Shown one piece after another: positions 1 to 64,000 of a DNA stretch of 64,000 nucleotides (the first letter of the stretch is position 1; each line of letters starts with the position of its first letter). Below the pieces are notes generated by a model. It ran no database searches, was not told the DNA's origin, and was given only the letters and a program-made list of their open reading frames with translations. Source of the DNA: Paenibacillus phyllosphaerae (GTDB lineage Bacteria > Bacillota > Bacilli > Paenibacillales > Paenibacillaceae); the NCBI RefSeq assembly GCF_014192105.1, contig NZ_JACHXK010000003.1, positions 434,001 to 498,000 of the forward strand, written 5' to 3'. The position numbers and the translations under genes were made by a program.

Positions 1-1110
1 ATGAACGTGCTGCCGGGCATGCAGGCTGCCTTCGTGGACATCGGCCTGGCGAAGAATGCTTTTCTCTATATTGATGACGTTCTTCATCCGCATCTTGAAC
101 GGCAGCCGAAGGAGAAACCTCCGATTACGGATCTGTTGACGCGGGGGCAGGAGTTGATCGTTCAGGTCGTCAAGGAGCCGCTTGGCGGCAAAGGGGCACG
201 CGTGACGACCCATTACTCGTTGCCGGGACGATTCCTTGTCTATATGCCTCATGCGGACTACATCGGCGTATCCAAGAAGGTGAACGGAGAGGCGGAGCGG
301 GGAAGGTTGCGCGGTACGGCTGAAGCCATTCGGCAAGCCGGGGAAGGCATCATTATGCGCACGGCAGCAGGCGGGGAAGCGGTCGAAGCCTTGGAAGCGG
401 ATGTGGCTTTTCTCCGCCAGAGATGGCACAGCATCGAGCAGCAAGCAGTACATCACACGGCTCCGAGCGAGTTGCATCGCGAAGCGGGGCTGTCTCTGCG
501 CATCGTGCGCGACTATCTGACTGCTGAAACCGACGAAATCTGGGTGGATGACCGGAATCATTATGCGGAGATGGAATTAATGGTGAAACAGATGGCACCG
601 TCGCTTGCGCCGAGGCTGAAGCTGCATCGCCAGAACGGATCCGTATTCGATTATTACCGGGTGCGAGATCAGCTGCACGAAGCATTCGACCGTCGCATTC
701 GACTTATCAGCGGGGGCGATCTGGTCTGGGATACGACGGAGGCGCTGACGGTCATTGACGTCAATACGGGCAAATACGTTGGGACAAGCCATCTGGAGGA
801 TACCGTCTTCCGGACGAATATGGAAGCAGCCGAGCAGATCGCAAGACTGCTGCGCCTGCGCGATACTGGCGGCATTATCATCGTCGATTTTATCGATATG
901 GAGCTCGAAGGCCATCGCGAGGAGGTGCTTCGGCGACTGGAATCGCTCGTGAGGCTCGACCGAACGAAGTGTCAAATCGTCGGCTGGACGCGCCTCGGTT
1001 TGCTGGAGCTCACTCGAAAAAAAGTACGCGAACATGCGAGTTCGCACCGGTTGGAGACATGTCCGATTTGCAAAGGCAAAGGAAAAGTGCAAAGTTCGCC
1101 GCAAATCTAG
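1..1110 (+). CDS. rng: Ribonuclease G (RNase E/G family), 5' end missing
   Basis: This is the C-terminal 369 residues of an RNase E/G-type endoribonuclease, which cuts single-stranded regions of rRNA precursors and mRNA. The frame is open from base 1. The methionine at base 1 lies inside the family's S1-domain motif (NVLPGMQAAFVDIG), so the true start is upstream of the window. The catalytic DNase I-like domain is visible: DVNTG (Asp about 253) and VDFIDM (Asp about 296) are the metal-binding aspartates. A CPICKGKG zinc-link motif near the C-terminus fits a short RNase G rather than a long RNase E. It lies just upstream of rplU, a common arrangement. No terminator is seen after it. Confidence 0.93.
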   Translation: MNVLPGMQAAFVDIGLAKNAFLYIDDVLHPHLERQPKEKPPITDLLTRGQELIVQVVKEPLGGKGARVTTHYSLPGRFLVYMPHADYIGVSKKVNGEAERGRLRGTAEAIRQAGEGIIMRTAAGGEAVEALEADVAFLRQRWHSIEQQAVHHTAPSELHREAGLSLRIVRDYLTAETDEIWVDDRNHYAEMELMVKQMAPSLAPRLKLHRQNGSVFDYYRVRDQLHEAFDRRIRLISGGDLVWDTTEALTVIDVNTGKYVGTSHLEDTVFRTNMEAAEQIARLLRLRDTGGIIIVDFIDMELEGHREEVLRRLESLVRLDRTKCQIVGWTRLGLLELTRKKVREHASSHRLETCPICKGKGKVQSSPQI

Positions 1111-1152
1111 TCATAATTCGGGCTATAATGGTCGATATTAGTAGAATAGCTG

Positions 1153-1182
1153 TTGCTAATGGGTTCTAAACTGTGTTACAAT
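1153..1182 (+). promoter_or_regulatory. Probable sigma-A promoter of rplU-prp-rpmA
   Basis: TTGCTA (1153-1158) is followed after 18 nt by TACAAT (1177-1182), with a TGn extension before the -10. It lies about 130 nt upstream of rplU. A second TATAAT occurs near 1124 without a good -35. Confidence 0.55.
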
Positions 1183-1311
1183 GCTCGAGTGCCTATGAAA
1201 GGTTCCTTTCTAGCACACATACCGCACAGAACAGGTATCAAGATCGATTTGCGTTATTCGCAAGCGGCACCTGTATCAGGCGAGTCTTCGAAACAAGGAG
1301 GTGCACCCACA
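1183..1311 (+). promoter_or_regulatory. rplU 5' leader, candidate L21 autoregulatory element
   Basis: A 5'UTR of about 125 nt can form several hairpins: ATACC/GGTAT (1219-1223/1234-1238) and TTGCG/CGCAA (1249-1253/1259-1263). GCACCT (1267-1272) is exactly complementary to AGGTGC (1299-1304), which contains the 3' half of the rplU Shine-Dalgarno sequence. Pairing would hide the ribosome site. Firmicutes are known to carry an L21 leader RNA at this position. That this is the same family is inferred from position and pairing only. Confidence 0.5.
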
Positions 1312-1623
1312 ATGTACGCAATTATCGAAACTGGTGGCAAGCAATACAAAGTTCAAGAAGGCGATGTTCTTTTCATCGAGAAATTGGACGCTCCAGAGAG
1401 CGGCACTTACACGTTTGATCGTGTACTGGCTGTTTCTAGCGAGAACGGTCTGGTAACAGGTACTCCGGTCGTATCCGGCGCAACTGTAACAGCAACTGTC
1501 GAGAAGCACGGTAAAGGCAAGAAAATTATCGTCTTCAAATATAAGGCGAAGAAAAACTACCGCCGTAAGCAAGGTCATCGTCAACCGTATACAAAAGTAA
1601 CAATCGGCAAAATCCAAGCTTAA
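1312..1623 (+). CDS. rplU: 50S ribosomal protein L21
   Basis: A 103-residue protein of the usual L21 length, starting [14 protein letters not shown] and carrying the C-terminal KKKNYRR-type rRNA-binding segment ([13 protein letters not shown]) of the family. It binds 23S rRNA in the large subunit. The ATG at 1312 is preceded by AAGGAGGTG (1295-1303) at good spacing; a longer frame upstream is not needed. It is the first gene of the conserved rplU-prp-rpmA cluster. The SD can pair with an upstream leader segment, which may allow autoregulation. Confidence 0.97.
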
Positions 1624-1641
1624 TCGCAAGGATGATGCGAG

Positions 1642-1980
1642 ATGATTACAGTTACGATTGTACGATCGGCGGATGACAACCGAATTACATCTTTTGCGAT
1701 TACGGGACATGCTAACTTTGCGAAACGCGGCCAAGACATTGTCTGCGCCGGCGTATCGACGGTTTCGGTAGGAACGGTGAACGCGATTGAGGAGTTGACC
1801 GGCGTAGCCCTTCCGGCTTCCATGAAGAGCGGCTGGCTGCAGTCGGACATTCCGCTTCAAGCGGATGATTCGGTGAATGAACGAATACAACTTTTACTGG
1901 AATCGATGCGAGTTATGCTCCAATCGATTGCAGTTTCCTATCGGAAATATGTTGAGGTTCGTGAACAATCTCAATCTTAG
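1642..1980 (+). CDS. prp: Ribosomal-processing cysteine protease Prp
   Basis: A 112-residue protein of the Prp (YsxB) family, the cysteine protease that removes the N-terminal extension of ribosomal protein L27 in Firmicutes and relatives. The catalytic pair is visible as His23 in the TGHA motif and Cys35 in the DIVCAGVS motif. The ATG at 1642 overlaps no neighbour and lies 18 nt after rplU. Its substrate L27 is encoded immediately downstream and carries the matching cleavage sequence, so enzyme and substrate are co-transcribed. Confidence 0.95.
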
Positions 1981-2000
1981 GAATAAAGGAGGGAAAAACC

Positions 2001-2309
2001 ATGTTGAAACTGAATCTTCAGCTTTTCGCTTCCAAGAAGGGTGTAGGTTCCACGAAGAACGGTCGTGACTCGCATTCGAAACGTCTTGGCGCTAAACGTG
2101 CTGACGGTCAAGCGGTAACGGCAGGAAGCATCCTCTTCCGTCAACGCGGAACGAAAATTCACCCAGGCAACAACGTTGGCATCGGTAAAGATGACACGCT
2201 GTTCGCATTGGTGGAAGGCGTTGTTAAGTTTGAACGTTGGGGACGTGACCGTAAGAAAGTCAGCGTCTACCCGATCGCAGTTGCTCCGGTAGCGGCAGCA
2301 GTTGAGTAA
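2001..2309 (+). CDS. rpmA: 50S ribosomal protein L27 with Prp-cleaved N-terminus
   Basis: A 102-residue L27, a large-subunit protein whose N-terminus reaches the peptidyl-transferase centre. The first residues, [14 protein letters not shown], are the Firmicute-type extension cut by Prp after Phe9, which exposes the mature ASKKG end. The body has the conserved [14 protein letters not shown] segment. The SD GGAGGG lies just before ATG 2001. A strong terminator follows, closing the ribosomal operon. Confidence 0.97.
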
Positions 2310-2321
2310 GGAACAAGCGAA

Positions 2322-2356
2322 CGCCCCGGTCCTGGTTGCAGGGCCGGGGTTTTTTG
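2322..2356 (+). terminator. Intrinsic terminator after rpmA
   Basis: CCCCGG (2324-2329) pairs with CCGGGG (2344-2349) around a 14-nt loop and is followed by TTTTTT. Confidence 0.9.
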
Positions 2357-2443
2357 CCGCTTACGGGCAGTGCATGCGATGACGCGCAAACTGTGCTCCT
2401 TTTGACCAACATGCCACGGGGAGTGAACTTTGCGCGCCATCGT

Positions 2444-2451
2444 GCTATACT
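2444..2451 (+). promoter_or_regulatory. Possible extended -10 promoter for spo0B-obg
   Basis: TGCTATACT contains a TATACT -10 (2446-2451) with a TG extension, 41 nt before the spo0B start and after the rpmA terminator. The -35 (GTGAAC, 2423-2428) is poor. Confidence 0.4.
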
Positions 2452-2491
2452 GGTGAGGTCAAGGAAAGAACAGGAAAGTAGGGCAGTATGG

Positions 2492-4565
<2,074 letters not shown>

Positions 4566-4575
4566 GCGAAGTAGA

Positions 4576-4624
4576 AGCTGCTCTTGTATATCCGGTTTAC
4601 CGGTATGCAAGGCGGCTTTTTTTT
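4576..4624 (+). terminator. Intrinsic terminator after obg
   Basis: A long imperfect stem pairs the arm starting AGCTGC near 4576 with the arm ending GCGGCT near 4617 around a TTT/A loop, with G-U pairs. It is followed by eight T. Confidence 0.88.
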
Positions 4625-4741
4625 GATTGATTCGGCTAATCGGCTTCCAAGATCTCCGAATTTTCGCCGATTTACGGTAACTTTTTTTCCTACTGGGAGC
4701 CCTTTCCGTTATAATAGGGGCATTATGCAGCAATCCACCTA

Positions 4742-4770
4742 TTGCCGCTGAGCCGTTTATCCGCTATAAT
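4742..4770 (+). promoter_or_regulatory. Probable promoter of pheB-hom-thrB-pheA
   Basis: TTGCCG (4742-4747), a 17-nt spacer and a perfect TATAAT (4765-4770) lie 44 nt before pheB. Another TATAAT at 4710-4715 has no good -35. Confidence 0.6.
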
Positions 4771-4813
4771 GTCCACTATAAGTGTACAGATGTCTTTATT
4801 AGGAGGACGATCA

Positions 4814-5251
4814 GTGTCGGAACGATATTTTGTCGTTCGGGAGGACATTTTGCCGGAAGGAATCGTGAAGACGATTCAGGTGAAAGAGATGCTCCAACGC
4901 GGCGAAGCAGCGACCGTCCACGAGGCCGTGGAGCGCGTTGGTCTTAGCCGCAGCGCCTTTTACAAATATAAAGACGGTGTCTACGCGTTGAACCAGCTGA
5001 AGCGGGAGCAGATCGTAACGATATCCGTTGACCTGGAGCATCGCGCCGGCTTGTTGTCCAAAGTGCTCGGATTAGTAGCGGAATCCGAGGGCAATGTGCT
5101 GACGATTCACCAGTCCATTCCGCTGCAAGGATTCGCTAACGTCGTTATTTCCGTTGATACGTCGCCAATGAGCGGGACGCCTAATGAGTTGCTCGAGAAC
5201 ATGCGCAGTCTCGCGGGCGTGCGCAAGGCGTCAATCATCGGACAAGGATAA
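4814..5251 (+). CDS. pheB: ACT-domain protein PheB (UPF0735)
   Basis: A 145-residue protein of the PheB/UPF0735 family: an N-terminal helix-turn-helix-like segment (VGLSRSAFYKYKDG, about residues 45-58) followed by an ACT domain (about 68-145) that probably senses an amino acid. Function is not established; despite the name it is not a chorismate mutase. GTG 4814 is preceded by AGGAGGA (4801-4807) at ideal spacing and matches the family start SERYFVVRED. It is the first gene of an operon for aspartate-family and phenylalanine synthesis, which suggests a regulatory role there. Confidence 0.88.
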   Translation: MSERYFVVREDILPEGIVKTIQVKEMLQRGEAATVHEAVERVGLSRSAFYKYKDGVYALNQLKREQIVTISVDLEHRAGLLSKVLGLVAESEGNVLTIHQSIPLQGFANVVISVDTSPMSGTPNELLENMRSLAGVRKASIIGQG

Positions 5252-5275
5252 TTGAAGGAAGATGGAGGAGAACTA

Positions 5276-6562
5276 ATGAAACCGATCAAAGTAGGCTTGC
5301 TTGGCCTTGGTACTGTTGGTACAGGGGTCGTTCGTATTGTGGAAGGCCATCAAGAGGATCTGCAAAGCCAGGTGGGCTCGCCGATCGTCATCGAGAAAGT
5401 GCTCGTGCAGAATAAGAGCAAATCGCGCGGCATTCATGTGAACCCGGATAAACTGACCGAGGATCCATGGGATATCGTGAACGATCCGGAGATCGACGTT
5501 ATCGTCGAAGTAATGGGCGGCATCGAGAATACAAGAACTTATATTCTTGAGGCGCTCGCTCGCGGCAAGCATATCGTAACGGCGAATAAGGATCTGATGG
5601 CCGTGCACGGTCCCGAGATTCTGACCAAGGCGCACGAGCATGGCTGTGACGTCCTCTATGAAGCAAGTGTCGCCGGCGGTATTCCGATCATTCGTACGTT
5701 GATCGAAGGTTTCTCTTCGGACCGGATCACGAAGATTATGGGCATCGTGAACGGCACGACGAACTTCATCTTGACGAAGATGAGCAAGGAAGGCGCGGCT
5801 TATGACGTGGTGCTGAAAGAAGCGCAAGAGCTCGGTTATGCCGAAGCTGATCCGACCTCCGACGTTGAGGGACTCGATGCCGCTCGCAAAATGACGATTC
5901 TGGCGTCCCTCGGCTTCCGTTCCGACGTATCGCTCGAAGATGTCGATGTGAAAGGCATCTCGAAGGTCAGCCGCGAGGATATCGCTTATGCGAAGCGTCT
6001 TGGTTACGAGATGAAGCTGCTCGGGATCGCTGAGCGCCAGGATGACTATATCAGCGTCGCGGTTCAACCTACGATGGTCAAGAACTCCCATCCGATCGCT
6101 TCCGTTAACGGCGTGTTCAATGCCGTATACGTATACGGCGAAGCGGTAGGCGAGACAATGTTCTACGGTGCGGGCGCAGGTGAGCTGCCGACGGCGACCT
6201 CCGTTGTCGCTGACCTGGTAGCCGTGGTCAAGAATCTCAGACTCGGCGTGAACGGCAAGCAGCTGACGCTGACCTACAAAGAGAAGAAGCTGAAGACGGA
6301 CGAACAGATCGCCTCCAAGTATTTCTTGCTTCTGCACGTGGATGATCGTGCAGGCGTACTCGCGCGCATTACGCAAGCATTCGCGGAGTTCGAAGTGAGT
6401 CTGGAGTCGGTTGTCCAGCAGCCTAATGCTACGCTCCCTGAGGCGGAGATCATTATCATTACGCATGATGCCAGCAAAGCGGCTGTGAATAAGGTTCTGG
6501 CTGCATTCGAATCGATGGACGTCGTCAAGAGCGTCAAGAGCGTCTATCGCGTAGAAGGTTAA
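5276..6562 (+). CDS. hom: Homoserine dehydrogenase
   Basis: A 428-residue enzyme that reduces aspartate semialdehyde to homoserine with NAD(P)H, the branch to threonine and methionine. It has an N-terminal Rossmann motif GLLGLGTVGTG, a catalytic domain with the GGIPIIRTL and GIVNGTTNFIL family signatures, and a C-terminal ACT domain (about residue 350 onward) for threonine feedback. ATG 5276 follows GGAGGAG; the in-frame TTG at 5252 has no spaced SD. It lies 24 nt after pheB and is followed by thrB. Confidence 0.96.
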   Translation: MKPIKVGLLGLGTVGTGVVRIVEGHQEDLQSQVGSPIVIEKVLVQNKSKSRGIHVNPDKLTEDPWDIVNDPEIDVIVEVMGGIENTRTYILEALARGKHIVTANKDLMAVHGPEILTKAHEHGCDVLYEASVAGGIPIIRTLIEGFSSDRITKIMGIVNGTTNFILTKMSKEGAAYDVVLKEAQELGYAEADPTSDVEGLDAARKMTILASLGFRSDVSLEDVDVKGISKVSREDIAYAKRLGYEMKLLGIAERQDDYISVAVQPTMVKNSHPIASVNGVFNAVYVYGEAVGETMFYGAGAGELPTATSVVADLVAVVKNLRLGVNGKQLTLTYKEKKLKTDEQIASKYFLLLHVDDRAGVLARITQAFAEFEVSLESVVQQPNATLPEAEIIIITHDASKAAVNKVLAAFESMDVVKSVKSVYRVEG

Positions 6563-6606
6563 CCGCAAGAGCAGCAGTTATTCACAGGTTGGAAGGTGAA
6601 ATAAAG

Positions 6607-7578
6607 ATGTCTGAGCGTCACGTACTAGTTAGAATCCCGGCGAGCACGGCGAATTTGGGACCAGGCTTTGATACCCTGGGCATGGCGTTATCGCTGTATG
6701 CTTGGCTGGAGATGAGCATCTCGCAATCCGGTGAAACGACATTCGATCTCCACGGGATGGATGGCGTGCCTCGCGATAAATCCAATTTGATCTATAAAGT
6801 CGCTCAGCTTGTATTCGAGGAAGCTGGCGTCGTAATCCCTGAGCTGCACATAGCGATGTACAGCGAGATTCCGCTTACGCGCGGATTAGGGAGCAGCGCT
6901 TCGGCGATTGTCGGGGCTTTGACTGCGGCGAACGCTTTGATTGGCAATGTGCTGTCTAATGACCGTCTATTCCAGATTGCAACCCAGCTGGAAGGGCATC
7001 CCGACAATGTCGGAGCCTCCTTGTTCGGGGGCATCGTGGTCTCGGCCTGGGATGGCAAGCGTGCGGAGCATGTAAGGCTCGAGCCTCCTCAGGAGCTCGA
7101 CGTGTTGGTCGCCATTCCGAACTTCCAGCTGTCCACCGAGAAGGCCAGACATGCGCTGCCGACCGAGATCTCGATGAAAGACGCGGTATTCAACGTTTGC
7201 AACAGTTCCTTGCTGGTAGCCGCATTCGCCAGCGGACGGCTGGATTTGATCCGGCATGCGATGCGAGATCGGCTTCATCAGCCATACCGGGCGGCACTCA
7301 TTCCTGGCATGGCTGCGATTCTGGATCAGGCTTGCGAGCATGGCGCCTTAGGCGCAGCGCTCAGCGGCGCCGGTCCTACCCTGCTTGCATTCTCGGCAGC
7401 CAGCAGCACGAGCAAGCCGCAGCTTGAGAGCTTCCTGCAAGATACGCTCCTAAGCGAAGGGATCACATCGACGATTCAGTGGCTGCGTCCGGATCTGCAA
7501 GGACCGCAGGTGACAGTACGGGAACAGCATGACGGCCTGTCCTTCATGGATCGCATTAAAGGAGAAATCGTTTCATGA
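6607..7578 (+). CDS. thrB: Homoserine kinase
   Basis: A 323-residue GHMP-family kinase that phosphorylates homoserine for threonine synthesis. Motifs seen are the N-terminal PASTANLGPGFDTLG, the GHMP ATP-binding loop LTRGLGSSASAIVGA (about 90-104), and the C-terminal AALSGAGPTLLAF. ATG 6607 is preceded by GGAAGGTG; an earlier in-frame TTG at 6589 overlaps that SD. The last codons overlap the pheA start (ATGA), implying translational coupling. Confidence 0.96.
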   Translation: MSERHVLVRIPASTANLGPGFDTLGMALSLYAWLEMSISQSGETTFDLHGMDGVPRDKSNLIYKVAQLVFEEAGVVIPELHIAMYSEIPLTRGLGSSASAIVGALTAANALIGNVLSNDRLFQIATQLEGHPDNVGASLFGGIVVSAWDGKRAEHVRLEPPQELDVLVAIPNFQLSTEKARHALPTEISMKDAVFNVCNSSLLVAAFASGRLDLIRHAMRDRLHQPYRAALIPGMAAILDQACEHGALGAALSGAGPTLLAFSAASSTSKPQLESFLQDTLLSEGITSTIQWLRPDLQGPQVTVREQHDGLSFMDRIKGEIVS

Positions 7579-8447
7579 TTAAAGTAGCTCTGCTGCCGGC
7601 TGGCTCGGTTTCGGACGAAGCAGCCCGTTATTTGTTCGCCGGCCAAGAGGCGCAGTATGTCTATCATAAGCTGATTGCCGACGTGTTCGTGTCGACGGAC
7701 AACGGAACGACGGATTACAGCATCATTCCGATCGAGAATACGATTGAGGGCTCCGTCACGCTACATAGCGATTGGCTGGTCCATGAGGTCGACCTTCCGA
7801 TTCAGGCGGAATGGGTGTACCCGTCCATCCAGAATCTGATTGGACATCAAAGCGAGCTCACGAGCGGGCAAGGCGAACTGGATTACAGCAGAATCGTAAA
7901 AGTGCTCAGCCACCCGGTCGCCATGGCGCAATGCCAGCAGTACTTGAAGGAGAATCTGCCGCATGCGGATCAAGAGCATGTGAGCAGTACGGCCGAAGCG
8001 GTCCGGATCGTTCGCGATAATCCCGGCCTGGGCTGGGCGGCAATCGGGACGACGATTGCGGCCGGCAACAACGGGCTGCAGGTATTCGATCGCGGCGTAA
8101 CCGATCATGATAATAATTTCACTCGGTTCCTATTGGTGGGGGATCGGCCATTTACCGAGCGCACATCGGACGCACATAAGACAAGCATTCTGGTCACGTT
8201 GCCGGAAGACTTCCCGGGCGCGCTGCATCAAGTGCTGTCTGCCTTCGCATGGCGGAAGATCAACTTGTCGCGGATCGAATCCCGTCCGACGAAGAAGAAG
8301 CTCGGCACGTACTATTTCTTTATCGATATTAATCTGTCGATGGAGTCTGTGCTGCTGACGGCGGCCATTGCCGAGATTGAGGCGCTGGGCTGCCAGGTCC
8401 GCATTCTGGGCAGTTATCCAAGTTTCACCTTTACGACAGCTGAATAA
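7575..8447 (+). CDS. pheA: Prephenate dehydratase
   Basis: A 290-residue monofunctional prephenate dehydratase, converting prephenate to phenylpyruvate. The catalytic NNFTRF motif (Thr-Arg-Phe) is at about residue 181, followed by a regulatory ACT domain with the ESRPTKK phenylalanine-binding motif near the C-terminus. The ATG overlaps the thrB stop by 4 nt; the SD AAAGGAG lies inside thrB. It ends the operon before a terminator. Prephenate is also the cofactor source for the tRNA hydroxylation genes at 53-55 kb. Confidence 0.96.
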   Translation: MIKVALLPAGSVSDEAARYLFAGQEAQYVYHKLIADVFVSTDNGTTDYSIIPIENTIEGSVTLHSDWLVHEVDLPIQAEWVYPSIQNLIGHQSELTSGQGELDYSRIVKVLSHPVAMAQCQQYLKENLPHADQEHVSSTAEAVRIVRDNPGLGWAAIGTTIAAGNNGLQVFDRGVTDHDNNFTRFLLVGDRPFTERTSDAHKTSILVTLPEDFPGALHQVLSAFAWRKINLSRIESRPTKKKLGTYYFFIDINLSMESVLLTAAIAEIEALGCQVRILGSYPSFTFTTAE

Positions 8448-8463
8448 GACAGGATTGACGGTT

Positions 8464-8512
8464 GAAGAGCACGGCTTTCGCTATCGGCGAGACGGGCTCT
8501 TCATTTTTTTTT
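8464..8512 (+). terminator. Intrinsic terminator after pheA
   Basis: GAAGAGC (8464-8470) pairs with GCTCTTC (8496-8502), followed by A and nine T. Confidence 0.88.
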
Positions 8513-8617
8513 GCCCCGGATGGGCGACACTCGCCTATTTCCTGCATAGGATGTAAGGATAAACAACGGGCATTTGCCTGTTGCGAACGTATGAGAGGCG
8601 CTAGGAGGTAAGTGCGA

Positions 8618-10492
8618 GTGAAAATCCATATCGTCAAGAAGGGCGACACGCTGTACTTCATTGCCAAGAAGTACAATGTTCAGCTGGAGGAAGTGCTGAA
8701 GCTTAACCCGAACATAACGGATCCGAATGAGCTTGAAGTTGGGCAAAAGGTTAAGGTGCCGACATGGAAACCGGTCCAGGTCGACATCATGCATCAGCAT
8801 GTCGTCAAGCAGGGGGATACGCTGTGGAAGCTGTCCAAGGCTTGGGGCGTTCCGCTCAGCGACATGATTAAGGCTAACCCGCAGTTGAAAAACCCGAACG
8901 TGCTGTTGACCGGCGAAGTCGTTAACGTTCCGAAACCGGGCTCGCCGATCGTTGTGCCTGAGATCGAGAACGGCGCACATCCAGGCAGTACGCATCATCA
9001 TCCGTTGCATCCGCTATCTGTCATGCAGGGCGTGCAAGGTCTGGTGAACAAGATTCCGACAGATGTACTGCCTTCCATCCCGTTCGTAGGCAAAAAGTCG
9101 ACCGCGCCGATCGCCGGTAAGGCGGATACCTCCCCGATTCCGGGCAAAGCAGATACGGCTCCAATCACAGGCAAAGCCGACACCGCGCCTATTCCGCTGC
9201 CGACACCTGTGCCAGAGCCTGAACCGGCCCCTGTGGAAGAGCCTGTAGCTGAAGCGCCGGTCGAAGAGGTACCTGTCGTTGAACCGCCGGTCCAACTGCC
9301 GATCATCGAGATCGAGCTGCCTATCGAGAAGCCGAAACCGACCTATGGCTATGGAGTACCGCAAGAGATGAAGCCGACTTATGGCTACGGGCTACCGCAA
9401 GAGAAACCGACCTATGGATACGGGCTACCGCAAGAAACGAAGCCGTCTTATGGCTATCAGGCGCCGCATGAACACGAGAAGCATATTGATCTGTTCCAAC
9501 AATATGGAATACCAGCTACGGAGGTCTTGGCGCTTCAGGAGCTGCCGAAGTATCCGGAGGAGAAACCGGCTAGTCATGGGTACGGATATGGAGGTCCGAC
9601 TGCGCCTGTGCAGCATGGCCATCACGGATATGGTTACGGCCCGCAAGCTCAGCCTACCTATGTGAGCCCTGCAGAGGAAGATGATTGCCCTCCTACAGGA
9701 TTGGGAGCATCGACGCTTCCATGGGGAGCTCCGGTGCCGATTACGCCGCCGCATGGATACGGTTATGAAACTTCCGCGCCTGCCGACAATGCGGGATACG
9801 GCAGCGGTTACGGCTATGGCTCGGGCCATGTTTCGCCGATCGAGTATGGCGGTCACACCGGATACGGCGATTATAACCCGACGGTATCGCCAACGGAGTC
9901 AGGCCATGCAGGCTATGGCTACGGTGAGACATCCACTGGCTCGATTAATTTAGGTCATTACGGATATGGTCAACCGACAGCTTCGCCGGTCGATCATGCG
10001 CAACACGGTTATGGTCACGGACCGACGGCTGTTTCCCCGCAGGAGACAGGGCATTATGGTTACGGTTATGGTCCGACATTGGCTTCGCCGGTCGAGTCGG
10101 CTCATCATGGCTACGGCTATGGCTACGGGCACGGGGGCCAATCGCCGATCGAAGCGCCTCATGGCGGATATGGTTATGACGCGCACAATGTCGCACCTCA
10201 AGCTGCCGGACCATGGGGCGTTCCGACGTACGGCTATTCCGGATATGGCCAAATTTCGCCGCTCCAAACGCTCGAAGTCAGCAAAAAGCTGGACGATTGC
10301 GGATGCGGCGATAATAGGGAAAAAGAGGCTGAGGTTCAGGCCGAAGACGATTTTGAATTAAAGCTGGATCTGCCGCAAGCAAGCCACAAGCCGGCGCGTA
10401 AACCGGTCAAGAAAGCGGCCGCCAAGACCCGCTCCTCGCGTTCTTCGCAATCGAAGCGCCACGGTGCAAGCCTGCCTTGGATTAACCGGTAA
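8618..10492 (+). CDS. safA: SafA-like spore coat morphogenetic protein, two LysM domains
   Basis: About 624 residues. Two LysM domains are at the N-terminus (about 1-46, KIHIVKKGDTLYFIAKKY, and 55-102, HVVKQGDTLWKLSKAW) and should bind cortex peptidoglycan. Then come KADT-type repeats (about 160-193), a Pro/Glu/Val segment, TYGYG-PQE repeats (about 242-281), a long Gly/Tyr/His-rich repeat region (about 320-550), a CGCGD motif, and a basic Lys/Arg/Ser tail. SafA directs inner-coat assembly in Bacillus; here the assignment rests on the N-terminus MKIHIVxKGDTL and on position between pheA and bofC as in B. subtilis. GTG 8618 has AGGAGG nine bases upstream; the GTG at 8612 is too close. The low-complexity body is unlike the B. 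subtilis protein. Confidence 0.85.
   Translation: MKIHIVKKGDTLYFIAKKYNVQLEEVLKLNPNITDPNELEVGQKVKVPTWKPVQVDIMHQHVVKQGDTLWKLSKAWGVPLSDMIKANPQLKNPNVLLTGEVVNVPKPGSPIVVPEIENGAHPGSTHHHPLHPLSVMQGVQGLVNKIPTDVLPSIPFVGKKSTAPIAGKADTSPIPGKADTAPITGKADTAPIPLPTPVPEPEPAPVEEPVAEAPVEEVPVVEPPVQLPIIEIELPIEKPKPTYGYGVPQEMKPTYGYGLPQEKPTYGYGLPQETKPSYGYQAPHEHEKHIDLFQQYGIPATEVLALQELPKYPEEKPASHGYGYGGPTAPVQHGHHGYGYGPQAQPTYVSPAEEDDCPPTGLGASTLPWGAPVPITPPHGYGYETSAPADNAGYGSGYGYGSGHVSPIEYGGHTGYGDYNPTVSPTESGHAGYGYGETSTGSINLGHYGYGQPTASPVDHAQHGYGHGPTAVSPQETGHYGYGYGPTLASPVESAHHGYGYGYGHGGQSPIEAPHGGYGYDAHNVAPQAAGPWGVPTYGYSGYGQISPLQTLEVSKKLDDCGCGDNREKEAEVQAEDDFELKLDLPQASHKPARKPVKKAAAKTRSSRSSQSKRHGASLPWINR
9094..10260 (+). repeat. 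Protein-coding repeats inside safA
   Basis: Three repeat types follow one another: about four GKADTxPI units (9094-9200), three PTYGYGxPQE units (9340-9450), then about six units of roughly 20 residues with the pattern SPxExxHxGYGYG (about 9830-10180). Bases drift at synonymous sites, so these are selected protein repeats, not fresh DNA duplications. Confidence 0.8.
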
Positions 10493-10507
10493 TGCAACAG
10501 AGACTTC

Positions 10508-10539
10508 GACCTGCTGCTTAATAAGCGGCAGGTCTTTTT
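10508..10539 (+). terminator. Intrinsic terminator after safA
   Basis: GACCTGC pairs with GCAGGTC around an inner GCTT/AAGC stem; TTTTT follows. Confidence 0.9.
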
Positions 10540-10631
10540 GCGTTGAAGATGCAACTTGCAGGTTATTCATGCATAATTCCCCAATAGGAGCGGGACACTA
10601 GCAAAAAAGGAAAAAAGGGGTGCTTTCGCAG

Positions 10632-11321
10632 GTGGTGAAATTTAGCCTTTGGAAGCAATTGAAGAAACGGCTTCGCCGTAGCCGGCGTCCGACCTGGTCG
10701 CTAGGATGTTTAGCTGCTTTTTCCATGCTCTATGCTGCACATACAACCTATGCCGATGTTGTCTATATTCCCGTTGAACATTCGGAGGCCGCGAATTCGA
10801 ATTACGACGAAGAACAAGAGCAAGAGGCGGGGCAAAAGCTGCAGACCCGCAGCGTCATCGACAAGCTCGCGAGCGGCATGGAGCCGTTCGCCGTCGTGGT
10901 GAAACGAATTTACTTATGCGGCGAGGAGCAGCAGACACTCGGTCGGATGACAGGTCACGAGACGCTGCGACTTCTGAAGGAACATCCGGGATGGACGGCG
11001 GTGCTGGAAAAAGACGGGACCGTCGTCATGCAGCAATGGATCGATGATTTGTCGGATGCCTGCAAGGAGTCCGCAACCTTCGGGGTAGACAAGAGCGGGA
11101 ACCTTTCCTTGTTCGACGGACCGCCGAAAAAGGAGAAGGTGCTGCGTACCTTTTTTCAGCTGGACGTCAACTTCATGGAGAGCAGCTTGCCCAAGGAACA
11201 GGTCGAACAATTGACGACCGGCATCCGGGTCACGGATAAAGACGAGTATAACAGCGTGCTGTCGACTTTCAGCGATTATGCGGTCGGCCGCAGTGAACGC
11301 GTAATGAAATCCACCTATTAA
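10632..11321 (+). CDS. bofC: BofC-like forespore regulator
   Basis: A protein of about 229 residues resembling BofC, the forespore-secreted protein that tunes SpoIVB signalling to pro-sigma-K processing. A signal or anchor segment (about 27-45) ends at TTYA. The C-terminal BofC domain carries the recognisable DLSDACKESATFGVDKSGNL, LFDGPP, KVLRTFFQLDVNFMESSLP and GIRVTDKDEYNSVLSTF segments. It sits next to the ruv genes as in B. subtilis. The start is ambiguous: GTG 10632 or 10635 is spaced from AAGGGGTG, whereas the GTG at 10620 overlaps that SD. Confidence 0.85.
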   Translation: MVKFSLWKQLKKRLRRSRRPTWSLGCLAAFSMLYAAHTTYADVVYIPVEHSEAANSNYDEEQEQEAGQKLQTRSVIDKLASGMEPFAVVVKRIYLCGEEQQTLGRMTGHETLRLLKEHPGWTAVLEKDGTVVMQQWIDDLSDACKESATFGVDKSGNLSLFDGPPKKEKVLRTFFQLDVNFMESSLPKEQVEQLTTGIRVTDKDEYNSVLSTFSDYAVGRSERVMKSTY

Positions 11322-11333
11322 CTGTTGCGAAGA

Positions 11334-11367
11334 GATGGCGCTCCAAGCCGTCTCTTTTCTTTTTTGC
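11334..11367 (+). terminator. Intrinsic terminator after bofC
   Basis: GAGATGGC pairs with GCCGTCTC across CGCTCCAA-type loop sequence, followed by TTTTCTTTTTT. Confidence 0.88.
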
Positions 11368-11429
11368 CGCAGAACGGGGGATCGCTTGCATTCGAACGTC
11401 TCACACGTGTTCTCATATAGGCGAACATT

Positions 11430-11438
11430 TGCTATAAT
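11430..11438 (+). promoter_or_regulatory. Extended -10 promoter of ruvCAB
   Basis: TTGCTATAAT gives a perfect TATAAT (11433-11438) with a TG extension, about 47 nt before ruvC. No strong -35 is seen. CGAAC just upstream is at most a LexA half-site. Confidence 0.55.
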
Positions 11439-11484
11439 GGAGTAGCCATTTTGGGAAGCGATACGTTGGCGTGAGGAGAGAAGG

Positions 11485-11991
11485 TTGTTGCGCGTACTAG
11501 GCATTGACCCCGGGATTGCGATCGTGGGGTTCGGATTCATTGATAAAATAGGCAGTAAGCTCGTTCCTGTTCAGTACGGCTCCATCCAGACCGAGGCGCA
11601 TACGCCGCAGGAAACAAGGCTGCTGCAGGTATACGATTCTGCATGTGCACTTATGGATAAATACAAGCCCGATACGGTTGCCGTCGAGAAGCTGTTCTTT
11701 AACAAGAACGTAACCACGGCTTTTTCGGTCGGTCAGGCAAGAGGCGTCATTATTCTCGCTGCCGCTCAGCGGGGATTGCCCGTTACCGAATATACGCCGC
11801 TGCAGGTTAAGCAAGGCGTCGTCGGCTATGGCAAGGCCGAGAAGCGCCAAGTTCAAGAGATGGTACGGATGCTCTTGAAGCTGTCGGCCGTCCCGAAGCC
11901 CGATGACGTTGCGGACGCGCTCGCAGTGGCGATTTGCCATGCGCATTCATCGGTTCTTACTCAAAAAATAAACGAGGTGAACAGACCGTGA
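11485..11991 (+). CDS. ruvC: Holliday junction resolvase RuvC
   Basis: A 168-residue endonuclease that cuts Holliday junctions symmetrically. Catalytic acidic residues are in GIDPGIAIVGFG (Asp about 7), VEKLFF (Glu about 68) and KPDDVADALAVA (C-terminal Asp pair). The start is TTG 11485, with AGGAG (11474-11478) six bases upstream and the usual RVLGIDPG N-terminus. The stop overlaps the ruvA start. B. subtilis lacks ruvC and uses RecU, so a ruvC here fits the Paenibacillaceae. Confidence 0.96.
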   Translation: MLRVLGIDPGIAIVGFGFIDKIGSKLVPVQYGSIQTEAHTPQETRLLQVYDSACALMDKYKPDTVAVEKLFFNKNVTTAFSVGQARGVIILAAAQRGLPVTEYTPLQVKQGVVGYGKAEKRQVQEMVRMLLKLSAVPKPDDVADALAVAICHAHSSVLTQKINEVNRP

Positions 11992-12623
11992 TCGACTATG
12001 TTAAAGGTCGGGTCGTCCATCTGGATACGGAATATATCGTCGTGGACGTTCGCGATATCGGGTATCAGGTGTATACGCCCAATCCGTATCAATTTGCCAA
12101 GCATGATGAGGCCATAACGGTCTACACGCACCATCACGTTCGCGAAGACGCGACCTTGCTGTTCGGTTTTGCGACGCGCGAGGAGCAGCGCATGTTCCGC
12201 ACCTTGCTGGACGTATCCGGGATCGGTCCGCGGGTAGCGTTAGGTATCTTGGCAGGAGGTAAGCCCGACGCAGTCGCAGCCGCGATACGCCAAGAGAACA
12301 TATCGTTCCTGACCAAACTGCCGGGCATCGGCAAGAAGACGGCGCAGCGGATGATCCTCGATCTGAAGGACAAACTCGAAGCGGTGTCGGGCGGCTTCAG
12401 TATCACAGCCGACGGTGTTGCCTTCGATACGCCGCAGCCGGCATTCGAAGTTGCGGGTGAAGGCGGCATCGCATGGCGCGAAGCGAGAGAGGGACTTAGC
12501 GCCCTCGGGTATACGTCGGCCGAGCTGGATCGGGCTTGGCAGGGAATGAAGGATAAAGTAACGCCGGATGAGACGGTGGACGCGCTTATGAAGCGAGCGC
12601 TCGGACAACTCTTTAAAGGTTAA
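11988..12623 (+). CDS. ruvA: Holliday junction branch migration protein RuvA
   Basis: A 211-residue RuvA that tetramerises on Holliday junctions and loads RuvB. The N-terminal OB fold starts IDYVKGRVVHLD, the helix-hairpin-helix region includes LPGIGKKTAQRMI (about 108-120), and the C-terminal domain III binds RuvB. The start is GTG 11988, overlapping the ruvC stop, with GAGGTG (11974-11979) as SD. An upstream frame within ruvC is not part of the family. Confidence 0.96.
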   Translation: MIDYVKGRVVHLDTEYIVVDVRDIGYQVYTPNPYQFAKHDEAITVYTHHHVREDATLLFGFATREEQRMFRTLLDVSGIGPRVALGILAGGKPDAVAAAIRQENISFLTKLPGIGKKTAQRMILDLKDKLEAVSGGFSITADGVAFDTPQPAFEVAGEGGIAWREAREGLSALGYTSAELDRAWQGMKDKVTPDETVDALMKRALGQLFKG

Positions 12624-12643
12624 ATTGAAAGGGGGATGAGCAT

Positions 12644-13663
12644 ATGGATGATCGGATAATATCCGCTAATCTGATGATGGAAGATCAGGCAGTGGAGCTT
12701 AGCTTACGTCCCCGCTATCTGGCCGAATATATCGGCCAGTCGCAAGTGAAAGAAAACTTGAAGGTATTCATCGAAGCGGCCAAGCTGCGCAAGGAAGCGC
12801 TCGATCATGTTCTGCTGTACGGTCCGCCGGGGCTCGGGAAGACGACCTTGTCGAACATCATCGCCAACGAGCTCGGCGTCAATCTGCGCACGACGAGCGG
12901 TCCTGCGATCGAACGGCCTGGAGATTTGGCGGCGCTGCTGACCAATTTGCAAGAAGGGGACGTTCTCTTCATCGACGAGATTCATCGCTTGCATCGGACG
13001 GTAGAAGAGGTGCTTTACCCGGCGATGGAGGATTTTGCCCTCGATATTATGATCGGCAAAGGCCCAAGCGCCCGCTCGGTAAGACTGGATCTTCCGCCAT
13101 TTACGCTGATCGGAGCGACGACTCGGGCAGGCCTGCTATCCGCGCCGCTTCGAGATCGCTTCGGCGTCGTCAGCCGTCTCGAGTTCTACAAGATCGACGA
13201 GCTGGCTTATATTGTTTCGCGCGCCTCTGAGATATTCGGCGTCGATATTATGGGCGAGGCCGCCCGAGAGATTGCGATGCGCTCCAGAGGAACGCCGCGG
13301 ATAGCCAATCGACTCTTGAAGCGCGTTCGCGATTTTGCCCAGGTTAGAGGCGACGGGATCGTCACGCATGACCTTGCTCGTTATGCGCTGGAACTCATTC
13401 AAGTCGATCCGCTCGGTCTTGACCAGATCGATCACAAGATGCTGCTGGCCATGATCAACAATTATCGCGGCGGCCCGGTCGGACTGGACACGTTGGCAGC
13501 AACCATCGGCGAAGAGAGCCAGACGATCGAAGATGTGTACGAGCCATACCTGATGCAGATCGGTTTCCTGCAGCGCACGCCGCGGGGGCGGATCGTAACG
13601 CCTCAGGCTTACCAGCACTTAGGGCTGCCTATACCGCAACAGCCTGGCAGCGGGGATAACTAG
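12644..13663 (+). CDS. ruvB: Holliday junction helicase motor RuvB
   Basis: A 339-residue AAA+ ATPase that drives branch migration with RuvA. Walker A is [10 protein letters not shown] (about 63-72), Walker B is LFIDEIH, sensor 1 is GATTR, and the arginine finger lies in RDRFG. A C-terminal winged helix follows (TPRGRIVT). ATG 12644 has AAAGGGGG nine bases upstream. It is 20 nt after ruvA, forming the ruvCAB operon. Confidence 0.97.
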
Positions 13664-13707
13664 ACTGAGCAGCGGCGAAGCATGTGCGAGGAGGCGACAC
13701 GGGAGCC

Positions 13708-14163
13708 ATGAGTCGACATAATCAAGAGCTGCTCGTCCTCTATGACGGCAATTGCAACTTGTGCTTGAATGTCGTCCGCCAGATCCGCCAACTTCGCGTT
13801 CGGGCAGATCTTCGATTCATGGCGGTTCAATCTTTGCGGAACGAAGCGGTGGATCTGAGCCGCATCGCTGAACCTGCTCGAACCTGGTTGCTTGGAAGCG
13901 GTCATGAGCAACTGCTCGATCAGTTGCATATTGTCGACCCCTACGGGAATATCGAGAAAGGCGCTGCTGCCGTCATACGGATCCTGCAGAACGTGAAAGG
14001 ATTCGCTTGGTTGAACGGGCTATACCGGGTGCCGGGTCTTGGCCGTGCAGCAGAGGCCTTGTACCGGTTCATCGCCAAACGAAGATATGCTTGGTTCGGA
14101 ACCGTAGATGCGGGATGCAACGGGTCTTGCCGAACAAAGACAAGAATGAATGAGAATAATTAA
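13708..14163 (+). CDS. DCC-family (DUF393) thioredoxin-like protein
   Basis: A 151-residue DCC (DUF393) protein named for its LYDGNCNLC motif (Asp, Cys, Cys near residue 11-16), predicted to have a thiol-disulfide oxidoreductase fold. The substrate is unknown. The C-terminal part (WLNGLYRVPGLGRAAEALYRFIAKRR) is typical of the family, and extra cysteines occur near the end. ATG 13708 is preferred; GAGGAGG lies somewhat far upstream (about 14 nt), so the start is a little uncertain. It is co-directional with ruvB and the SpoIID-domain gene. Confidence 0.8.
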   Translation: MSRHNQELLVLYDGNCNLCLNVVRQIRQLRVRADLRFMAVQSLRNEAVDLSRIAEPARTWLLGSGHEQLLDQLHIVDPYGNIEKGAAAVIRILQNVKGFAWLNGLYRVPGLGRAAEALYRFIAKRRYAWFGTVDAGCNGSCRTKTRMNENN

Positions 14164-14195
14164 GCCGCATGGCTGACAAGGAGGAGGGCGATCCC

Positions 14196-16331
14196 ATGCT
14201 GGTGTCAATCAGCAGAAGCAGGAACGTCAAGAGGTCAAGCATGTGGCGTATGACCGTAGCATTATTGGCTGCGCTTGTGCTAGTCTCCGTATGGACGGTC
14301 TGGCCATCGTACGGAGCTGTCCCGAAGCTCGATACGATCCGAGTTGCGATATTCATCAATCTCAGCAAATATCAGGTGAATACGGCCATCGGAACGTTCA
14401 GTTCAGCAGCGCCGATCGATGTTGGCATTAGGCAGCCTTCAGGCGTGCAATCCTTGTTTCAGACCAAGGCAGGAGAATCTATTCGCCTTACGATGGATGA
14501 TTACAAAGTTACGGTCATGGAAACAACGGACTTCGCGAAGGCGGTATCCGTCTCCAAACGGTTGAAGACGGCTGGCGGTACGCCATTCCTCACCTCATCG
14601 CCACGGACAGGCGCTGCGATGTATAGCGTAATGGAAGGCGCGTATACGACGGCTGCCGCGGCCAAAACCGCGGCTGACAAGTGGACGAAGGACGCGACGC
14701 TCGCTTCGCTTACCGGCAAGGCTCAAGCTCTGCCGGCGGGTCCTCTTCACTTGGAGGGCAGTGTCTATAGTTCGGAAGCAGATGCGGTTAAGGCTGTTGC
14801 TGCTTTTGGAGACGCAGGTATTCCTGCCTTTGCAGCCATGAAGCAATCTGGCGAAGGCAAGGGCCAGTATACCGTCTTGGTCGGTGCAGCCTCTGATGAC
14901 GCAGGACTTGCGGCGGTTAAACAACTTGCGGCGGCAGTTACTGGGGGCGCTGGCCTCAAAACGATGGATACCAAAGCTTCTTATGTAGGATTGCGAGATG
15001 ACTTCACGGTTACAGAATCGGCGAAATCACCGCAGAAGCTGATTTCGGTTCCACTAACGGGGACAAAAGTATGGCTGCAAAGCAACTCCGCAAACGGCAT
15101 TAAGCTTGCGGAAAGGTACAGTCGAAGCTATCGCGGCCAATTCGAGATCAGCGGACTGAATAGTAAACTGGCTATTGTCAATGAGCTGCCTTTTGAGCAA
15201 TACTTATATTCCGTAGTCGGTGCAGAGATGCCGTCTTCTTGGCCGGCCGAAGCGCTTAAAGCTCAAGCTGTGGCGGCGAGGACGTATGCGATCTATCAAG
15301 GCTTCGGATTTCAAATCGCCCATGTCGTGGATTCGGTCCAAAGCCAAGCGTATAACGGCATCACGGCAGAGAAACCGACAACGATTGCCGCTGTCGATGC
15401 GACAACTAGCGAGATCGCGATGTACAACGGCAAAGCAATCGAGACCTTATTCTCTTCCAGCGCCGGCGGTGCATCCGCTGACGCGCAAGAAATTTGGGGC
15501 AATGCGGTTCCCTATCTGAAATCAGTCCCAAGCCCGGATGAATCTTCAGAGAAGGGGCTGTACGATTGGTATCGGGTCGTGCTGCCTAATGGTAAGAACG
15601 GTTATATCCGCGAGGATCTAATAGCGACGACCGAGGAGAAGACGGCTGCGGGCAGCGCCATTCTGCGCGTGAAAGGCGATGGCGTGAAGGTGCGTCCGAT
15701 TCCGCTGATCCAAGATTCGGTCACGCCGGTCGCGACAGTCAATAGCGGCACGATGGTCGTTATGATCGAGCGTGTCGTACAATCGAACGAGATGTCATGG
15801 ATACGTGGACCGTTTACCTCCTCCCAGCTGCTTGCGACGATTACCGGCAAAGTTAAAACCGCCGTCAAAGGGCCGATCACGACGCTTTCGGTCAGTAAGA
15901 CGGGACCATCCGGCAGGCCAACGGAAATTCTCGTCAATGGCGCCAAGCTGGATGTCAGTTATCCGGATGCCTACCGCTCCGCGTTGGGCGGGCTTCCTAG
16001 CACGTTCTTCACGATCGATGAGACTGCGAGAATGACGATCGCAGGGGCTAACAACAAAACTAGCGAACGTACAGGCAATAGTTCATCGCTAGCGGTTCTC
16101 GGAAGTGACGGCGCTGCAACTGCTTATTCGGATTCAGACATCTATATTATGAATGGCAAAGGCGAAGTTAGGGCGGCGTCCAAAGAACCTACCTTCCGGT
16201 TCGTCGGCAACGGCTATGGACATGGTGTAGGCTTGTCTCAATATGGCGCACGCGGATTGGCAGATAAAGGGTATGACTACAAATATATTTTGCAATACTA
16301 CTATAAAGACGTAACGATCGGTAAGGACTGA
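14196..16331 (+). CDS. SpoIID/LytB-domain protein with SPOR-like region
   Basis: A 711-residue exported protein. A signal or anchor segment (about 28-45) is followed by an Ala/Lys-rich region with SPOR-like repeats (about 110-265), then a SpoIID domain (about 325-440) with [20 protein letters not shown] and [17 protein letters not shown]. The family signature [17 protein letters not shown] is near the C-terminus. SpoIID-family enzymes are lytic transglycosylases acting on denuded glycan during engulfment; LytB-type relatives modify autolysins, so a vegetative wall role is possible. ATG 14196 follows AAGGAGGAGG; ATG 14169 lies before that SD. An extra stretch (about 480-640) interrupts the SpoIID domain. 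Confidence 0.82.
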
Positions 16332-16339
16332 CAACTGAC

Positions 16340-17386
16340 ATGAATGTAGAAGATTTTGATTTTGAATTGCCGGAGTCGCTTATTGCGCAGACTCCGCTTG
16401 CAGAGCGTACAGCCTCCAGGCTGCTTATGCTGAATAAGGAGAGCGGGTCGATCCAACATGGCACGTTCACCGATCTTGAAGGCTTGCTCCAGCCGGGAGA
16501 TACGCTCGTACTGAACAATACCCGTGTTCTTCCTGCTCGACTATTCGGCGTTAAGCCGGATACGGGAGCGAAGGCGGAACTGTTGCTGCTCAAGCAGACC
16601 GGGGACAAACGGTGGGAGACGCTGGCTAAGCCGGCGAAACGATTAAAAGTCGGTACGGAGCTCGTCTTCGGGAGCGACGACAACGGGGAACCGCTGCTTC
16701 GCGCAGTCGTTGTTGCTGAAGGGGATATGGGAGCGCGTGAGATCGAATTTCAGTTCGAAGGAATCTTCCAGGAACTGCTCGACCGACTCGGCGAGATGCC
16801 GCTTCCCCCGTATATCAAGGAACGGCTTCCGGATCGCGAACGGTATCAGACCGTATATTCCAAACATGCGGGCTCCGCAGCTGCGCCTACGGCGGGGCTT
16901 CACTTTACAACATCCTTCCTCGAGCAAATTTCTCGAAACGGAATCGATATTGCCTACGTAACACTACATGTTGGTCTAGGTACATTTCGTCCGATGTCGG
17001 TAGATCGCGTCGAGGAACACCAGATGCATGCCGAGTATTATGAGCTGAGCGAAGAGACAGCGCAGCTGCTTCGCAAGACGAAGGAGCGCGGCGGAAGAGT
17101 CATTGCGGTCGGCACCACTTCCGCGCGGACGTTAGAAACGGCCGCTTCCCGCTTTGCGGATGGGGTAATCGAAGCTTGCAGCGGTTGGACAGATATTTTC
17201 ATCTATCCGGGATATGACTTTAAGCTGGTGGATGCTTTATTGACGAATTTCCACCTGCCGAAGTCAACGCTCGTGATGCTGGTCAGTGCGTTGGCTGGCA
17301 GAGAGGCGATCATGCGAGCTTACCAGGAAGCGATCGAACGGGAATATCGCTTCTTCAGCTTCGGCGACGCGATGTTTATCTACTAA
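16340..17386 (+). CDS. queA: S-adenosylmethionine:tRNA ribosyltransferase-isomerase
   Basis: A 348-residue QueA that transfers the ribosyl group of SAM to preQ1 in tRNA, making epoxyqueuosine. Conserved segments are [53 protein letters not shown] and [19 protein letters not shown] 16340 is 8 nt after the previous gene; its SD is weak (AAGGACTGA), suggesting coupling. It is followed 21 nt later by tgt, the preceding step of queuosine modification. Confidence 0.97.
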
Positions 17387-18541
<1,155 letters not shown>

Positions 18542-18556
18542 AAAGGGGTTAGTTTC

Positions 18557-18874
18557 ATGGCAGGTTTAGGTTCCATTTTGCCATTTGTGCTCATGTTTGC
18601 GGTCTTTTATTTCCTTCTTATTCGTCCGCAGCAGCGCAAACAAAAACAACGTTCAGCTATGCTGAACGCAGTGAAAAAAGGCGATAAGGTCGTCACTATC
18701 GGCGGTATGCACGGCACCATCCACGAGATTACGGATGACACGATTGTTCTTCGCGTTAACGATGCAACGAAGATCACGTTTGATCGCAGCGCGATCAACA
18801 GCGTAACGTCCGCTAGCGCAGCTGCTCCAGTGCTGGAGAAGAAGGAAGAAGTAAAAGAAGAAGTTAAAGCTTAA
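18557..18874 (+). CDS. yajC: Preprotein translocase subunit YajC
   Basis: A 105-residue single-pass membrane protein. The N-terminal helix is at about 7-23 (ILPFVLMFAVFYFLLIRPQQRKQKQ), then a small cytosolic domain with GDKVVTIGGMHG and an acidic/lysine tail. YajC joins SecDF in the accessory Sec complex; secD and secF are 4.6 kb downstream. ATG 18557 follows AAAGGGG. A strong terminator follows. Confidence 0.95.
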   Translation: MAGLGSILPFVLMFAVFYFLLIRPQQRKQKQRSAMLNAVKKGDKVVTIGGMHGTIHEITDDTIVLRVNDATKITFDRSAINSVTSASAAAPVLEKKEEVKEEVKA

Positions 18875-18886
18875 GCAAAAGGTTAG

Positions 18887-18926
18887 AAGCGGCAGGAAGA
18901 GGGATCCTCTCCTTGCCGCTTTTTTG
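18887..18926 (+). terminator. Intrinsic terminator after yajC
   Basis: AGCGGCAGG... pairs with ...CCTTGCCGCT around GGAT, then TTTTTT. Confidence 0.9.
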
Positions 18927-18956
18927 TTGCCTTGCGTTTGCGTGTGTGCACACAAA

Positions 18957-18992
18957 AACAGTGTTTGTTCCCTGATGGGAACAAGCACTGTT
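18957..18992 (-). terminator. Intrinsic terminator of the PAP2 gene
   Basis: On the minus strand AACAGTGCTTGTTCCC pairs with GGGAACAAACACTGTT around ATCA, followed by TTTTTG. Confidence 0.75.
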
Positions 18993-19007
18993 CGTTCGCA
19001 TGGATTA

Positions 19008-19877
19008 TTAATTTGCTTCTTCATGGACGAGCGAGCGGCTCGAAGGAGAGGTAGCGACAATGGCGCGACGTTTGGTACGGAAGCGAATTGTCGTGCTGCT
19101 CAGCTTCAATCCCACGGTAGAAGCGAACAGGCCAAGCACTAGTCCGCCGCACATATCAATCAACCAATGGATGCCGAGATAGAATATCGAGAAGAGTACG
19201 CATAGGCAGATGATGCTGCAGAACCAAGCCCAACGTTTATTGCCTGAACGAATAGCTAGTACCGCAATCGTTACGGAGATGGACGTATGTAGACTTGGGA
19301 AGCAATTGTTCAGGCCGGACAACGCTCTATACTCTGTCTCGAAGTTCGGAAACACATCGAGCATCAGGAAACGTACGGTTGGATCGTGATACCATACTTC
19401 ATCGACCGGGAAGAACAGGAAGAACGGGATCGCAATGAAGTAATTGATCATGATCGCATAACAGATCGCATAGAACATCCGTTTTGTCTTGTCCTGATAC
19501 GTGTAAATGCCGATTGAAGTGATCATTAACGACTGGAAGACCACGACATAAATAAAAGACAGTACCGTTGTTAAGATCGGATTCTCGAACGTATGCTGCA
19601 GGTTGCTGACGAAGTTTCCTTCAATAGATTGGAACAGACCTGCGAAATTAACCGAATTGTCAATATACGCATTCTCTATCTTCAGCTCGATCTTATTACA
19701 GAACAGAATGGCCAGCAGTCCGGCAAAGTGAAGCAGGAATGACCGCGATGTCGTCAGCTCCTTGACGAACAAGCCGCCAATCCGAAACGGGTTGGTACGA
19801 GCGCCATACCATAGTAGAACGATTACGGTCAGCGTCGTGTATATCGCAACCGTCGTCATGTTGTCAAACAAAACCAT
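19008..19877 (-). CDS. PAP2-superfamily membrane phosphatase/transferase
   Basis: A 289-residue protein with about six membrane segments. The PAP2 motifs are of the AUR1/inositol-phosphoceramide-synthase type: NNCFPSLHTSISV (motif 2, central His) and YLGIHWLIDMCGG (motif 3, His and Asp). This group handles lipid phosphates; the substrate cannot be told from sequence. ATG at 19877 (minus strand) has GGGGGA about ten bases before it. It is transcribed opposite to yajC and ends at its own terminator. Confidence 0.82.
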   Translation of the reverse strand: MVLFDNMTTVAIYTTLTVIVLLWYGARTNPFRIGGLFVKELTTSRSFLLHFAGLLAILFCNKIELKIENAYIDNSVNFAGLFQSIEGNFVSNLQHTFENPILTTVLSFIYVVVFQSLMITSIGIYTYQDKTKRMFYAICYAIMINYFIAIPFFLFFPVDEVWYHDPTVRFLMLDVFPNFETEYRALSGLNNCFPSLHTSISVTIAVLAIRSGNKRWAWFCSIICLCVLFSIFYLGIHWLIDMCGGLVLGLFASTVGLKLSSTTIRFRTKRRAIVATSPSSRSLVHEEAN

Positions 19878-19991
19878 ATTGTATATCCCCCTAAACGTGC
19901 AAGCGCGTTTGCGCGTGAAACACTCGGTTTAGTATATCACATTCGCAGGGGGAGTTTACAACGGGCAAAAATGTTAACAAATGGGTTGTCT

Positions 19992-20372
19992 TCAGCGATG
20001 CATGTTTACCCCGAAAATTCCGCCAAGGGCTCCTGTTGCGAGTGTAGTGCCCATCATGGTCAGCGTGTCTGCCGTCAGTCCTGCATTGGAAGCGAGGAAG
20101 CCGACCAAGAGGATTAGCAGACCGTACGCCAGACCCAGCGCTCCCCCATAATACCAGCCTCGCTTGCCAGATCGTTTGCCCGATACGAATCCGCCGGCCA
20201 ATGCGGCAAAACCATGTACGAATAGACTGTACAATGAAAGTTGCTCCTCCTGCATGCTCCCGAAGCGCAACAACAGGGACAAGAGTACTGCGCCAAGAGC
20301 AAGCCAAATGGATGCATAGAGGATACCGGAAAGCATGGGGGATGGTATCCGAACCGTGGTTACTTTTTTCAT
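19992..20372 (-). CDS. TIGR04086-type membrane protein
   Basis: A 126-residue protein with four hydrophobic segments, including an ALAGGFVSGKRSGKRGW segment and a C-terminal glycine-rich helix. This matches the TIGR04086 (YrzE) family found next to yajC and spoVB in Bacilli; function unknown. The start at 20372 (MKKVTTVRIPSPM) has GGGAGGG upstream; that same SD would lie inside the coding region of the longer frame. About 220 nt with no recognisable feature separate it from the divergent DUF421 gene. Confidence 0.78.
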   Translation of the reverse strand: MKKVTTVRIPSPMLSGILYASIWLALGAVLLSLLLRFGSMQEEQLSLYSLFVHGFAALAGGFVSGKRSGKRGWYYGGALGLAYGLLILLVGFLASNAGLTADTLTMMGTTLATGALGGIFGVNMHR

Positions 20373-20595
20373 CCGATGAATCCCTCCCATAATTAGACAA
20401 ATGGACAAGGCTGTTATTACACCATATGGCGCTGCTTCCGGATTTAGTACAAGGTTCAACGGTTACCTAAAATCGGTATGTTCTGCTTCGTATTGAGTGA
20501 AATGTCTGCGGTGACAATAGCTGTACTACGGCAAGGAGCAAGTAAAGAGCTCGTCTGCTGCCGTGGCACGGTAAGACGAAGGAGGCGGCTGACGG

Positions 20596-21327
20596 TTGGA
20601 TATGGATCACGTTATCCGAACTTTTGGGATGTACTTTATCGTGTTTATCGTCGTGCGTCTGATGGGCAAGCGGGAGATAGGCAAGCTGTCCGTCTTCGAT
20701 ATGGTCATCTCCATCATGGTTGCAGAGATTGCCGTTATTGTTATTGAAGATGTCAGGCGCCCGTTCATGGACGGTGTCACGCCGATGTTGGTGCTGGCAG
20801 GGGTACAGGTATTGCTGGCGCTCATCACGTTAAAGAGCCGCAAGCTGCGACTTTGGTTCGATGGCAAGCCAACCATACTCATTGATCGAGGTAAGCTGAA
20901 TCGTGACGCCATGAGGAAGCAGCGCTATAATCTCGATGACCTGCTGCTGCAGTTGAGGGAGAACAAAATGCCTAGTGTGGCGGATGTTGAATTTGCTGTA
21001 CTGGAGACAACCGGCAAGCTGTCCATCTTTCCAAAAGATAAAAACAAAGTGGATGGACATGCAGGCGGAGGTTATGCACCTCCGCCGAAACCAGACAAGC
21101 CGAGCAAAGTGTTCCCGAAGAATTATCGGTTCGAGTCACTGCCGGTGCCGCTCATTATGGATGGCAAAATCGAAGAAGGCAATATTCACATGATCGGGAA
21201 GGACCGTTTCTGGCTGAATAGTCAATTGAAGCAAAAAGGGATCACAGATGTAAAGCAGGTGTTTCTCTGTACGATCGATCATAAAGGCAAGCTGTTCATC
21301 GACACGAATCGCCGACCTAGGCATTAA
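20596..21327 (+). CDS. DUF421 membrane protein (YetF/YrbG family)
   Basis: A 243-residue protein with three N-terminal membrane helices, the conserved RLMGKREIGKLSVFDMVISI segment, and a C-terminal soluble YetF-type domain with the RYNLDDLLLQLRE motif. A disordered Gly/Pro/Lys insert (about 155-180) is present. DUF421 proteins are linked to spore or envelope physiology, but the activity is unknown. TTG 20596 is preferred, with AAGGAGG (20579-20585) ten bases before; ATG 20602 is the alternative. Its TAA stop shares bases with the stop of convergent spoVB. Confidence 0.85.
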   Translation: MDMDHVIRTFGMYFIVFIVVRLMGKREIGKLSVFDMVISIMVAEIAVIVIEDVRRPFMDGVTPMLVLAGVQVLLALITLKSRKLRLWFDGKPTILIDRGKLNRDAMRKQRYNLDDLLLQLRENKMPSVADVEFAVLETTGKLSIFPKDKNKVDGHAGGGYAPPPKPDKPSKVFPKNYRFESLPVPLIMDGKIEEGNIHMIGKDRFWLNSQLKQKGITDVKQVFLCTIDHKGKLFIDTNRRPRH

Positions 21328-22937
21328 TGCTTCGTTCGGAAATAGCGGCCGATGACGGGCAGCCTTGAGACGTCATGACGGTCGATGATGCCCATTTTGA
21401 TCATCAACAAAAGGTAAATAATGATACCTGCAGCGCATGCGAGCAACAGATTGTGCCATAAGCTAGGCAGGGCGTTTTGATTCATTACCCACAGGGCACT
21501 ACCGCCCATGATGGTCATGGCAGCGCCGACCTTCACGAAGTCGAGCAGCTGAATGCGAAACCCGACGAAGCGCATGACACTGATGCCGTGCAAAATGGTG
21601 ACCAGCGCCGTGTTGACATTAATGGCAATGAGCGCACCTTTGATGCCAAGCGCGGGATCGGACGCGAGCTGGACGATTAGAATCAGCTTCACAATCGCGC
21701 CGATTAGCGTATTCATCAGTGCCGTGCCTGGTTTGTCCAATGCTTGCAGCGCTGCCTGCAGCGGGGCCTGCAAATAAATGAAGATACCGATCGGCGCCAT
21801 CCATTGCAGCATATGTCCGATGTCGGCTTGGTCATAAACGATCAAGCAGATCGGTGCAGCGAACAGCGACATCACCACGATGAAAGGCGCTCCGGTTACG
21901 AGCGAGAGCCGCATGGATTGATGCAGCCGTTTGTGGATCATTTTCCGGTCGCCTCTGGCAGCTGCTTCTGAGAGTGAGGGGACTAGCGATACGGCAAGGG
22001 AATACGTTAAGGCAGTAGGCAGCAGCAGGATCGGTATGATCATCCCCTGCAGCGCTCCATATTGAGTGGTTGCCGCACTTATCGTCAGACCGGCGGCGAC
22101 CAGAGCCCGGGTTGTCAGAATGGATTCGAATAGATAAGAGAATGAGCCAATCAGCTTACTTGCGGTTACGGGTACAGACAGCCCAATGAGCCTGCGTAGA
22201 ATTGGCTGCCGTTTGAACAGGACCTGATTGCGCGGGACTTGGTTGGTTTCCGTGCCGGCTTCCTCTTGTTCTTCCTGCTGTGATATAGGCGTGTCAGATG
22301 AGTTCTTGCGGCGCTGCACATAGTGAGACAGCAAGACGAGCAAGGCTGCAATCTCGCCCGCGACGACGCCGAGCATCGCTCCTGCAGCGGCCCATTCCAG
22401 TCCGTAGGGCAACAGCCATTTGGCAAAGAGCAGCGAGCCAACAATGCGGATCATCGTCTCTACGGTCTGCGAGGCAGCTGTCGGAATCATGTTCTGCATC
22501 CCTTGGAAGTATCCGCGATAGACTGAGCCGATGCCGATAATGAGCAGAAGCGGTACAGTGACCTGCAGCGTCCGGTAAACGCGCTCGTCCGTCATCAAGG
22601 AGGTCGAGATCCAAGGAATAAGCGCAACGAACAGCACAGTGAGCAGCAATGACAGCATGACCGTAAGCCCCATCGCCGCTCGGAAAATCTGTTTGACCCG
22701 GCGGCTGTCGCCTTTGGATTCGGCTTCCGCAATCCACTTGGCCACTGCAAGCGGGATGCCTCCGGTAATAATGGTGAGAAGTACAATCAGAAAGGGATAT
22801 ACCAGCTGATAAATCCCCACCCCTTCGGCCCCCATGATCCGTGGCAGTGCAATGCGGGGGACAAAGCCGAGTATCCGGTTCAGAATGCCGGCTGCGAGCA
22901 GGATAAGTGCTCCTTTAATAAAGGTTTGCTTCGTCAC
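21324..22937 (-). CDS. spoVB: Stage V sporulation protein B, MOP-family lipid flippase
   Basis: A 537-residue polytopic protein (about 14 helices) of the MVF/SpoVB branch of the MOP exporter superfamily. The N-terminus GILNRILGFVPRIALPRIMGAEG and GIPLAVAKWIAE are family-typical. SpoVB is thought to flip lipid-linked precursors for spore cortex synthesis. The start is GTG at 22937 with AGAGGGA upstream. An acidic, Gln/Glu-rich cytoplasmic loop lies in the middle. Position before comN and secDF matches B. subtilis. Confidence 0.9.
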   Translation of the reverse strand: MTKQTFIKGALILLAAGILNRILGFVPRIALPRIMGAEGVGIYQLVYPFLIVLLTIITGGIPLAVAKWIAEAESKGDSRRVKQIFRAAMGLTVMLSLLLTVLFVALIPWISTSLMTDERVYRTLQVTVPLLLIIGIGSVYRGYFQGMQNMIPTAASQTVETMIRIVGSLLFAKWLLPYGLEWAAAGAMLGVVAGEIAALLVLLSHYVQRRKNSSDTPISQQEEQEEAGTETNQVPRNQVLFKRQPILRRLIGLSVPVTASKLIGSFSYLFESILTTRALVAAGLTISAATTQYGALQGMIIPILLLPTALTYSLAVSLVPSLSEAAARGDRKMIHKRLHQSMRLSLVTGAPFIVVMSLFAAPICLIVYDQADIGHMLQWMAPIGIFIYLQAPLQAALQALDKPGTALMNTLIGAIVKLILIVQLASDPALGIKGALIAINVNTALVTILHGISVMRFVGFRIQLLDFVKVGAAMTIMGGSALWVMNQNALPSLWHNLLLACAAGIIIYLLLMIKMGIIDRHDVSRLPVIGRYFRTKH

Positions 22938-23016
22938 GTCGATTCCCTCTCTTATTTAGAACATGTCCGGGTACTCTAAACTATGCAGGGGATGTCCTGT
23001 TCCATGTCACACAAAT

Positions 23017-23045
23017 TTGACACGCTAGTTTTGAGAAGAAATAAA
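23017..23045 (+). promoter_or_regulatory. Probable promoter of comN
   Basis: Perfect TTGACA (23017-23022), 17-nt spacer, AATAAA (23040-23045, four of six). Confidence 0.5.
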
Positions 23046-23109
23046 GGAATATGATGGCATGTTAGCGAATGAGAAAGGCATGAGGAAGTGGCGTGAGGGG
23101 GCAGCAGCA

Positions 23110-23349
23110 ATGACGCAAGAAGAATGGATAGAATCGATCGAGGAGTTATGCGAGAGTAAGGCATACGAGTTTCGGCTGGTGGGGTACGAACATGTAACGG
23201 GGCAAGATATCTGGCAGTGCGTAAGCGATCGTTACCGCAAAACGGGAGAACCCGCCAGGCATGAAGTGGTGAATGATATTTTGTCGCTGAAGGTGACAAA
23301 GTTTATGAATTTTCTGACAATAAGCGCATATCGGGGAACCCATTTTTAA
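23110..23349 (+). CDS. comN: ComN-like post-transcriptional regulator
   Basis: A small protein (79 residues from ATG 23110; 96 from ATG 23059) matching ComN/YrzD, which in B. subtilis post-transcriptionally promotes comE expression. The conserved core is YEFRLVGYEHVTGQDIWQCV followed by EVVNDILSLKVTKFMNFLT. ATG 23110 has GTGAGGGGG eight bases upstream; ATG 23059 has a weaker AAAGGA. Position between spoVB and secD supports the call. Its stop codon lies inside the terminator stem. Confidence 0.8.
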   Translation: MTQEEWIESIEELCESKAYEFRLVGYEHVTGQDIWQCVSDRYRKTGEPARHEVVNDILSLKVTKFMNFLTISAYRGTHF

Positions 23350-23368
23350 CAGATGGGCTCTTTTTTTT
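23336..23368 (+). terminator. Intrinsic terminator of comN
   Basis: GAACCCAT (23336-23343) pairs with ATGGGCTC (23353-23360); eight T follow. Confidence 0.88.
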
Positions 23369-23395
23369 GACTCGATTTTCCTGCAGGGCTATAAT
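23367..23395 (+). promoter_or_regulatory. Sigma-A promoter of secDF
   Basis: TTGACT (23367-23372), 17-nt spacer, perfect TATAAT (23390-23395). The -35 begins inside the U-tract of the comN terminator. Confidence 0.8.
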
Positions 23396-23523
23396 AACAA
23401 AAGACAAGCAACGGCCAATTTGCCATCATTCGACATGGCGAAATGGCCCCAAATCGTCAGATGAAAGGCGGAAGGCCAAGCCTTTCCTACTTTCACTACA
23501 TACAAGGGGGAGCAAAGGGCATT

Positions 23524-24789
23524 ATGAAGCGTCTGTTAGCACTAATCGTCACCGTCGTCGTAACACTTGGCGTCGTTGCCGCTACAAGCCCATGGCTCGT
23601 CGATCAAGTCAAATTAGGACTCGATCTGAAGGGCGGATTCGAAATTTTGTACGAAGCGGAGCCACTGACCGAAGGTGGACAAGTTACCCAGGATGCATTG
23701 CGCCAGACGGCGAAGAGCCTCGAGCATCGCGCGAACGAAACGGGAGTCGCGGAGCCGGAGATTACGCCAGAAGGAGCGAACCGTATACGGGTCAAGATTG
23801 CCGGTGTTACGGATGAAGCGAATGTACGGGAAATTCTGAAGACGCCATCGCAATTGACGTTCCGCAGTGCTGTCGGATGCACCGAAGGAACCGGTTATTG
23901 CAAAACCGAGCTTACAGGCACGGACTTCGTCGAAGGCGGCGCAAGCTACCAACAGACGACTCTTGGCGGCTATGAAATTACGATTAAGCTGAAGGATGCC
24001 AGCAAATTCGGCGAGGTAACGAAATCGATCGCCGCTCTGACGAACGGTCAGAACCAGCTTGCGATCTATATGGACGAGACGCAAGTATCCGCGCCGAACG
24101 TATCGCAGCAAATTAACAGCAGCGACGCGGTCATTACGGGCGACTTCACGCGCGAAGAAGCTAAGGACCTTGCGGATAAAATCAATCTTGGCGCACTGCC
24201 GCTGAAATTGACGGAGAAATATACGCAAAGCGTAGGCGCGACGCTCGGTAAGCTATCGTTGCAGCAAACGCTCTTCGCTGGTGGACTTGGCACGGTTCTG
24301 ATCTTGATCTTCATGATCGTGTTCTACCGACTGCCAGGCTTGATTGCAAGCTTCACGATCATTGCGTTCATTTGGCTGTTGCTGCTCGGATTCTGGCTGA
24401 TCAATGCGACCTTGACCTTGCCAGGTATTGCGGCGTTCATCCTCGGAATCGGGATGGCGGTTGACGCCAACATCATTATGGCCGAGCGGATTAAAGAAGA
24501 AATTCGCAGCGGTAAGAGCATCTTGTCTGCTCATCGTGCGGGGTCGAAACGCTCGTTCTTAACGATCATCGATGCGCACGTGACGACGATTATTGCAGCG
24601 CTCGTGATGTTCTTCATCGGTACAGGCGCAGTTAAAGGTTTCGCGGTTGTATTGCTGCTTACGGAAGTCGTTAGTATTCTTACGAACGTATTCTTCTCGC
24701 GTTTCCTCCTCAGCCTGCTCATTCGTAGCAATCTTGTTAAGAAAACAACACTTCTTGGTGTGAGGGAGGACGAGATCCGTGCGCTATAA
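23524..24789 (+). CDS. secD: Protein translocase subunit SecD
   Basis: A 421-residue RND-type protein that uses the proton gradient to pull exported proteins. It has an N-terminal helix, an extracellular P1 region with the LGLDLKGGFEILYE motif, and five C-terminal helices including GIGMAVDANIIMAERIKEE. B. subtilis has a fused SecDF; here SecD and SecF are separate, the last codons of secD overlapping secF by 11 nt. ATG 23524 follows a GGGGGAGC SD. A GGAAGGC/GCCTTTCC hairpin lies in the 5'UTR. Confidence 0.96.
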   Translation: MKRLLALIVTVVVTLGVVAATSPWLVDQVKLGLDLKGGFEILYEAEPLTEGGQVTQDALRQTAKSLEHRANETGVAEPEITPEGANRIRVKIAGVTDEANVREILKTPSQLTFRSAVGCTEGTGYCKTELTGTDFVEGGASYQQTTLGGYEITIKLKDASKFGEVTKSIAALTNGQNQLAIYMDETQVSAPNVSQQINSSDAVITGDFTREEAKDLADKINLGALPLKLTEKYTQSVGATLGKLSLQQTLFAGGLGTVLILIFMIVFYRLPGLIASFTIIAFIWLLLLGFWLINATLTLPGIAAFILGIGMAVDANIIMAERIKEEIRSGKSILSAHRAGSKRSFLTIIDAHVTTIIAALVMFFIGTGAVKGFAVVLLLTEVVSILTNVFFSRFLLSLLIRSNLVKKTTLLGVREDEIRAL

Positions 24790-25708
24790 TTACTTTGGTG
24801 AGAACAAACGGACGTTTAGCTTCGTAGATAAAAGCCGTCACTTCTTCATATTCTCGATCGCCATTACGATTCTCGGGATCATTGTTCTGGCAGCGATGGG
24901 CTTGAATTACGGCGTTGATTTCCGTGCTGGATCGAACGTTGACGTTGCGGTCAAGCAGAACTTGTCCGATCAGAAGGAAGCGATTGAGCAATTCCTTGCC
25001 GACGGCGAGTATGGAACTTCGCATTTGACCATGGGCGAAAGCCGAATCACGATTCGTTTCGACGAAGTACTCGGCGATACGAAAGAGCAACAGCTCAAAA
25101 CCGACTTTGCAGCCAAGTTCGACAAGGAAGCCTCCTTCGAGGTGAACACGGTAGACGTCGAGATGGCGCGTGAGTTGCAGCTCAACGCGCTGAAAGCGGT
25201 GCTACTCGCAAGTCTCGGGATCATTATCTACGTGAGCATCCGGTTCGAATGGCGATTTGCGGTTGCTGCCGTAGTCGCTTTGCTGCATGACGCCTTTATC
25301 GTCATCAGTTTGTTCTCGATCTTCCGCCTGCAGGTCAATCTGCCGTTTATAGTCGCGGTACTCACTATAATCGGGTACTCTATCAATGATACGGTTGTTA
25401 TCTTCGATAGGATTCGTGAAAATATGCGTTTTGCGAAAATAAAATCGTACGAAGATCTGAAACGCGTCGTGAACGATAGTGTATGGCAGACGCTGACCCG
25501 TTCGATCAACACCGTCATGACGGTAATTGTTGCCGCAGCATGCTTGTTTATTTTCGGCAGCGAATCGATTAAAATGTTCTCACTGGCCATTTTGTTCGGT
25601 CTCTTCTGCGGCGCGTATTCGTCTATCTTTATTGCTAGCCCGCTGTGGCTGGTCATGAAGAAGAGACAAAAGCCGAAGACGCCGGCGAAAGTGACAACAG
25701 CTCCATAA
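24779..25708 (+). CDS. secF: Protein translocase subunit SecF
   Basis: A 309-residue partner of SecD with six helices. Conserved: MGLNYGVDFRAGSNVDV after the first helix and YSINDTVVIFDRIRENM in the fourth. The start is GTG 24779 with GGGAGGAC upstream, overlapping secD by 11 nt, so translation is coupled. Confidence 0.96.
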   Translation: MRYNYFGENKRTFSFVDKSRHFFIFSIAITILGIIVLAAMGLNYGVDFRAGSNVDVAVKQNLSDQKEAIEQFLADGEYGTSHLTMGESRITIRFDEVLGDTKEQQLKTDFAAKFDKEASFEVNTVDVEMARELQLNALKAVLLASLGIIIYVSIRFEWRFAVAAVVALLHDAFIVISLFSIFRLQVNLPFIVAVLTIIGYSINDTVVIFDRIRENMRFAKIKSYEDLKRVVNDSVWQTLTRSINTVMTVIVAAACLFIFGSESIKMFSLAILFGLFCGAYSSIFIASPLWLVMKKRQKPKTPAKVTTAP

Positions 25709-25788
25709 ACGAAAGTGACAACCAGTTGTTAATGACAATCAGTAATACCCCTTGCCGAACTAGGGGGTTCAGGGGGAGATATTCATTC

Positions 25789-26700
25789 ATGACAACTAAT
25801 GAACGTTATGCACGAGCGGAGACGGCTGCTTGGATGAGTCTGCTCGGTAATGTTGGTATTGCTGCAATTAAGATGGGCGTTGGCATGATGGGCAGTAAAG
25901 CGCTTCTTGCCGACGCCTGCCGCAGTGCCTCTGATGCGTCAGCGGCGTTCGTATCGCTAACTGCTTTACGTCGCCGCCGTCAATTCGGGGCAAACGATGC
26001 GCCGGTTCCGATGACGAAAGGGCGCGTCGAGTCCGTTACTGGCGTTATGATCTCAATGATGCTGATGATTATGGGGCTTGAGGTTGGCATATCAGCGATC
26101 AAGTCCATAGCTGATGGCATCGACGAAGGTCCAGGATGGTCAGCTGTTACGACCGTGCTGATCGCTTTCCTGATCAAGGAGATTTTCTTCCCTGTGAAGG
26201 AACGCCGAACGGACTTGTACGCTACACTGGCTGCACTTGTCGGTACTGGAACTGCCGCACTCGGCGAACCGCTTAATCTTCCGATCCTTTATTATTTTGA
26301 TCCGGCCTCATCGATCGTTATTGTCGTTGTTGTACTTACAAACGGTTACCGGGTTGCGACGGCTTCGGTGCTCAAGCGCAGCTATTGCGAAGAGCAGCCT
26401 GCCGATATCAACGAATTCAAAGCTGCTGTTCAGCGGATTGAAGGGGTTGTTACGGTTGAGGAGCTGCGGGCCAGAGAACACGGCCACTATGTCATAACAG
26501 ATGTTGTCATCACAGTGAACCCGCGCATTACTGTGATGGAAGGCAATGAGATTGCCAAGCGAGTCAAATATTTCTTGATGAAACGGTTCAGCCATGTCAC
26601 GGACGTAACGGTTCACGTACAGCCTTACGATCCCGGCTATCCGTACAAAACGAATCACGATCCGAATCAGGAACAACAATTGCCGACGCTGCTGCAATAG
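25789..26700 (+). CDS. Cation diffusion facilitator family protein with altered metal site
   Basis: A 303-residue CDF-type protein: six membrane helices and a C-terminal cytoplasmic domain (about 212-290) ending VTDVTVHVQP, as in zinc/manganese CDF transporters. The usual TM2 ligand motif (H/D-x-x-x-D) reads ACRSASD here, with Arg in the ligand position. The HPYGHG loop is absent, and the TM5 region (RRTDLYATLAALVG) lacks the H-x-x-x-D pair. It may not carry metal in the usual way. ATG 25789 follows AGGGGGAG. It stands alone between secF and recJ and ends in a terminator. Confidence 0.82.
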   Translation: MTTNERYARAETAAWMSLLGNVGIAAIKMGVGMMGSKALLADACRSASDASAAFVSLTALRRRRQFGANDAPVPMTKGRVESVTGVMISMMLMIMGLEVGISAIKSIADGIDEGPGWSAVTTVLIAFLIKEIFFPVKERRTDLYATLAALVGTGTAALGEPLNLPILYYFDPASSIVIVVVVLTNGYRVATASVLKRSYCEEQPADINEFKAAVQRIEGVVTVEELRAREHGHYVITDVVITVNPRITVMEGNEIAKRVKYFLMKRFSHVTDVTVHVQPYDPGYPYKTNHDPNQEQQLPTLLQ

Positions 26701-26719
26701 CAGCGGCGGTTTGTTTTTT
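26683..26719 (+). terminator. Intrinsic terminator of the CDF gene
   Basis: CCG-A-CGCTGC pairs with GCAGCG-G-CGG across the stop codon; TTTGTTTTTT follows. Confidence 0.82.
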
Positions 26720-26821
26720 GAAATATGGGAATTTATAAGTTTCACGGTTATAAATCATCCTCTATTTCTATGGAATGAAACGCGCTGCGCCATTAAAGAC
26801 GGCGAAAACCGTTTCACCTTG
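26717..26821 (+). promoter_or_regulatory. Candidate structured leader RNA, copy 1 (upstream of recJ)
   Basis: A 105-nt sequence that recurs at 36863-36967. Hairpin P1 is ATTTATAA (26731-26738) with TTATAAAT (26748-26755). P2 is TGAAACG (26776-26782) with CGTTTCA (26810-26816), enclosing P3, CGCC (26788-26791) with GGCG (26801-26804) and an ATTAA-starting loop. It ends 27 nt before the recJ start. Family not recognised. Transcription is inferred from its place in the 5'UTR. Confidence 0.7.
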
Positions 26822-26848
26822 ATTCCCGAAGGAAGGAAGCGTGAGCTT

Positions 26849-29305
26849 TTGATTCATGCGAAGACAAGATGGAACGTGACCCGGCTAGGTCACGAGAATG
26901 AAGAGCTGGCTGCCCAGCTAAGCAAGCAGCTTAAATTGCCTGCGCTCGTAGCCCGGCTGCTCGTTCAACGGGGGATACGTTCCGCTGAGGAAGCACATCT
27001 TTTCTTGAATGCGGGAGAAGACCGATTGCACGATCCCTATCTTCTCAAAGATATGGACAAGGCCGTCGCGCGGATTCGCAAGGCCGTCGAGCACGATGAG
27101 CGCGTCCGGATTTACGGCGATTATGACGCTGACGGCGTTTCTTCGACGACGCTTATGACCTATTTATTCCGCGAGCTTGGCCTTAAGTTCGATCATTATA
27201 TTCCCCATCGAACCATTGAGGGCTACGGTCTTAATGATCGAGCGATCGATATGGCGCACGAGCTTGGCGTAACGCTTATTGTAACGGTAGATACGGGAAT
27301 TAGCGCAGTCGAGCAAATCGCCTATGCCAATTCGCTAGGCATCGATGTAGTCGTGACCGACCACCATGAACCGCCCGCGATACTTCCTCAAGCGCTGGCT
27401 CTCGTTAATCCGAAGCAAGAAGACTGCCCGTATCCGTTCAAAGGTCTCGCAGGGGTAGGCGTTGCTTTCAAGCTGGCGACAGCCATGCTGGAACGTCCGC
27501 CTATCGAGTGGACGGATATCTATGCGCTTGGTACGATCGCGGATCTAATGCCGCTTACCGACGAGAATCGCATATTGGTCCGCTATGGGCTTGAGCAATT
27601 GAAACGCACCGAGAAACCCGGGTTCCGCGCACTTGCCGATGTGGCCGGGATTGATCTGACCCGTGTTACGTCCACCAATATTGCCTTCGGCATGGCCCCC
27701 CGGATTAATGCTGCCGGAAGGCTTGCCCATGCGAATCAATCGGTGGAGCTGCTCGTCGCCGATAACGACGATTCAGCCCTAGCGTCGGCTCACGCGTTGG
27801 ATGCGCTCAACAAGGAACGCCAGCAGGTTGTGGAAGCGATCGTGGAAGAGGCTAAAGCGCAATGGGCGGACAAATGCCTGGCGGCCCAAGAAGCGGGCAA
27901 ACCGGAGCCGTCGGTCATTGTGTTGGCAGGTGAAGGCTGGAACGCCGGTGTTGTCGGTATCGTCGCTTCGAAATTTATCGAATGGCACTATAAGCCGACG
28001 CTTATCCTGGGTATCGATGCTCAGACCGGTATGTGCAAAGGTTCGGCACGATCGATTGACGGCTATGACTTGCATGCCGCATTAACGGAATGCGATGCGC
28101 TGCTCGATCACTATGGCGGCCATCAAGCCGCTGCCGGCATGAGTCTGCATCGCGATCAGCTGGAAGCTTTCGAGACTCGACTGTGCGAGCTTGCCGATCA
28201 ATGGTTGCAACCTGACGATTGGATTCCGAAAACGACGATTGATTTGGCATGTACGATCGAAGAAGCTACGATAGAGGTGCTGGAGCAATTAGCGCTGCTC
28301 GAGCCTTTCGGTATTGGCAATTCGCCCCCCAAGCTGCTGCTTCAGCAGACTGATATTGCGGACAAGCGGACGATGGGCAAAGAAAGCAAGCATCTGAAAC
28401 TTACGCTCGGCGGCGGCAAGCGGCTTCTCGATGCGGTCGGCTTTGGGCTCGGCCATCTTGCTGAGCGGTTGACCGAAGGGGCGCAAGCACAGCTTGTCGG
28501 CGAATTGGCGATGAATGAGTGGAATGGACAACGGAAGGCGCAGTTCATGATCCATGATCTGAGCGTCGCTCAACTACGCTTGGTCGATTTGCGGGCGGAG
28601 CAGTCGCCGATGCAGGCATTCAGGCAGCTAATCGAGAGCAACAAAATCGATCCAGCCCAGGCGCTTATAGTTGCTGCGAGTTCGGCTTGGCGCGAGGCGG
28701 GTATTGAAGCAGCTGGTGATGCTGCTTCCCAACTGGTTATTGCGAGCTATGAAGATTGGCAGCAAGCTAACATCGAGGGCAAGCGAACGTTACTTTTGCT
28801 TGGCAAACCGTCGCTTAGGGAACTGGCCGGAATAATTCGTAGTTGCGTCCGGCTCGAATCTGTGTATGCTTTATATAGTCAGCCCAAATCGACAGGACGC
28901 CAAGGAAGAGCCGCGAGCGGCGGAACCGGTATGCCAGGACGAGAACATTTTGCACAACTGTATCAAACCTTGCGGCGTGTTGGACCGCTTCAGGATAGCG
29001 AACGCTCCCAGAGGCTGGCCGTAATGCTAGACTGGCCAGTCGAGACGGTCGAATTTATGGTGAACGTCTTTATTGAGCTGGAACTGGTTGAGATCCGTTC
29101 CGATATGCTCACACTACCCGTATCGCCGGCCAAGAGGGAACTGACAGAATCGCCTGCTTACCGCAAGCGAATGCATGCGGCCGAGGAGGAGAAGATTCTC
29201 TATGCTTCAGCCAAGGAGCTTGGCGCATGGCTGACAGAACAGACGCAAGCATCAAGAACCCAACATCACATGATTGAACAAGAAGAAGGAGTGGCAGTTT
29301 CATGA
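26849..29305 (+). CDS. recJ: Single-stranded-DNA-specific 5'-3' exonuclease RecJ
   Basis: An 818-residue DHH-family nuclease used in recombination and mismatch/base-excision repair. Motifs: [14 protein letters not shown] (about 90-103), [17 protein letters not shown] (the DHH motif), NAAGRLAHA and, in DHHA1, [13 protein letters not shown] with GGHQAAAG. An extended C-terminal domain (about 570-818) is typical of Bacillus-type RecJ. TTG 26849 is chosen because GGAAGGAAG lies about ten bases before it and the IHAKTRWNV start aligns with Bacillus RecJ; the frame is open further upstream through the leader element. Confidence 0.94.
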
Positions 29306-29814
29306 ATTTCAAAGATTATATTCGCGTTATCCCGGACTACCCGCAACCAGGTATTCGCTTCAAGGATATTACGACGTTAACAAACAATGGCGAAGTGTAC
29401 AAATCCGCGATCGAAGCGATTAAACAAGCCGTAGCCAACAAAGAAATCGATCTGGTAGCAGGACCGGAAGCGCGCGGATTTATCGTCGGCGCACCGCTTG
29501 CGGTATCGCTTGGCGTCGGCTTCGTGCCGATTCGCAAGAGCGGCAAGCTGCCGGGCGAAGTGATTGAAGCTAGCTACGACCTCGAATATGGCGCTGATAA
29601 GCTGGCTATGCACAAGGACGCGATCAAGCCAGGTCAGCGTGTGCTGATTGCCGATGATCTGCTCGCGACAGGCGGCACTATTGCAACGACGATTAACCTG
29701 ATTCGCCAACTCGGCGGCGAAGTGGTCGGTGCGGCATTCCTGATCGAGCTTGGTTACCTTGACGGTCGCCAGAAGCTGGACGGCATCGATATTTTCTCCC
29801 TTATGACGTATTAA
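29302..29814 (+). CDS. apt: Adenine phosphoribosyltransferase
   Basis: A 170-residue type I PRTase that salvages adenine to AMP. Seen: [20 protein letters not shown] at the N-terminus, [10 protein letters not shown], and the PRPP loop [13 protein letters not shown] (about 114-126). Its ATG overlaps the recJ stop by 4 nt, with AGAAGGAG as SD. It lies before relA as in B. subtilis. Confidence 0.97.
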
Positions 29815-29827
29815 TTAGAGACGCAAG

Positions 29828-29877
29828 CCCGCATGAGCTACGGAGTAATCCGGGCGCAGGCGGGTTTTCTTTTTTTA
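29828..29877 (+). terminator. Intrinsic terminator after apt
   Basis: CCCGC (29828-29832) pairs with GCGGG (29860-29864) enclosing CGGA/TCCG; a T-rich run follows. Confidence 0.85.
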
Positions 29878-29957
29878 TTTTGGATGCCAACAATCGGGGC
29901 GTTTCATCTTATGATGAAAAAGTGCATATTTCGTCGCTTTATGTGATGGAGTAACAG

Positions 29958-29987
29958 TTGACGCGATATGGTCTATGGGGGCATAAT
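29958..29987 (+). promoter_or_regulatory. Probable promoter of relA
   Basis: TTGACG (29958-29963), 18-nt spacer, CATAAT (29982-29987), about 77 nt before relA. A TTTCATC/GATGAAA hairpin (near 29902) lies just upstream. Confidence 0.6.
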
Positions 29988-30063
29988 AGGGGAAATACGC
30001 ACTGCCTCCGGTTTTTGCACGATAGGAAGAAGCGGCCAGGCAGGAATCCGAAAGGGACGTTTC

Positions 30064-32247
30064 ATGGGCATAGAGCAATTACTTGAAAAGGCGTCAACCT
30101 ATCTGAAGGAGCAGGACCTGGTACGCATTAAGGAAGCATACTCATTCGCTGAGGAAGCGCATCATGGTCAGGTTCGCAAATCGGGAGAGCCTTACATTCT
30201 ACATCCCGTTGCCGTGGCTGAAGTGCTCGTCAACATGCAGATGGATGTGCTGTCGATTATTGCTGCACTGTTGCATGATGTTGTCGAAGATACGACAGTC
30301 CCTCTGGCTGAAGTCCGTACGCGCTTCGGCGAGACGGTTGCCATGATCGTAGACGGCTTGACGAAGCTGGAGAAGATCCAGTTCCGCTCTAAGGAAGAGC
30401 AGCAGAATGAGAATTATCGCAAAATGTTCCTCGCGATGGCGCAGGATATTCGGGTTATTCTAATTAAATTAGCCGACCGGCTTCATAATATGCGAACGCT
30501 TAAATATCAATCCGAGGAAGCGCAGCGTAGAATCGCTTACGAGACGCTCGAGATTTTCTGCCCGATCGCGCATCGGCTCGGTATCTCCGCCATCAAGTGG
30601 GAGATGGAGGATATTGCGCTGCGCTACTTGAACCCGCAGCAATATTATCGGATTGCGAATCTGATGAAGAAGAAGCGGGTGGAACGCGAGCAGTATATCA
30701 CCGATGTCATTGACCGGATTACGGAGAAGCTCGACGAAATGGGAATTGAAGGCGATATTTCCGGACGTCCCAAGCACATCTACAGCATTTTCAAGAAGAT
30801 GGTGGACAGGAATAAGCAGTTCAACGAAATATACGATCTGTTAGCCATTCGGATCATCGTCGATAACATCAAGGATTGTTACGCGACACTCGGTATTATT
30901 CATACGCTGTGGAAGCCGATGCCTGGACGGTTCAAAGACTATATCGCCATGCCGAAGGCGAATATGTACCAATCTCTGCATACGACCGTGATCGGTCCGA
31001 CCGGAGAACCGACCGAGGTTCAAATTCGGACATGGGACATGCACAAGACAAGCGAGTTCGGTATCGCCGCGCACTGGGCCTACAAGGAAGGTGCCGTCGT
31101 ACCAGGCGGCAGCTTCGAAGATAAGATGACGCTGTTCCGTGAAATCATCGAGTCTCAGCATGAAGCGAGCGACGCATCCGAGTTCGTCCAGTCCCTGAAG
31201 ATGGACTTCTTCTCGGACCTTGTATTCGTATTTACGCCAAAAGGCGAAGTATTCGAGTTGCCTGCAGGATCGGTTCCGCTCGATTTTGCCTACCGGATTC
31301 ATACCGAGGTCGGCAACCGTACGATTGGCTCCAAAGTAAACGGCCGGATCGTACCGCTAGACCATAAGCTGAAGACCGGGGATATCGTCGAAATTCTGAC
31401 GTCGAAGCATTCCTACGGTCCGAGCCGCGATTGGATCAAGATCGCCCAGTCGTCCCATGCTCGCAGCAAGATCAAGCAGTGGTTCAAAAAAGAGAAGCGT
31501 GAAGAGAACGTGGCTAAAGGCCGAGATCTGCTGGAGCGCGAGCTCAAGCGTCTTGGGTTGGAGCCGTCCGCATTCTTGGCGGATGATAAGCTTCTTGAAG
31601 CTGCTAATAAATTCACGTTTAACGATATTGACGATATGCTCTCAGCCGTTGGATTCGGCGGCATTACCGCCGCGCAGATCGTAACGAAGCTTACGGAGAA
31701 GCTCCGCAAAGAAGCCGAGGAAGCTAACCAAATCGAGCTTACGAACGAGAAGAAGGAAGTGAAGACCGCTCCTTCCTTGCGCAAGACTCGTCCGACGCTC
31801 GGCGTTTCGGTCAAAGGCGTGGACAATCTGCTCGTTCGTTTCGCCCGCTGTTGTAATCCTGTGCCAGGCGATGACATCGTCGGCTATATTACGAGAGGGC
31901 GCGGCGTGTCCGTCCATCGCGTCGATTGCCAGAATATTGCGATGGAGACCGACGGCGAAGAGGCAGCCCGCGTTATTGAAGTGGAATGGGAGCAATCCGT
32001 CGAAGCGAATTACAGCGTCGATATCGAGATTACGGGCTACAACCGCAATGGCTTGTTGAATGAAGTGCTGCAGGTTGTGTCGGAGAGTAAGACGAACATA
32101 TCGGCTGTATCCGGCCGTTCGGATAAGAACAAGCTGGCGATGATCCATATGACCATCCTCATACGCAATATTGAGCATCTTCAGTCTGTGGTCGAGAAAA
32201 TCAAGCGCGTGAAAGACGTTTATTCCGTGCAGCGGATCATGCAATAG
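30064..32247 (+). CDS. relA: Bifunctional (p)ppGpp synthetase/hydrolase
   Basis: A 727-residue Rel protein of the stringent response. The HD hydrolase domain is intact ([25 protein letters not shown]), as is the synthetase domain ([30 protein letters not shown]). TGS ([15 protein letters not shown]), a zinc-finger/helical region with CCNPVPGDD, and a C-terminal ACT domain follow. Both catalytic halves look functional. ATG 30064 follows AAAGGGAC; the upstream frame crosses the promoter. The gene is followed by dtd 22 nt later. Confidence 0.97.
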
Positions 32248-32269
32248 TAAAGCGAGGTTTAATCCAAGT

Positions 32270-32713
32270 ATGAAAGTTGTCGTACAACGGAGCAAAGCGG
32301 CTTCGGTGACGGTAGATCATGAAGTGGTCGGCTCCATCCAGTCTGGTCTCGTATTGTTGGTCGGCATTACGCACGAAGATACGGAGGCCGACATCGCGAA
32401 GACTGCGGATAAAGTCGCTGGACTGCGTATATTCGAAGATGAGGACGGCAAGATGAACCATTCGGTTGTCGATGTCGGCGGCGAGATTTTGTCCGTCTCG
32501 CAATTCACGCTCTACGGCGATTGCCGGAAGGGGAAGCGCCCTAATTTCATGGCAGCGGCACGCCCAGAACAAGCAGAGCCACTCTATGAAAGTTTTAATG
32601 ACGCACTGCGCAAGCTTGGGCTGACGGTGGCGACGGGGAAATTCGGAGCGATGATGGATGTAGCCTTGGTGAATGACGGTCCTGTTACGCTAATCATTGA
32701 CAGCAAAGCTTAA
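32270..32713 (+). CDS. dtd: D-aminoacyl-tRNA deacylase
   Basis: A 147-residue Dtd that hydrolyses D-aminoacyl-tRNAs. It shows the [17 protein letters not shown] motif (about 79-95) and [10 protein letters not shown] near the C-terminus (GP cis-proline gate). ATG 32270 follows AGCGAGG. It forms an operon with relA. Confidence 0.96.
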
Positions 32714-32796
32714 TTCATGCGAATTGTGGTTAGATTGAGGCATATAGGCAACACTAGAAACCGTACGATCGGACTACGGTGAAGGGGGCGCTATTC

Positions 32797-32967
32797 ATGC
32801 ATCAATCCCGCAAGGAGCAAGGCTTAGAGCGTTCATCTCGGCGGCTGCTGCAGCCGGATCGACGAGAAGCGATGATTTTCGCTGATCTGGAGGAAGATAT
32901 CGAGGCAGCCGCAGAATGGGCTGTCGGCGGAATGATGTCGGCGAGGCGGGAGCCCAGTTCCCGCTAA
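32797..32967 (+). CDS. Small acidic/basic hypothetical protein (56 aa)
   Basis: A short reading frame starting MHQSRKEQGLERSSRR, with an acidic helix (FADLEEDIEAAAEWAVGG) near the C-terminus. No family recognised and no membrane segment. Support: ATG 32797 has GGGGG about nine bases upstream, the frame is closed, and a dedicated terminator begins 8 nt after the stop. Codon use resembles its neighbours. It could be a small regulatory protein. Confidence 0.55.
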   Translation: MHQSRKEQGLERSSRRLLQPDRREAMIFADLEEDIEAAAEWAVGGMMSARREPSSR

Positions 32968-32974
32968 TGAGGAA

Positions 32975-33003
32975 GGCAGCTGAGCGATCGGCTGTCTTTT
33001 TTT
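32975..33003 (+). terminator. Intrinsic terminator after the 56-aa gene
   Basis: GGCAGCTGA pairs with TCGGCTGTC around GCGA; seven T follow. Confidence 0.9.
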
Positions 33004-33006
33004 GTT

Positions 33007-33071
33007 CGAACAAACCATTGCAATATAGCTCACAATGCTGGAATGGAATCCCCATTCCAAACCATTGTTCG
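33007..33071. other. Potential three-way-junction structure, unknown
   Basis: CGAACAA (33007-33013) is complementary to TTGTTCG (33065-33071). Between them are two hairpins, CATTG/CAATG (33016-33020/33033-33037) and GGAATGG/CCATTCC (33040-33046/33052-33058). No gene is seen in this stretch. Confidence 0.4.
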
Positions 33072-33182
33072 AGTAAACGCTTCATTTCTTGTAATCCAAC
33101 TGTAATTTGTTTTCAATGTTGCTTTAACATGATGGGCCTATAATAAACCTCGACCCCCTTTTTTGAATATACAATTACTTTG

Positions 33183-33211
33183 GACCTACAACCTGTTTGT
33201 AGGTTTTTTTC
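33183..33211 (+). terminator. Orphan terminator upstream of the hisS T-box
   Basis: ACCTACA pairs with TGTAGGT around ACCTGTT, then seven T. A TATAAT at 33139-33144 lies just upstream but without a good -35. No coding gene ends here. Confidence 0.65.
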
Positions 33212-33318
33212 TGTCCATTTTTCGTTTGTCATCCATTGACGAATCGAGGATTGAAAAGGATGGGGATCGGATATAATTGTAACAATGACTAATCCTGTGG
33301 AGATGGCACGATTCTCAC

Positions 33319-33347
33319 TTGACAGGAAACATCTGCCCCGATACAAT
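33319..33347 (+). promoter_or_regulatory. Sigma-A promoter of hisS-aspS
   Basis: Perfect TTGACA (33319-33324), 17-nt spacer, TACAAT (33342-33347). Confidence 0.85.
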
Positions 33348-33354
33348 AACTGTT

Positions 33355-33660
33355 ATATTCTGTCGATCCATTGATGGGACCGCGTCGTTCAATCGTACCT
33401 ACTCAGAGAGGGATTCCTTTGGCTGCAAGAATCCTTAGTGACCTGAACGAACAGACTTCCCGGAGGACAATCGGTGAACGGTTATGTGCGATACCTGCAC
33501 ATTCTCAATAGCCGATATGCGTAGTCGGGCGTTAACCGAATGAAGCGAACCGATGCTCTTACGCATATACGGTTCGGAATGTGGGTGGTACCACGGTAGC
33601 GGCGCAATTGCGAGCTCTCGTCCCTTTGTCTGTTGACGCAGACGGGGCGGGAGCTTTTTT
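33355..33660 (+). promoter_or_regulatory. T-box leader of hisS-aspS
   Basis: A T-box riboswitch-type leader that reads tRNA charging. Stem I is formed by TCGTTCA (about 33385) with TGAACGA (about 33443) and GGATTC with GAATCC. The 3' side of the internal loop contains GAC (33440-33442), a plausible Asp specifier. The T-box core TGGGTGGTACCACG is at 33582-33595. The terminator pairs AGCTCTCGTCCC with GGGGCGGGAGCT (33613-33654), followed by six T. Confidence 0.9.
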
Positions 33661-33708
33661 GATGCCGCTCGTAAGTTAGTGCAAGCGATTATAGAAGGAG
33701 GGGTTACG

Positions 33709-34956
33709 ATGGGCTTTCAGAAACCGCCGGGTACACAAGACTTTTTGCCTGGCCCGGTTGAACGATGGCAGTTCGTCGAGAGCAAGGCAAGAGATATTTG
33801 CCGCCGATTTAATTTTCGCGAGATCCGGACGCCGATCTTCGAATCGACGGAGCTGTTCCAACGAGGCGTAGGCGAGACGACCGATATTGTCGAGAAAGAG
33901 ATGTACACCTTTACCGATCGCGGTGACCGGAGCATCACGCTGCGTCCGGAAGGTACGGCAGGCGCGGTTCGCGCTTACGTGGAGAACAAGTTGTATGGTG
34001 AACCGGATCTGACGAAGTTGTATTACATCGGTCCGATGTTCCGGTACGAGCGCCAGCAGGCTGGCCGTTACCGCCAATTCCATCAATTCGGCATCGAGGC
34101 CTTAGGCGCTGTCGATCCAGCATTGGATGCGGAAGTTATTGCGCTTGGCTATACGTTCTATTCCGAGGTGGGACTCAGAGGCGTAACCGTCGAGATCAAC
34201 TCTGTCGGGACGCCGGCCGTTCGCAGCGCATTCCGCCAGCGGCTGCTGGAATTCCTGACACCGAAGCGGGAGCTGCTCTGTAAGGATTGCCAGTCTCGAA
34301 TCGATCGCAACCCGCTGCGCGTGCTTGACTGCAAAGTGGATCAAGCGCATTTTGAAGGGGCGCCTTCGATTCTCGATAGCTTGGATGAGGAATGCCAAGC
34401 GCACTTCGAAGCGGTACAGCAACATCTGACCGCGATGCAAATTCCTTACCGGATTAATTCGCGCCTCGTTCGCGGCCTGGATTATTACACGCATACCGCG
34501 TTCGAGTACAAATGCGAGGGGATCGGCGCGATCGATACCATCGGCGGCGGCGGTCGTTATAACGGCCTTGTGTCCGAGATTGGCGGACCTGACCAACCTG
34601 GCGTAGGCTTGGGCCTAGGACTTGAGCGTACGGTATTGCTGCTCGAGAACCAGCAGGTTGATCTGCCGATCACTTCGGCAATCGACGTGTATATGGTTGC
34701 ACTCGGCGAGGCGGCTGAGCGCGAAGTAACGAGGCTGCTGCATTCGCTGCGCCTTGCTGGCGTCAGCGCGGAGCGGGATTACCAGGGCCGCAAGATGAAG
34801 GCGCAGATGAAGTCTGCAGACCGTCTGCAGGCGCGGTTCACGGCGATTCTCGGCGACGATGAATTGGCGAAGGGCGAGATTGCCCTGAAGGACATGGCGA
34901 CTGGTGAGCAGCAATTCGTGAAGCTGGACCAGCTGGCCGAAGCGATTTTGAAATAA
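33709..34956 (+). CDS. hisS: Histidyl-tRNA synthetase
   Basis: A 415-residue class II synthetase. Motif 2 is MFRYERQQAGRYRQFHQFG, the HisA loop is LVRGLDYYTHTAFE, and motif 3 follows GGGGRYNGL; the anticodon-binding domain is C-terminal. ATG 33709 follows AAGGAGGGG (33695-). It is controlled by the T-box upstream and is followed 44 nt later by aspS. Confidence 0.97.
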   Translation: MGFQKPPGTQDFLPGPVERWQFVESKARDICRRFNFREIRTPIFESTELFQRGVGETTDIVEKEMYTFTDRGDRSITLRPEGTAGAVRAYVENKLYGEPDLTKLYYIGPMFRYERQQAGRYRQFHQFGIEALGAVDPALDAEVIALGYTFYSEVGLRGVTVEINSVGTPAVRSAFRQRLLEFLTPKRELLCKDCQSRIDRNPLRVLDCKVDQAHFEGAPSILDSLDEECQAHFEAVQQHLTAMQIPYRINSRLVRGLDYYTHTAFEYKCEGIGAIDTIGGGGRYNGLVSEIGGPDQPGVGLGLGLERTVLLLENQQVDLPITSAIDVYMVALGEAAEREVTRLLHSLRLAGVSAERDYQGRKMKAQMKSADRLQARFTAILGDDELAKGEIALKDMATGEQQFVKLDQLAEAILK

Positions 34957-35000
34957 ATAATGGAGTTCCAATTCATTAATCATAGAGGAGTCGAAGGATC

Positions 35001-36812
35001 ATGATGCTTAAGACACATGCTTGCGGAACGCTTACCAAAGCGGACGTTGGCCAAACGGTAACGTTGAATGGATGGGTGCAGCGTAGACGCGACCTAGGCG
35101 GGGTATTGTTCATCGACCTGCGCGACCGCACTGGTATCATTCAGATCGTATTCAACCCGGACTTCTCCGGTGACGCGCTTGCAATCGCTGACCGTGCCCG
35201 TAACGAGTATGTCCTTGCGGTAAAAGGTAAAGTCGTCGAGCGTGACGCAGCTACGGTCAATGACAACCTGGCGACAGGCGAGATCGAAGTTCGCGTGACC
35301 GAAATCGAAATTATGAATGCGGCCAAAACGCCTCCATTCCCAATCGAGGACGAAGTGGAAGTGGATGAATCGATCCGCTTGAAATACCGCTACCTTGACC
35401 TGCGCCGCCCAGAGATGCAAAAAACGTTGATGCTTCGCTCCAAAGCAGCGAAAGTATTCCGCGATTTCCTTGACGGCGAAGGCTTCATCGACGTAGAAAC
35501 GCCAATTCTGACCAAGAGCACGCCGGAAGGCGCACGTGACTATTTGGTGCCAAGCCGCGTTCATCCAGGCGAGTTCTTCGCGCTCCCGCAATCGCCGCAA
35601 ATCTTCAAGCAGCTTCTGATGGTCTCCGGCCTCGAGCGCTACTATCAAATTGCCCGTTGTTTCCGCGACGAGGACTTGCGTGCAGACCGTCAGCCTGAAT
35701 TTACGCAGGTCGACATCGAGACGAGCTTCCTGTCGCAGGACCAATTGCTGGATCTGATGGAACAACTCGTCGTGCGTTTGTTCCGCGAGACGAACAACGT
35801 CGAGATCGCAAGACCGTTCCAACGCATCACGTATGCCGATGCTATGAATAAGTACGGTTCCGACAAACCGGACCTTCGTTTCGGCCTTGAGATGGAAGAT
35901 ATTACGGACATCGTCAAAGACAGCGAAGTAAAAGTATTCGCATCCGTAGCTGCTGGCGGCGGCGTCGTTAAAGCGCTGAACGCTAAAGGCTGTGCATCCT
36001 GGAGCCGCAAAGAGCTGGATGATCTCCAACCGTTCGCAGCGCGCTACGGCGGCAAAGGCTTGGCTTGGGTGACGGTGAAGGAAGGCGAATGGCGCGGTCC
36101 AATCGTTAAATTCTTCAAGCCGGAAGAAATTGCAGCATTAACGGAGAAGCTAGGCGTAGAAGAAGGCGACTTGCTGTTGTTCTCCGCGGACAAGAAGAAG
36201 GTTGTCGCAGACGTACTGGGTAACCTGCGCCTGAAGATCGGCAAAGACCTGGGCTTGATCAACGAATCGGAATTCAAGTTCGCTTGGGTTGTCGACTTCC
36301 CGCTGCTCGGCTGGGACGAAGAGGCCAAGCGCTACGTGGCTGAGCATCATCCGTTCACGCGTCCGAACGAAGAGGATCTGGCGCTGTTCGATACCGATCC
36401 GGGCCAAATCCGCGCGCAAGCATACGACCTTGTCCTTAACGGTTATGAAGTCGGCGGCGGCTCGATGCGGATCTATAAGCGCGACGTTCAGGAGCAAATG
36501 TTCAAGGCGCTTGGCTTCTCCATGGAAGAAGCGCATGAGAAGTTCGGCTTCCTGCTCGACGCGTTCGACTACGGTACGCCACCGCACGGCGGCATTGCGT
36601 TCGGTTTCGACCGTCTCGTCATGCTGATGACCGGCCGTACGAACCTGCGTGAGACGATCGCGTTCCCTAAGACGGCGAGCGCAACGGATCTGCTTACCGA
36701 CGCACCTTCCGAAGTCGATCTGTCTCAGCTGCAACAGCTGCATATTCGCACGATGCCGAAGCCAGGCAAGCAGCCTGAGCCGGCAGGCGCGGCAAGCAGC
36801 GCGAACAACTAA
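35001..36812 (+). CDS. aspS: Aspartyl-tRNA synthetase
   Basis: A 603-residue bacterial-type AspRS: an N-terminal OB anticodon domain ([21 protein letters not shown]), the class II core with [17 protein letters not shown] (motif 2), a bacterial GAD insertion domain (about 290-410), and motif 3 in [16 protein letters not shown] 35001 follows AAGGATC; a second ATG at 35004 is adjacent. Whether it is discriminating or not cannot be judged safely here. Confidence 0.97.
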
Positions 36813-36826
36813 TTCAACACTTGGTG

Positions 36827-36858
36827 GCGGTATCCGGTCGCTTTATAGACCGGGCCGC
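36827..36858 (+). terminator. Strong hairpin after aspS (terminator-like)
   Basis: GCGG and CCGGTC pair with GACCGG and CCGC around an 8-nt loop, with a TAT/G internal mismatch. The following sequence TATCTTTG is only weakly T-rich, so termination is uncertain. It abuts the structured element copy 2. Confidence 0.5.
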
Positions 36859-36862
36859 TATC

Positions 36863-36967
36863 TTTGAAATTCAAGCGTTTATAAGGTTCCCGCTTATAAA
36901 GCTGCTTGCATTTCTCCGCAATGAAACGCGCCCACGTCATTAAGACGACGGTAGACGTTTCAACTTG
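36863..36967 (+). promoter_or_regulatory. Candidate structured leader RNA, copy 2 (upstream of tcdA)
   Basis: The second copy of the 105-nt element. P1: TTTATAAG (36878-36885) with CTTATAAA (36893-36900). P2: TGAAACG (36922-36928) with CGTTTCA (36956-36962). P3: CGTC (36935-36938) with GACG (36947-36950), or the closer GACG at 36944. It starts with TTTGAAAT and ends CTTG like copy 1, 30 nt before the tcdA start. Confidence 0.7.
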
Positions 36968-36997
36968 CCTATTCGATTGGAGCAAAGGAGGCCATTT

Positions 36998-37753
36998 ATG
37001 CTGCACCAATTTTCCCGGACAGAGCTTGCGATCGGTCCCGAAGGTCTAGAGCTGATGAAGAACAGCACCGTTGCCGTTCTGGGGATCGGCGGCGTCGGAT
37101 CGATCGCTGCGGAAGCGTTGGCGCGTACCGGCGTAGGACGGATCATCCTGATCGATAAGGATGTCGTCGATATAACGAACGTGAACCGCCAGATCCATGC
37201 GCTCACGACGACCGTTGGACAACCTAAGGCAGATTTGATGCGGGATCGGATTAAGCTGATTAACCCGGAATGCGATGTCATCTCATTGCGGATGTTTTAC
37301 ACAGAGGAAACCTACGAGAAGCTGTTCGAGTATCCGCTCGATTATGTATTGGATGCTTCCGACACCATCTCTTACAAGATTCATCTGATCAAGCAGTGCT
37401 TGGAGCGGAAAATTCCGATTATCTCCAGCATGGGTGCCGCGAACAAAATGGATCCGACCAAGTTCCAGGTAGCCGACATCTCGAAGACATCGATGGACCC
37501 GATCGCGCGCGTCGTCCGCACGAAACTGCGGAAAGACGGGATTAAGAAAGGGGTTAAGGTCGTCTTCTCGACCGAGGAGCCGATGAAGCCGCGGGAAGAT
37601 GTCACGCAGCGCATCGTGCCGGAGAATGCGCCGGAGATCCGCAAGGCGCAGCAGCCGCCGGCTAGCAACGCTTTCGTTCCGCCTGTTGCGGGATTGATCA
37701 TGGTTAGCGTCGTGGTGAAAGATTTGCTCGTTAATGGCGGTCTAGATCGTTAA
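36998..37753 (+). CDS. tcdA: tRNA threonylcarbamoyladenosine dehydratase (ThiF/E1-like)
   Basis: A 251-residue ThiF/MoeB-superfamily protein matching TcdA (YgdL/YrvM), which makes cyclic t6A at tRNA position 37 using ATP. Seen: nucleotide loop GIGGVGSIAAEALARTGVG (about 30-48), LIDKDVVDITNVNRQ, and ISSMGAANKMDPT. ATG 36998 follows AAAGGAGG. It lies after aspS as in B. subtilis, behind the structured element. Confidence 0.92.
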   Translation: MLHQFSRTELAIGPEGLELMKNSTVAVLGIGGVGSIAAEALARTGVGRIILIDKDVVDITNVNRQIHALTTTVGQPKADLMRDRIKLINPECDVISLRMFYTEETYEKLFEYPLDYVLDASDTISYKIHLIKQCLERKIPIISSMGAANKMDPTKFQVADISKTSMDPIARVVRTKLRKDGIKKGVKVVFSTEEPMKPREDVTQRIVPENAPEIRKAQQPPASNAFVPPVAGLIMVSVVVKDLLVNGGLDR

Positions 37754-37771
37754 CGATAATTTTATAATAGG

Positions 37772-37812
37772 AAGCCTTACCGCTGTTCAATTCAGAGGTA
37801 AGGCTTTTTTTA
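37772..37812 (+). terminator. Intrinsic terminator after tcdA
   Basis: AAGCCTTACC pairs with GGTAAGGCTT; a T run follows. Confidence 0.92.
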
Positions 37813-37848
37813 TTTTTGCAGAGAACGGTTTCTTCTGAAAAGTTGCCT

Positions 37849-37876
37849 TTGACAAACATTGTTGGAGGTGTACAAT
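37849..37876 (+). promoter_or_regulatory. Sigma-A promoter of mntH
   Basis: Perfect TTGACA (37849-37854), 16-nt spacer, TACAAT (37871-37876). TTGCCTTTGACAAA around the -35 could hold an operator, but an MntR box is not certain. Confidence 0.75.
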
Positions 37877-37887
37877 GAAGGGGTGAT

Positions 37888-38038
37888 GATGCAAACCAAT
37901 CAACTAACCAGAATGCTGCATCCCTATCTATGGATGCAAACCAATCAACTAACCAGAATGCTGCATCCTCATCTTATGAATGCAAACCAATCAACTAACC
38001 AGAATGCTGCATCCTCATCTTATGGATGCAAACCAATC
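37888..38038 (+). repeat. 45/46-bp tandem repeat in the mntH leader (3.3 copies)
   Basis: Units start at 37888, 37933, 37979 and (partial) 38025. The first three are nearly identical, and each contains GATGCA and TGCATC arms flanking a 23-nt AACCAATCAACTAACCAGAA-type loop, so each can form a hairpin. The fourth stops after about 14 nt. The array lies between promoter and start codon of mntH. Confidence 0.92.
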
Positions 38039-38056
38039 TGTTTGAGGTGAACACAC

Positions 38057-39400
38057 ATGACGGATCAAACATCAGAGGCTCCGCAGGACAAAGGCTGGCG
38101 CACGAAGAGCAGTCAACTCTCGCTTGCGGAAGTGCACGGTACGATGAAAGTTCCCAAGCATGGCTCGTGGCTGCGCAAATTTCTCGCGTTCGCCGGGCCG
38201 GGCTACTTGGTTGCAGTTGGCTATATGGACCCCGGCAACTGGGCGACGGATATCGCCGGCGGCTCCATGTTCGGGTATTCCTTGCTGTCGGTCATTCTGA
38301 TCTCCAACCTAATGGCAATCCTCTTGCAAGCGTTGGCCGGCAAGCTCGGGATCGTGACCGGCCGCGATTTGGCTCAGGCATGCAAGGATCATTACAGCAA
38401 GCCGGTATCTTTCGTTCTATGGGCGCTAGCAGAACTTGCTATTGCAGCTTGCGATCTGGCGGAAGTCATTGGTGCGGCTATTGCGCTTCATCTGCTATTC
38501 GGCATCCCGCTCATCTATGGCGTCATGATTACGGTGTTGGATGTGCTGCTCATCCTGCTGCTGCAAAACAAAGGTTTTCGGTATATTGAAGCGCTTGTCA
38601 TCACGTTGATTGCAACGATTGCCGGCTGTTTTCTCATGGAGATCATTTTGGCCAAACCGGATCTCGGCGGCATTGCCAAAGGTTTCGTGCCAACCGCGGA
38701 CATCGTGACCAATCCGGAGATGCTGTATATCGCTATAGGTATACTCGGTGCCACGGTAATGCCCCATAACCTGTATTTGCACTCTTCAATCGTTCAAACT
38801 AGGCAAATTGAACAGACCGAGCTTGGGAAGCGGCAAGCGATCAAATACGCCACATGGGATTCGACGATCGCGCTATTCTTCGCTTTGTTCATCAATGCCG
38901 CGATTCTGATCATTGCGGCGGCAACGTTCCACGCGCAGGGCTATACAGAGATCGCCGACATTGAAGAAGCGTACCATATGCTTGCCCCGCTGCTGGGAAC
39001 GACGGCTGCGAGCATCCTGTTCGGCGTGGCGCTCCTGGCTTCGGGTCAAAATGCGACGTTAACGGGCACGATCGCCGGTCAGATAGTGATGGAAGGTTTC
39101 CTGAACATTCGCATTCCTTCTTGGATTCGCAGGCTTGTGACTCGCCTTATTGCGGTTATCCCGGCTGTTATCGTAACGGCTTTATACGGTGAGCAAGGGA
39201 CGATGGATCTGCTCATTCTAAGCCAAGTGATCTTGTCCCTGCAGCTGTCCTTTGCCGTCTTCCCGCTCGTTAAGTTCACGAGCGACAAAACGAAAATGGG
39301 CCAGTTCGTCAATCCGCTCTGGATTAAGCTATTGGCATGGACCATCGCGGTAGTCATCGCTGTATTAAATATCGTCTTGTTGATTCAGACGTTCACCTAA
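38057..39400 (+). CDS. mntH: NRAMP-family divalent metal transporter (manganese)
   Basis: A 447-residue NRAMP transporter with about 11 membrane helices, importing Mn2+ (and possibly Fe2+) with protons. The TM1 metal motif is [11 protein letters not shown] and the TM6 motif is [15 protein letters not shown] 38057 follows TTGAGGTGA. It has its own promoter and terminator. The 180-nt leader is mostly tandem repeat, which could alter expression. Confidence 0.95.
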
Positions 39401-39410
39401 ATACCCTATG

Positions 39411-39442
39411 AAGCTTCTCTCTGCAACGAGGGAAGCTTTTTG
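39411..39442 (+). terminator. Intrinsic terminator after mntH
   Basis: AAGCTTCTC pairs with GAGGGAAGCTT around TCTGCAAC; TTTTT follows. Confidence 0.85.
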
Positions 39443-39469
39443 GCGTCGGCACATCTTTCCTCTTAGTCG

Positions 39470-39496
39470 CGAACATGTGTACGAATGTGCTATCAT
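39470..39496 (+). promoter_or_regulatory. LexA-like box and -10 of rarA
   Basis: CGAAC-ATGT-GTACG (39470-39483) differs at one base from the Gram-positive SOS box CGAAC-N4-GTTCG. It lies 7 nt before a TATCAT -10 (39491-39496), where a repressor would block RNA polymerase. Confidence 0.5.
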
Positions 39497-39532
39497 GAAT
39501 AAACAACTGCTTACGAAGGTGTGTTGAATCTC

Positions 39533-40843
39533 ATGGACTTATTCTCTTATCAGGACGAAACGGAAGCGCCGCGTGCGAAACTGCTGGCCGACCGGATGAG
39601 GCCGGAGACGATCGATGAATATATCGGCCAAGCGCATATTCTCGGGCCGGGCAAGCTGCTGCGGAGGGCGATCGAGGCGGACCAGGTATCCTCGATCATT
39701 CTGTACGGTCCTCCGGGCTGCGGGAAGACGACGCTGGCGCATATCATCTCCAAGCGGACGAAGGCGGATTTCGTCAAGCTGAACGCGGTGGATGCGTCGG
39801 TGAAGGACGTTCGCGACGTTATAGAATCGGCCAAGACGAACAAGGCGATGTATGGCCGCAAGACCATCCTGTTCCTCGATGAGGTGCATCGCTTCAATGC
39901 CTCGCGTCAGGATGCGCTGCTCCCCGCCGTTGAGCAGGGGATCATTATTTTTATAGGTGCAACTACGGAGAATCCTTTCCATTTCGTGAACGGCGCCTTA
40001 TTGTCCAGATCGACATTGTTCCAGCTTGAAGCATTAACGCGCGATGACGCCATAGAGGCCATGCGCCGGGCAATCTCGGATTCGAGCCGCGGTCTAGGCT
40101 TTATGAAGTTGGAGGTGGAAGAGGCGGCGCTCGCGCATATAGCGTCGATGGCGGGAGGAGATATCCGTCGGGCGCTCAATGCCATCGAACTCGCGGCGGT
40201 GACGACGCCAAGCGAATTGGACGGCTCGGTGCGTATCACGCTTGCCGTGGCTGAGGAATCCATTCGTAAGCCGACCATTCGAGCGGATGAATCGACCCAG
40301 TACGATGTCCTCTCGGCGTTCCACAAAAGCGTGCGAGGCTCAAGCGACGCAGCGCTGTTCTGGTTCTTGTACGCCGTCGAACGGCTCGGAATGGACCCGA
40401 TGACGTTCCTAAGAAGGCTTATCGTTGCGTGCAGCGAAGATATCGGGCTTGCGAACCCGCAGGCGATGGTGCAGGCGGTCACAGCGATGGATGCGTATCA
40501 TAAGATCGGCTGGCCGGAAGCCAAATACAACATTGCGCAGGCCATCCTTTTCGCGGTGGAAAGCCCCAAGTCTAACGCTACGGCTCTCGCGATCGGTTCG
40601 GTCATGAATGCGATCGAAGCGACAGGCACGGCGGAGGTTCCGCTGCATTTAAGGGATGCCCATTATAGCGGGGCGCAGAAGCTCGGTCATGTCGGCTATC
40701 AATATCCGCATGACTTTCCCGGGCATTATGTGAAGCAGCAATATTTGCCGGACCGATTGGACGGCAAAACATTCTATACCGCTTCCCAACAGGGAACCGA
40801 GGATAAAATCAGGCACAATCAGCTCAAACGTGGCGGAAAGTAG
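39533..40843 (+). CDS. rarA: Replication-associated recombination protein RarA (MgsA)
   Basis: A 436-residue AAA+ ATPase of the RarA/MgsA/WRNIP1 family that acts at stalled forks. Walker A is GPPGCGKTTL (about 53-62), Walker B is LFLDEVHRF, sensor 1 GATTENPF, and the C-terminal tetramerisation part includes GLANPQAM and YPHDFPGHYVKQQYLP. ATG 39533 follows AAGGTGTG. A LexA-like box overlaps its promoter. It sits after tcdA as in B. subtilis, with mntH inserted between. Confidence 0.95.
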   Translation: MDLFSYQDETEAPRAKLLADRMRPETIDEYIGQAHILGPGKLLRRAIEADQVSSIILYGPPGCGKTTLAHIISKRTKADFVKLNAVDASVKDVRDVIESAKTNKAMYGRKTILFLDEVHRFNASRQDALLPAVEQGIIIFIGATTENPFHFVNGALLSRSTLFQLEALTRDDAIEAMRRAISDSSRGLGFMKLEVEEAALAHIASMAGGDIRRALNAIELAAVTTPSELDGSVRITLAVAEESIRKPTIRADESTQYDVLSAFHKSVRGSSDAALFWFLYAVERLGMDPMTFLRRLIVACSEDIGLANPQAMVQAVTAMDAYHKIGWPEAKYNIAQAILFAVESPKSNATALAIGSVMNAIEATGTAEVPLHLRDAHYSGAQKLGHVGYQYPHDFPGHYVKQQYLPDRLDGKTFYTASQQGTEDKIRHNQLKRGGK

Positions 40844-41023
40844 CGGTATCACTTCAAAAACGTAAGCATACCTTAGGAAACAGCGCATAATGGCCGACCT
40901 TTACCGAATAAACATACAATATAACCTGAAAACGGGGATACCGGTGGTTTCCTGATGTTTGACGCGGAGGTGCTGATTCGACTAATCTTATACTATATAA
41001 GTATCGTTTATATTTTTTGATCC

Positions 41024-41086
41024 AGAAGGAGGTGTACCTGTCACCGACAGTCGCTTTCGAAGCGTCACTCGGTTGGCAGGGAATCG
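41024..41086 (+). promoter_or_regulatory. Leader with detached Shine-Dalgarno before the CorC-type gene
   Basis: A perfect AGAAGGAGGTG (41024-41034) is followed not by a start codon but by two tight hairpins, CTGTC/GACAG (41038-41050) and CGCTT/AAGCG (about 41052-41064), then the TTG start at 41087. A 20-codon GTG frame (41032-41094) begins inside the SD. Confidence 0.45.
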
Positions 41087-42430
41087 TTGAGTGACCCGTT
41101 ACCCATATTGTTGAATGGTATTTTGATTTTAGTGCTTGTGTTTTTGAACGGCTTTTTTGTCGCCGCAGAGTTTGCGATGGTGAAGGTGAGGAGCAGTCGA
41201 ATTGATTCGCTTGTGTCGGGCGGTAACCGGCGCGCACGGTTTGCATCTAATCTAACTAACCACTTGGACGCTTATCTGTCCGCCTGTCAGTTGGGAATAA
41301 CGCTTGCTTCGCTTGGTCTTGGCTGGATTGGTGAACCTGCGATTGCGGATGCGATTGAACCGTTGCTATTAAAGCTGAATTTTAACGAAACACTCATTCA
41401 TACTGTCGCATTCATTATTGCCTTCTCCATAATTACGCTGCTTCATATCGTCTTAGGGGAATTGGCGCCAAAAACGGTAGCGATCCGGAAATCGGAAGAG
41501 GTTACCTTGTGGACCGCTATGCCGCTCATCGTATTTCACAAAATCATGTATCCGTTCATCTGGGTATTAAATGGTACGGCCAATGCGATATTGAAACTGG
41601 TAGGCATCGAGCCGGCCAGCGAGCATGACTCCGCGCACACGGAGGAAGAAATCCGTATTCTGATGAAGGAAAGCCACAAATCCGGATTGATCGACAACAC
41701 AGAATTAACCTTAATGGACAATATTTTCGATTTCGCCGAGACGAATGCGCGCGAAATTATGATTCCGCGTACCGAAATGACCTGTTTATTTACGAATTTG
41801 CCGTTCGAAGAGAATCGGGAGATTGCCCTCAAAGAGATGCATACCCGTTATCCAGTGGCGGATGGGGATAAGGACAACATTATCGGCTTTATTCATATTA
41901 AAGACCTGCTCAAGGTTCCCACGCAGAGCATCACGGATATTCGAGTCATTATGCGACCGATGACGACGGTCCCTGAGTCGATGCAGATTAGTACGCTGCT
42001 CAAGCTCATGCAGAAGAAGAAGACGCAAATCGCGATTCTCATCGACGAATATGGCGGAACTTCGGGGCTAGTTACATTAGAAGATATCATGGAAGAGATC
42101 GTGGGCGAGATTCAGGATGAATTCGACGAAGAGCGTCCCAATATCGAACGCCGTGATGAAGATACGTATTCCATTAACGGACTTATGCTGATTGAAGAAG
42201 TGAACAGTTACTTCGGACTCGAGATCGAGACGGATGACTACGATACGATCGGCGGTTGGCTGTACTCGCAGATCGAGATTCCGCCATCCCGCGACCAGCG
42301 GGTACCGATTCCAGGCGGTCAAGAATTCATTATTGAAGAAACAGACCATCTCCGGATCTCCCGGGTGCTGTTGCGCAAAAGGGGAAACGTGGATGAGTCC
42401 GGAACCGAGCTGCAAGCGGAGACGGGCTAA
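41087..42430 (+). CDS. CorC/HlyC-family membrane protein (CNNM-like)
   Basis: A 447-residue protein with an N-terminal DUF21/CNNM membrane domain (four helices, residues about 1-190, VFLNGFFVAAEFAMVKVR), two CBS domains (about 215-335, EIMIPRTEM and ILIDEYGGTSGLVTLEDI) and a C-terminal CorC_HlyC domain. Relatives such as B. subtilis MpfA/YhdP export Mg2+; exact substrate unknown. TTG 41087 starts the family-like SDPLPILLNG segment with a modest AGGGA SD. A leader of about 60 nt carries a strong but displaced SD. A palindromic terminator follows. Confidence 0.88.
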   Translation: MSDPLPILLNGILILVLVFLNGFFVAAEFAMVKVRSSRIDSLVSGGNRRARFASNLTNHLDAYLSACQLGITLASLGLGWIGEPAIADAIEPLLLKLNFNETLIHTVAFIIAFSIITLLHIVLGELAPKTVAIRKSEEVTLWTAMPLIVFHKIMYPFIWVLNGTANAILKLVGIEPASEHDSAHTEEEIRILMKESHKSGLIDNTELTLMDNIFDFAETNAREIMIPRTEMTCLFTNLPFEENREIALKEMHTRYPVADGDKDNIIGFIHIKDLLKVPTQSITDIRVIMRPMTTVPESMQISTLLKLMQKKKTQIAILIDEYGGTSGLVTLEDIMEEIVGEIQDEFDEERPNIERRDEDTYSINGLMLIEEVNSYFGLEIETDDYDTIGGWLYSQIEIPPSRDQRVPIPGGQEFIIEETDHLRISRVLLRKRGNVDESGTELQAETG

Positions 42431-42442
42431 AAGAAAGGCAAA

Positions 42443-42480
42443 ACAAAAGACCGAATCGGATATCCGATTCGGTCTTTTGT
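42443..42480. terminator. Bidirectional terminator (CorC-type gene / mnmA)
   Basis: A perfect 38-bp palindrome centred on GGATATCC with ACAAAAGACCG outer arms, giving T-rich ends on both strands between convergent genes. Confidence 0.92.
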
Positions 42481-42481
42481 T

Positions 42482-43828
<1,347 letters not shown>

Positions 43829-43869
43829 CTATGGATTTCACTCACAAGTCGAAAGATGAGGTGTCATAG

Positions 43870-44289
43870 TTGAAGATATCGACTAAAGGCCGTTACGGAC
43901 TGACCATTATGATGGAGCTTTCCGGCAAGTTTGGCGAAGGTCCTACTTCGCTCAAGAGCATCGCCGAACGTAACGGATTATCGGAGCACTATCTGGAGCA
44001 ATTGATTGCACCGCTGCGTAATGCGGGCTTGGTTAAGAGTATCCGGGGAGCATACGGCGGGTATATTTTATCGCGTGACCCGGAAACAATTACAGCAGGC
44101 GATGTCATTCGCATTTTGGAAGGACCGATTTCGCCGGTTGATTTTACGGAAGAAGATGATCCTGCCAAGCGTAATTTGTGGCTGCGGATTCGGGACAGCA
44201 TCGCTGAAGTGCTGGATTCCACAACGCTGGCTGACCTTGTCACGTACAAGGAAGAAGGCCAGCAAGATTCATACATGTTTTATATCTAG
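43870..44289 (+). CDS. cymR: Rrf2-family regulator CymR
   Basis: A 139-residue Rrf2-family DNA-binding protein. It begins MKISTKGRYGLTIMMEL, has a winged helix (SLKSIAERNGLSEHYLEQLI, recognition GAYGGYIL), and lacks the three-cysteine cluster of Fe-S sensors such as IscR and NsrR. This fits CymR, the repressor of cysteine metabolism that works with CysK. TTG 43870 follows GAGGTG. The gene is 58 nt upstream of the cysteine desulfurase gene, as in B. subtilis. Confidence 0.9.
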   Translation: MKISTKGRYGLTIMMELSGKFGEGPTSLKSIAERNGLSEHYLEQLIAPLRNAGLVKSIRGAYGGYILSRDPETITAGDVIRILEGPISPVDFTEEDDPAKRNLWLRIRDSIAEVLDSTTLADLVTYKEEGQQDSYMFYI

Positions 44290-44347
44290 TATACTAGCCG
44301 ATGGTCCGTTAGCCTCAAGCTGAGGACCTTTGTAAGGACGGATCCTC

Positions 44348-45502
44348 ATGGAACGATTTTATTTCGATCATGCCGCATCCTCGCCCATCCATCCGGATGT
44401 TGCAGAGACGATGATGGCTGTATATACCGGCAACTATGGCAACGCCTCTAGTACACATAGCTTTGGCCGCTCGGCCAAACAGCTGCTCAGTCGCTCGCGG
44501 GACACCATTGCACGCGCAATTGGTTGTACTTCCTCCGAGCTTTATTTCACGTCTGGGGGTACGGAGAGTGACAACGCGGCCATTATCGGCACGGCACGAG
44601 CAAGACGGGAGCAGGGTAAGAACCATGTCATTACTTCTTCGACGGAGCACCATGCCGTAGTACGGGCTTGTGAGGCTTTGGTTAAAGAAGGTTTCGAGCT
44701 TACGCTCCTGCCTGTTGATGAGAATGGCCGGGTAGACGTGGCAGATGTTGAAGCAGCCATTCGCCCGGATACCGCGCTCATTAGCGTGATGTATGCCAAT
44801 AACGAAACAGGGACGATACAACCCATTCAACAGATCGGCGAGCTCGCAAGAAGACTCGGCGTTCCTTTTCACGTTGATGCCGTACAAGCGCTCGGTTCGC
44901 TGCCGATTGATCTTCGGACACTGCCTGTCGACCTGATGAGCTTCTCTGCGCACAAGCTGAATGGGCCGCAGGGAATTGGTGCCTTATTTATCGCCAAACA
45001 TCTGGCCTTTGAGCCCTTGCAACACGGCGGCTCTCAAGAACGCAAACGCCGCGCCGGCACGGAAAATTTGGCTGGAGCAGCTGGATTTGCGAAGGCGGTT
45101 GAAATTACTGTGAATTCCATGATGGAGCGGAAACTTTTTCTGGACAAGCTTCGTCTTAACTGGATAGAACGTATGAAAGCACTATACGGGGAGGACCGTA
45201 TCCGAGTGAACGGTCATCCTACCGAACATCTGGCGCACATCGCCAATTTAAGCTTCCTGGGAACGGATACGGAGACGCTGCTGATGAACTTGGATCTGCA
45301 AGGAATCGCCGCTTCCGGGGGATCCGCTTGCACGGCTGGAGCGATCGAACCGTCTCATGTGCTGAAGGCCATGAATCTGTCGCAGGAAAGATTAACTTCC
45401 GCAGTAAGATTTAGCTTCGGTTTGGGGAATACTCTGGAGGAACTGGAACGCGCGTCGCAAAAAATTGAAACATTCTTAAGTCGCGTTCGTACTAACGCCT
45501 AG
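44348..45502 (+). CDS. iscS: Cysteine desulfurase (IscS/NifS type, YrvO)
   Basis: A 384-residue PLP enzyme that removes sulfur from cysteine. The PLP lysine is in SFSAHKLNGPQG (about 203-214); the active-site cysteine is in GGSACTAGAIEPSHVL (about 322); GGTESDN and STEHHAV are also typical. ATG 44348 follows AAGGACGG. In B. subtilis the equivalent YrvO feeds MnmA, whose gene is divergent here. Confidence 0.94.
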   Translation: MERFYFDHAASSPIHPDVAETMMAVYTGNYGNASSTHSFGRSAKQLLSRSRDTIARAIGCTSSELYFTSGGTESDNAAIIGTARARREQGKNHVITSSTEHHAVVRACEALVKEGFELTLLPVDENGRVDVADVEAAIRPDTALISVMYANNETGTIQPIQQIGELARRLGVPFHVDAVQALGSLPIDLRTLPVDLMSFSAHKLNGPQGIGALFIAKHLAFEPLQHGGSQERKRRAGTENLAGAAGFAKAVEITVNSMMERKLFLDKLRLNWIERMKALYGEDRIRVNGHPTEHLAHIANLSFLGTDTETLLMNLDLQGIAASGGSACTAGAIEPSHVLKAMNLSQERLTSAVRFSFGLGNTLEELERASQKIETFLSRVRTNA

Positions 45503-45518
45503 GAGGCTTCCTCATAAC

Positions 45519-46055
45519 ATGATTAAGCTTCAACATATGATTGGCCTGCCTGTTCTTATCATGTCGACAGGTCAACAGGTTGGTCATGTGAAGGATGCAT
45601 GGTTCGACGAACATTGGGAGCTATCCGGTATCATCCTGGATGTGGGAAGGCGATTCTTATCGGCCACCAGATCCATCCTCTGGTCGGATGTTGTCAAGTG
45701 CGGGGAAGATGTCGTATTCATTATGAGCGAGCAAGCGGTTCACAAGGCGCTTCCAGCAGATATTCAACGATCCTTCCACACCGGAGCGATAAGGCTTAAG
45801 GATCTCATCGTCGTTACGACCGATGGGGAACAACTTGGCCGAGTATCAGATGTTTATTTTAGCAACGAACAGGGTACACAGATAGTAGGCTATGAGCTAA
45901 CTGACGGATTTATCGCAGATGTTATGGACGGGCGTAAGTGGTTGCCGGCTCCGACTGATCTCGATACCGTCACATTAGGTGAGAATGCAATAATCGTTCC
46001 GGCCGGCAGTGAACTGCTATTAGAGCCGGTCACTGCTTCTGATTCGGATATATAG
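45519..46055 (+). CDS. yrrD: PRC-barrel protein (YrrD-like)
   Basis: A 178-residue protein with two PRC-barrel domains: residues about 3-75 (GLPVLIMSTGQQVGHVKDAWFD) and about 88-165 (LKDLIVVTTDGEQLGRVSDVYF). PRC barrels bind RNA-processing factors or membrane complexes; this one's partner is unknown. ATG 45519 follows AGGAGG. It follows iscS by 16 nt, so the operon is cymR-iscS-yrrD. Confidence 0.85.
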   Translation: MIKLQHMIGLPVLIMSTGQQVGHVKDAWFDEHWELSGIILDVGRRFLSATRSILWSDVVKCGEDVVFIMSEQAVHKALPADIQRSFHTGAIRLKDLIVVTTDGEQLGRVSDVYFSNEQGTQIVGYELTDGFIADVMDGRKWLPAPTDLDTVTLGENAIIVPAGSELLLEPVTASDSDI

Positions 46056-46067
46056 GGAGAAATGAAT

Positions 46068-46262
46068 ATGAGATGTCCCAACTGCAACTCTAAAGATATT
46101 GGCAAAATCGGTTCCCACCAGTTCTACTGCTGGGGCTGCTTTATCGAACTAACGGTGAATGGCGACAAGATGTCGGTCTTCCAAGTCGAAGAAGACGGCA
46201 CCCTCAGCTCGTTGGATGATTTGTTCTTTGAGGATGAGATTCCTCAAGTACACGCGAACTGA
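46068..46262 (+). CDS. Small zinc-ribbon protein (64 aa)
   Basis: A short protein beginning MRCPNCNSKDIGKIG, with a second CWGC motif at about residue 25, giving a four-cysteine zinc ribbon. The C-terminal half is acidic (EEDGTLSSLDDLFFEDE). Function unknown. ATG 46068 has AGGGAGA seven bases upstream; ATG 46062 is too close. It is the last gene of the group, before a terminator. Confidence 0.75.
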   Translation: MRCPNCNSKDIGKIGSHQFYCWGCFIELTVNGDKMSVFQVEEDGTLSSLDDLFFEDEIPQVHAN

Positions 46263-46279
46263 CATCATGCATAACCGAA

Positions 46280-46309
46280 GGCGTCCTCATTTATGGAGGG
46301 CGTCTTTTT
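46280..46309 (+). terminator. Intrinsic terminator after the zinc-ribbon gene
   Basis: GGCGTCCTC pairs with GAGGGCGTC (two G-U pairs) around ATTTATG; five T follow. Confidence 0.85.
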
Positions 46310-46418
46310 GTATTTGTTGGATGAAACTGAAGACTTGTACATATACTGTAACAGTTAGTTCGGCCAATTGCCAATTTAGGGCGATATTGCCTAACGCTGC
46401 AGTGGAGAGGGGAGAAGT

Positions 46419-47489
46419 ATGGATCGTTTAACAAGCAGTCGTCTGGTTCGCGGACTGATTATCGTTATTTTAGCTTTAATCGCACTGTATCTGCTTCTCC
46501 TGATCAAGCCGATTATCATTCATATCTACAGTTTTCTGAAAGCGGTGCTCGCCCCGTTCCTCATCGCTATGATCATATCTTATGTGCTCAATCCGATCGT
46601 TAGTCTGTTGCATGAACGCAAGGTGCCGCGGACGGTTGCGGTATTGTTGATCTATGCCGTATTTCTGGCGTCGCTCACCGTCATTCTGATGAATGCGATC
46701 CCCATGTTCATGGAGCAGCTGCAGGAGCTCAATCAACATATGCCGGATTTGACGATGAGAGCACAGAGTCTGGTGAACGACCTCAATAATTCATCCTTCC
46801 TGCCTGAAAGCATACGAGGAGGAATCCATAACTCGCTGTACAAGCTGGAGAAGTACGCTTCTGAAGCCATTTTCAGCTTTCTGAACAATATTGGCGCGAT
46901 GCTGAATGTCGTCTTTATTGGGTTCATCATTCCGTTCCTGGCCTTCTATATCCTGAAAGATTTTGAAGTGTTCGAGCGAACGGTGCTCACTTACGTACCG
47001 AAGCCGCATCGCAAGCATGCCGTCCGTCTGATCAAGGATATCGACCATGCGCTTGGCAGCTATATCCGCGGCCAGTTTCTCGTCTGCGTGATCGTCGGCG
47101 GTCTGGCATACATCGGTTATCTATGCATAGGGATGCCATATCCGTTGCTGCTCGCGGCGATCGTGGCGGTAACGAACATCATTCCCTACTTGGGTCCGTT
47201 CTTCGGCGCAGCGCCGGCACTCGTAGTGGCTTCTACCATCTCGATCAAAATGATGTTGTTCGTTGTCGTCATCAACACGGCCTGCCAGATTCTCGAAGGG
47301 AATGTCATCTCGCCGCAGGTCGTCGGACGTACGCTGCATATGCATCCGTTGTCCATCATATTCGCGCTGCTAGTGGGCGGAGAGATCGCGGGGATCGTAG
47401 GCATGATTCTGGCTGTACCGATCTTCGCCGCGGGGAAGGTCGTCATCCAGCATATATTCGCTTATTACGTCAGACGAAAGACGATATAA
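46419..47489 (+). CDS. AI-2E family membrane transporter (YrrI-like)
   Basis: A 356-residue protein with about eight membrane helices in the AI-2E/PerM layout: two N-terminal helices, a soluble region (about 95-150), then a C-terminal bundle with the family motif PYLGPFFGAAPAL and GNVISPQVVGRTLHMHPL. Family members export autoinducer-2 or act as Na+/H+ antiporters; the substrate here is unknown. ATG 46419 follows GAGGGGAGAAG. It precedes the alaS T-box, as B. subtilis yrrI does. Confidence 0.9.
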   Translation: MDRLTSSRLVRGLIIVILALIALYLLLLIKPIIIHIYSFLKAVLAPFLIAMIISYVLNPIVSLLHERKVPRTVAVLLIYAVFLASLTVILMNAIPMFMEQLQELNQHMPDLTMRAQSLVNDLNNSSFLPESIRGGIHNSLYKLEKYASEAIFSFLNNIGAMLNVVFIGFIIPFLAFYILKDFEVFERTVLTYVPKPHRKHAVRLIKDIDHALGSYIRGQFLVCVIVGGLAYIGYLCIGMPYPLLLAAIVAVTNIIPYLGPFFGAAPALVVASTISIKMMLFVVVINTACQILEGNVISPQVVGRTLHMHPLSIIFALLVGGEIAGIVGMILAVPIFAAGKVVIQHIFAYYVRRKTI

Positions 47490-47490
47490 T

Positions 47491-47520
47491 TTGACAGGTA
47501 AAGGCAAAAAACAATATAAT
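47491..47520 (+). promoter_or_regulatory. Sigma-A promoter of alaS
   Basis: Perfect TTGACA (47491-47496), 18-nt spacer, perfect TATAAT (47515-47520), beginning just after the preceding gene's stop codon. Confidence 0.9.
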
Positions 47521-47526
47521 CACTCT

Positions 47527-47831
47527 ATACGACGATTTTTCATACATGCAAATCGTGGATGAAACATAAGTACACCATAGCCCTCATCCAGAGATGGAGC
47601 TTCTATGCGGTGAAGTTGCAGCAGATCCGCATAGGCTGTAAGAGCTCCAATGAAGAAGAATGGTGGAAAGCTGGTTTCGGAGAGTGGACGAACTTCACCG
47701 GATGGACCCGTTAACGTCTAACAAGGAGACTGACCGCACAATATGGGGCCGAGCATTAGCTGGCTTCAGACGGACAGTAACCAGGGTGGTACCGCGAATC
47801 ATTCGTCCCTGTCTATGACAGGGGCGTTTTT
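47527..47831 (+). promoter_or_regulatory. T-box leader of alaS, Ala GCU specifier
   Basis: Stem I is closed by GGAGCT/AGCTCC and ATGCGG/CCGCAT. On the 3' side of the internal loop lies GCT (47635-47637), an alanine codon in specifier position, matching the downstream gene. The T-box core AGGGTGGTACCGCG is at 47783-47796. The terminator is CGTCCCTGTC (47804-47813) with GACAGGGGCG (47817-47826), then TTTTT. Confidence 0.95.
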
Positions 47832-47870
47832 GGTTTTTAACCTAAGTAACATATTGGAGGCATGAACCTT

Positions 47871-50507
47871 ATGAAGGCAGCTGAAATCCGGTCCAAGTGG
47901 CTCGCGTTCTTCGAGAGCAAAGGACACAAAATCGAGCCAAGCGCATCGCTTGTGCCGCACAACGATCCATCGCTCTTGTGGATCAACGCGGGTATGGCTC
48001 CGCTGAAGTCCTATTTTGACGGACGCGTCATCCCGGACAATCCGCGGATTGCGAACTCGCAAAAATGTATCCGTACGAACGACATCGAGAATGTCGGCAA
48101 AACCCGCCGTCACCATACGTTCTTCGAGATGCTGGGTAACTTCTCGATCGGCGACTACTTTAAGGAAGAAGTCATTACTTGGGCATGGGAGTTCCTGACT
48201 GATCCGAAGTATATCGGATTCGACCCGAACCGTCTGTCCGTCACGGTCCATCCGGAAGACGAAGAAGCGTTCCGTTACTGGAATGAGAAGATCGGGGTTC
48301 CCGCTGAGCGCATCTACAAGCTCGAGGAGAACTTCTGGGATATCGGCGAAGGTCCTTGCGGACCATGTACGGAGATCTTCTACGATCGCGGCGACAAGTA
48401 CGGCGACCTGAGCGACCCGGAATGCTGGCCGGGCGGAGAGAACGAGCGGTTCCTCGAAGTATGGAATTTGGTATTCTCGCAATATAATCATAATAAAGAC
48501 GGCAGCTATACACCGCTTCCGAACAAGAATATCGATACAGGCGCTGGCCTTGAGCGTTTTGCTTCGATTCTGCAAGACGTGGATTCGAATTTTGATACCG
48601 ACTTGTTCATGCCGATCATCAACCAGACTTGCGCGATCGCTGGCGTGAGCTACAAATCGAATGCGGACCACGACGTGGCGCTGAAAGTCATTGCCGACCA
48701 CATTCGCACGGTTACTTTCGCAGTCGGCGACGGCGTGCTTCCGTCGAATGAAGGCCGCGGTTACGTTATCCGCCGTCTGCTCCGCCGCGCTGTCCGTTAC
48801 GGCAAGACGCTTGGCGTGGACCGTCCGTTCCTGTTCGAGCTCGTGAAGACGGTCGGCGATGTGATGGGCGTATACTACCCGGAAGTCGTCGAGAAGCGCG
48901 AATTCATCGAGAAAGTGATTCGTACCGAAGAAGAACGCTTCCACGAGACGCTGTCCGATGGACTGGCTCTGCTTGCCGATCTGGTCAAACATGCCCGTGA
49001 AGCGGGTCAAACCGAGATTACTGGCCCGGATGCGTTCAAACTCTATGATACGTATGGCTTCCCGTTCGACTTGACGGAAGACTATGGGGCAGAGCAAGGC
49101 TTCACGGTTGACCGCGCCGGATTCGATGCGGCAATGGAAGCGCAACGTGAGCGCGCGCGGGCTGCTCGCCAAGATACGGGCAGCATGAATGTTCAAGGCG
49201 GACCGCTTGCCGATTATACGGACAAATCCGAGTTCGTAGGCTACCAGGAGCTCGTGCTCGAAGGCGCTCAGATCAAAGCCATCGTAGCGGGCGATTCGCT
49301 CGTAGATTCGGCACCAGAAGGCAGCCAAGTCCTCGTACTGCTGGACCGTACGCCTTTCTATGCGGAAAGCGGCGGCCAGATCGGTGACAAAGGCACGATC
49401 AGCGGCGATGGATTTGTCCTTCAAGTAGAAGACGTGACGAAGGCGCCGCATGGCCAGCCAGTCCATCACGCCGTTGTGAAGAGCGGAACCGTTCGTTCGG
49501 GCGCTACGGTCCATGCAGCCGTAACAGCTGTAACCCGTGACGCGATCATCAAGAACCACACGGCAACGCACTTGCTCCACCGCGCATTGAAGGATGTGTT
49601 GGGCGAGCATGTCAACCAAGCGGGCTCGCTCGTTGAGCCAGATCGTCTGCGCTTCGACTTCTCCCACTTCGGCAGCATCAGTGCTGAGGAACTGGCAGAC
49701 ATCGAACGCCGGGTGAATGAACAGATTTGGCTCGGCACTCCGCTGCAAATCGACTACAAGTCGCTTGCGGAAGCAAAAGCACTGGGCGCGATGGCGTTGT
49801 TCGGTGAGAAATACGGCGATACGGTTCGCGTCGTGCGCGTCGGCGAGTACTCGCTTGAACTGTGCGGCGGCTGCCATGTGACGAACACGGCACAGATCGG
49901 GTTGTTCAAGATTGTCGGCGAGAGCGGTATCGGCTCGGGCGTTCGCCGGATCGAAGCCGTATCTGGCCGCGGGGCTTACGAATATGTGGAAGGTCAGCTG
50001 GACGTGTTGAAACAGGCGGCCGGAGCACTGAAATCGAACGTGGCGGATGTGCCGAAACGGATCGACGCCCTGTTTACTCAAGTGAAGGAACTTGGCCGCG
50101 AGAACGAATCGCTTCAAGGCAAATTAAGCCGGATCGAAGCGGGCTCCCTGGAGTCCTCGGTGAAGACTGTCGGCGGCGTAAGCGTGTTGGCAGCTAAAGT
50201 GAGCGCGCCATCCATGGACGCGCTGCGCGGTATCGCCGATGAGTTGAAGACGAAGCTGCAATCGGCCGTTATCGTTCTTGGCGCAGTCGCGGACGAGAAA
50301 GTCAATCTCGTCGTATCTGTATCGCCTGACCTCGTCAAGCAAGGCTTCAATGCCGGCAAAATCATCAAAGAAGCAGCTGCGGCATGCGGCGGCGGAGGCG
50401 GTGGACGTCCGGACATGGCACAAGCGGGCGGCAAGGATCCTTCGAAGCTGGAAGAAGCACTTCGAATTGCCGAAGAACTGGTTCTCTCACATGCAAATGT
50501 GATATGA
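47871..50507 (+). CDS. alaS: Alanyl-tRNA synthetase
   Basis: An 878-residue AlaRS. Seen: the class II core ([20 protein letters not shown]), the editing-domain zinc site HTATHLLH with CGGCH, and a C-terminal DHHA1 domain with a poly-Gly loop ([18 protein letters not shown]). ATG 47871 is favoured, since the TTGGAGG SD sits ten bases upstream; ATG 47862 is only one base from it. It is regulated by the Ala T-box. Confidence 0.97.
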
Positions 50508-50556
50508 TAAGATTATCAATCGGCTGTTAAGCGGCTTGGAAAGTGAGGTGCTGGCG

Positions 50557-50820
50557 ATGAATTCCATGGACAAGACGATGAAGTTCGACGTCAAGGCAGA
50601 AGGGCTTGAATCTTCTCCCAAGGACATTTTGTTATCCGTGTACAATGCACTGCAGGAGAAGGACTATAATCCGATTAACCAGATCGTTGGATATTTGCTG
50701 TCTGGCGATCCTGCGTACATTCCGCGACATAACAATGCCAGAAGTATTATTCGCAGAAAAGAGCGCGACGAGTTGATTGAGGAGCTTGTACGATCTTATT
50801 TAAGTCAGCACCGCAATTAA
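50557..50820 (+). CDS. ireB: IreB-family regulator (UPF0297)
   Basis: An 87-residue UPF0297 protein with the conserved core [20 protein letters not shown]. In Enterococcus IreB is phosphorylated by the kinase IreK and regulates cephalosporin resistance. ATG 50557 has GTGAGGTG six bases upstream. It is part of the conserved alaS-ireB-ruvX-DUF1292 cluster. Confidence 0.93.
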
Positions 50821-50852
50821 GTATTGTTGAACAAGAGAGGAATGAAGGTCGT

Positions 50853-51269
50853 ATGCGTCTGATGGGATTGGATTACGGCGACCGCAATATCGGAGTTGCC
50901 GTCAGCGACGCATTCGGCTGGACCGCGCAAAGTGTTGGGGTCGTACAGAAGCGGCGAGACAATGGCGAGCTTGATGAGATTGCCAAGCTTGTCGCTGAGC
51001 GTGAAGTAAGCGAGATCGTGGTTGGTCTACCTAAGAACATGAATGGCACCATCGGTCCGCGTGGCGAAATTTGCATCGCATTCGCACAAGATTTGCAGCA
51101 AAAGCTAAACTTACCCGTTCACCTTTGGGACGAAAGGCTAACGACAGTAGCAGCCGAGCGTACGCTCCTTGAAGCAGACGTCAGCCGGAAGAAGCGAAAA
51201 TTGAATGTAGACAAAATGGCGGCTCAGCTCATTTTGCAAAATTATCTCGATTCTAAAACGAAAAGGTGA
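50853..51269 (+). CDS. ruvX: Putative pre-16S rRNA nuclease / Holliday junction resolvase (YqgF)
   Basis: A 138-residue RNase H-fold protein of the YqgF/RuvX family: GLDYGDRNIGVAVSD (about 4-18), VVGLPKNMNGTIGP, WDERLTTVAAER and the C-terminal DKMAAQLILQNYL. E. coli YqgF processes the 16S rRNA 5' end; resolvase activity is debated. ATG 50853 follows AAGGTC. It ends just upstream of the first DUF1292 gene. Confidence 0.94.
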   Translation: MRLMGLDYGDRNIGVAVSDAFGWTAQSVGVVQKRRDNGELDEIAKLVAEREVSEIVVGLPKNMNGTIGPRGEICIAFAQDLQQKLNLPVHLWDERLTTVAAERTLLEADVSRKKRKLNVDKMAAQLILQNYLDSKTKR

Positions 51270-51277
51270 GGGTTACG

Positions 51278-51580
51278 ATGGCAAAGGACGACATGCAGTA
51301 CGAAGAGCCGGAAATCATCTACATTCCAGATGAAGAAGGCAACGAGGAAGAATTCGAGGTTGTCATGAAGTTTGAGGTAGACGGGTCCGATCAAAAATAT
51401 ATGATGGTCGTTCCACTCAATCCCGATGAAGACGATGAAGAGGCTGAAGAGGTATACGCCTTCCGTTACGAAGAAGAAGGCGATGATCTGAAGCTGTATA
51501 CGATCGAGGATGAAGAAGAGTGGAATATGGTCGAGGAGACGTTCAATACGCTTCTCGGCGAAATCGACGAGAACGATTAG
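51278..51580 (+). CDS. DUF1292 protein (YrzB-like), first copy
   Basis: A 100-residue, very acidic protein of the DUF1292 family, with the repeated motif EEEFEVVMKFEVDGSDQKYM and EDEEEWNMVEETFNTLL at the C-terminus. Function unknown. ATG 51278 follows AAAGGTGAGGG. It is followed 33 nt later by a second, divergent DUF1292 gene. Confidence 0.9.
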   Translation: MAKDDMQYEEPEIIYIPDEEGNEEEFEVVMKFEVDGSDQKYMMVVPLNPDEDDEEAEEVYAFRYEEEGDDLKLYTIEDEEEWNMVEETFNTLLGEIDEND

Positions 51581-51613
51581 TCGTTGTCGAGTACGTAAAG
51601 GAGCTAATGCCGG

Positions 51614-51913
51614 TTGAACGATCTTGAACGCATTTCCGTATTAGGTCCAATCTACGGTAACGAAGTCGAATTGGTCGGGGACAGCGGCAGTACGGAAGTG
51701 TTCCGTATCGTTGCCGAGTTCCGGCTGGATGGGCAAGGGTATGCCGGTCTTCAGACCGCTGCTATGCGCAAGGAAGATGAGGTAGCTTTCTTCCGGATCG
51801 TGACGCAGGAGGGCGGAGAGCCGGAACTGGAGTCCATAGATGATGAGGATGAGTGGGAAGCGGCATCAGAAGCATTCGATGATCTGATGTTCGCTGGTGA
51901 CGAGCAGCCTTAA
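51614..51913 (+). CDS. DUF1292 protein, second copy
   Basis: A 99-residue acidic protein with the same plan as its neighbour: VFRIVAEFRLDGQGYAGLQ in the middle and DDEDEWEAASEAFDDLM near the end. The two are diverged paralogues rather than a recent duplication. TTG 51614 has AAAGGAG ten bases upstream. A terminator lies 60 nt after the stop. Confidence 0.85.
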   Translation: MNDLERISVLGPIYGNEVELVGDSGSTEVFRIVAEFRLDGQGYAGLQTAAMRKEDEVAFFRIVTQEGGEPELESIDDEDEWEAASEAFDDLMFAGDEQP

Positions 51914-51972
51914 TAAGGTGTAGCTCGACCCCCGATCATCTCGCATCGAACCTAATCGCATGAGTGTCTTAA

Positions 51973-51997
51973 GGGGCGGTCCAAGGCCGTCCCTTTT
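51973..51997 (+). terminator. Intrinsic terminator of the alaS-DUF1292 group
   Basis: GGGGCGG pairs with CCGTCCC around TCCAAGG; TTTT follows. Confidence 0.7.
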
Positions 51998-52007
51998 GAT
52001 GTGTGCG

Positions 52008-52036
52008 TTATTATGTACAGCTCACTTAGTTATAAT
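52008..52036 (+). promoter_or_regulatory. Possible promoter of mltG
   Basis: A perfect TATAAT (52031-52036) lies 38 nt before mltG; the -35 at 17 nt (TTATTA) is weak. Confidence 0.45.
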
Positions 52037-52073
52037 AGTTGAGAGACGATGCCGTGAAACGGAGGACTTCAGA

Positions 52074-53198
52074 TTGGATCAGAGTAAGCAGCCGGCCGCT
52101 GGCAGAAGGGTTCGAAGCGGTCCGAGCAAAGGTCGGATTACATTTTGGGTCATTACATCAATACTGGGGTGTATGCTGCTTGTTGTAGCAGCCGTGGCGC
52201 TTTATATATGGAACGGGCTGCGCCCAACGGCTGAAGGTGAAGTGAAGCAAGTTGAATTGAAGAGCGGCATGTCACCGGCCCGGTTTGCGAATGAGTTGGA
52301 AAATCAGGGGATCATACGGGATGCTATTATTTTTAGCTACTACTTGCGGATTAAGGACGAGGGAGATCGCTTTCAAGCCGGGGTGTACGAGCTTACTCCG
52401 GGCATGGACAAGCAAGCCATCATCGACAAGCTGAATGCAGGCGAGACGATGAAGACGGAGACGGTACGGTTTACCATTCCTGAAGGATACACGATCGAAC
52501 AAATTGCCGATACATTGAGCGTGGACGGCATCGTGGATAAAACCGCATTCCTGACCTTGGCGGATACGAGCCGAACGTGGGCAGACACGGATGAAGCCGG
52601 GCATATTCCCGATTCGGCTGACTTGGAGCATCGCTTGGAAGGCTATTTATTCCCGGAGACCTACGAGATGGAGAAAGGGAGCACAGCGGAGCAACTCATC
52701 GATCGGATGCTGAAGGAGCTGGATCGCAAGCTGGACTCGCTACCAGAGAACTGGGAAGAAGCCATGGCAGAGCGCAACGTTGATTTTCACCAACTTCTAA
52801 CGATAGCATCGCTTATCGAGCGTGAAGTTGTTGTTGATAAGGAACGGCCGATCGTCGCGGGTATCATCTACAACCGGTTGAAGGAAGAGATGCCGCTTCA
52901 GATTGATGCCACCGTGCAATATTTGCTAGACAAACAAAAAGAGCGGCTGCTTGAGAGCGATCTGGACGTCGAGAGCCCTTATAACACGTATAAAGTGAAA
53001 GGCCTGCCGCCCGGACCGATCGCTTCGCCAAGCTTGAAGTCGATCGAGGCAGCGCTCTATCCAGAGGAGACGGATTATCTGTTCTACGTCACCAAGAAGG
53101 ATGGCACGAACGAGCATCTGTTTGCGCGCACCTATAGCGAGCATAATAAAAATATTCGCAAGAGCAATGAAACGGCGAAAACTTCAACGAATGAATAA
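52074..53198 (+). CDS. mltG: Endolytic murein transglycosylase MltG
   Basis: A 374-residue YceG/MltG enzyme that cleaves nascent glycan strands at the membrane. A cytosolic basic start is followed by a membrane helix (about 23-45), a LysM-like part (VRFTIPEGYTIEQIADTL), and the catalytic domain with the Glu in ASLIEREVV and NTYKVKGLPPGPIASPSL. TTG 52074 has GGAGGAC eight bases upstream; the longer frame crosses the promoter. It is followed by two U32 genes. Confidence 0.94.
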   Translation: MDQSKQPAAGRRVRSGPSKGRITFWVITSILGCMLLVVAAVALYIWNGLRPTAEGEVKQVELKSGMSPARFANELENQGIIRDAIIFSYYLRIKDEGDRFQAGVYELTPGMDKQAIIDKLNAGETMKTETVRFTIPEGYTIEQIADTLSVDGIVDKTAFLTLADTSRTWADTDEAGHIPDSADLEHRLEGYLFPETYEMEKGSTAEQLIDRMLKELDRKLDSLPENWEEAMAERNVDFHQLLTIASLIEREVVVDKERPIVAGIIYNRLKEEMPLQIDATVQYLLDKQKERLLESDLDVESPYNTYKVKGLPPGPIASPSLKSIEAALYPEETDYLFYVTKKDGTNEHLFARTYSEHNKNIRKSNETAKTSTNE

Positions 53199-53232
53199 GA
53201 CCACAACGATGATTTAAGGAGGGCGTTCGTCT

Positions 53233-54201
53233 ATGGCAACAAAGCCCGAACTTATCACCAGCGCCTCTTCGCTTGAGGAACTGGTACGTTATATGGATGC
53301 CGGCGCAGATGCGTTCTTGCTTGGCGAAGCCACGTATGGCGTCAGGATGCCTGGCGATTTCACGATCGACATGTTGACAGAGGCCGTGAAGGTCGCGAAG
53401 CCGCGCGGCGTGAAGATCTATGCTGCACTCAACAATGTAATGGATAATCACACGGTAGCTTCGTTGCCAGCTTACCTCGAACAGCTTGCTCAGATCGGCA
53501 TCGACGCCATTGTATTCGGCGATCCGGCGATATTGATGAACGCGCGCTCGAAGGCCCCAGGCATTCCGCTTCATTGGAATGCGGAGATGACTTCCACGAA
53601 CTATGCGACGGCGGATTACTGGGGCAAGCGGGGCGCAACGAGAGTCGTGCTCGCGCGAGAGCTTAACATGGAGCAGGTACTGGAAGCGAAAGCGAAAGGC
53701 AGTCTTGAGGTACAAGTGCAAGTACACGGCATGACGAATATCTATCATTCGAAACGGCCGCTAGTACGCAACTATATGGATCATCAGAAGGAAGCGGGAG
53801 CTAAGTTCGCTGAGGGCGATCATTTGCCGATCGATGGCGTTCCGGTAGGCACCCAAGAAGACGGTATGTATCTGATTGAGGCTGAACGTCCTGAAGAGCG
53901 TTTTCCGATATATGAAGACTTGAATGGCACGCATGTCATGAGTTCGGACGATCTGTGCATGATCGAGAATTTACATGAGCTGATGGAAGGCAATGTGGAC
54001 AGCTTCCGTATTGAACCGATTCTGAAGTCGGTGGAATACAATGAGGTCGTTATCCGAGCCTACCGCAGTGCGATTGACGCCTACTACGAAGACCCGGACG
54101 GCTATGAATTCAATGAAGAATGGCTTGAGGCGATTCAAGACGTACAAGATCCGAAACGCGAGTTATCGTACGGATTCTTCTATAAAGAGCAAGTTTATTG
54201 A
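53233..54201 (+). CDS. trhP1: U32-family tRNA hydroxylation protein, TrhP1-like (YrrN)
   Basis: A 322-residue peptidase-U32-family protein lacking the cysteine cluster of its partner. Conserved parts include AGADAFLLGEATYGVRM and DSFRIEPILKSVEY. In B. subtilis YrrN and YrrO act together in prephenate-dependent hydroxylation of U34 in tRNA. ATG 53233 follows AAGGAGGGC. It is encoded just upstream of the larger U32 protein. The methyltransferase trmR, which precedes it in B. subtilis, is absent here. Confidence 0.85.
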   Translation: MATKPELITSASSLEELVRYMDAGADAFLLGEATYGVRMPGDFTIDMLTEAVKVAKPRGVKIYAALNNVMDNHTVASLPAYLEQLAQIGIDAIVFGDPAILMNARSKAPGIPLHWNAEMTSTNYATADYWGKRGATRVVLARELNMEQVLEAKAKGSLEVQVQVHGMTNIYHSKRPLVRNYMDHQKEAGAKFAEGDHLPIDGVPVGTQEDGMYLIEAERPEERFPIYEDLNGTHVMSSDDLCMIENLHELMEGNVDSFRIEPILKSVEYNEVVIRAYRSAIDAYYEDPDGYEFNEEWLEAIQDVQDPKRELSYGFFYKEQVY

Positions 54202-54266
54202 CCGTTTGGCCGCTGGTCGGATGGTCAGACATCAGGATGGACGAGAATAACAGGAGGTGAACGACC

Positions 54267-55520
54267 ATGGCAACGAAGACCAAGCCGCAATATACGGGTA
54301 AACGTCATCGTCTGGACCGACCAGAGTTGCTAGCGCCAGCAGGTAATCTGGAAAAGCTGAAATTTGCCGTGCACTACGGTGCGGATGCGGTTTATATTGG
54401 CGGTCAGCAGTACGGTCTACGGTCGAACGCAGATAATTTTACATTCGAAGAGATGAAGGAAGGCGTGGAATTCGCGGCTCGTTACGGCGCCAAAGTGTTC
54501 GTGGCTACGAATATTTATGCTCATAACGAAGACTTGGATGGGATCGAAGATTATCTTCGGGGTCTTGAAGAGGCGGGAATCGCGGCGATTATCGCTGCCG
54601 ATCCGATTATTATGGACACGGCCATGCGCGTAGCGCCAAAGCTCGAGGTTCATGTCAGCACGCAGCAATCGACGATGAACTGGCAGGCCGTACAGTTCTG
54701 GAAAGATGAAGGCGCGCCGCGTGTCGTATTGGCACGTGAGGCAAGCTTGGAAGAAATCGCGGAGATTAAGAATCATGTCGATGTTGAGATCGAAGCGTTC
54801 ATCCATGGCGCGATGTGTTCCTCGTATTCAGGCCGCTGCGTATTGTCGAACCATTTTACCGATCGTGACTCCAATCGCGGGGGCTGCTGCCAGTCTTGCC
54901 GCTGGAAATACGATATTTATGAAGACGACATTCAGCTGTTCGGCATGGATGAAGACAAGTTCACGATGGGCTCCAAAGACTTGTGCATGCTCGAGAACAT
55001 TCCGGATCTGATTGAAGTTGGCGTCGACAGCTTCAAGATCGAAGGCCGAATGAAAAGTCTGCACTATGTCGCGACCGTTGTTCATGCTTACCGTAGAGCG
55101 ATCGATGCCTATATGGCCGATCCGGACAACTATGAGTTGAAGGAAGAGTGGCTCCATGACATTCAGAAGGCAGCCAATCGTCCGCTCAACAGCGGATTCT
55201 TCTATGATACGCCGGGCGCTGAAGACCACATCTATGGTCCGGAAGATAAAGCCGCTCCTTACGATTTCGCGGGAGTTGTCTTGTCTTATGATGCCGAGAC
55301 GGGCTTAGCGGTCGTGCAGCAGCGGAATCATTTCAAGCCGGGACAGGAAGTTGAATTCTTCGGGCCGAACGGTACATCGTTCAAACAGATCGTTGGCGAG
55401 CTGAAGAATGAAGCCGGTGAGCCGCTCGATGCGGCGAGACATCCGCTTCAGCCAATCGTGATGCGGGTCGAACGACCTGTGCAGCCGATGGATATGATGC
55501 GTAAACGGATTCGTCCATAA
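54267..55520 (+). CDS. trhP2: U32-family tRNA hydroxylation protein, TrhP2-like (YrrO)
   Basis: A 417-residue U32-family protein: RPELLAPAGNLEKLKFAVHYGADAVYIGG near the N-terminus, then IHGAMCSSYSGRC and RGGCCQSCRW supplying cysteines for an Fe-S cluster, DSFKIEGRMKSLHY, and a C-terminal beta-barrel (about 330-400). The homologues TrhP and YrrO make 5-hydroxyuridine at tRNA position 34. ATG 54267 follows ACAGGAGGTGA. A terminator follows. Confidence 0.9.
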   Translation: MATKTKPQYTGKRHRLDRPELLAPAGNLEKLKFAVHYGADAVYIGGQQYGLRSNADNFTFEEMKEGVEFAARYGAKVFVATNIYAHNEDLDGIEDYLRGLEEAGIAAIIAADPIIMDTAMRVAPKLEVHVSTQQSTMNWQAVQFWKDEGAPRVVLAREASLEEIAEIKNHVDVEIEAFIHGAMCSSYSGRCVLSNHFTDRDSNRGGCCQSCRWKYDIYEDDIQLFGMDEDKFTMGSKDLCMLENIPDLIEVGVDSFKIEGRMKSLHYVATVVHAYRRAIDAYMADPDNYELKEEWLHDIQKAANRPLNSGFFYDTPGAEDHIYGPEDKAAPYDFAGVVLSYDAETGLAVVQQRNHFKPGQEVEFFGPNGTSFKQIVGELKNEAGEPLDAARHPLQPIVMRVERPVQPMDMMRKRIRP

Positions 55521-55529
55521 GGTATTATA

Positions 55530-55579
55530 AGCTCGATTCCCAATTTCCCGAAAATTGGAATCGGGCTTTTTAATTTTTT
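55530..55579 (+). terminator. Intrinsic terminator after trhP2
   Basis: AGCTCGATTCC pairs with GGAATCGGGCT enclosing CAATTT/AAATTG; a T-rich run follows. Confidence 0.88.
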
Positions 55580-55592
55580 TGTTAATTTGCTA

Positions 55593-55620
55593 TTAATATG
55601 AATGTAAGGGATGCCGATAT
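55593..55620 (+). promoter_or_regulatory. Sigma-D (flagellar) type promoter of the chemoreceptor
   Basis: GCCGATAT (55613-55620) is an exact match to the sigma-D -10. TTAA (55593-55596) lies 16 nt upstream against the consensus TAAA. The start codon is 137 nt downstream. Confidence 0.75.
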
Positions 55621-55756
55621 ACACGAGTAGGGGAATTGGCAATTGTGTTTATGTAATAAAGCAAGCGTTTCCACGGACCGCGTAATCGGGTACCGAAGCA
55701 AATTCAATTCGCCCCCAAACTAGCAGACTACATATTACAGAGGGTGGTGTCGTAGC

Positions 55757-57913
55757 ATGAAGAAAAGCAAGTGGTTTGCGAATTCAACTAAAGATAAGAA
55801 GAGCGCTGCGAAACAGGGGAAGAAAGCATCAGCGGCGGGGTCCAAATTGAAAGCGCTTTATGCCAGACTGCAAGAAACGACGAAACAACTTAATATGAAG
55901 AACCCGGTTCAATCGGTCGGCCTTAAATTATTTTTAATTATTTTCTCGGCCATTCTGGTCTGCGTGCTCGTCGTCGGGTTGTCGTCGTATTCCACTTCGA
56001 AATCGATCATCAAGAAGAAAGTGTCCGAATCGAATGAGGTTGCGCTTCATCAATCGAACGGCAAATTAAATTTGATGTTCCAGAATTTCGAAGACTTGAC
56101 CATGCAGATCATGCTGGACAACAATGTACAAGATCAGCTCAACATCGTGCGGTCCGCGGTAGAAGATTATGAGCGTTTCCAGGCTACGATGAACATCGGA
56201 AAGATGCTGCAAAGTTATGTAGTCGGTAATCAGTCGATCGTAAGCACGAACATGATTGCCATCGATGGATCATTACCGCCAATGTCCGTCGGCAGTACGA
56301 TCAGTTCGGCGCAGAGTGAAGAATGGTTCAAGCAGGTGCTCGCGCTTGACGGCAAAGTGAGTTGGATCGGGGTTCGGGATAAAGGTCTAAGCGGTTCTAG
56401 CTCGAATCCAACGTTAGGACTAGCACGGGTAATTAAGAATACAACGACCAACGAAGGCAAATTCGTCCTTGTGATGGAGTTTAATGTTAATTTCTTGGCC
56501 AAACAGCTTGAAGATCTCCAGCTTGGCGAGGGCAGCCGGGTCTCGATCGTGGACAGCAACAGCAATATTATCTATGACGAAGATCTAGCTTTGGTTGGCA
56601 AACCTTCTACGATCGCTTTGCCTGAAGGATCCGCCAAGGGAACATTGGAAGGAAAAGGGCTATCGGGCGAGAATGTGCTCGCGTTCTACGACCAATTCGA
56701 GGTGATGGACTGGCGTTTGCTCGGTACCGTGCCTGTTGAACATCTGGTGAAGGACGCCGGGCAAATTAAAACGACAACATGGATTATCGCGGCGATTGCA
56801 GCCTTGCTTGCCATTGCTATCGGCTTGTTCGTTATTCGGATTGTCGCCATGCCGCTCATTAGATTGCGCAATCTGATGAATGAAGGTGCGCTTGGCAATC
56901 TGAACGTTCGCGCGGATAACAAGAGTAAGGATGAGATAGGTCAATTGGCGAGTAGTTTTAACCAGATGATGGAGCAAATAACGACGCTAGTGAAGCAGAC
57001 GACACAATCCGCCACAGAGGTGCTGCAGACAGCGGGAGAGCTCGCTGAAGCTTCGAAACAGACCGCTGCCTCGGCCAAGGAGATTGCCGTCGCAACGGAA
57101 GAGATCGCAGGCGGTGCCACATCTTTGGCGGTGGAGTCGGAACGCGGATCTGATCTGACTGGCGAGATAGAAGATCAGATGAAGCAGGTGCTCGAGGATA
57201 ATGTCATGATGGGCCGCTCGGCCAAAGAGGTAGAGCGGGCGAGCGTGCAAGGCGCCGACTATATGAATGTGCTCATCTCCAAAACCGGTGCTACGGAAGA
57301 AATGACACGCTCGATGGTCGATAAAGTAGATCGGTTGAAGGAAAGCACGAATTCGATCCGCAAAATATTAGAGGTGCTGCAGAGCCTCACGAAGCAAACG
57401 AACATTCTTTCGTTGAATGCAACGATTGAAGCTGCAAGAGCAGGCGCTGCCGGCAAAGGATTCATGGTCGTCGCGGATGAAATTCGCAAGCTGGCCGACC
57501 AATCCAAGCATTCGATCGACGTCGTCGGCCAAATTACAGTGACGATTCAGCATGAAGTCGAAGAAACCGTACGCGTTCTGACAGAGGCGTATCCGATGTT
57601 CCAGGAACAGATTGTATCGGTTAAGGACGCCAATGAGATCTTCCTTTCGGTGCAAACTCAGATGAGTCAGTTCGTCGATAAGTTGGAATCGGTAACCGCA
57701 TCGGTAGGCACGCTCGAACAATCGCAGAAGGTATTGGCCGAAGCGATGGGGAATGTCAGCGCGGTAGCTGAAGAATCTTCGGCTACTTCGGAGGAAGTTG
57801 CTTCTCTGAGCCATGAGCAGACAAGAATTGCCGAAGGTCTCGTACGGTTGTCAGACAAGCTGGAGACGGTATCCAATGGGTTATCGGAGGCTCTGCAACG
57901 ATTCCGTACGTAA
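55757..57913 (+). CDS. Methyl-accepting chemotaxis protein
   Basis: A 718-residue chemoreceptor. A Lys-rich cytosolic N-terminus (about 1-50) precedes the first membrane helix (about 55-77); a Cache-like extracellular sensor (about 80-335) and a second helix (about 337-360) follow. Then come HAMP (about 360-415) and a signalling coiled coil whose tip is [21 protein letters not shown] (within about 550-570). The ligand is unknown. ATG 55757 follows GAGGGTGG. A sigma-D-like promoter upstream ties it to motility. Confidence 0.94.
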
Positions 57914-57926
57914 TAGAACTAGAGGC

Positions 57927-57974
57927 ATAAACAACAAAGGAGACCGGCATAAGCCGGTCTCCTTTGTTGTTTAT
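57927..57974. terminator. Bidirectional terminator (chemoreceptor / YugP)
   Basis: A perfect 22-bp stem with an ATAA loop: ATAAACAACAAAGG-type arm plus AGACCGGC and its complement. T-rich ends on both strands serve the two convergent genes. Confidence 0.93.
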
Positions 57975-57978
57975 CGGA

Positions 57979-58659
57979 TCAATCGTCACTGCTTCTGAAA
58001 ATCATAATATATTTAATCAGCTCAAGTAGTGAAATCAACGCAGCTGCAACGTACGTTAGTGCCGCCGCATTCAATACTTTGGCTACTCCTCGTTCCTCTT
58101 GGTTCGTTATGAATCCTTCTGCGACCATAAGATCTCTTGCTCTGGAACTTGCGTTAAATTCGACAGGCAGCGTAACGAGCTGGAAAGCAACCGCCGCGGA
58201 GAAGAAGATAATGCCAAGTCCGATCAGGCCGGTAAAGTGGAACAGAAAACCGGCTAGCAAGAGGAATGGGGCTGCTCCCGATGCGATATTAACGAGCGGG
58301 AACATTTTGTGCCTGAGCGTCAGCATAGGGTAACTGACTTTGTGCTGAATCGCGTGGCCAACTTCATGACACGCAACGGAAATGGCCGAGATGGAGCTTT
58401 CATAATATACAGGCTCCGATAATCGTACAACTCTATGGATCGGATCGTAGTGGTCCGAAAGTGTCCCTGGCACGGGCTCAACCGGCACATCGTGCAAGCC
58501 GTTGCTGTCAAGCATGCGGCGTGCGGCCTGATAGCCTGTTAGGCCGCTCATCGCTCTGACCTCCGACCATTTCTTAAATGTCCCGCGAACGCGGAATTGC
58601 GCCCAGATCGAGACGGCAAAGGCGATGAGAATGAGAAAGTCCATCGGGTGAAAAAACAT
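57979..58659 (-). CDS. YugP-type zinc membrane metalloprotease
   Basis: A 226-residue membrane protein with a zinc-protease motif CHEVGHAIQH (about residue 95) and four hydrophobic segments. It matches the YugP/DUF (M48-like) neutral zinc metallopeptidase family; substrate unknown. The start at 58659 has AAGGAGGAA upstream. It lies 42 nt downstream of the merR gene on the same strand, suggesting one transcript. Confidence 0.88.
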   Translation of the reverse strand: MFFHPMDFLILIAFAVSIWAQFRVRGTFKKWSEVRAMSGLTGYQAARRMLDSNGLHDVPVEPVPGTLSDHYDPIHRVVRLSEPVYYESSISAISVACHEVGHAIQHKVSYPMLTLRHKMFPLVNIASGAAPFLLLAGFLFHFTGLIGLGIIFFSAAVAFQLVTLPVEFNASSRARDLMVAEGFITNQEERGVAKVLNAAALTYVAAALISLLELIKYIMIFRSSDD

Positions 58660-58701
58660 ATGCGTTCCTCCTTCATTCTAATGAAGGTCTTCGGCAGCAG
58701 C

Positions 58702-59142
58702 TTACATAAACCCGCTTTTGTTCATCAGTAGCATTAGCGCTTCGACACAGGCTGCAGTGGATGGCACCAATCGTTTGATGACTTTCTGCGCCTGACTTGG
58801 CTTCAGTTGACTCAATACAGGCTCAAGCTCTTTGACTTCGCGCTGAAGCTGCTCTAGATGAAGTTGAAGGTCTGTCAGCTTACCGGAAACCTGCTCTTCA
58901 GATGAAATTTTTTGCCAGCCGTTCAGGTTGGCTTTAATCTCATCTAATGAATACTTGTCTTTTTTCATTTGTTCAATACGTTTGAGCCGGTGCAACGTTT
59001 CATCACTGTAGAGCCGATAATTTTTGGCTGATCTGGCTTCTGGCTCGATAAGTCCTGAGGAAGTATAAAAATCAATCGTTCGGGGACTGACACCTGCAAG
59101 TTTGGAGAGCTCGCCAATACGGTACAATGGTTTCTCTTCCAT
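58702..59142 (-). CDS. MerR-family transcriptional regulator
   Basis: A 146-residue MerR-type regulator: the N-terminal winged helix-turn-helix (YRIGELSKLAGVSPRTIDFY, about 6-25) and NYRLYSDETL, then a long coiled-coil dimerisation helix (about 85-120). It has no obvious effector or metal-binding domain. The start at 59142 has AAGGTGAG upstream; a longer frame begins at 59166. It is encoded with the YugP protease and divergent from amt. Confidence 0.85.
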   Translation of the reverse strand: MEEKPLYRIGELSKLAGVSPRTIDFYTSSGLIEPEARSAKNYRLYSDETLHRLKRIEQMKKDKYSLDEIKANLNGWQKISSEEQVSGKLTDLQLHLEQLQREVKELEPVLSQLKPSQAQKVIKRLVPSTAACVEALMLLMNKSGFM

Positions 59143-59181
59143 AGTCTCACCTTCTTTCAAACACAAGATTACTTATTATCT

Positions 59182-59211
59182 ATGATACCGAAAAATGAAC
59201 CATACAGTCAA
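59182..59211 (-). promoter_or_regulatory. Probable promoter of merR-yugP
   Basis: On the minus strand TTGACT (59211-59206), 18-nt spacer, TATCAT (59187-59182). Confidence 0.55.
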
Positions 59212-59362
59212 ACGTGATGCTTTCGGCCAATGATTTTTATTAAACCTGACATAGGAATTCGTAACAGGCGAGCCTCTTGCACTTCCAGAGTGGACAGCTG
59301 TGCATTAGACAAGCCGAAATGCGAAGGATAAACGCGGATTTTTGCAGAAAATTCATTCAAAC

Positions 59363-59379
59363 TGTGAAAAAACTTAACA
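59363..59379. promoter_or_regulatory. GlnR/TnrA box upstream of amt
   Basis: TGTGAAAAAACTTAACA matches the GlnR/TnrA consensus TGTNA-N7-TNACA at every fixed position. It lies about 100 nt upstream of the predicted amt transcription start. Confidence 0.72.
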
Positions 59380-59417
59380 TTCGTCTTGTTTGAACAAGCG
59401 AATGTTAGAATTTTTTT
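59376..59417 (+). terminator. Orphan hairpin with T-tract between merR and amt
   Basis: AACATTCG and CTTGTT pair with AACAAG and CGAATGTT around TG (59376-59406), followed by AGAA and seven T (59411-59417). No gene ends here on the plus strand; it may terminate a small RNA or block readthrough. Confidence 0.6.
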
Positions 59418-59419
59418 CA
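59403..59419. promoter_or_regulatory. Second, imperfect GlnR/TnrA-like box
   Basis: TGTTAGAATTTTTTTCA has one mismatch to TGTNA-N7-TNACA. Its centre is 40 bp from the perfect box, about four helical turns. Confidence 0.4.
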
Positions 59420-59437
59420 GTTCAACTAAAAACTGTA

Positions 59438-59466
59438 TTGTCAAATCAGGTTCTTCTGACTATAAT
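59438..59466 (+). promoter_or_regulatory. Sigma-A promoter of amt
   Basis: TTGTCA (59438-59443), 17-nt spacer, perfect TATAAT (59461-59466), 55 nt before the amt start. Confidence 0.82.
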
Positions 59467-59521
59467 GACATTAAGTCTTTCCTAGAGTGTAAGGAATCAT
59501 CACATTGAGGGAGTGGTCGTT

Positions 59522-60886
59522 GTGGTCAAGAAACTTTTGCTTTCATTAGGTGCATTATCCTTGTTGTTCCCGGCATTATCGTACGCGGATGATCCTTCAG
59601 CAGCACAATTGAACATGGGTCTTAATGCCCTGTGGGTTATGGTTGCTGCTATTCTAGTCCTATTGATGCAAGGCGGATTTATCCTGCTGGAGTCCGGTTC
59701 GACGAGAATGAAGAACGCCGGACACGTTGCAGGTAAAACAATCTTCACGCTTGGTCTTTGTTCGTTGATTTATTGGGCAGTGGGTTATGGATTCACTTTC
59801 GGCGCTGACAGCTCGGAAGCCTTGAATAAGTTTATCGGTACCGGCAGCTTCTTCTTCGATCCTTCGATCTCTGCTGGCGAAGGCGACAATTATCCTTCGA
59901 CGATCTTCTTCATATTCCAACTTGCTTTCGCATCGATTTCCTTGAGCATCGCATGGGGCGGTTTCGCGGAACGCGCTAAACTTTCTTCCTATCTTATCTT
60001 TACGATTCTATTCACGGCCGTTATCTATCCCGTTGTAGCTCACTGGATCTGGGGCGGCGGCTGGCTTGCACAAGACGGCGCGCAAGACTATGCCGGTTCC
60101 ACCGTCGTTCACTTGACAGGCGCGCTTGCTGCATTCGCGGCAACCGTTCTACTGAAACCCCGTATCGGCAAATTCAATAAAGACGGCTCGGCGAACGAAA
60201 TTCTGGGTCACAACCAAGTGTTCAGCGCATTGTCCGTATTGCTCCTGTGGGTAGGTTGGTTCGGCTTCAACGCTGGTTCTGCACTTAGCGTAGGCGATGG
60301 CTTCTTCGGTTACGTTGCCTTCAACACGCAACTTGGCGCCGCTGGCGGTGCGGTTGCAGCACTCTTGATCTCCTGGCTCGTAGCGGGTAAAGCGGACATT
60401 ACTTCGATGTTGAACGGTGCGCTTGCCGGTCTCGTTGCCATTACAGCTTCTTGTGCGTTCGTTGCTCCATGGGCAGCGGTAGTTATTGGTCTGGTCGCTG
60501 GCGTACTCGTATTCTTCAGCGTCAAGTTCTTCGAAAAGATGAAAGTCGACGATCCGATCTACGCGCTGTCCGTACACGGTGCAGCTGGTATCTGGGGTAC
60601 ACTTGCAAATGGTATCTTCGCTACGCAAGAACTTGCTGAGAAAGTTGGCGTTGGCCAAGGCGGTCTGATCGATACGGGCAGCTGGCACCAACTGTGGGTT
60701 CAATTCGAATCCGTTGTTGTCTGCGGCGCATACGTCCTTGCAGCCTCGTTCCTGATTCTTGGCGTCATGAAGCTGGTTATGGGCTTCCGTGTAACAGAAG
60801 AGCAAGAAATCATTGGTCTGGACCTTTCCGAGCATGGCACTTACGGCTACCCGGAACAAATGAAAAAAGCCCAACAAAACCTGTAA
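59522..60886 (+). CDS. amt: Ammonium transporter
   Basis: A 454-residue Amt with a cleavable-looking signal peptide (to about SYADD, residue 20) and eleven helices. Seen: GGFILLESG, FAERAKLSSY, WGGGWLA, WFGFNAGSAL (central-pore region) and the twin-His motif in ALSVHGAAGIWG. It takes up ammonium. GTG 59522 has GAGGGAG eight bases upstream; GTG 59513 lies inside that SD. A GlnR-type box and a good promoter precede it. No PII gene (glnK) adjoins; instead a DUF294 nucleotidyltransferase gene follows. Confidence 0.95.
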   Translation: MVKKLLLSLGALSLLFPALSYADDPSAAQLNMGLNALWVMVAAILVLLMQGGFILLESGSTRMKNAGHVAGKTIFTLGLCSLIYWAVGYGFTFGADSSEALNKFIGTGSFFFDPSISAGEGDNYPSTIFFIFQLAFASISLSIAWGGFAERAKLSSYLIFTILFTAVIYPVVAHWIWGGGWLAQDGAQDYAGSTVVHLTGALAAFAATVLLKPRIGKFNKDGSANEILGHNQVFSALSVLLLWVGWFGFNAGSALSVGDGFFGYVAFNTQLGAAGGAVAALLISWLVAGKADITSMLNGALAGLVAITASCAFVAPWAAVVIGLVAGVLVFFSVKFFEKMKVDDPIYALSVHGAAGIWGTLANGIFATQELAEKVGVGQGGLIDTGSWHQLWVQFESVVVCGAYVLAASFLILGVMKLVMGFRVTEEQEIIGLDLSEHGTYGYPEQMKKAQQNL

Positions 60887-60940
60887 TTCCATGTTAAAAT
60901 CGAACTAGATTTTCATGCGATAAGAAAGGGAGAGGGCAGC

Positions 60941-62011
60941 ATGAACGATCCGGTCGGTACGCAGCTGCTGACATTGATTCGAACAGCGGACGATATGAAG
61001 ACGCTGCGTGGATTACGGGATCAATTCCATGACCAGATGGGGTCTCTGCTCTCCGAACAACCGGTTGAACAATTTTATAATCATCTGAATGACGTGCATG
61101 ATGCGCTGATTCAGCGGACTATCGCACTTTCAGAAATGCAAATGGCACGGTTGGGGAATGGTTCCCCGCCCGTGCCTTATGCATATATATTGTTCGGCAG
61201 CGGTGGCAGAAAAGAGCAGACATTCTCCAGTGACCAAGATAGTGGATTGATCTATCGCGATCCAGAGGACGAATTCGAACGGGACGAAGTCAAACGGTAT
61301 TTTGAACAATTCGCAGTTACAATCGTGCAATCCTTGCAACAATTGGGTTATCCGCCATGCGAAGGCAACGTTATTAGCAACAATCTGGATTGGAACCATT
61401 CGCTGACCGAATGGCAGCATAAGCTTAACGGTTGGTTCGAGGATCCGAATTGGGAGCGGGTTCGTTACCTGCTTATTGTGGCGGATGGCCGCTGCGTATA
61501 CGGGCAAGAAGAACTGCTCAGTGCGCTCAAACGTCATTTTTATTCCGACATGTTGAAGAATCCAGTCATTGTCAATCATATGTTGAGCAATACGATGCGG
61601 CATAAGGTGCTTATCGGTGTATTCGGACAACTTCTGAAAGAGCAGTATGGCGAGGATGCTGGCAGCCTTGATGTGAAATACGGCGCCTATATTCCGATGG
61701 TGAATTCCATTCGATTATTAGCTATCCAGGCCGAGCTGCACGAGACCTCGACATTGGCCCGCATTCAAGAACTGAAAGCTAGGGGCAGATTGACCGATGA
61801 GGATGCCCAGGCGTATACGGTTGCATTCAAGCTGTTCCTTCGGTTGCGTCTAATGACGACCGAGCGCGAGGTGGACGCGATGTATGGGAACAATGGCAAG
61901 TTAGCGAGCCGTCGATTAACGAAGGAGTTGATCGATGAGCTGAAAACCGCCCTGCGCGTAGGGAAGAAACTCCAACGGCAGGTTCATCGCCTAATGGGCG
62001 GCAAAATGTGA
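60941..62011 (+). CDS. DUF294 GlnD-like nucleotidyltransferase
   Basis: A 356-residue protein of the DUF294 putative nucleotidyltransferase family. The catalytic motif is GSGGRKEQTFSSDQDSGLIY (about 82-101), the GlnD-like GSxxRxE...DxD pattern. A C-terminal DUF294_C helical domain follows. CBS domains present in many relatives are absent. The substrate is unknown; neighbouring amt suggests nitrogen signalling, which is inference. ATG 60941 follows AAAGGGAGAGGG. It ends 16 nt before the exonuclease gene. Confidence 0.85.
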   Translation: MNDPVGTQLLTLIRTADDMKTLRGLRDQFHDQMGSLLSEQPVEQFYNHLNDVHDALIQRTIALSEMQMARLGNGSPPVPYAYILFGSGGRKEQTFSSDQDSGLIYRDPEDEFERDEVKRYFEQFAVTIVQSLQQLGYPPCEGNVISNNLDWNHSLTEWQHKLNGWFEDPNWERVRYLLIVADGRCVYGQEELLSALKRHFYSDMLKNPVIVNHMLSNTMRHKVLIGVFGQLLKEQYGEDAGSLDVKYGAYIPMVNSIRLLAIQAELHETSTLARIQELKARGRLTDEDAQAYTVAFKLFLRLRLMTTEREVDAMYGNNGKLASRRLTKELIDELKTALRVGKKLQRQVHRLMGGKM

Positions 62012-62027
62012 GGTGTATGGGGAATCC

Positions 62028-62762
62028 ATGAAAGAGCAAAAAGGCGTCGGACGGATGTGGCATTTGTATAAAATGGGTGGCATTACACCGGCGATTGCTT
62101 CGATGCTTGGGGCGCAGAATGCGCAGCAAATGGCATTTATCCGCTCCATGTCCAAAGAGCAGCGCAAGCAGTCCGCCATGGAGCAACCTCTGGATGAGAT
62201 GGAAGTGATCGTCTTTGATCTGGAGACGACCGGGTTCTATCCCTATAACGGCGATGAGATCATCTCCGTCGGTGCCGTTAAGCTGACGGGCATGCAGCTG
62301 CACGAAGAGCAGATTTTCTACAGCCTGGTTAATCCGAAGCGAAGAATTCCGAAGCATATTACCGAGTTAACCGGCATTACGAACGATATGGCCGAGGATG
62401 CCCCGGATCTGATGCAGGTGCTGCATGACTTTATGGAGTTTGTCGGCAAAAGAATGCTCGTCGCACACGCGAGCGGTCATGATAAGCAGTTTCTGAATGC
62501 GGCCTTATGGCGTACTTCGAAAATAAACCTGACCCATCGCGTACTCGATACGATGATGGTGGCCAAGTGGCTGGAACCGAATCGGGAAGGGTACGGCCTG
62601 GATGAATTGTTGACGGACGGCGGCATCGAAATCACGCAGCGGCATCATGCGCTTGAAGACTCCTTGATGACGGCGCGGTTGTGGCAACGTTACTTGAAAC
62701 GGATTCTGGCGCGCAATATTACAACGTTAGGTGACTTATATGCTTATCTGAGTAAACATTGA
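62028..62762 (+). CDS. DEDDh 3'-5' exonuclease (DnaQ-like)
   Basis: A 244-residue protein with a basic N-terminal extension (about 1-55) and a DnaQ-type exonuclease domain. Exo I is VFDLETTGFYPYNGDEI (Asp and Glu), Exo II lies in RMLVAHASGHDKQF, and Exo III is HHALEDSLMTARLW (His and Asp), so it is of the DEDDh type. It may act in repair or RNA processing. ATG 62028 follows GTGAGGTG with a rather long gap. Its 3' end overlaps the convergent JAMM gene by 27 nt. Confidence 0.88.
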   Translation: MKEQKGVGRMWHLYKMGGITPAIASMLGAQNAQQMAFIRSMSKEQRKQSAMEQPLDEMEVIVFDLETTGFYPYNGDEIISVGAVKLTGMQLHEEQIFYSLVNPKRRIPKHITELTGITNDMAEDAPDLMQVLHDFMEFVGKRMLVAHASGHDKQFLNAALWRTSKINLTHRVLDTMMVAKWLEPNREGYGLDELLTDGGIEITQRHHALEDSLMTARLWQRYLKRILARNITTLGDLYAYLSKH

Positions 62763-63209
62763 AGGGAGCCATGTTTGTCCTGCCTTCCGATATACCTTCA
62801 CATGGGCAATATTAGAGGCATCGCGATCAGCCAAAGAGATAATCCAATAGGTAGGAATAGAGGACCACTGCATGCCCGCTAGATCGGCTTGTGACGGGAT
62901 AGGCGGCGTCGTTGGATGAGAGTGGAAGAAACCGACAAGGGATTGTCGGTTTTTTTGCATGGCATAATAGGCGCTAACCCATTCTTCAGGCGCGAATGAA
63001 AAAGTGAAGCTTCTGCTTGTCGCTCGGTTCGCGATGGGATAGACGGTTTCGATCGACAGACGTGTCGATTCGGTATCGATAAATTGGCCTCCCAGTATTC
63101 CGCACGCCTCGTTAGGCAGTGCGGAGCCGGAGAGAGAGATCATCCGCAAGAGGGCCTGTGAATGGATGAGAATGGTGGAATCCGGGAGGTTCAATGGTTG
63201 CTCTTGCAC
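62736..63209 (-). CDS. JAMM/MPN+ metalloprotease-family protein (M67)
   Basis: A protein of about 157 residues with a complete JAMM motif: Glu in NEACGILGG, then HSHPTTPPIPSQAD, the H-x-H and S-x(2)-D zinc site. Bacterial members cleave protein-tagged or sulfur-carrier substrates. The start is GTG 63209 with GAGG eight bases upstream; a longer frame runs to 63278 and would overlap the MFS gene. TATACT on the minus strand near 63250 with a TG extension may be its promoter. Confidence 0.85.
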   Translation of the reverse strand: MQEQPLNLPDSTILIHSQALLRMISLSGSALPNEACGILGGQFIDTESTRLSIETVYPIANRATSRSFTFSFAPEEWVSAYYAMQKNRQSLVGFFHSHPTTPPIPSQADLAGMQWSSIPTYWIISLADRDASNIAHVKVYRKAGQTWLPSMFTQISI

Positions 63210-63261
63210 GGTATCAGCCTCGCTTGCCGTTCGTTTGCCCTTTAGTATACCATACGGCGGT

Positions 63262-64000
63262 TTAACCGCCAGTGTCACCGGCTTGCTTAGGCGGATGGAC
63301 GAATGCGGCTACAAGACCGAGTCCAGCAAGGCTTAGGCCAGCTATGACGCTGTAGAGCAGAATATCGGACTTGCTGGCAAGCCATCCGAATAATGGAGGG
63401 CCGAATGCGACACCCAAGAATCGAAGGCTGTTATATAGGGAAGTAATCATCCCCCGATGCTGACGGTCGACGGCGCCCGTAATTAAGGTGTTGAGACAAG
63501 GCAATAGAAGCCCTGTACCCACGCTGCTTAAGCTTGCGAGTCCGATAACGACCCAGACGTTCTTATAGAAGAAGGCCGCAGCAGCCAAAGAAACGGCCAT
63601 TAGCGCAAGTCCGATCACCATAAGGCGCCGCATCAGCGTGCCATTGTTCTTGATATGGTGGCCTGTCATGTAGGAGGTAATGACCAGTCCTAGCAGAGGG
63701 ATCGCCAGAATGCCGCCTTTGGCCACACCTTCAATCGAGTAAGGCGGTTTCTCGAGAATATCGGACAGGCGGAACAGAACGCCGAACAGGATGAAGAGGC
63801 CAAGTGAGCCAGAGACGAAGGCAGAGATGAGCCAACGCCCTTTCTGCTTGAACAGTTTCACGATATTGCCGAGATATTCCTTAATCGATGGCGGTTCCTG
63901 TTTTGATTCAGGTTCTTTGATGAAGAACATCATGGCTGCGAACGAAGCGGCACAGAACAACGGAAAGGCGAATAAAGGCGCATACCAAACAATCATCGCT
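63262..64000 (-). CDS. MFS transporter, 5' end outside the window
   Basis: The C-terminal 245 residues or so of a major facilitator transporter: a charged central loop (FFIKEPESKQEPPSIKE) followed by six helices, including SSVGTGLLLPCLNTLITGAV and RGMITSLYNSLRFLG. The frame remains open to the window edge, so the start is missing. The family resembles drug-efflux (DHA1/YvmA-like) carriers; substrate unknown. The stop codon lies in a GGCGGT/ACCGCC hairpin. Confidence 0.85.
   Translation of the reverse strand, partial: AMIVWYAPLFAFPLFCAASFAAMMFFIKEPESKQEPPSIKEYLGNIVKLFKQKGRWLISAFVSGSLGLFILFGVLFRLSDILEKPPYSIEGVAKGGILAIPLLGLVITSYMTGHHIKNNGTLMRRLMVIGLALMAVSLAAAAFFYKNVWVVIGLASLSSVGTGLLLPCLNTLITGAVDRQHRGMITSLYNSLRFLGVAFGPPLFGWLASKSDILLYSVIAGLSLAGLGLVAAFVHPPKQAGDTGG

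Follow-up and report, generated by a model that had tools for sequence, protein, structure and literature searches.

Two copies of a structured sequence lie shortly ahead of recJ and tcdA in the window (the whole 64,000-nt stretch of DNA analysed here), which raises the question of whether they are cis-regulatory leader RNAs of those genes or copies of a mobile element that settled there. Our best explanation, to which we give a probability of roughly 0.78, is that they belong to a non-coding mobile repeat of about 100 nt, built of two hairpins and placed behind terminators, in single-stranded form, by a trans-acting enzyme. The repeat has spread in many copies, sits behind T-tracts that often belong to a recognisable terminator, is present or absent at orthologous sites, is oriented with replication and has conserved pairing. 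The features on which the argument turns are listed here; scores refer to R1, a covariance model built from 29 copies of the host genome.

26721..26821, + strand: element copy 1, a non-autonomous hairpin repeat of 101 nt (R1 match of 125.1 bits; a training copy).
26721..26767, + strand: module A of copy 1, outer stem AAATATGGG/CCTCTATTT (one T.C mismatch) and inner stem TTTATAAG/GGTTATAAA, from the fold and from covariation over copies.
26776..26816, + strand: module B of copy 1, outer stem TGAAACG/CGTTTCA and inner stem CGCC/GGCG, then the terminal CCTTG, from the fold and the alignment.
26683..26719, + strand: intrinsic terminator (stem around GCTGC..GCAGC, T-tract) of the cation-efflux-like gene upstream of recJ and apparent insertion target of copy 1; the hairpin is found in 22 of 22 congeners.
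36867..36967, + strand: element copy 2, 101 nt (R1 match of 101.5 bits; a training copy).
36867..36913, + strand: module A of copy 2, outer stem AAATTCAAG/CTTGCATTT and inner stem TTTATAAG/CTTATAAA, from the fold and covariation.
36922..36962, + strand: module B of copy 2, outer stem TGAAACG/CGTTTCA and inner stem CGTC/GACG, then ACTTG, from the fold and covariation.
36827..36865, + strand: aspS intrinsic terminator (CCGGTC..GACCGG, T-rich tail) and apparent insertion target of copy 2; the other 21 congeners have no forward copy in this gap, and many show a terminator there by eye.

Much of the original prediction holds at this level. Both copies are present, homologous and equally long, aligning without net length change; the shared words listed for them are all correct, as is the change in the P3 stem from CGCC/GGCG to CGTC/GACG. 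Its 105-nt bounds do not hold: the leading TTTG belongs to the flanking T-tract, and trimming leaves 101 nt each. The distance of about 30 nt to a start codon holds for copy 2, which ends 30 nt before the tcdA ATG at 36998, and shortens to about 27 nt for copy 1 when the recJ start is taken as the in-frame TTG at 26849. Both copies fold better than their dinucleotide shuffles (z of -2.68 for copy 1 and -4.71 for copy 2), and so do their complements (-3.44 and -4.28), so that folding alone cannot name the strand. The absence of a recognised riboswitch family also stands, as no Rfam family, whether riboswitch or other curated cis-regulatory RNA, reaches its gathering score in the 64-kb window, and permissive scans return only matches with E above 1.

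The two copies are members of a large family. The host genome (7.9 Mb in 54 contigs) contains the 12-base core AATGAAACGCGC 45 times and the reversed pattern not once, although at least three of the 45 (L025, L032, L038) are not element-like. Relaxed to two mismatches, the core matches nine times in the window where 11.75 are expected, which is not above chance, and only the two exact matches are the element. With 150 of 2792 first-look candidates scored, R1 finds 140 matches in the host genome at E<=1 and 120 at E<=1e-4, among them the 29 training copies, which match by construction. Over 59 genomes, the host's own included, 28 have a match at E<=1e-4: all 22 of the genus (assigned as Paenibacillus from named hits, and counting the host), along with genomes from three further genera of its family and from two more families within the order. 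Copy number among the congeners runs from 1 to over 100. Subfamilies are species-specific, and genome G013 is near-uniform, with 20 of its 62 copies averaging 93% identity. A 20-base pattern searched over named genomes returned 14 stretches, 13 of them in eight Paenibacillus species or strains; the fourteenth, in a Verrucomicrobia MAG (L142), was set aside on its flanks, which are unlike the element (10 of the 14 named stretches were read). In a plasmid collection the matches lie in two Paenibacillus cellulosilyticus plasmids, where the region is without annotation. Copy 2, used as the sole query, found nothing beyond 25-nt matches at E=1 in a phage collection, and no viral contig carries either of two exact gapped patterns. 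Literature searches on Paenibacillus and such repeats, PATEs, group IIC introns and SINE-like elements found no published description of this repeat, though one may exist.

A full copy runs from module A through a TCTCCGG linker to module B and the terminal CTTG. The consensus of module A has an outer stem AAATAYAAG/CTTSTATTT and an inner stem TTTATAAG/CTTATAAA; that of module B has TGAAACG/CGTTTCA outside and CGCC/GGCG inside. Other copies and species keep the pairing while changing the sequence, as GAATTCTAAG/CTTAGAATTC, as ACATATAGG/CCTCTATGT (one mismatch) and, in module B, as AAGAAAC/GTTTCTT. Two copies in G014 (L122 and L129) carry an extra internal hairpin of about 45 nt within module B, and an apparent solo A module at G000:C18:105667-105711 (L196) follows a long T-tract and is itself followed at once by a GGAGG motif. 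Tandem arrays of two to four copies occur in the host genome (G000:C5:188854-189263, C11:6318-6619, C3:159919-160235 and C1:378200-378412). In several such arrays the copies are by eye more similar to one another than to copies elsewhere, as local duplication would leave them; the neighbours at C20:104923 and 105024 look like independent insertions.

The claim that this structure is under selection is borne out by covariation, both on the 29 host copies and on 122 non-redundant copies from many genomes. Among the host copies 89.6% of cells pair, both-side changes occur at 11 pairs against 4.7 in shuffled alignments, and the covariation score is 0.133. Shuffled alignments give 0.074 (none of 500 matches the real score) and slid controls do not exceed 0.077; the latter are the weightier comparison, since shuffling takes no account of relatedness. 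RNAalifold was weak on the alignment (A3), and the four-helix structure was supplied by hand. The third helix, the outer stem of module B, has no both-side change among the 29 copies. The larger set was drawn from copies of 100-118 nt with a recognisable 3' end (L080 is among those left out) and fell from 130 to 122 rows on removal of eight near-identical ones. In it, pairs 2-46, 3-45, 5-43, 6-42, 8-40, 12-34, 13-33 and 56-97 lie clearly above independence (permutation p about 0.001), and the outer stem of module B covaries clearly only at the base pair that closes it at its base, between subfamilies. We place the 5' border at AAATA because the flank base just ahead of it (column 0) shows no covariation with the position it would pair with. 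Mismatches of the G.T and A.C kinds are nearly balanced (123 and 120) and do not tell the folding strand apart.

Comparison of orthologous gaps, occupied in some congeners and empty in others, indicates insertion. The aspS-tcdA gap holds a forward copy in one of 22 congeners, the host, directly after the aspS terminator; among the other 21, those in which aspS ends in an evident terminator have the tcdA leader next (G010 has a weak antisense match in this gap, E 0.49). The gap before recJ holds copies in the host (E 2.3e-29), in G013 (6.3e-14) and in G010 (2.8e-6), and a weak one in G018 (E 0.067), while 18 of the 22 have no R1 match there; G009 shows by eye an ambiguous remnant. The hairpin around the stop codon upstream of recJ is kept in all 22 genomes, with the T-tract reduced in G007. 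The copies before recJ belong to differing subfamilies. Repeated insertion at one terminator is the simplest reading, ahead of a possible ancestral insertion followed by losses and homogenisation. At the junction, the flank ends in TTTTTTG, the element runs from AAATA to CCTTG, and the right flank follows; no target duplication was seen by eye at the two loci, aspS-tcdA and recJ, and no terminal inverted repeats were seen. The suggestion of a mobile element is thus strongly supported by the many copies, the empty orthologous sites and the near-uniform copies of G013. In five congeners (L080, L082, L084, L087 and L075, in G004, G002, G016, G006 and G018) a copy occupies what is apparently one shared place. 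The left flank is common to four of them and the right flank to four, L075 included; the A hairpin differs yet pairs. By eye, from the ORFs of L084 and L075, the copy in these two has an alanine racemase gene on one side and a MazE/MazF-like antitoxin-toxin pair on the other. This shared copy is a candidate for vertical retention or domestication.

The flanks of the host copies point to where insertion takes place. From the 120 matches (the 20 of 140 with E>1e-4 being left out), removal of 20 copies under 95 nt left 100, and removal of 19 that follow CACCTTG, in tandem, left 81 non-tandem full copies. Their left flanks carry T at -2, -3, -5 and -6 in 56, 60, 56 and 60 cases, and the last target base is G in 40. 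A strict hairpin-plus-T score is passed by 24 of the 81 left flanks and by 9 of 20 sites in G013; of 1620 control positions 0.9% pass, and of 100 right flanks one does. That only 24 of the 81 pass is a counterpoint to terminator targeting. A 14-base 3'-end motif hits 85 times in G013 against six times when reversed. Of 20 such loci outside the listed R1 hits, 14 lie by eye behind a terminator and are deleted, truncated or divergent copies; the remaining six have no clear terminator, and some look like chance matches in coding sequence.

Orientation follows replication. With the origin set at dnaA and the terminus at the opposite point, and with opposite-strand double hits and tandem neighbours merged, 131 of 144 sites among the matches listed for six single-contig genomes point with replication: 60/61 in G013, 16/18 in G005, 15/16 in G001, 11/12 in G010, 8/8 in G014 and 21/29 in G018. 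The last decides little because its two dnaA genes give opposing counts (21/29 from one, 11/29 from the other). Two full-length Bac_DnaA ORFs far apart are found on G018:C1 (452 and 447 aa) and also on G009:C1 (452 and 449 aa). Part of the replication bias is to be expected because terminators point the same way as genes. Against baselines taken from loci chosen for holding the element, the bias in G013 (60/61) exceeds the leading-strand coding share of 0.796 (p=1.5e-5), and in the host GC skew is positive on the element strand at 89 of 105 sites, compared with 0.699 of co-oriented coding bases (p=3.7e-4). In the window, GC skew is positive in 16 of 16 stretches, which agrees with the + strand of both copies.

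Taken together, these patterns suggest a pathway in which the element would travel as a folded single strand, either DNA or RNA copied into DNA. It may enter the lagging-strand template, where the terminator hairpin would be exposed, and a trans-acting enzyme may then join it on behind the T-tract. Because its 3' end, CTTG, is similar to the frequent target TTTG, resident copies might serve as targets too, giving some of the tandem arrays. The target choice points to machinery like that of group IIC introns, the form of the ends instead to an HUH nuclease.

One rival to this reading, possible though in our view doubtful, is that the repeats are strict PATEs, that is, IS200/IS605 ends moved by a Y1 TnpA transposase with the hairpins as its recognition sites and with cleavage 3' of a short YTTG motif. 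What fits is that hairpins lie near both ends, that neither inverted terminal repeats nor a duplicated target is visible, that the motif preceding the insertion is short and resembles the right end, and that there is a strand bias. However, no credible Y1 enzyme is found in the 22 congeners. The Y1 transposase domain PF01797 matches in 7 of 59 genomes, and has no match in 21 of the 22 congeners, the host among them; the sole match in the genus, in G017, is an AraC-type regulator on which the HTH model scores far better, and lies just over the cut-off on the genome and under it on the whole ORF. Nor did we find a relative with an ORF between modules A and B among the 20 G013 loci with the 3'-end motif, and the last target base is G at only 40 of 81 sites. 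The Y2/IS91 domain PF04986 is present in 6 of 59 genomes, among the 28 carriers in G013, G017 and G028, and in 2 of the 22 congeners. An IS91 parent looks unlikely, since the loci L268, L270 and L271 hold no R1 match and no element-like ends nearby. A weak R1 match at L272 (E 0.13), in the non-carrier G058, shares sequence with the beginning of a 142-aa ORF and was discarded. At L268 (G013:C1:1965667), by eye, the IS91-type transposase ORF overlaps the end of a tyrosine-recombinase-like ORF.

A second rival, which we consider unlikely, is a SINE-like retroelement whose RNA is copied and inserted in trans at terminator sites by the reverse transcriptase of a group IIC intron. PMC8919778 reports that bacterial-C introns lie right after intrinsic terminators and are strongly strand-biased, inserting onto the 'lagging strand', a convention that may differ in polarity from the one used here. 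The reverse transcriptase domain PF00078 (RVT_1) is found in 31 of 59 genomes and 11 of the 22 congeners, a broken one in G014 counted. Eleven of 12 such loci scanned with Rfam have group II matches, and four of the eleven (in G000, G009, G013 and G036) have a GTGCG start 83-87 nt ahead of their Rfam D1-D4 match, with a hairpin immediately preceding that start, which is the type of site that the element occupies. Three of these four hairpins, candidates picked by eye, have a T-rich tail; the other seven loci have no such start. Six of the 20 G013 motif loci (L310, L311, L317, L319, L321 and L324) lack the 5' part and begin, by eye, inside the element at or a few bases from the terminator T-tract. 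Such copies fit partial insertion by a reverse transcriptase, but they fit deletion by hairpin slippage as well, and a 3'-end query selects for 5' loss. Against this reading, RVT_1 has no match in the copy-rich G018 and G020, its presence shows no relation to R1 copy number over the 22 congeners (p=0.97), and the element ends (AAATA..CTTG) are unlike the apparent intron ends. It is tempting to speculate, improbable as we judge it, that a true bacterial SINE exists here: a small structured RNA that exploits the machinery of group IIC introns to enter the lagging-strand template behind terminators, leaving 5'-truncated copies.

Far less probable is a riboswitch-like leader RNA regulating recJ, tcdA and other genes in cis. 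The element is structured and covarying, is co-oriented with recJ and tcdA and lies about 30 nt before their starts, as such a role would have it. Yet 21 of 22 congeners have no forward copy before tcdA, 18 have no R1 match before recJ, and the element is placed behind a T-tract. Across the host genome the genes downstream give the same answer. With 15 tandem-downstream copies left out (120 to 105), the neighbours upstream and downstream are oriented +,+ at 41 sites, -,+ at 30, +,- at 22 and -,- at 7, five being incomplete, and at 30 of 102 sites the ORF downstream lies antisense to the element. At 82 of the 105 sites there is no overlap with a called ORF (80 aa or longer); 23 do overlap one, some of them, as at recJ, only because the start was called too early, and there the neighbour is possibly misnamed. 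Without these 23 the counts are 34, 24, 17 and 6, with one incomplete, and a general role in 5' UTRs is excluded because the downstream ORF is still antisense at 23 of 82 clean sites. Orientation tracks replication and terminators, not the downstream gene. The original expectation that a covariance model would find many covarying copies in 5' UTRs thus held for the copies and their covariation and failed for consistent placement in 5' UTRs, and the proposal that they regulate recJ and tcdA is not supported. Copies scattered at random within genes on either strand and devoid of covariation, the pattern named as refuting the original reading, are not what we see: 82 of 105 lie outside ORFs, and the copies covary. 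The recJ and tcdA copies are probably bystanders, with neither the terminator nor the ribosome-binding site disrupted by them, and a single domesticated copy, such as the one before the mazEF-like pair, could still be regulatory.

Chi, KOPS and Ter sites exemplify host functions tied to replication or termination. That the repeat serves a function of this kind and is no mobile element is scarcely credible, despite its strong co-orientation with replication: congeners differ in copy number from 1 to over 100, orthologous sites can be empty, subfamilies are specific to species, and some copies are truncated.

The mobile hairpin repeat that we favour adds a large family of small mobile repeats to Paenibacillus and its relatives. 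Landing sites behind terminators should allow insertion to do little harm, and replication-strand polarity is near-complete in one genome, G013. Structured copies at 5' positions are easily misread as riboswitches, which calls for caution with such repeats. The family also raises the question of which enzyme moves a hairpin-only element without an evident known single-strand transposase; were the bacterial SINE reading true, it would be a parallel to Alu using LINE-1.

Several known systems resemble the element in part. REP/REPIN, BOX, RUP and bcr1-type repeats are high-copy, structured, intergenic and modular, and sometimes tandem. The element shares all of these properties and is set beside them by description only, in part that of PMC2267715. 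REPs, as the title of PMC3733652 has it, are tagged by GTAG or CGTC, whereas no such tag is seen at the ends of the 29-copy element alignment.

PATEs, palindrome-associated elements derived from IS200/IS605, are described in PMC3119063 and PMC7290912 as short and without an ORF, with palindromes near their termini, no inverted terminal repeats and no target duplication, and PMC7290912 gives IS200/IS605-type transposition a preference for the lagging strand. The element too has palindromes near both ends, no ORF, no terminal inverted repeats and no duplication (by eye, at two loci). It differs in having no IS200/IS605 relative that shares its ends, with no credible Y1 in 22 congeners, and in its target, a T-tract that often belongs to a terminator. 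In this last respect it resembles group IIC introns as PMC8919778 describes them: it also lies behind terminators with a strand bias, and group II introns lie behind hairpins in these same genomes. Unlike those introns, it has no group II match (neither domain V nor D1-D4 at or near the two window copies), no GTGYG start and no ORF. We conclude that the two window copies represent a new family of small hairpin repeats that are mobile, PATE-like in their form and similar to group IIC introns in the targets they choose.
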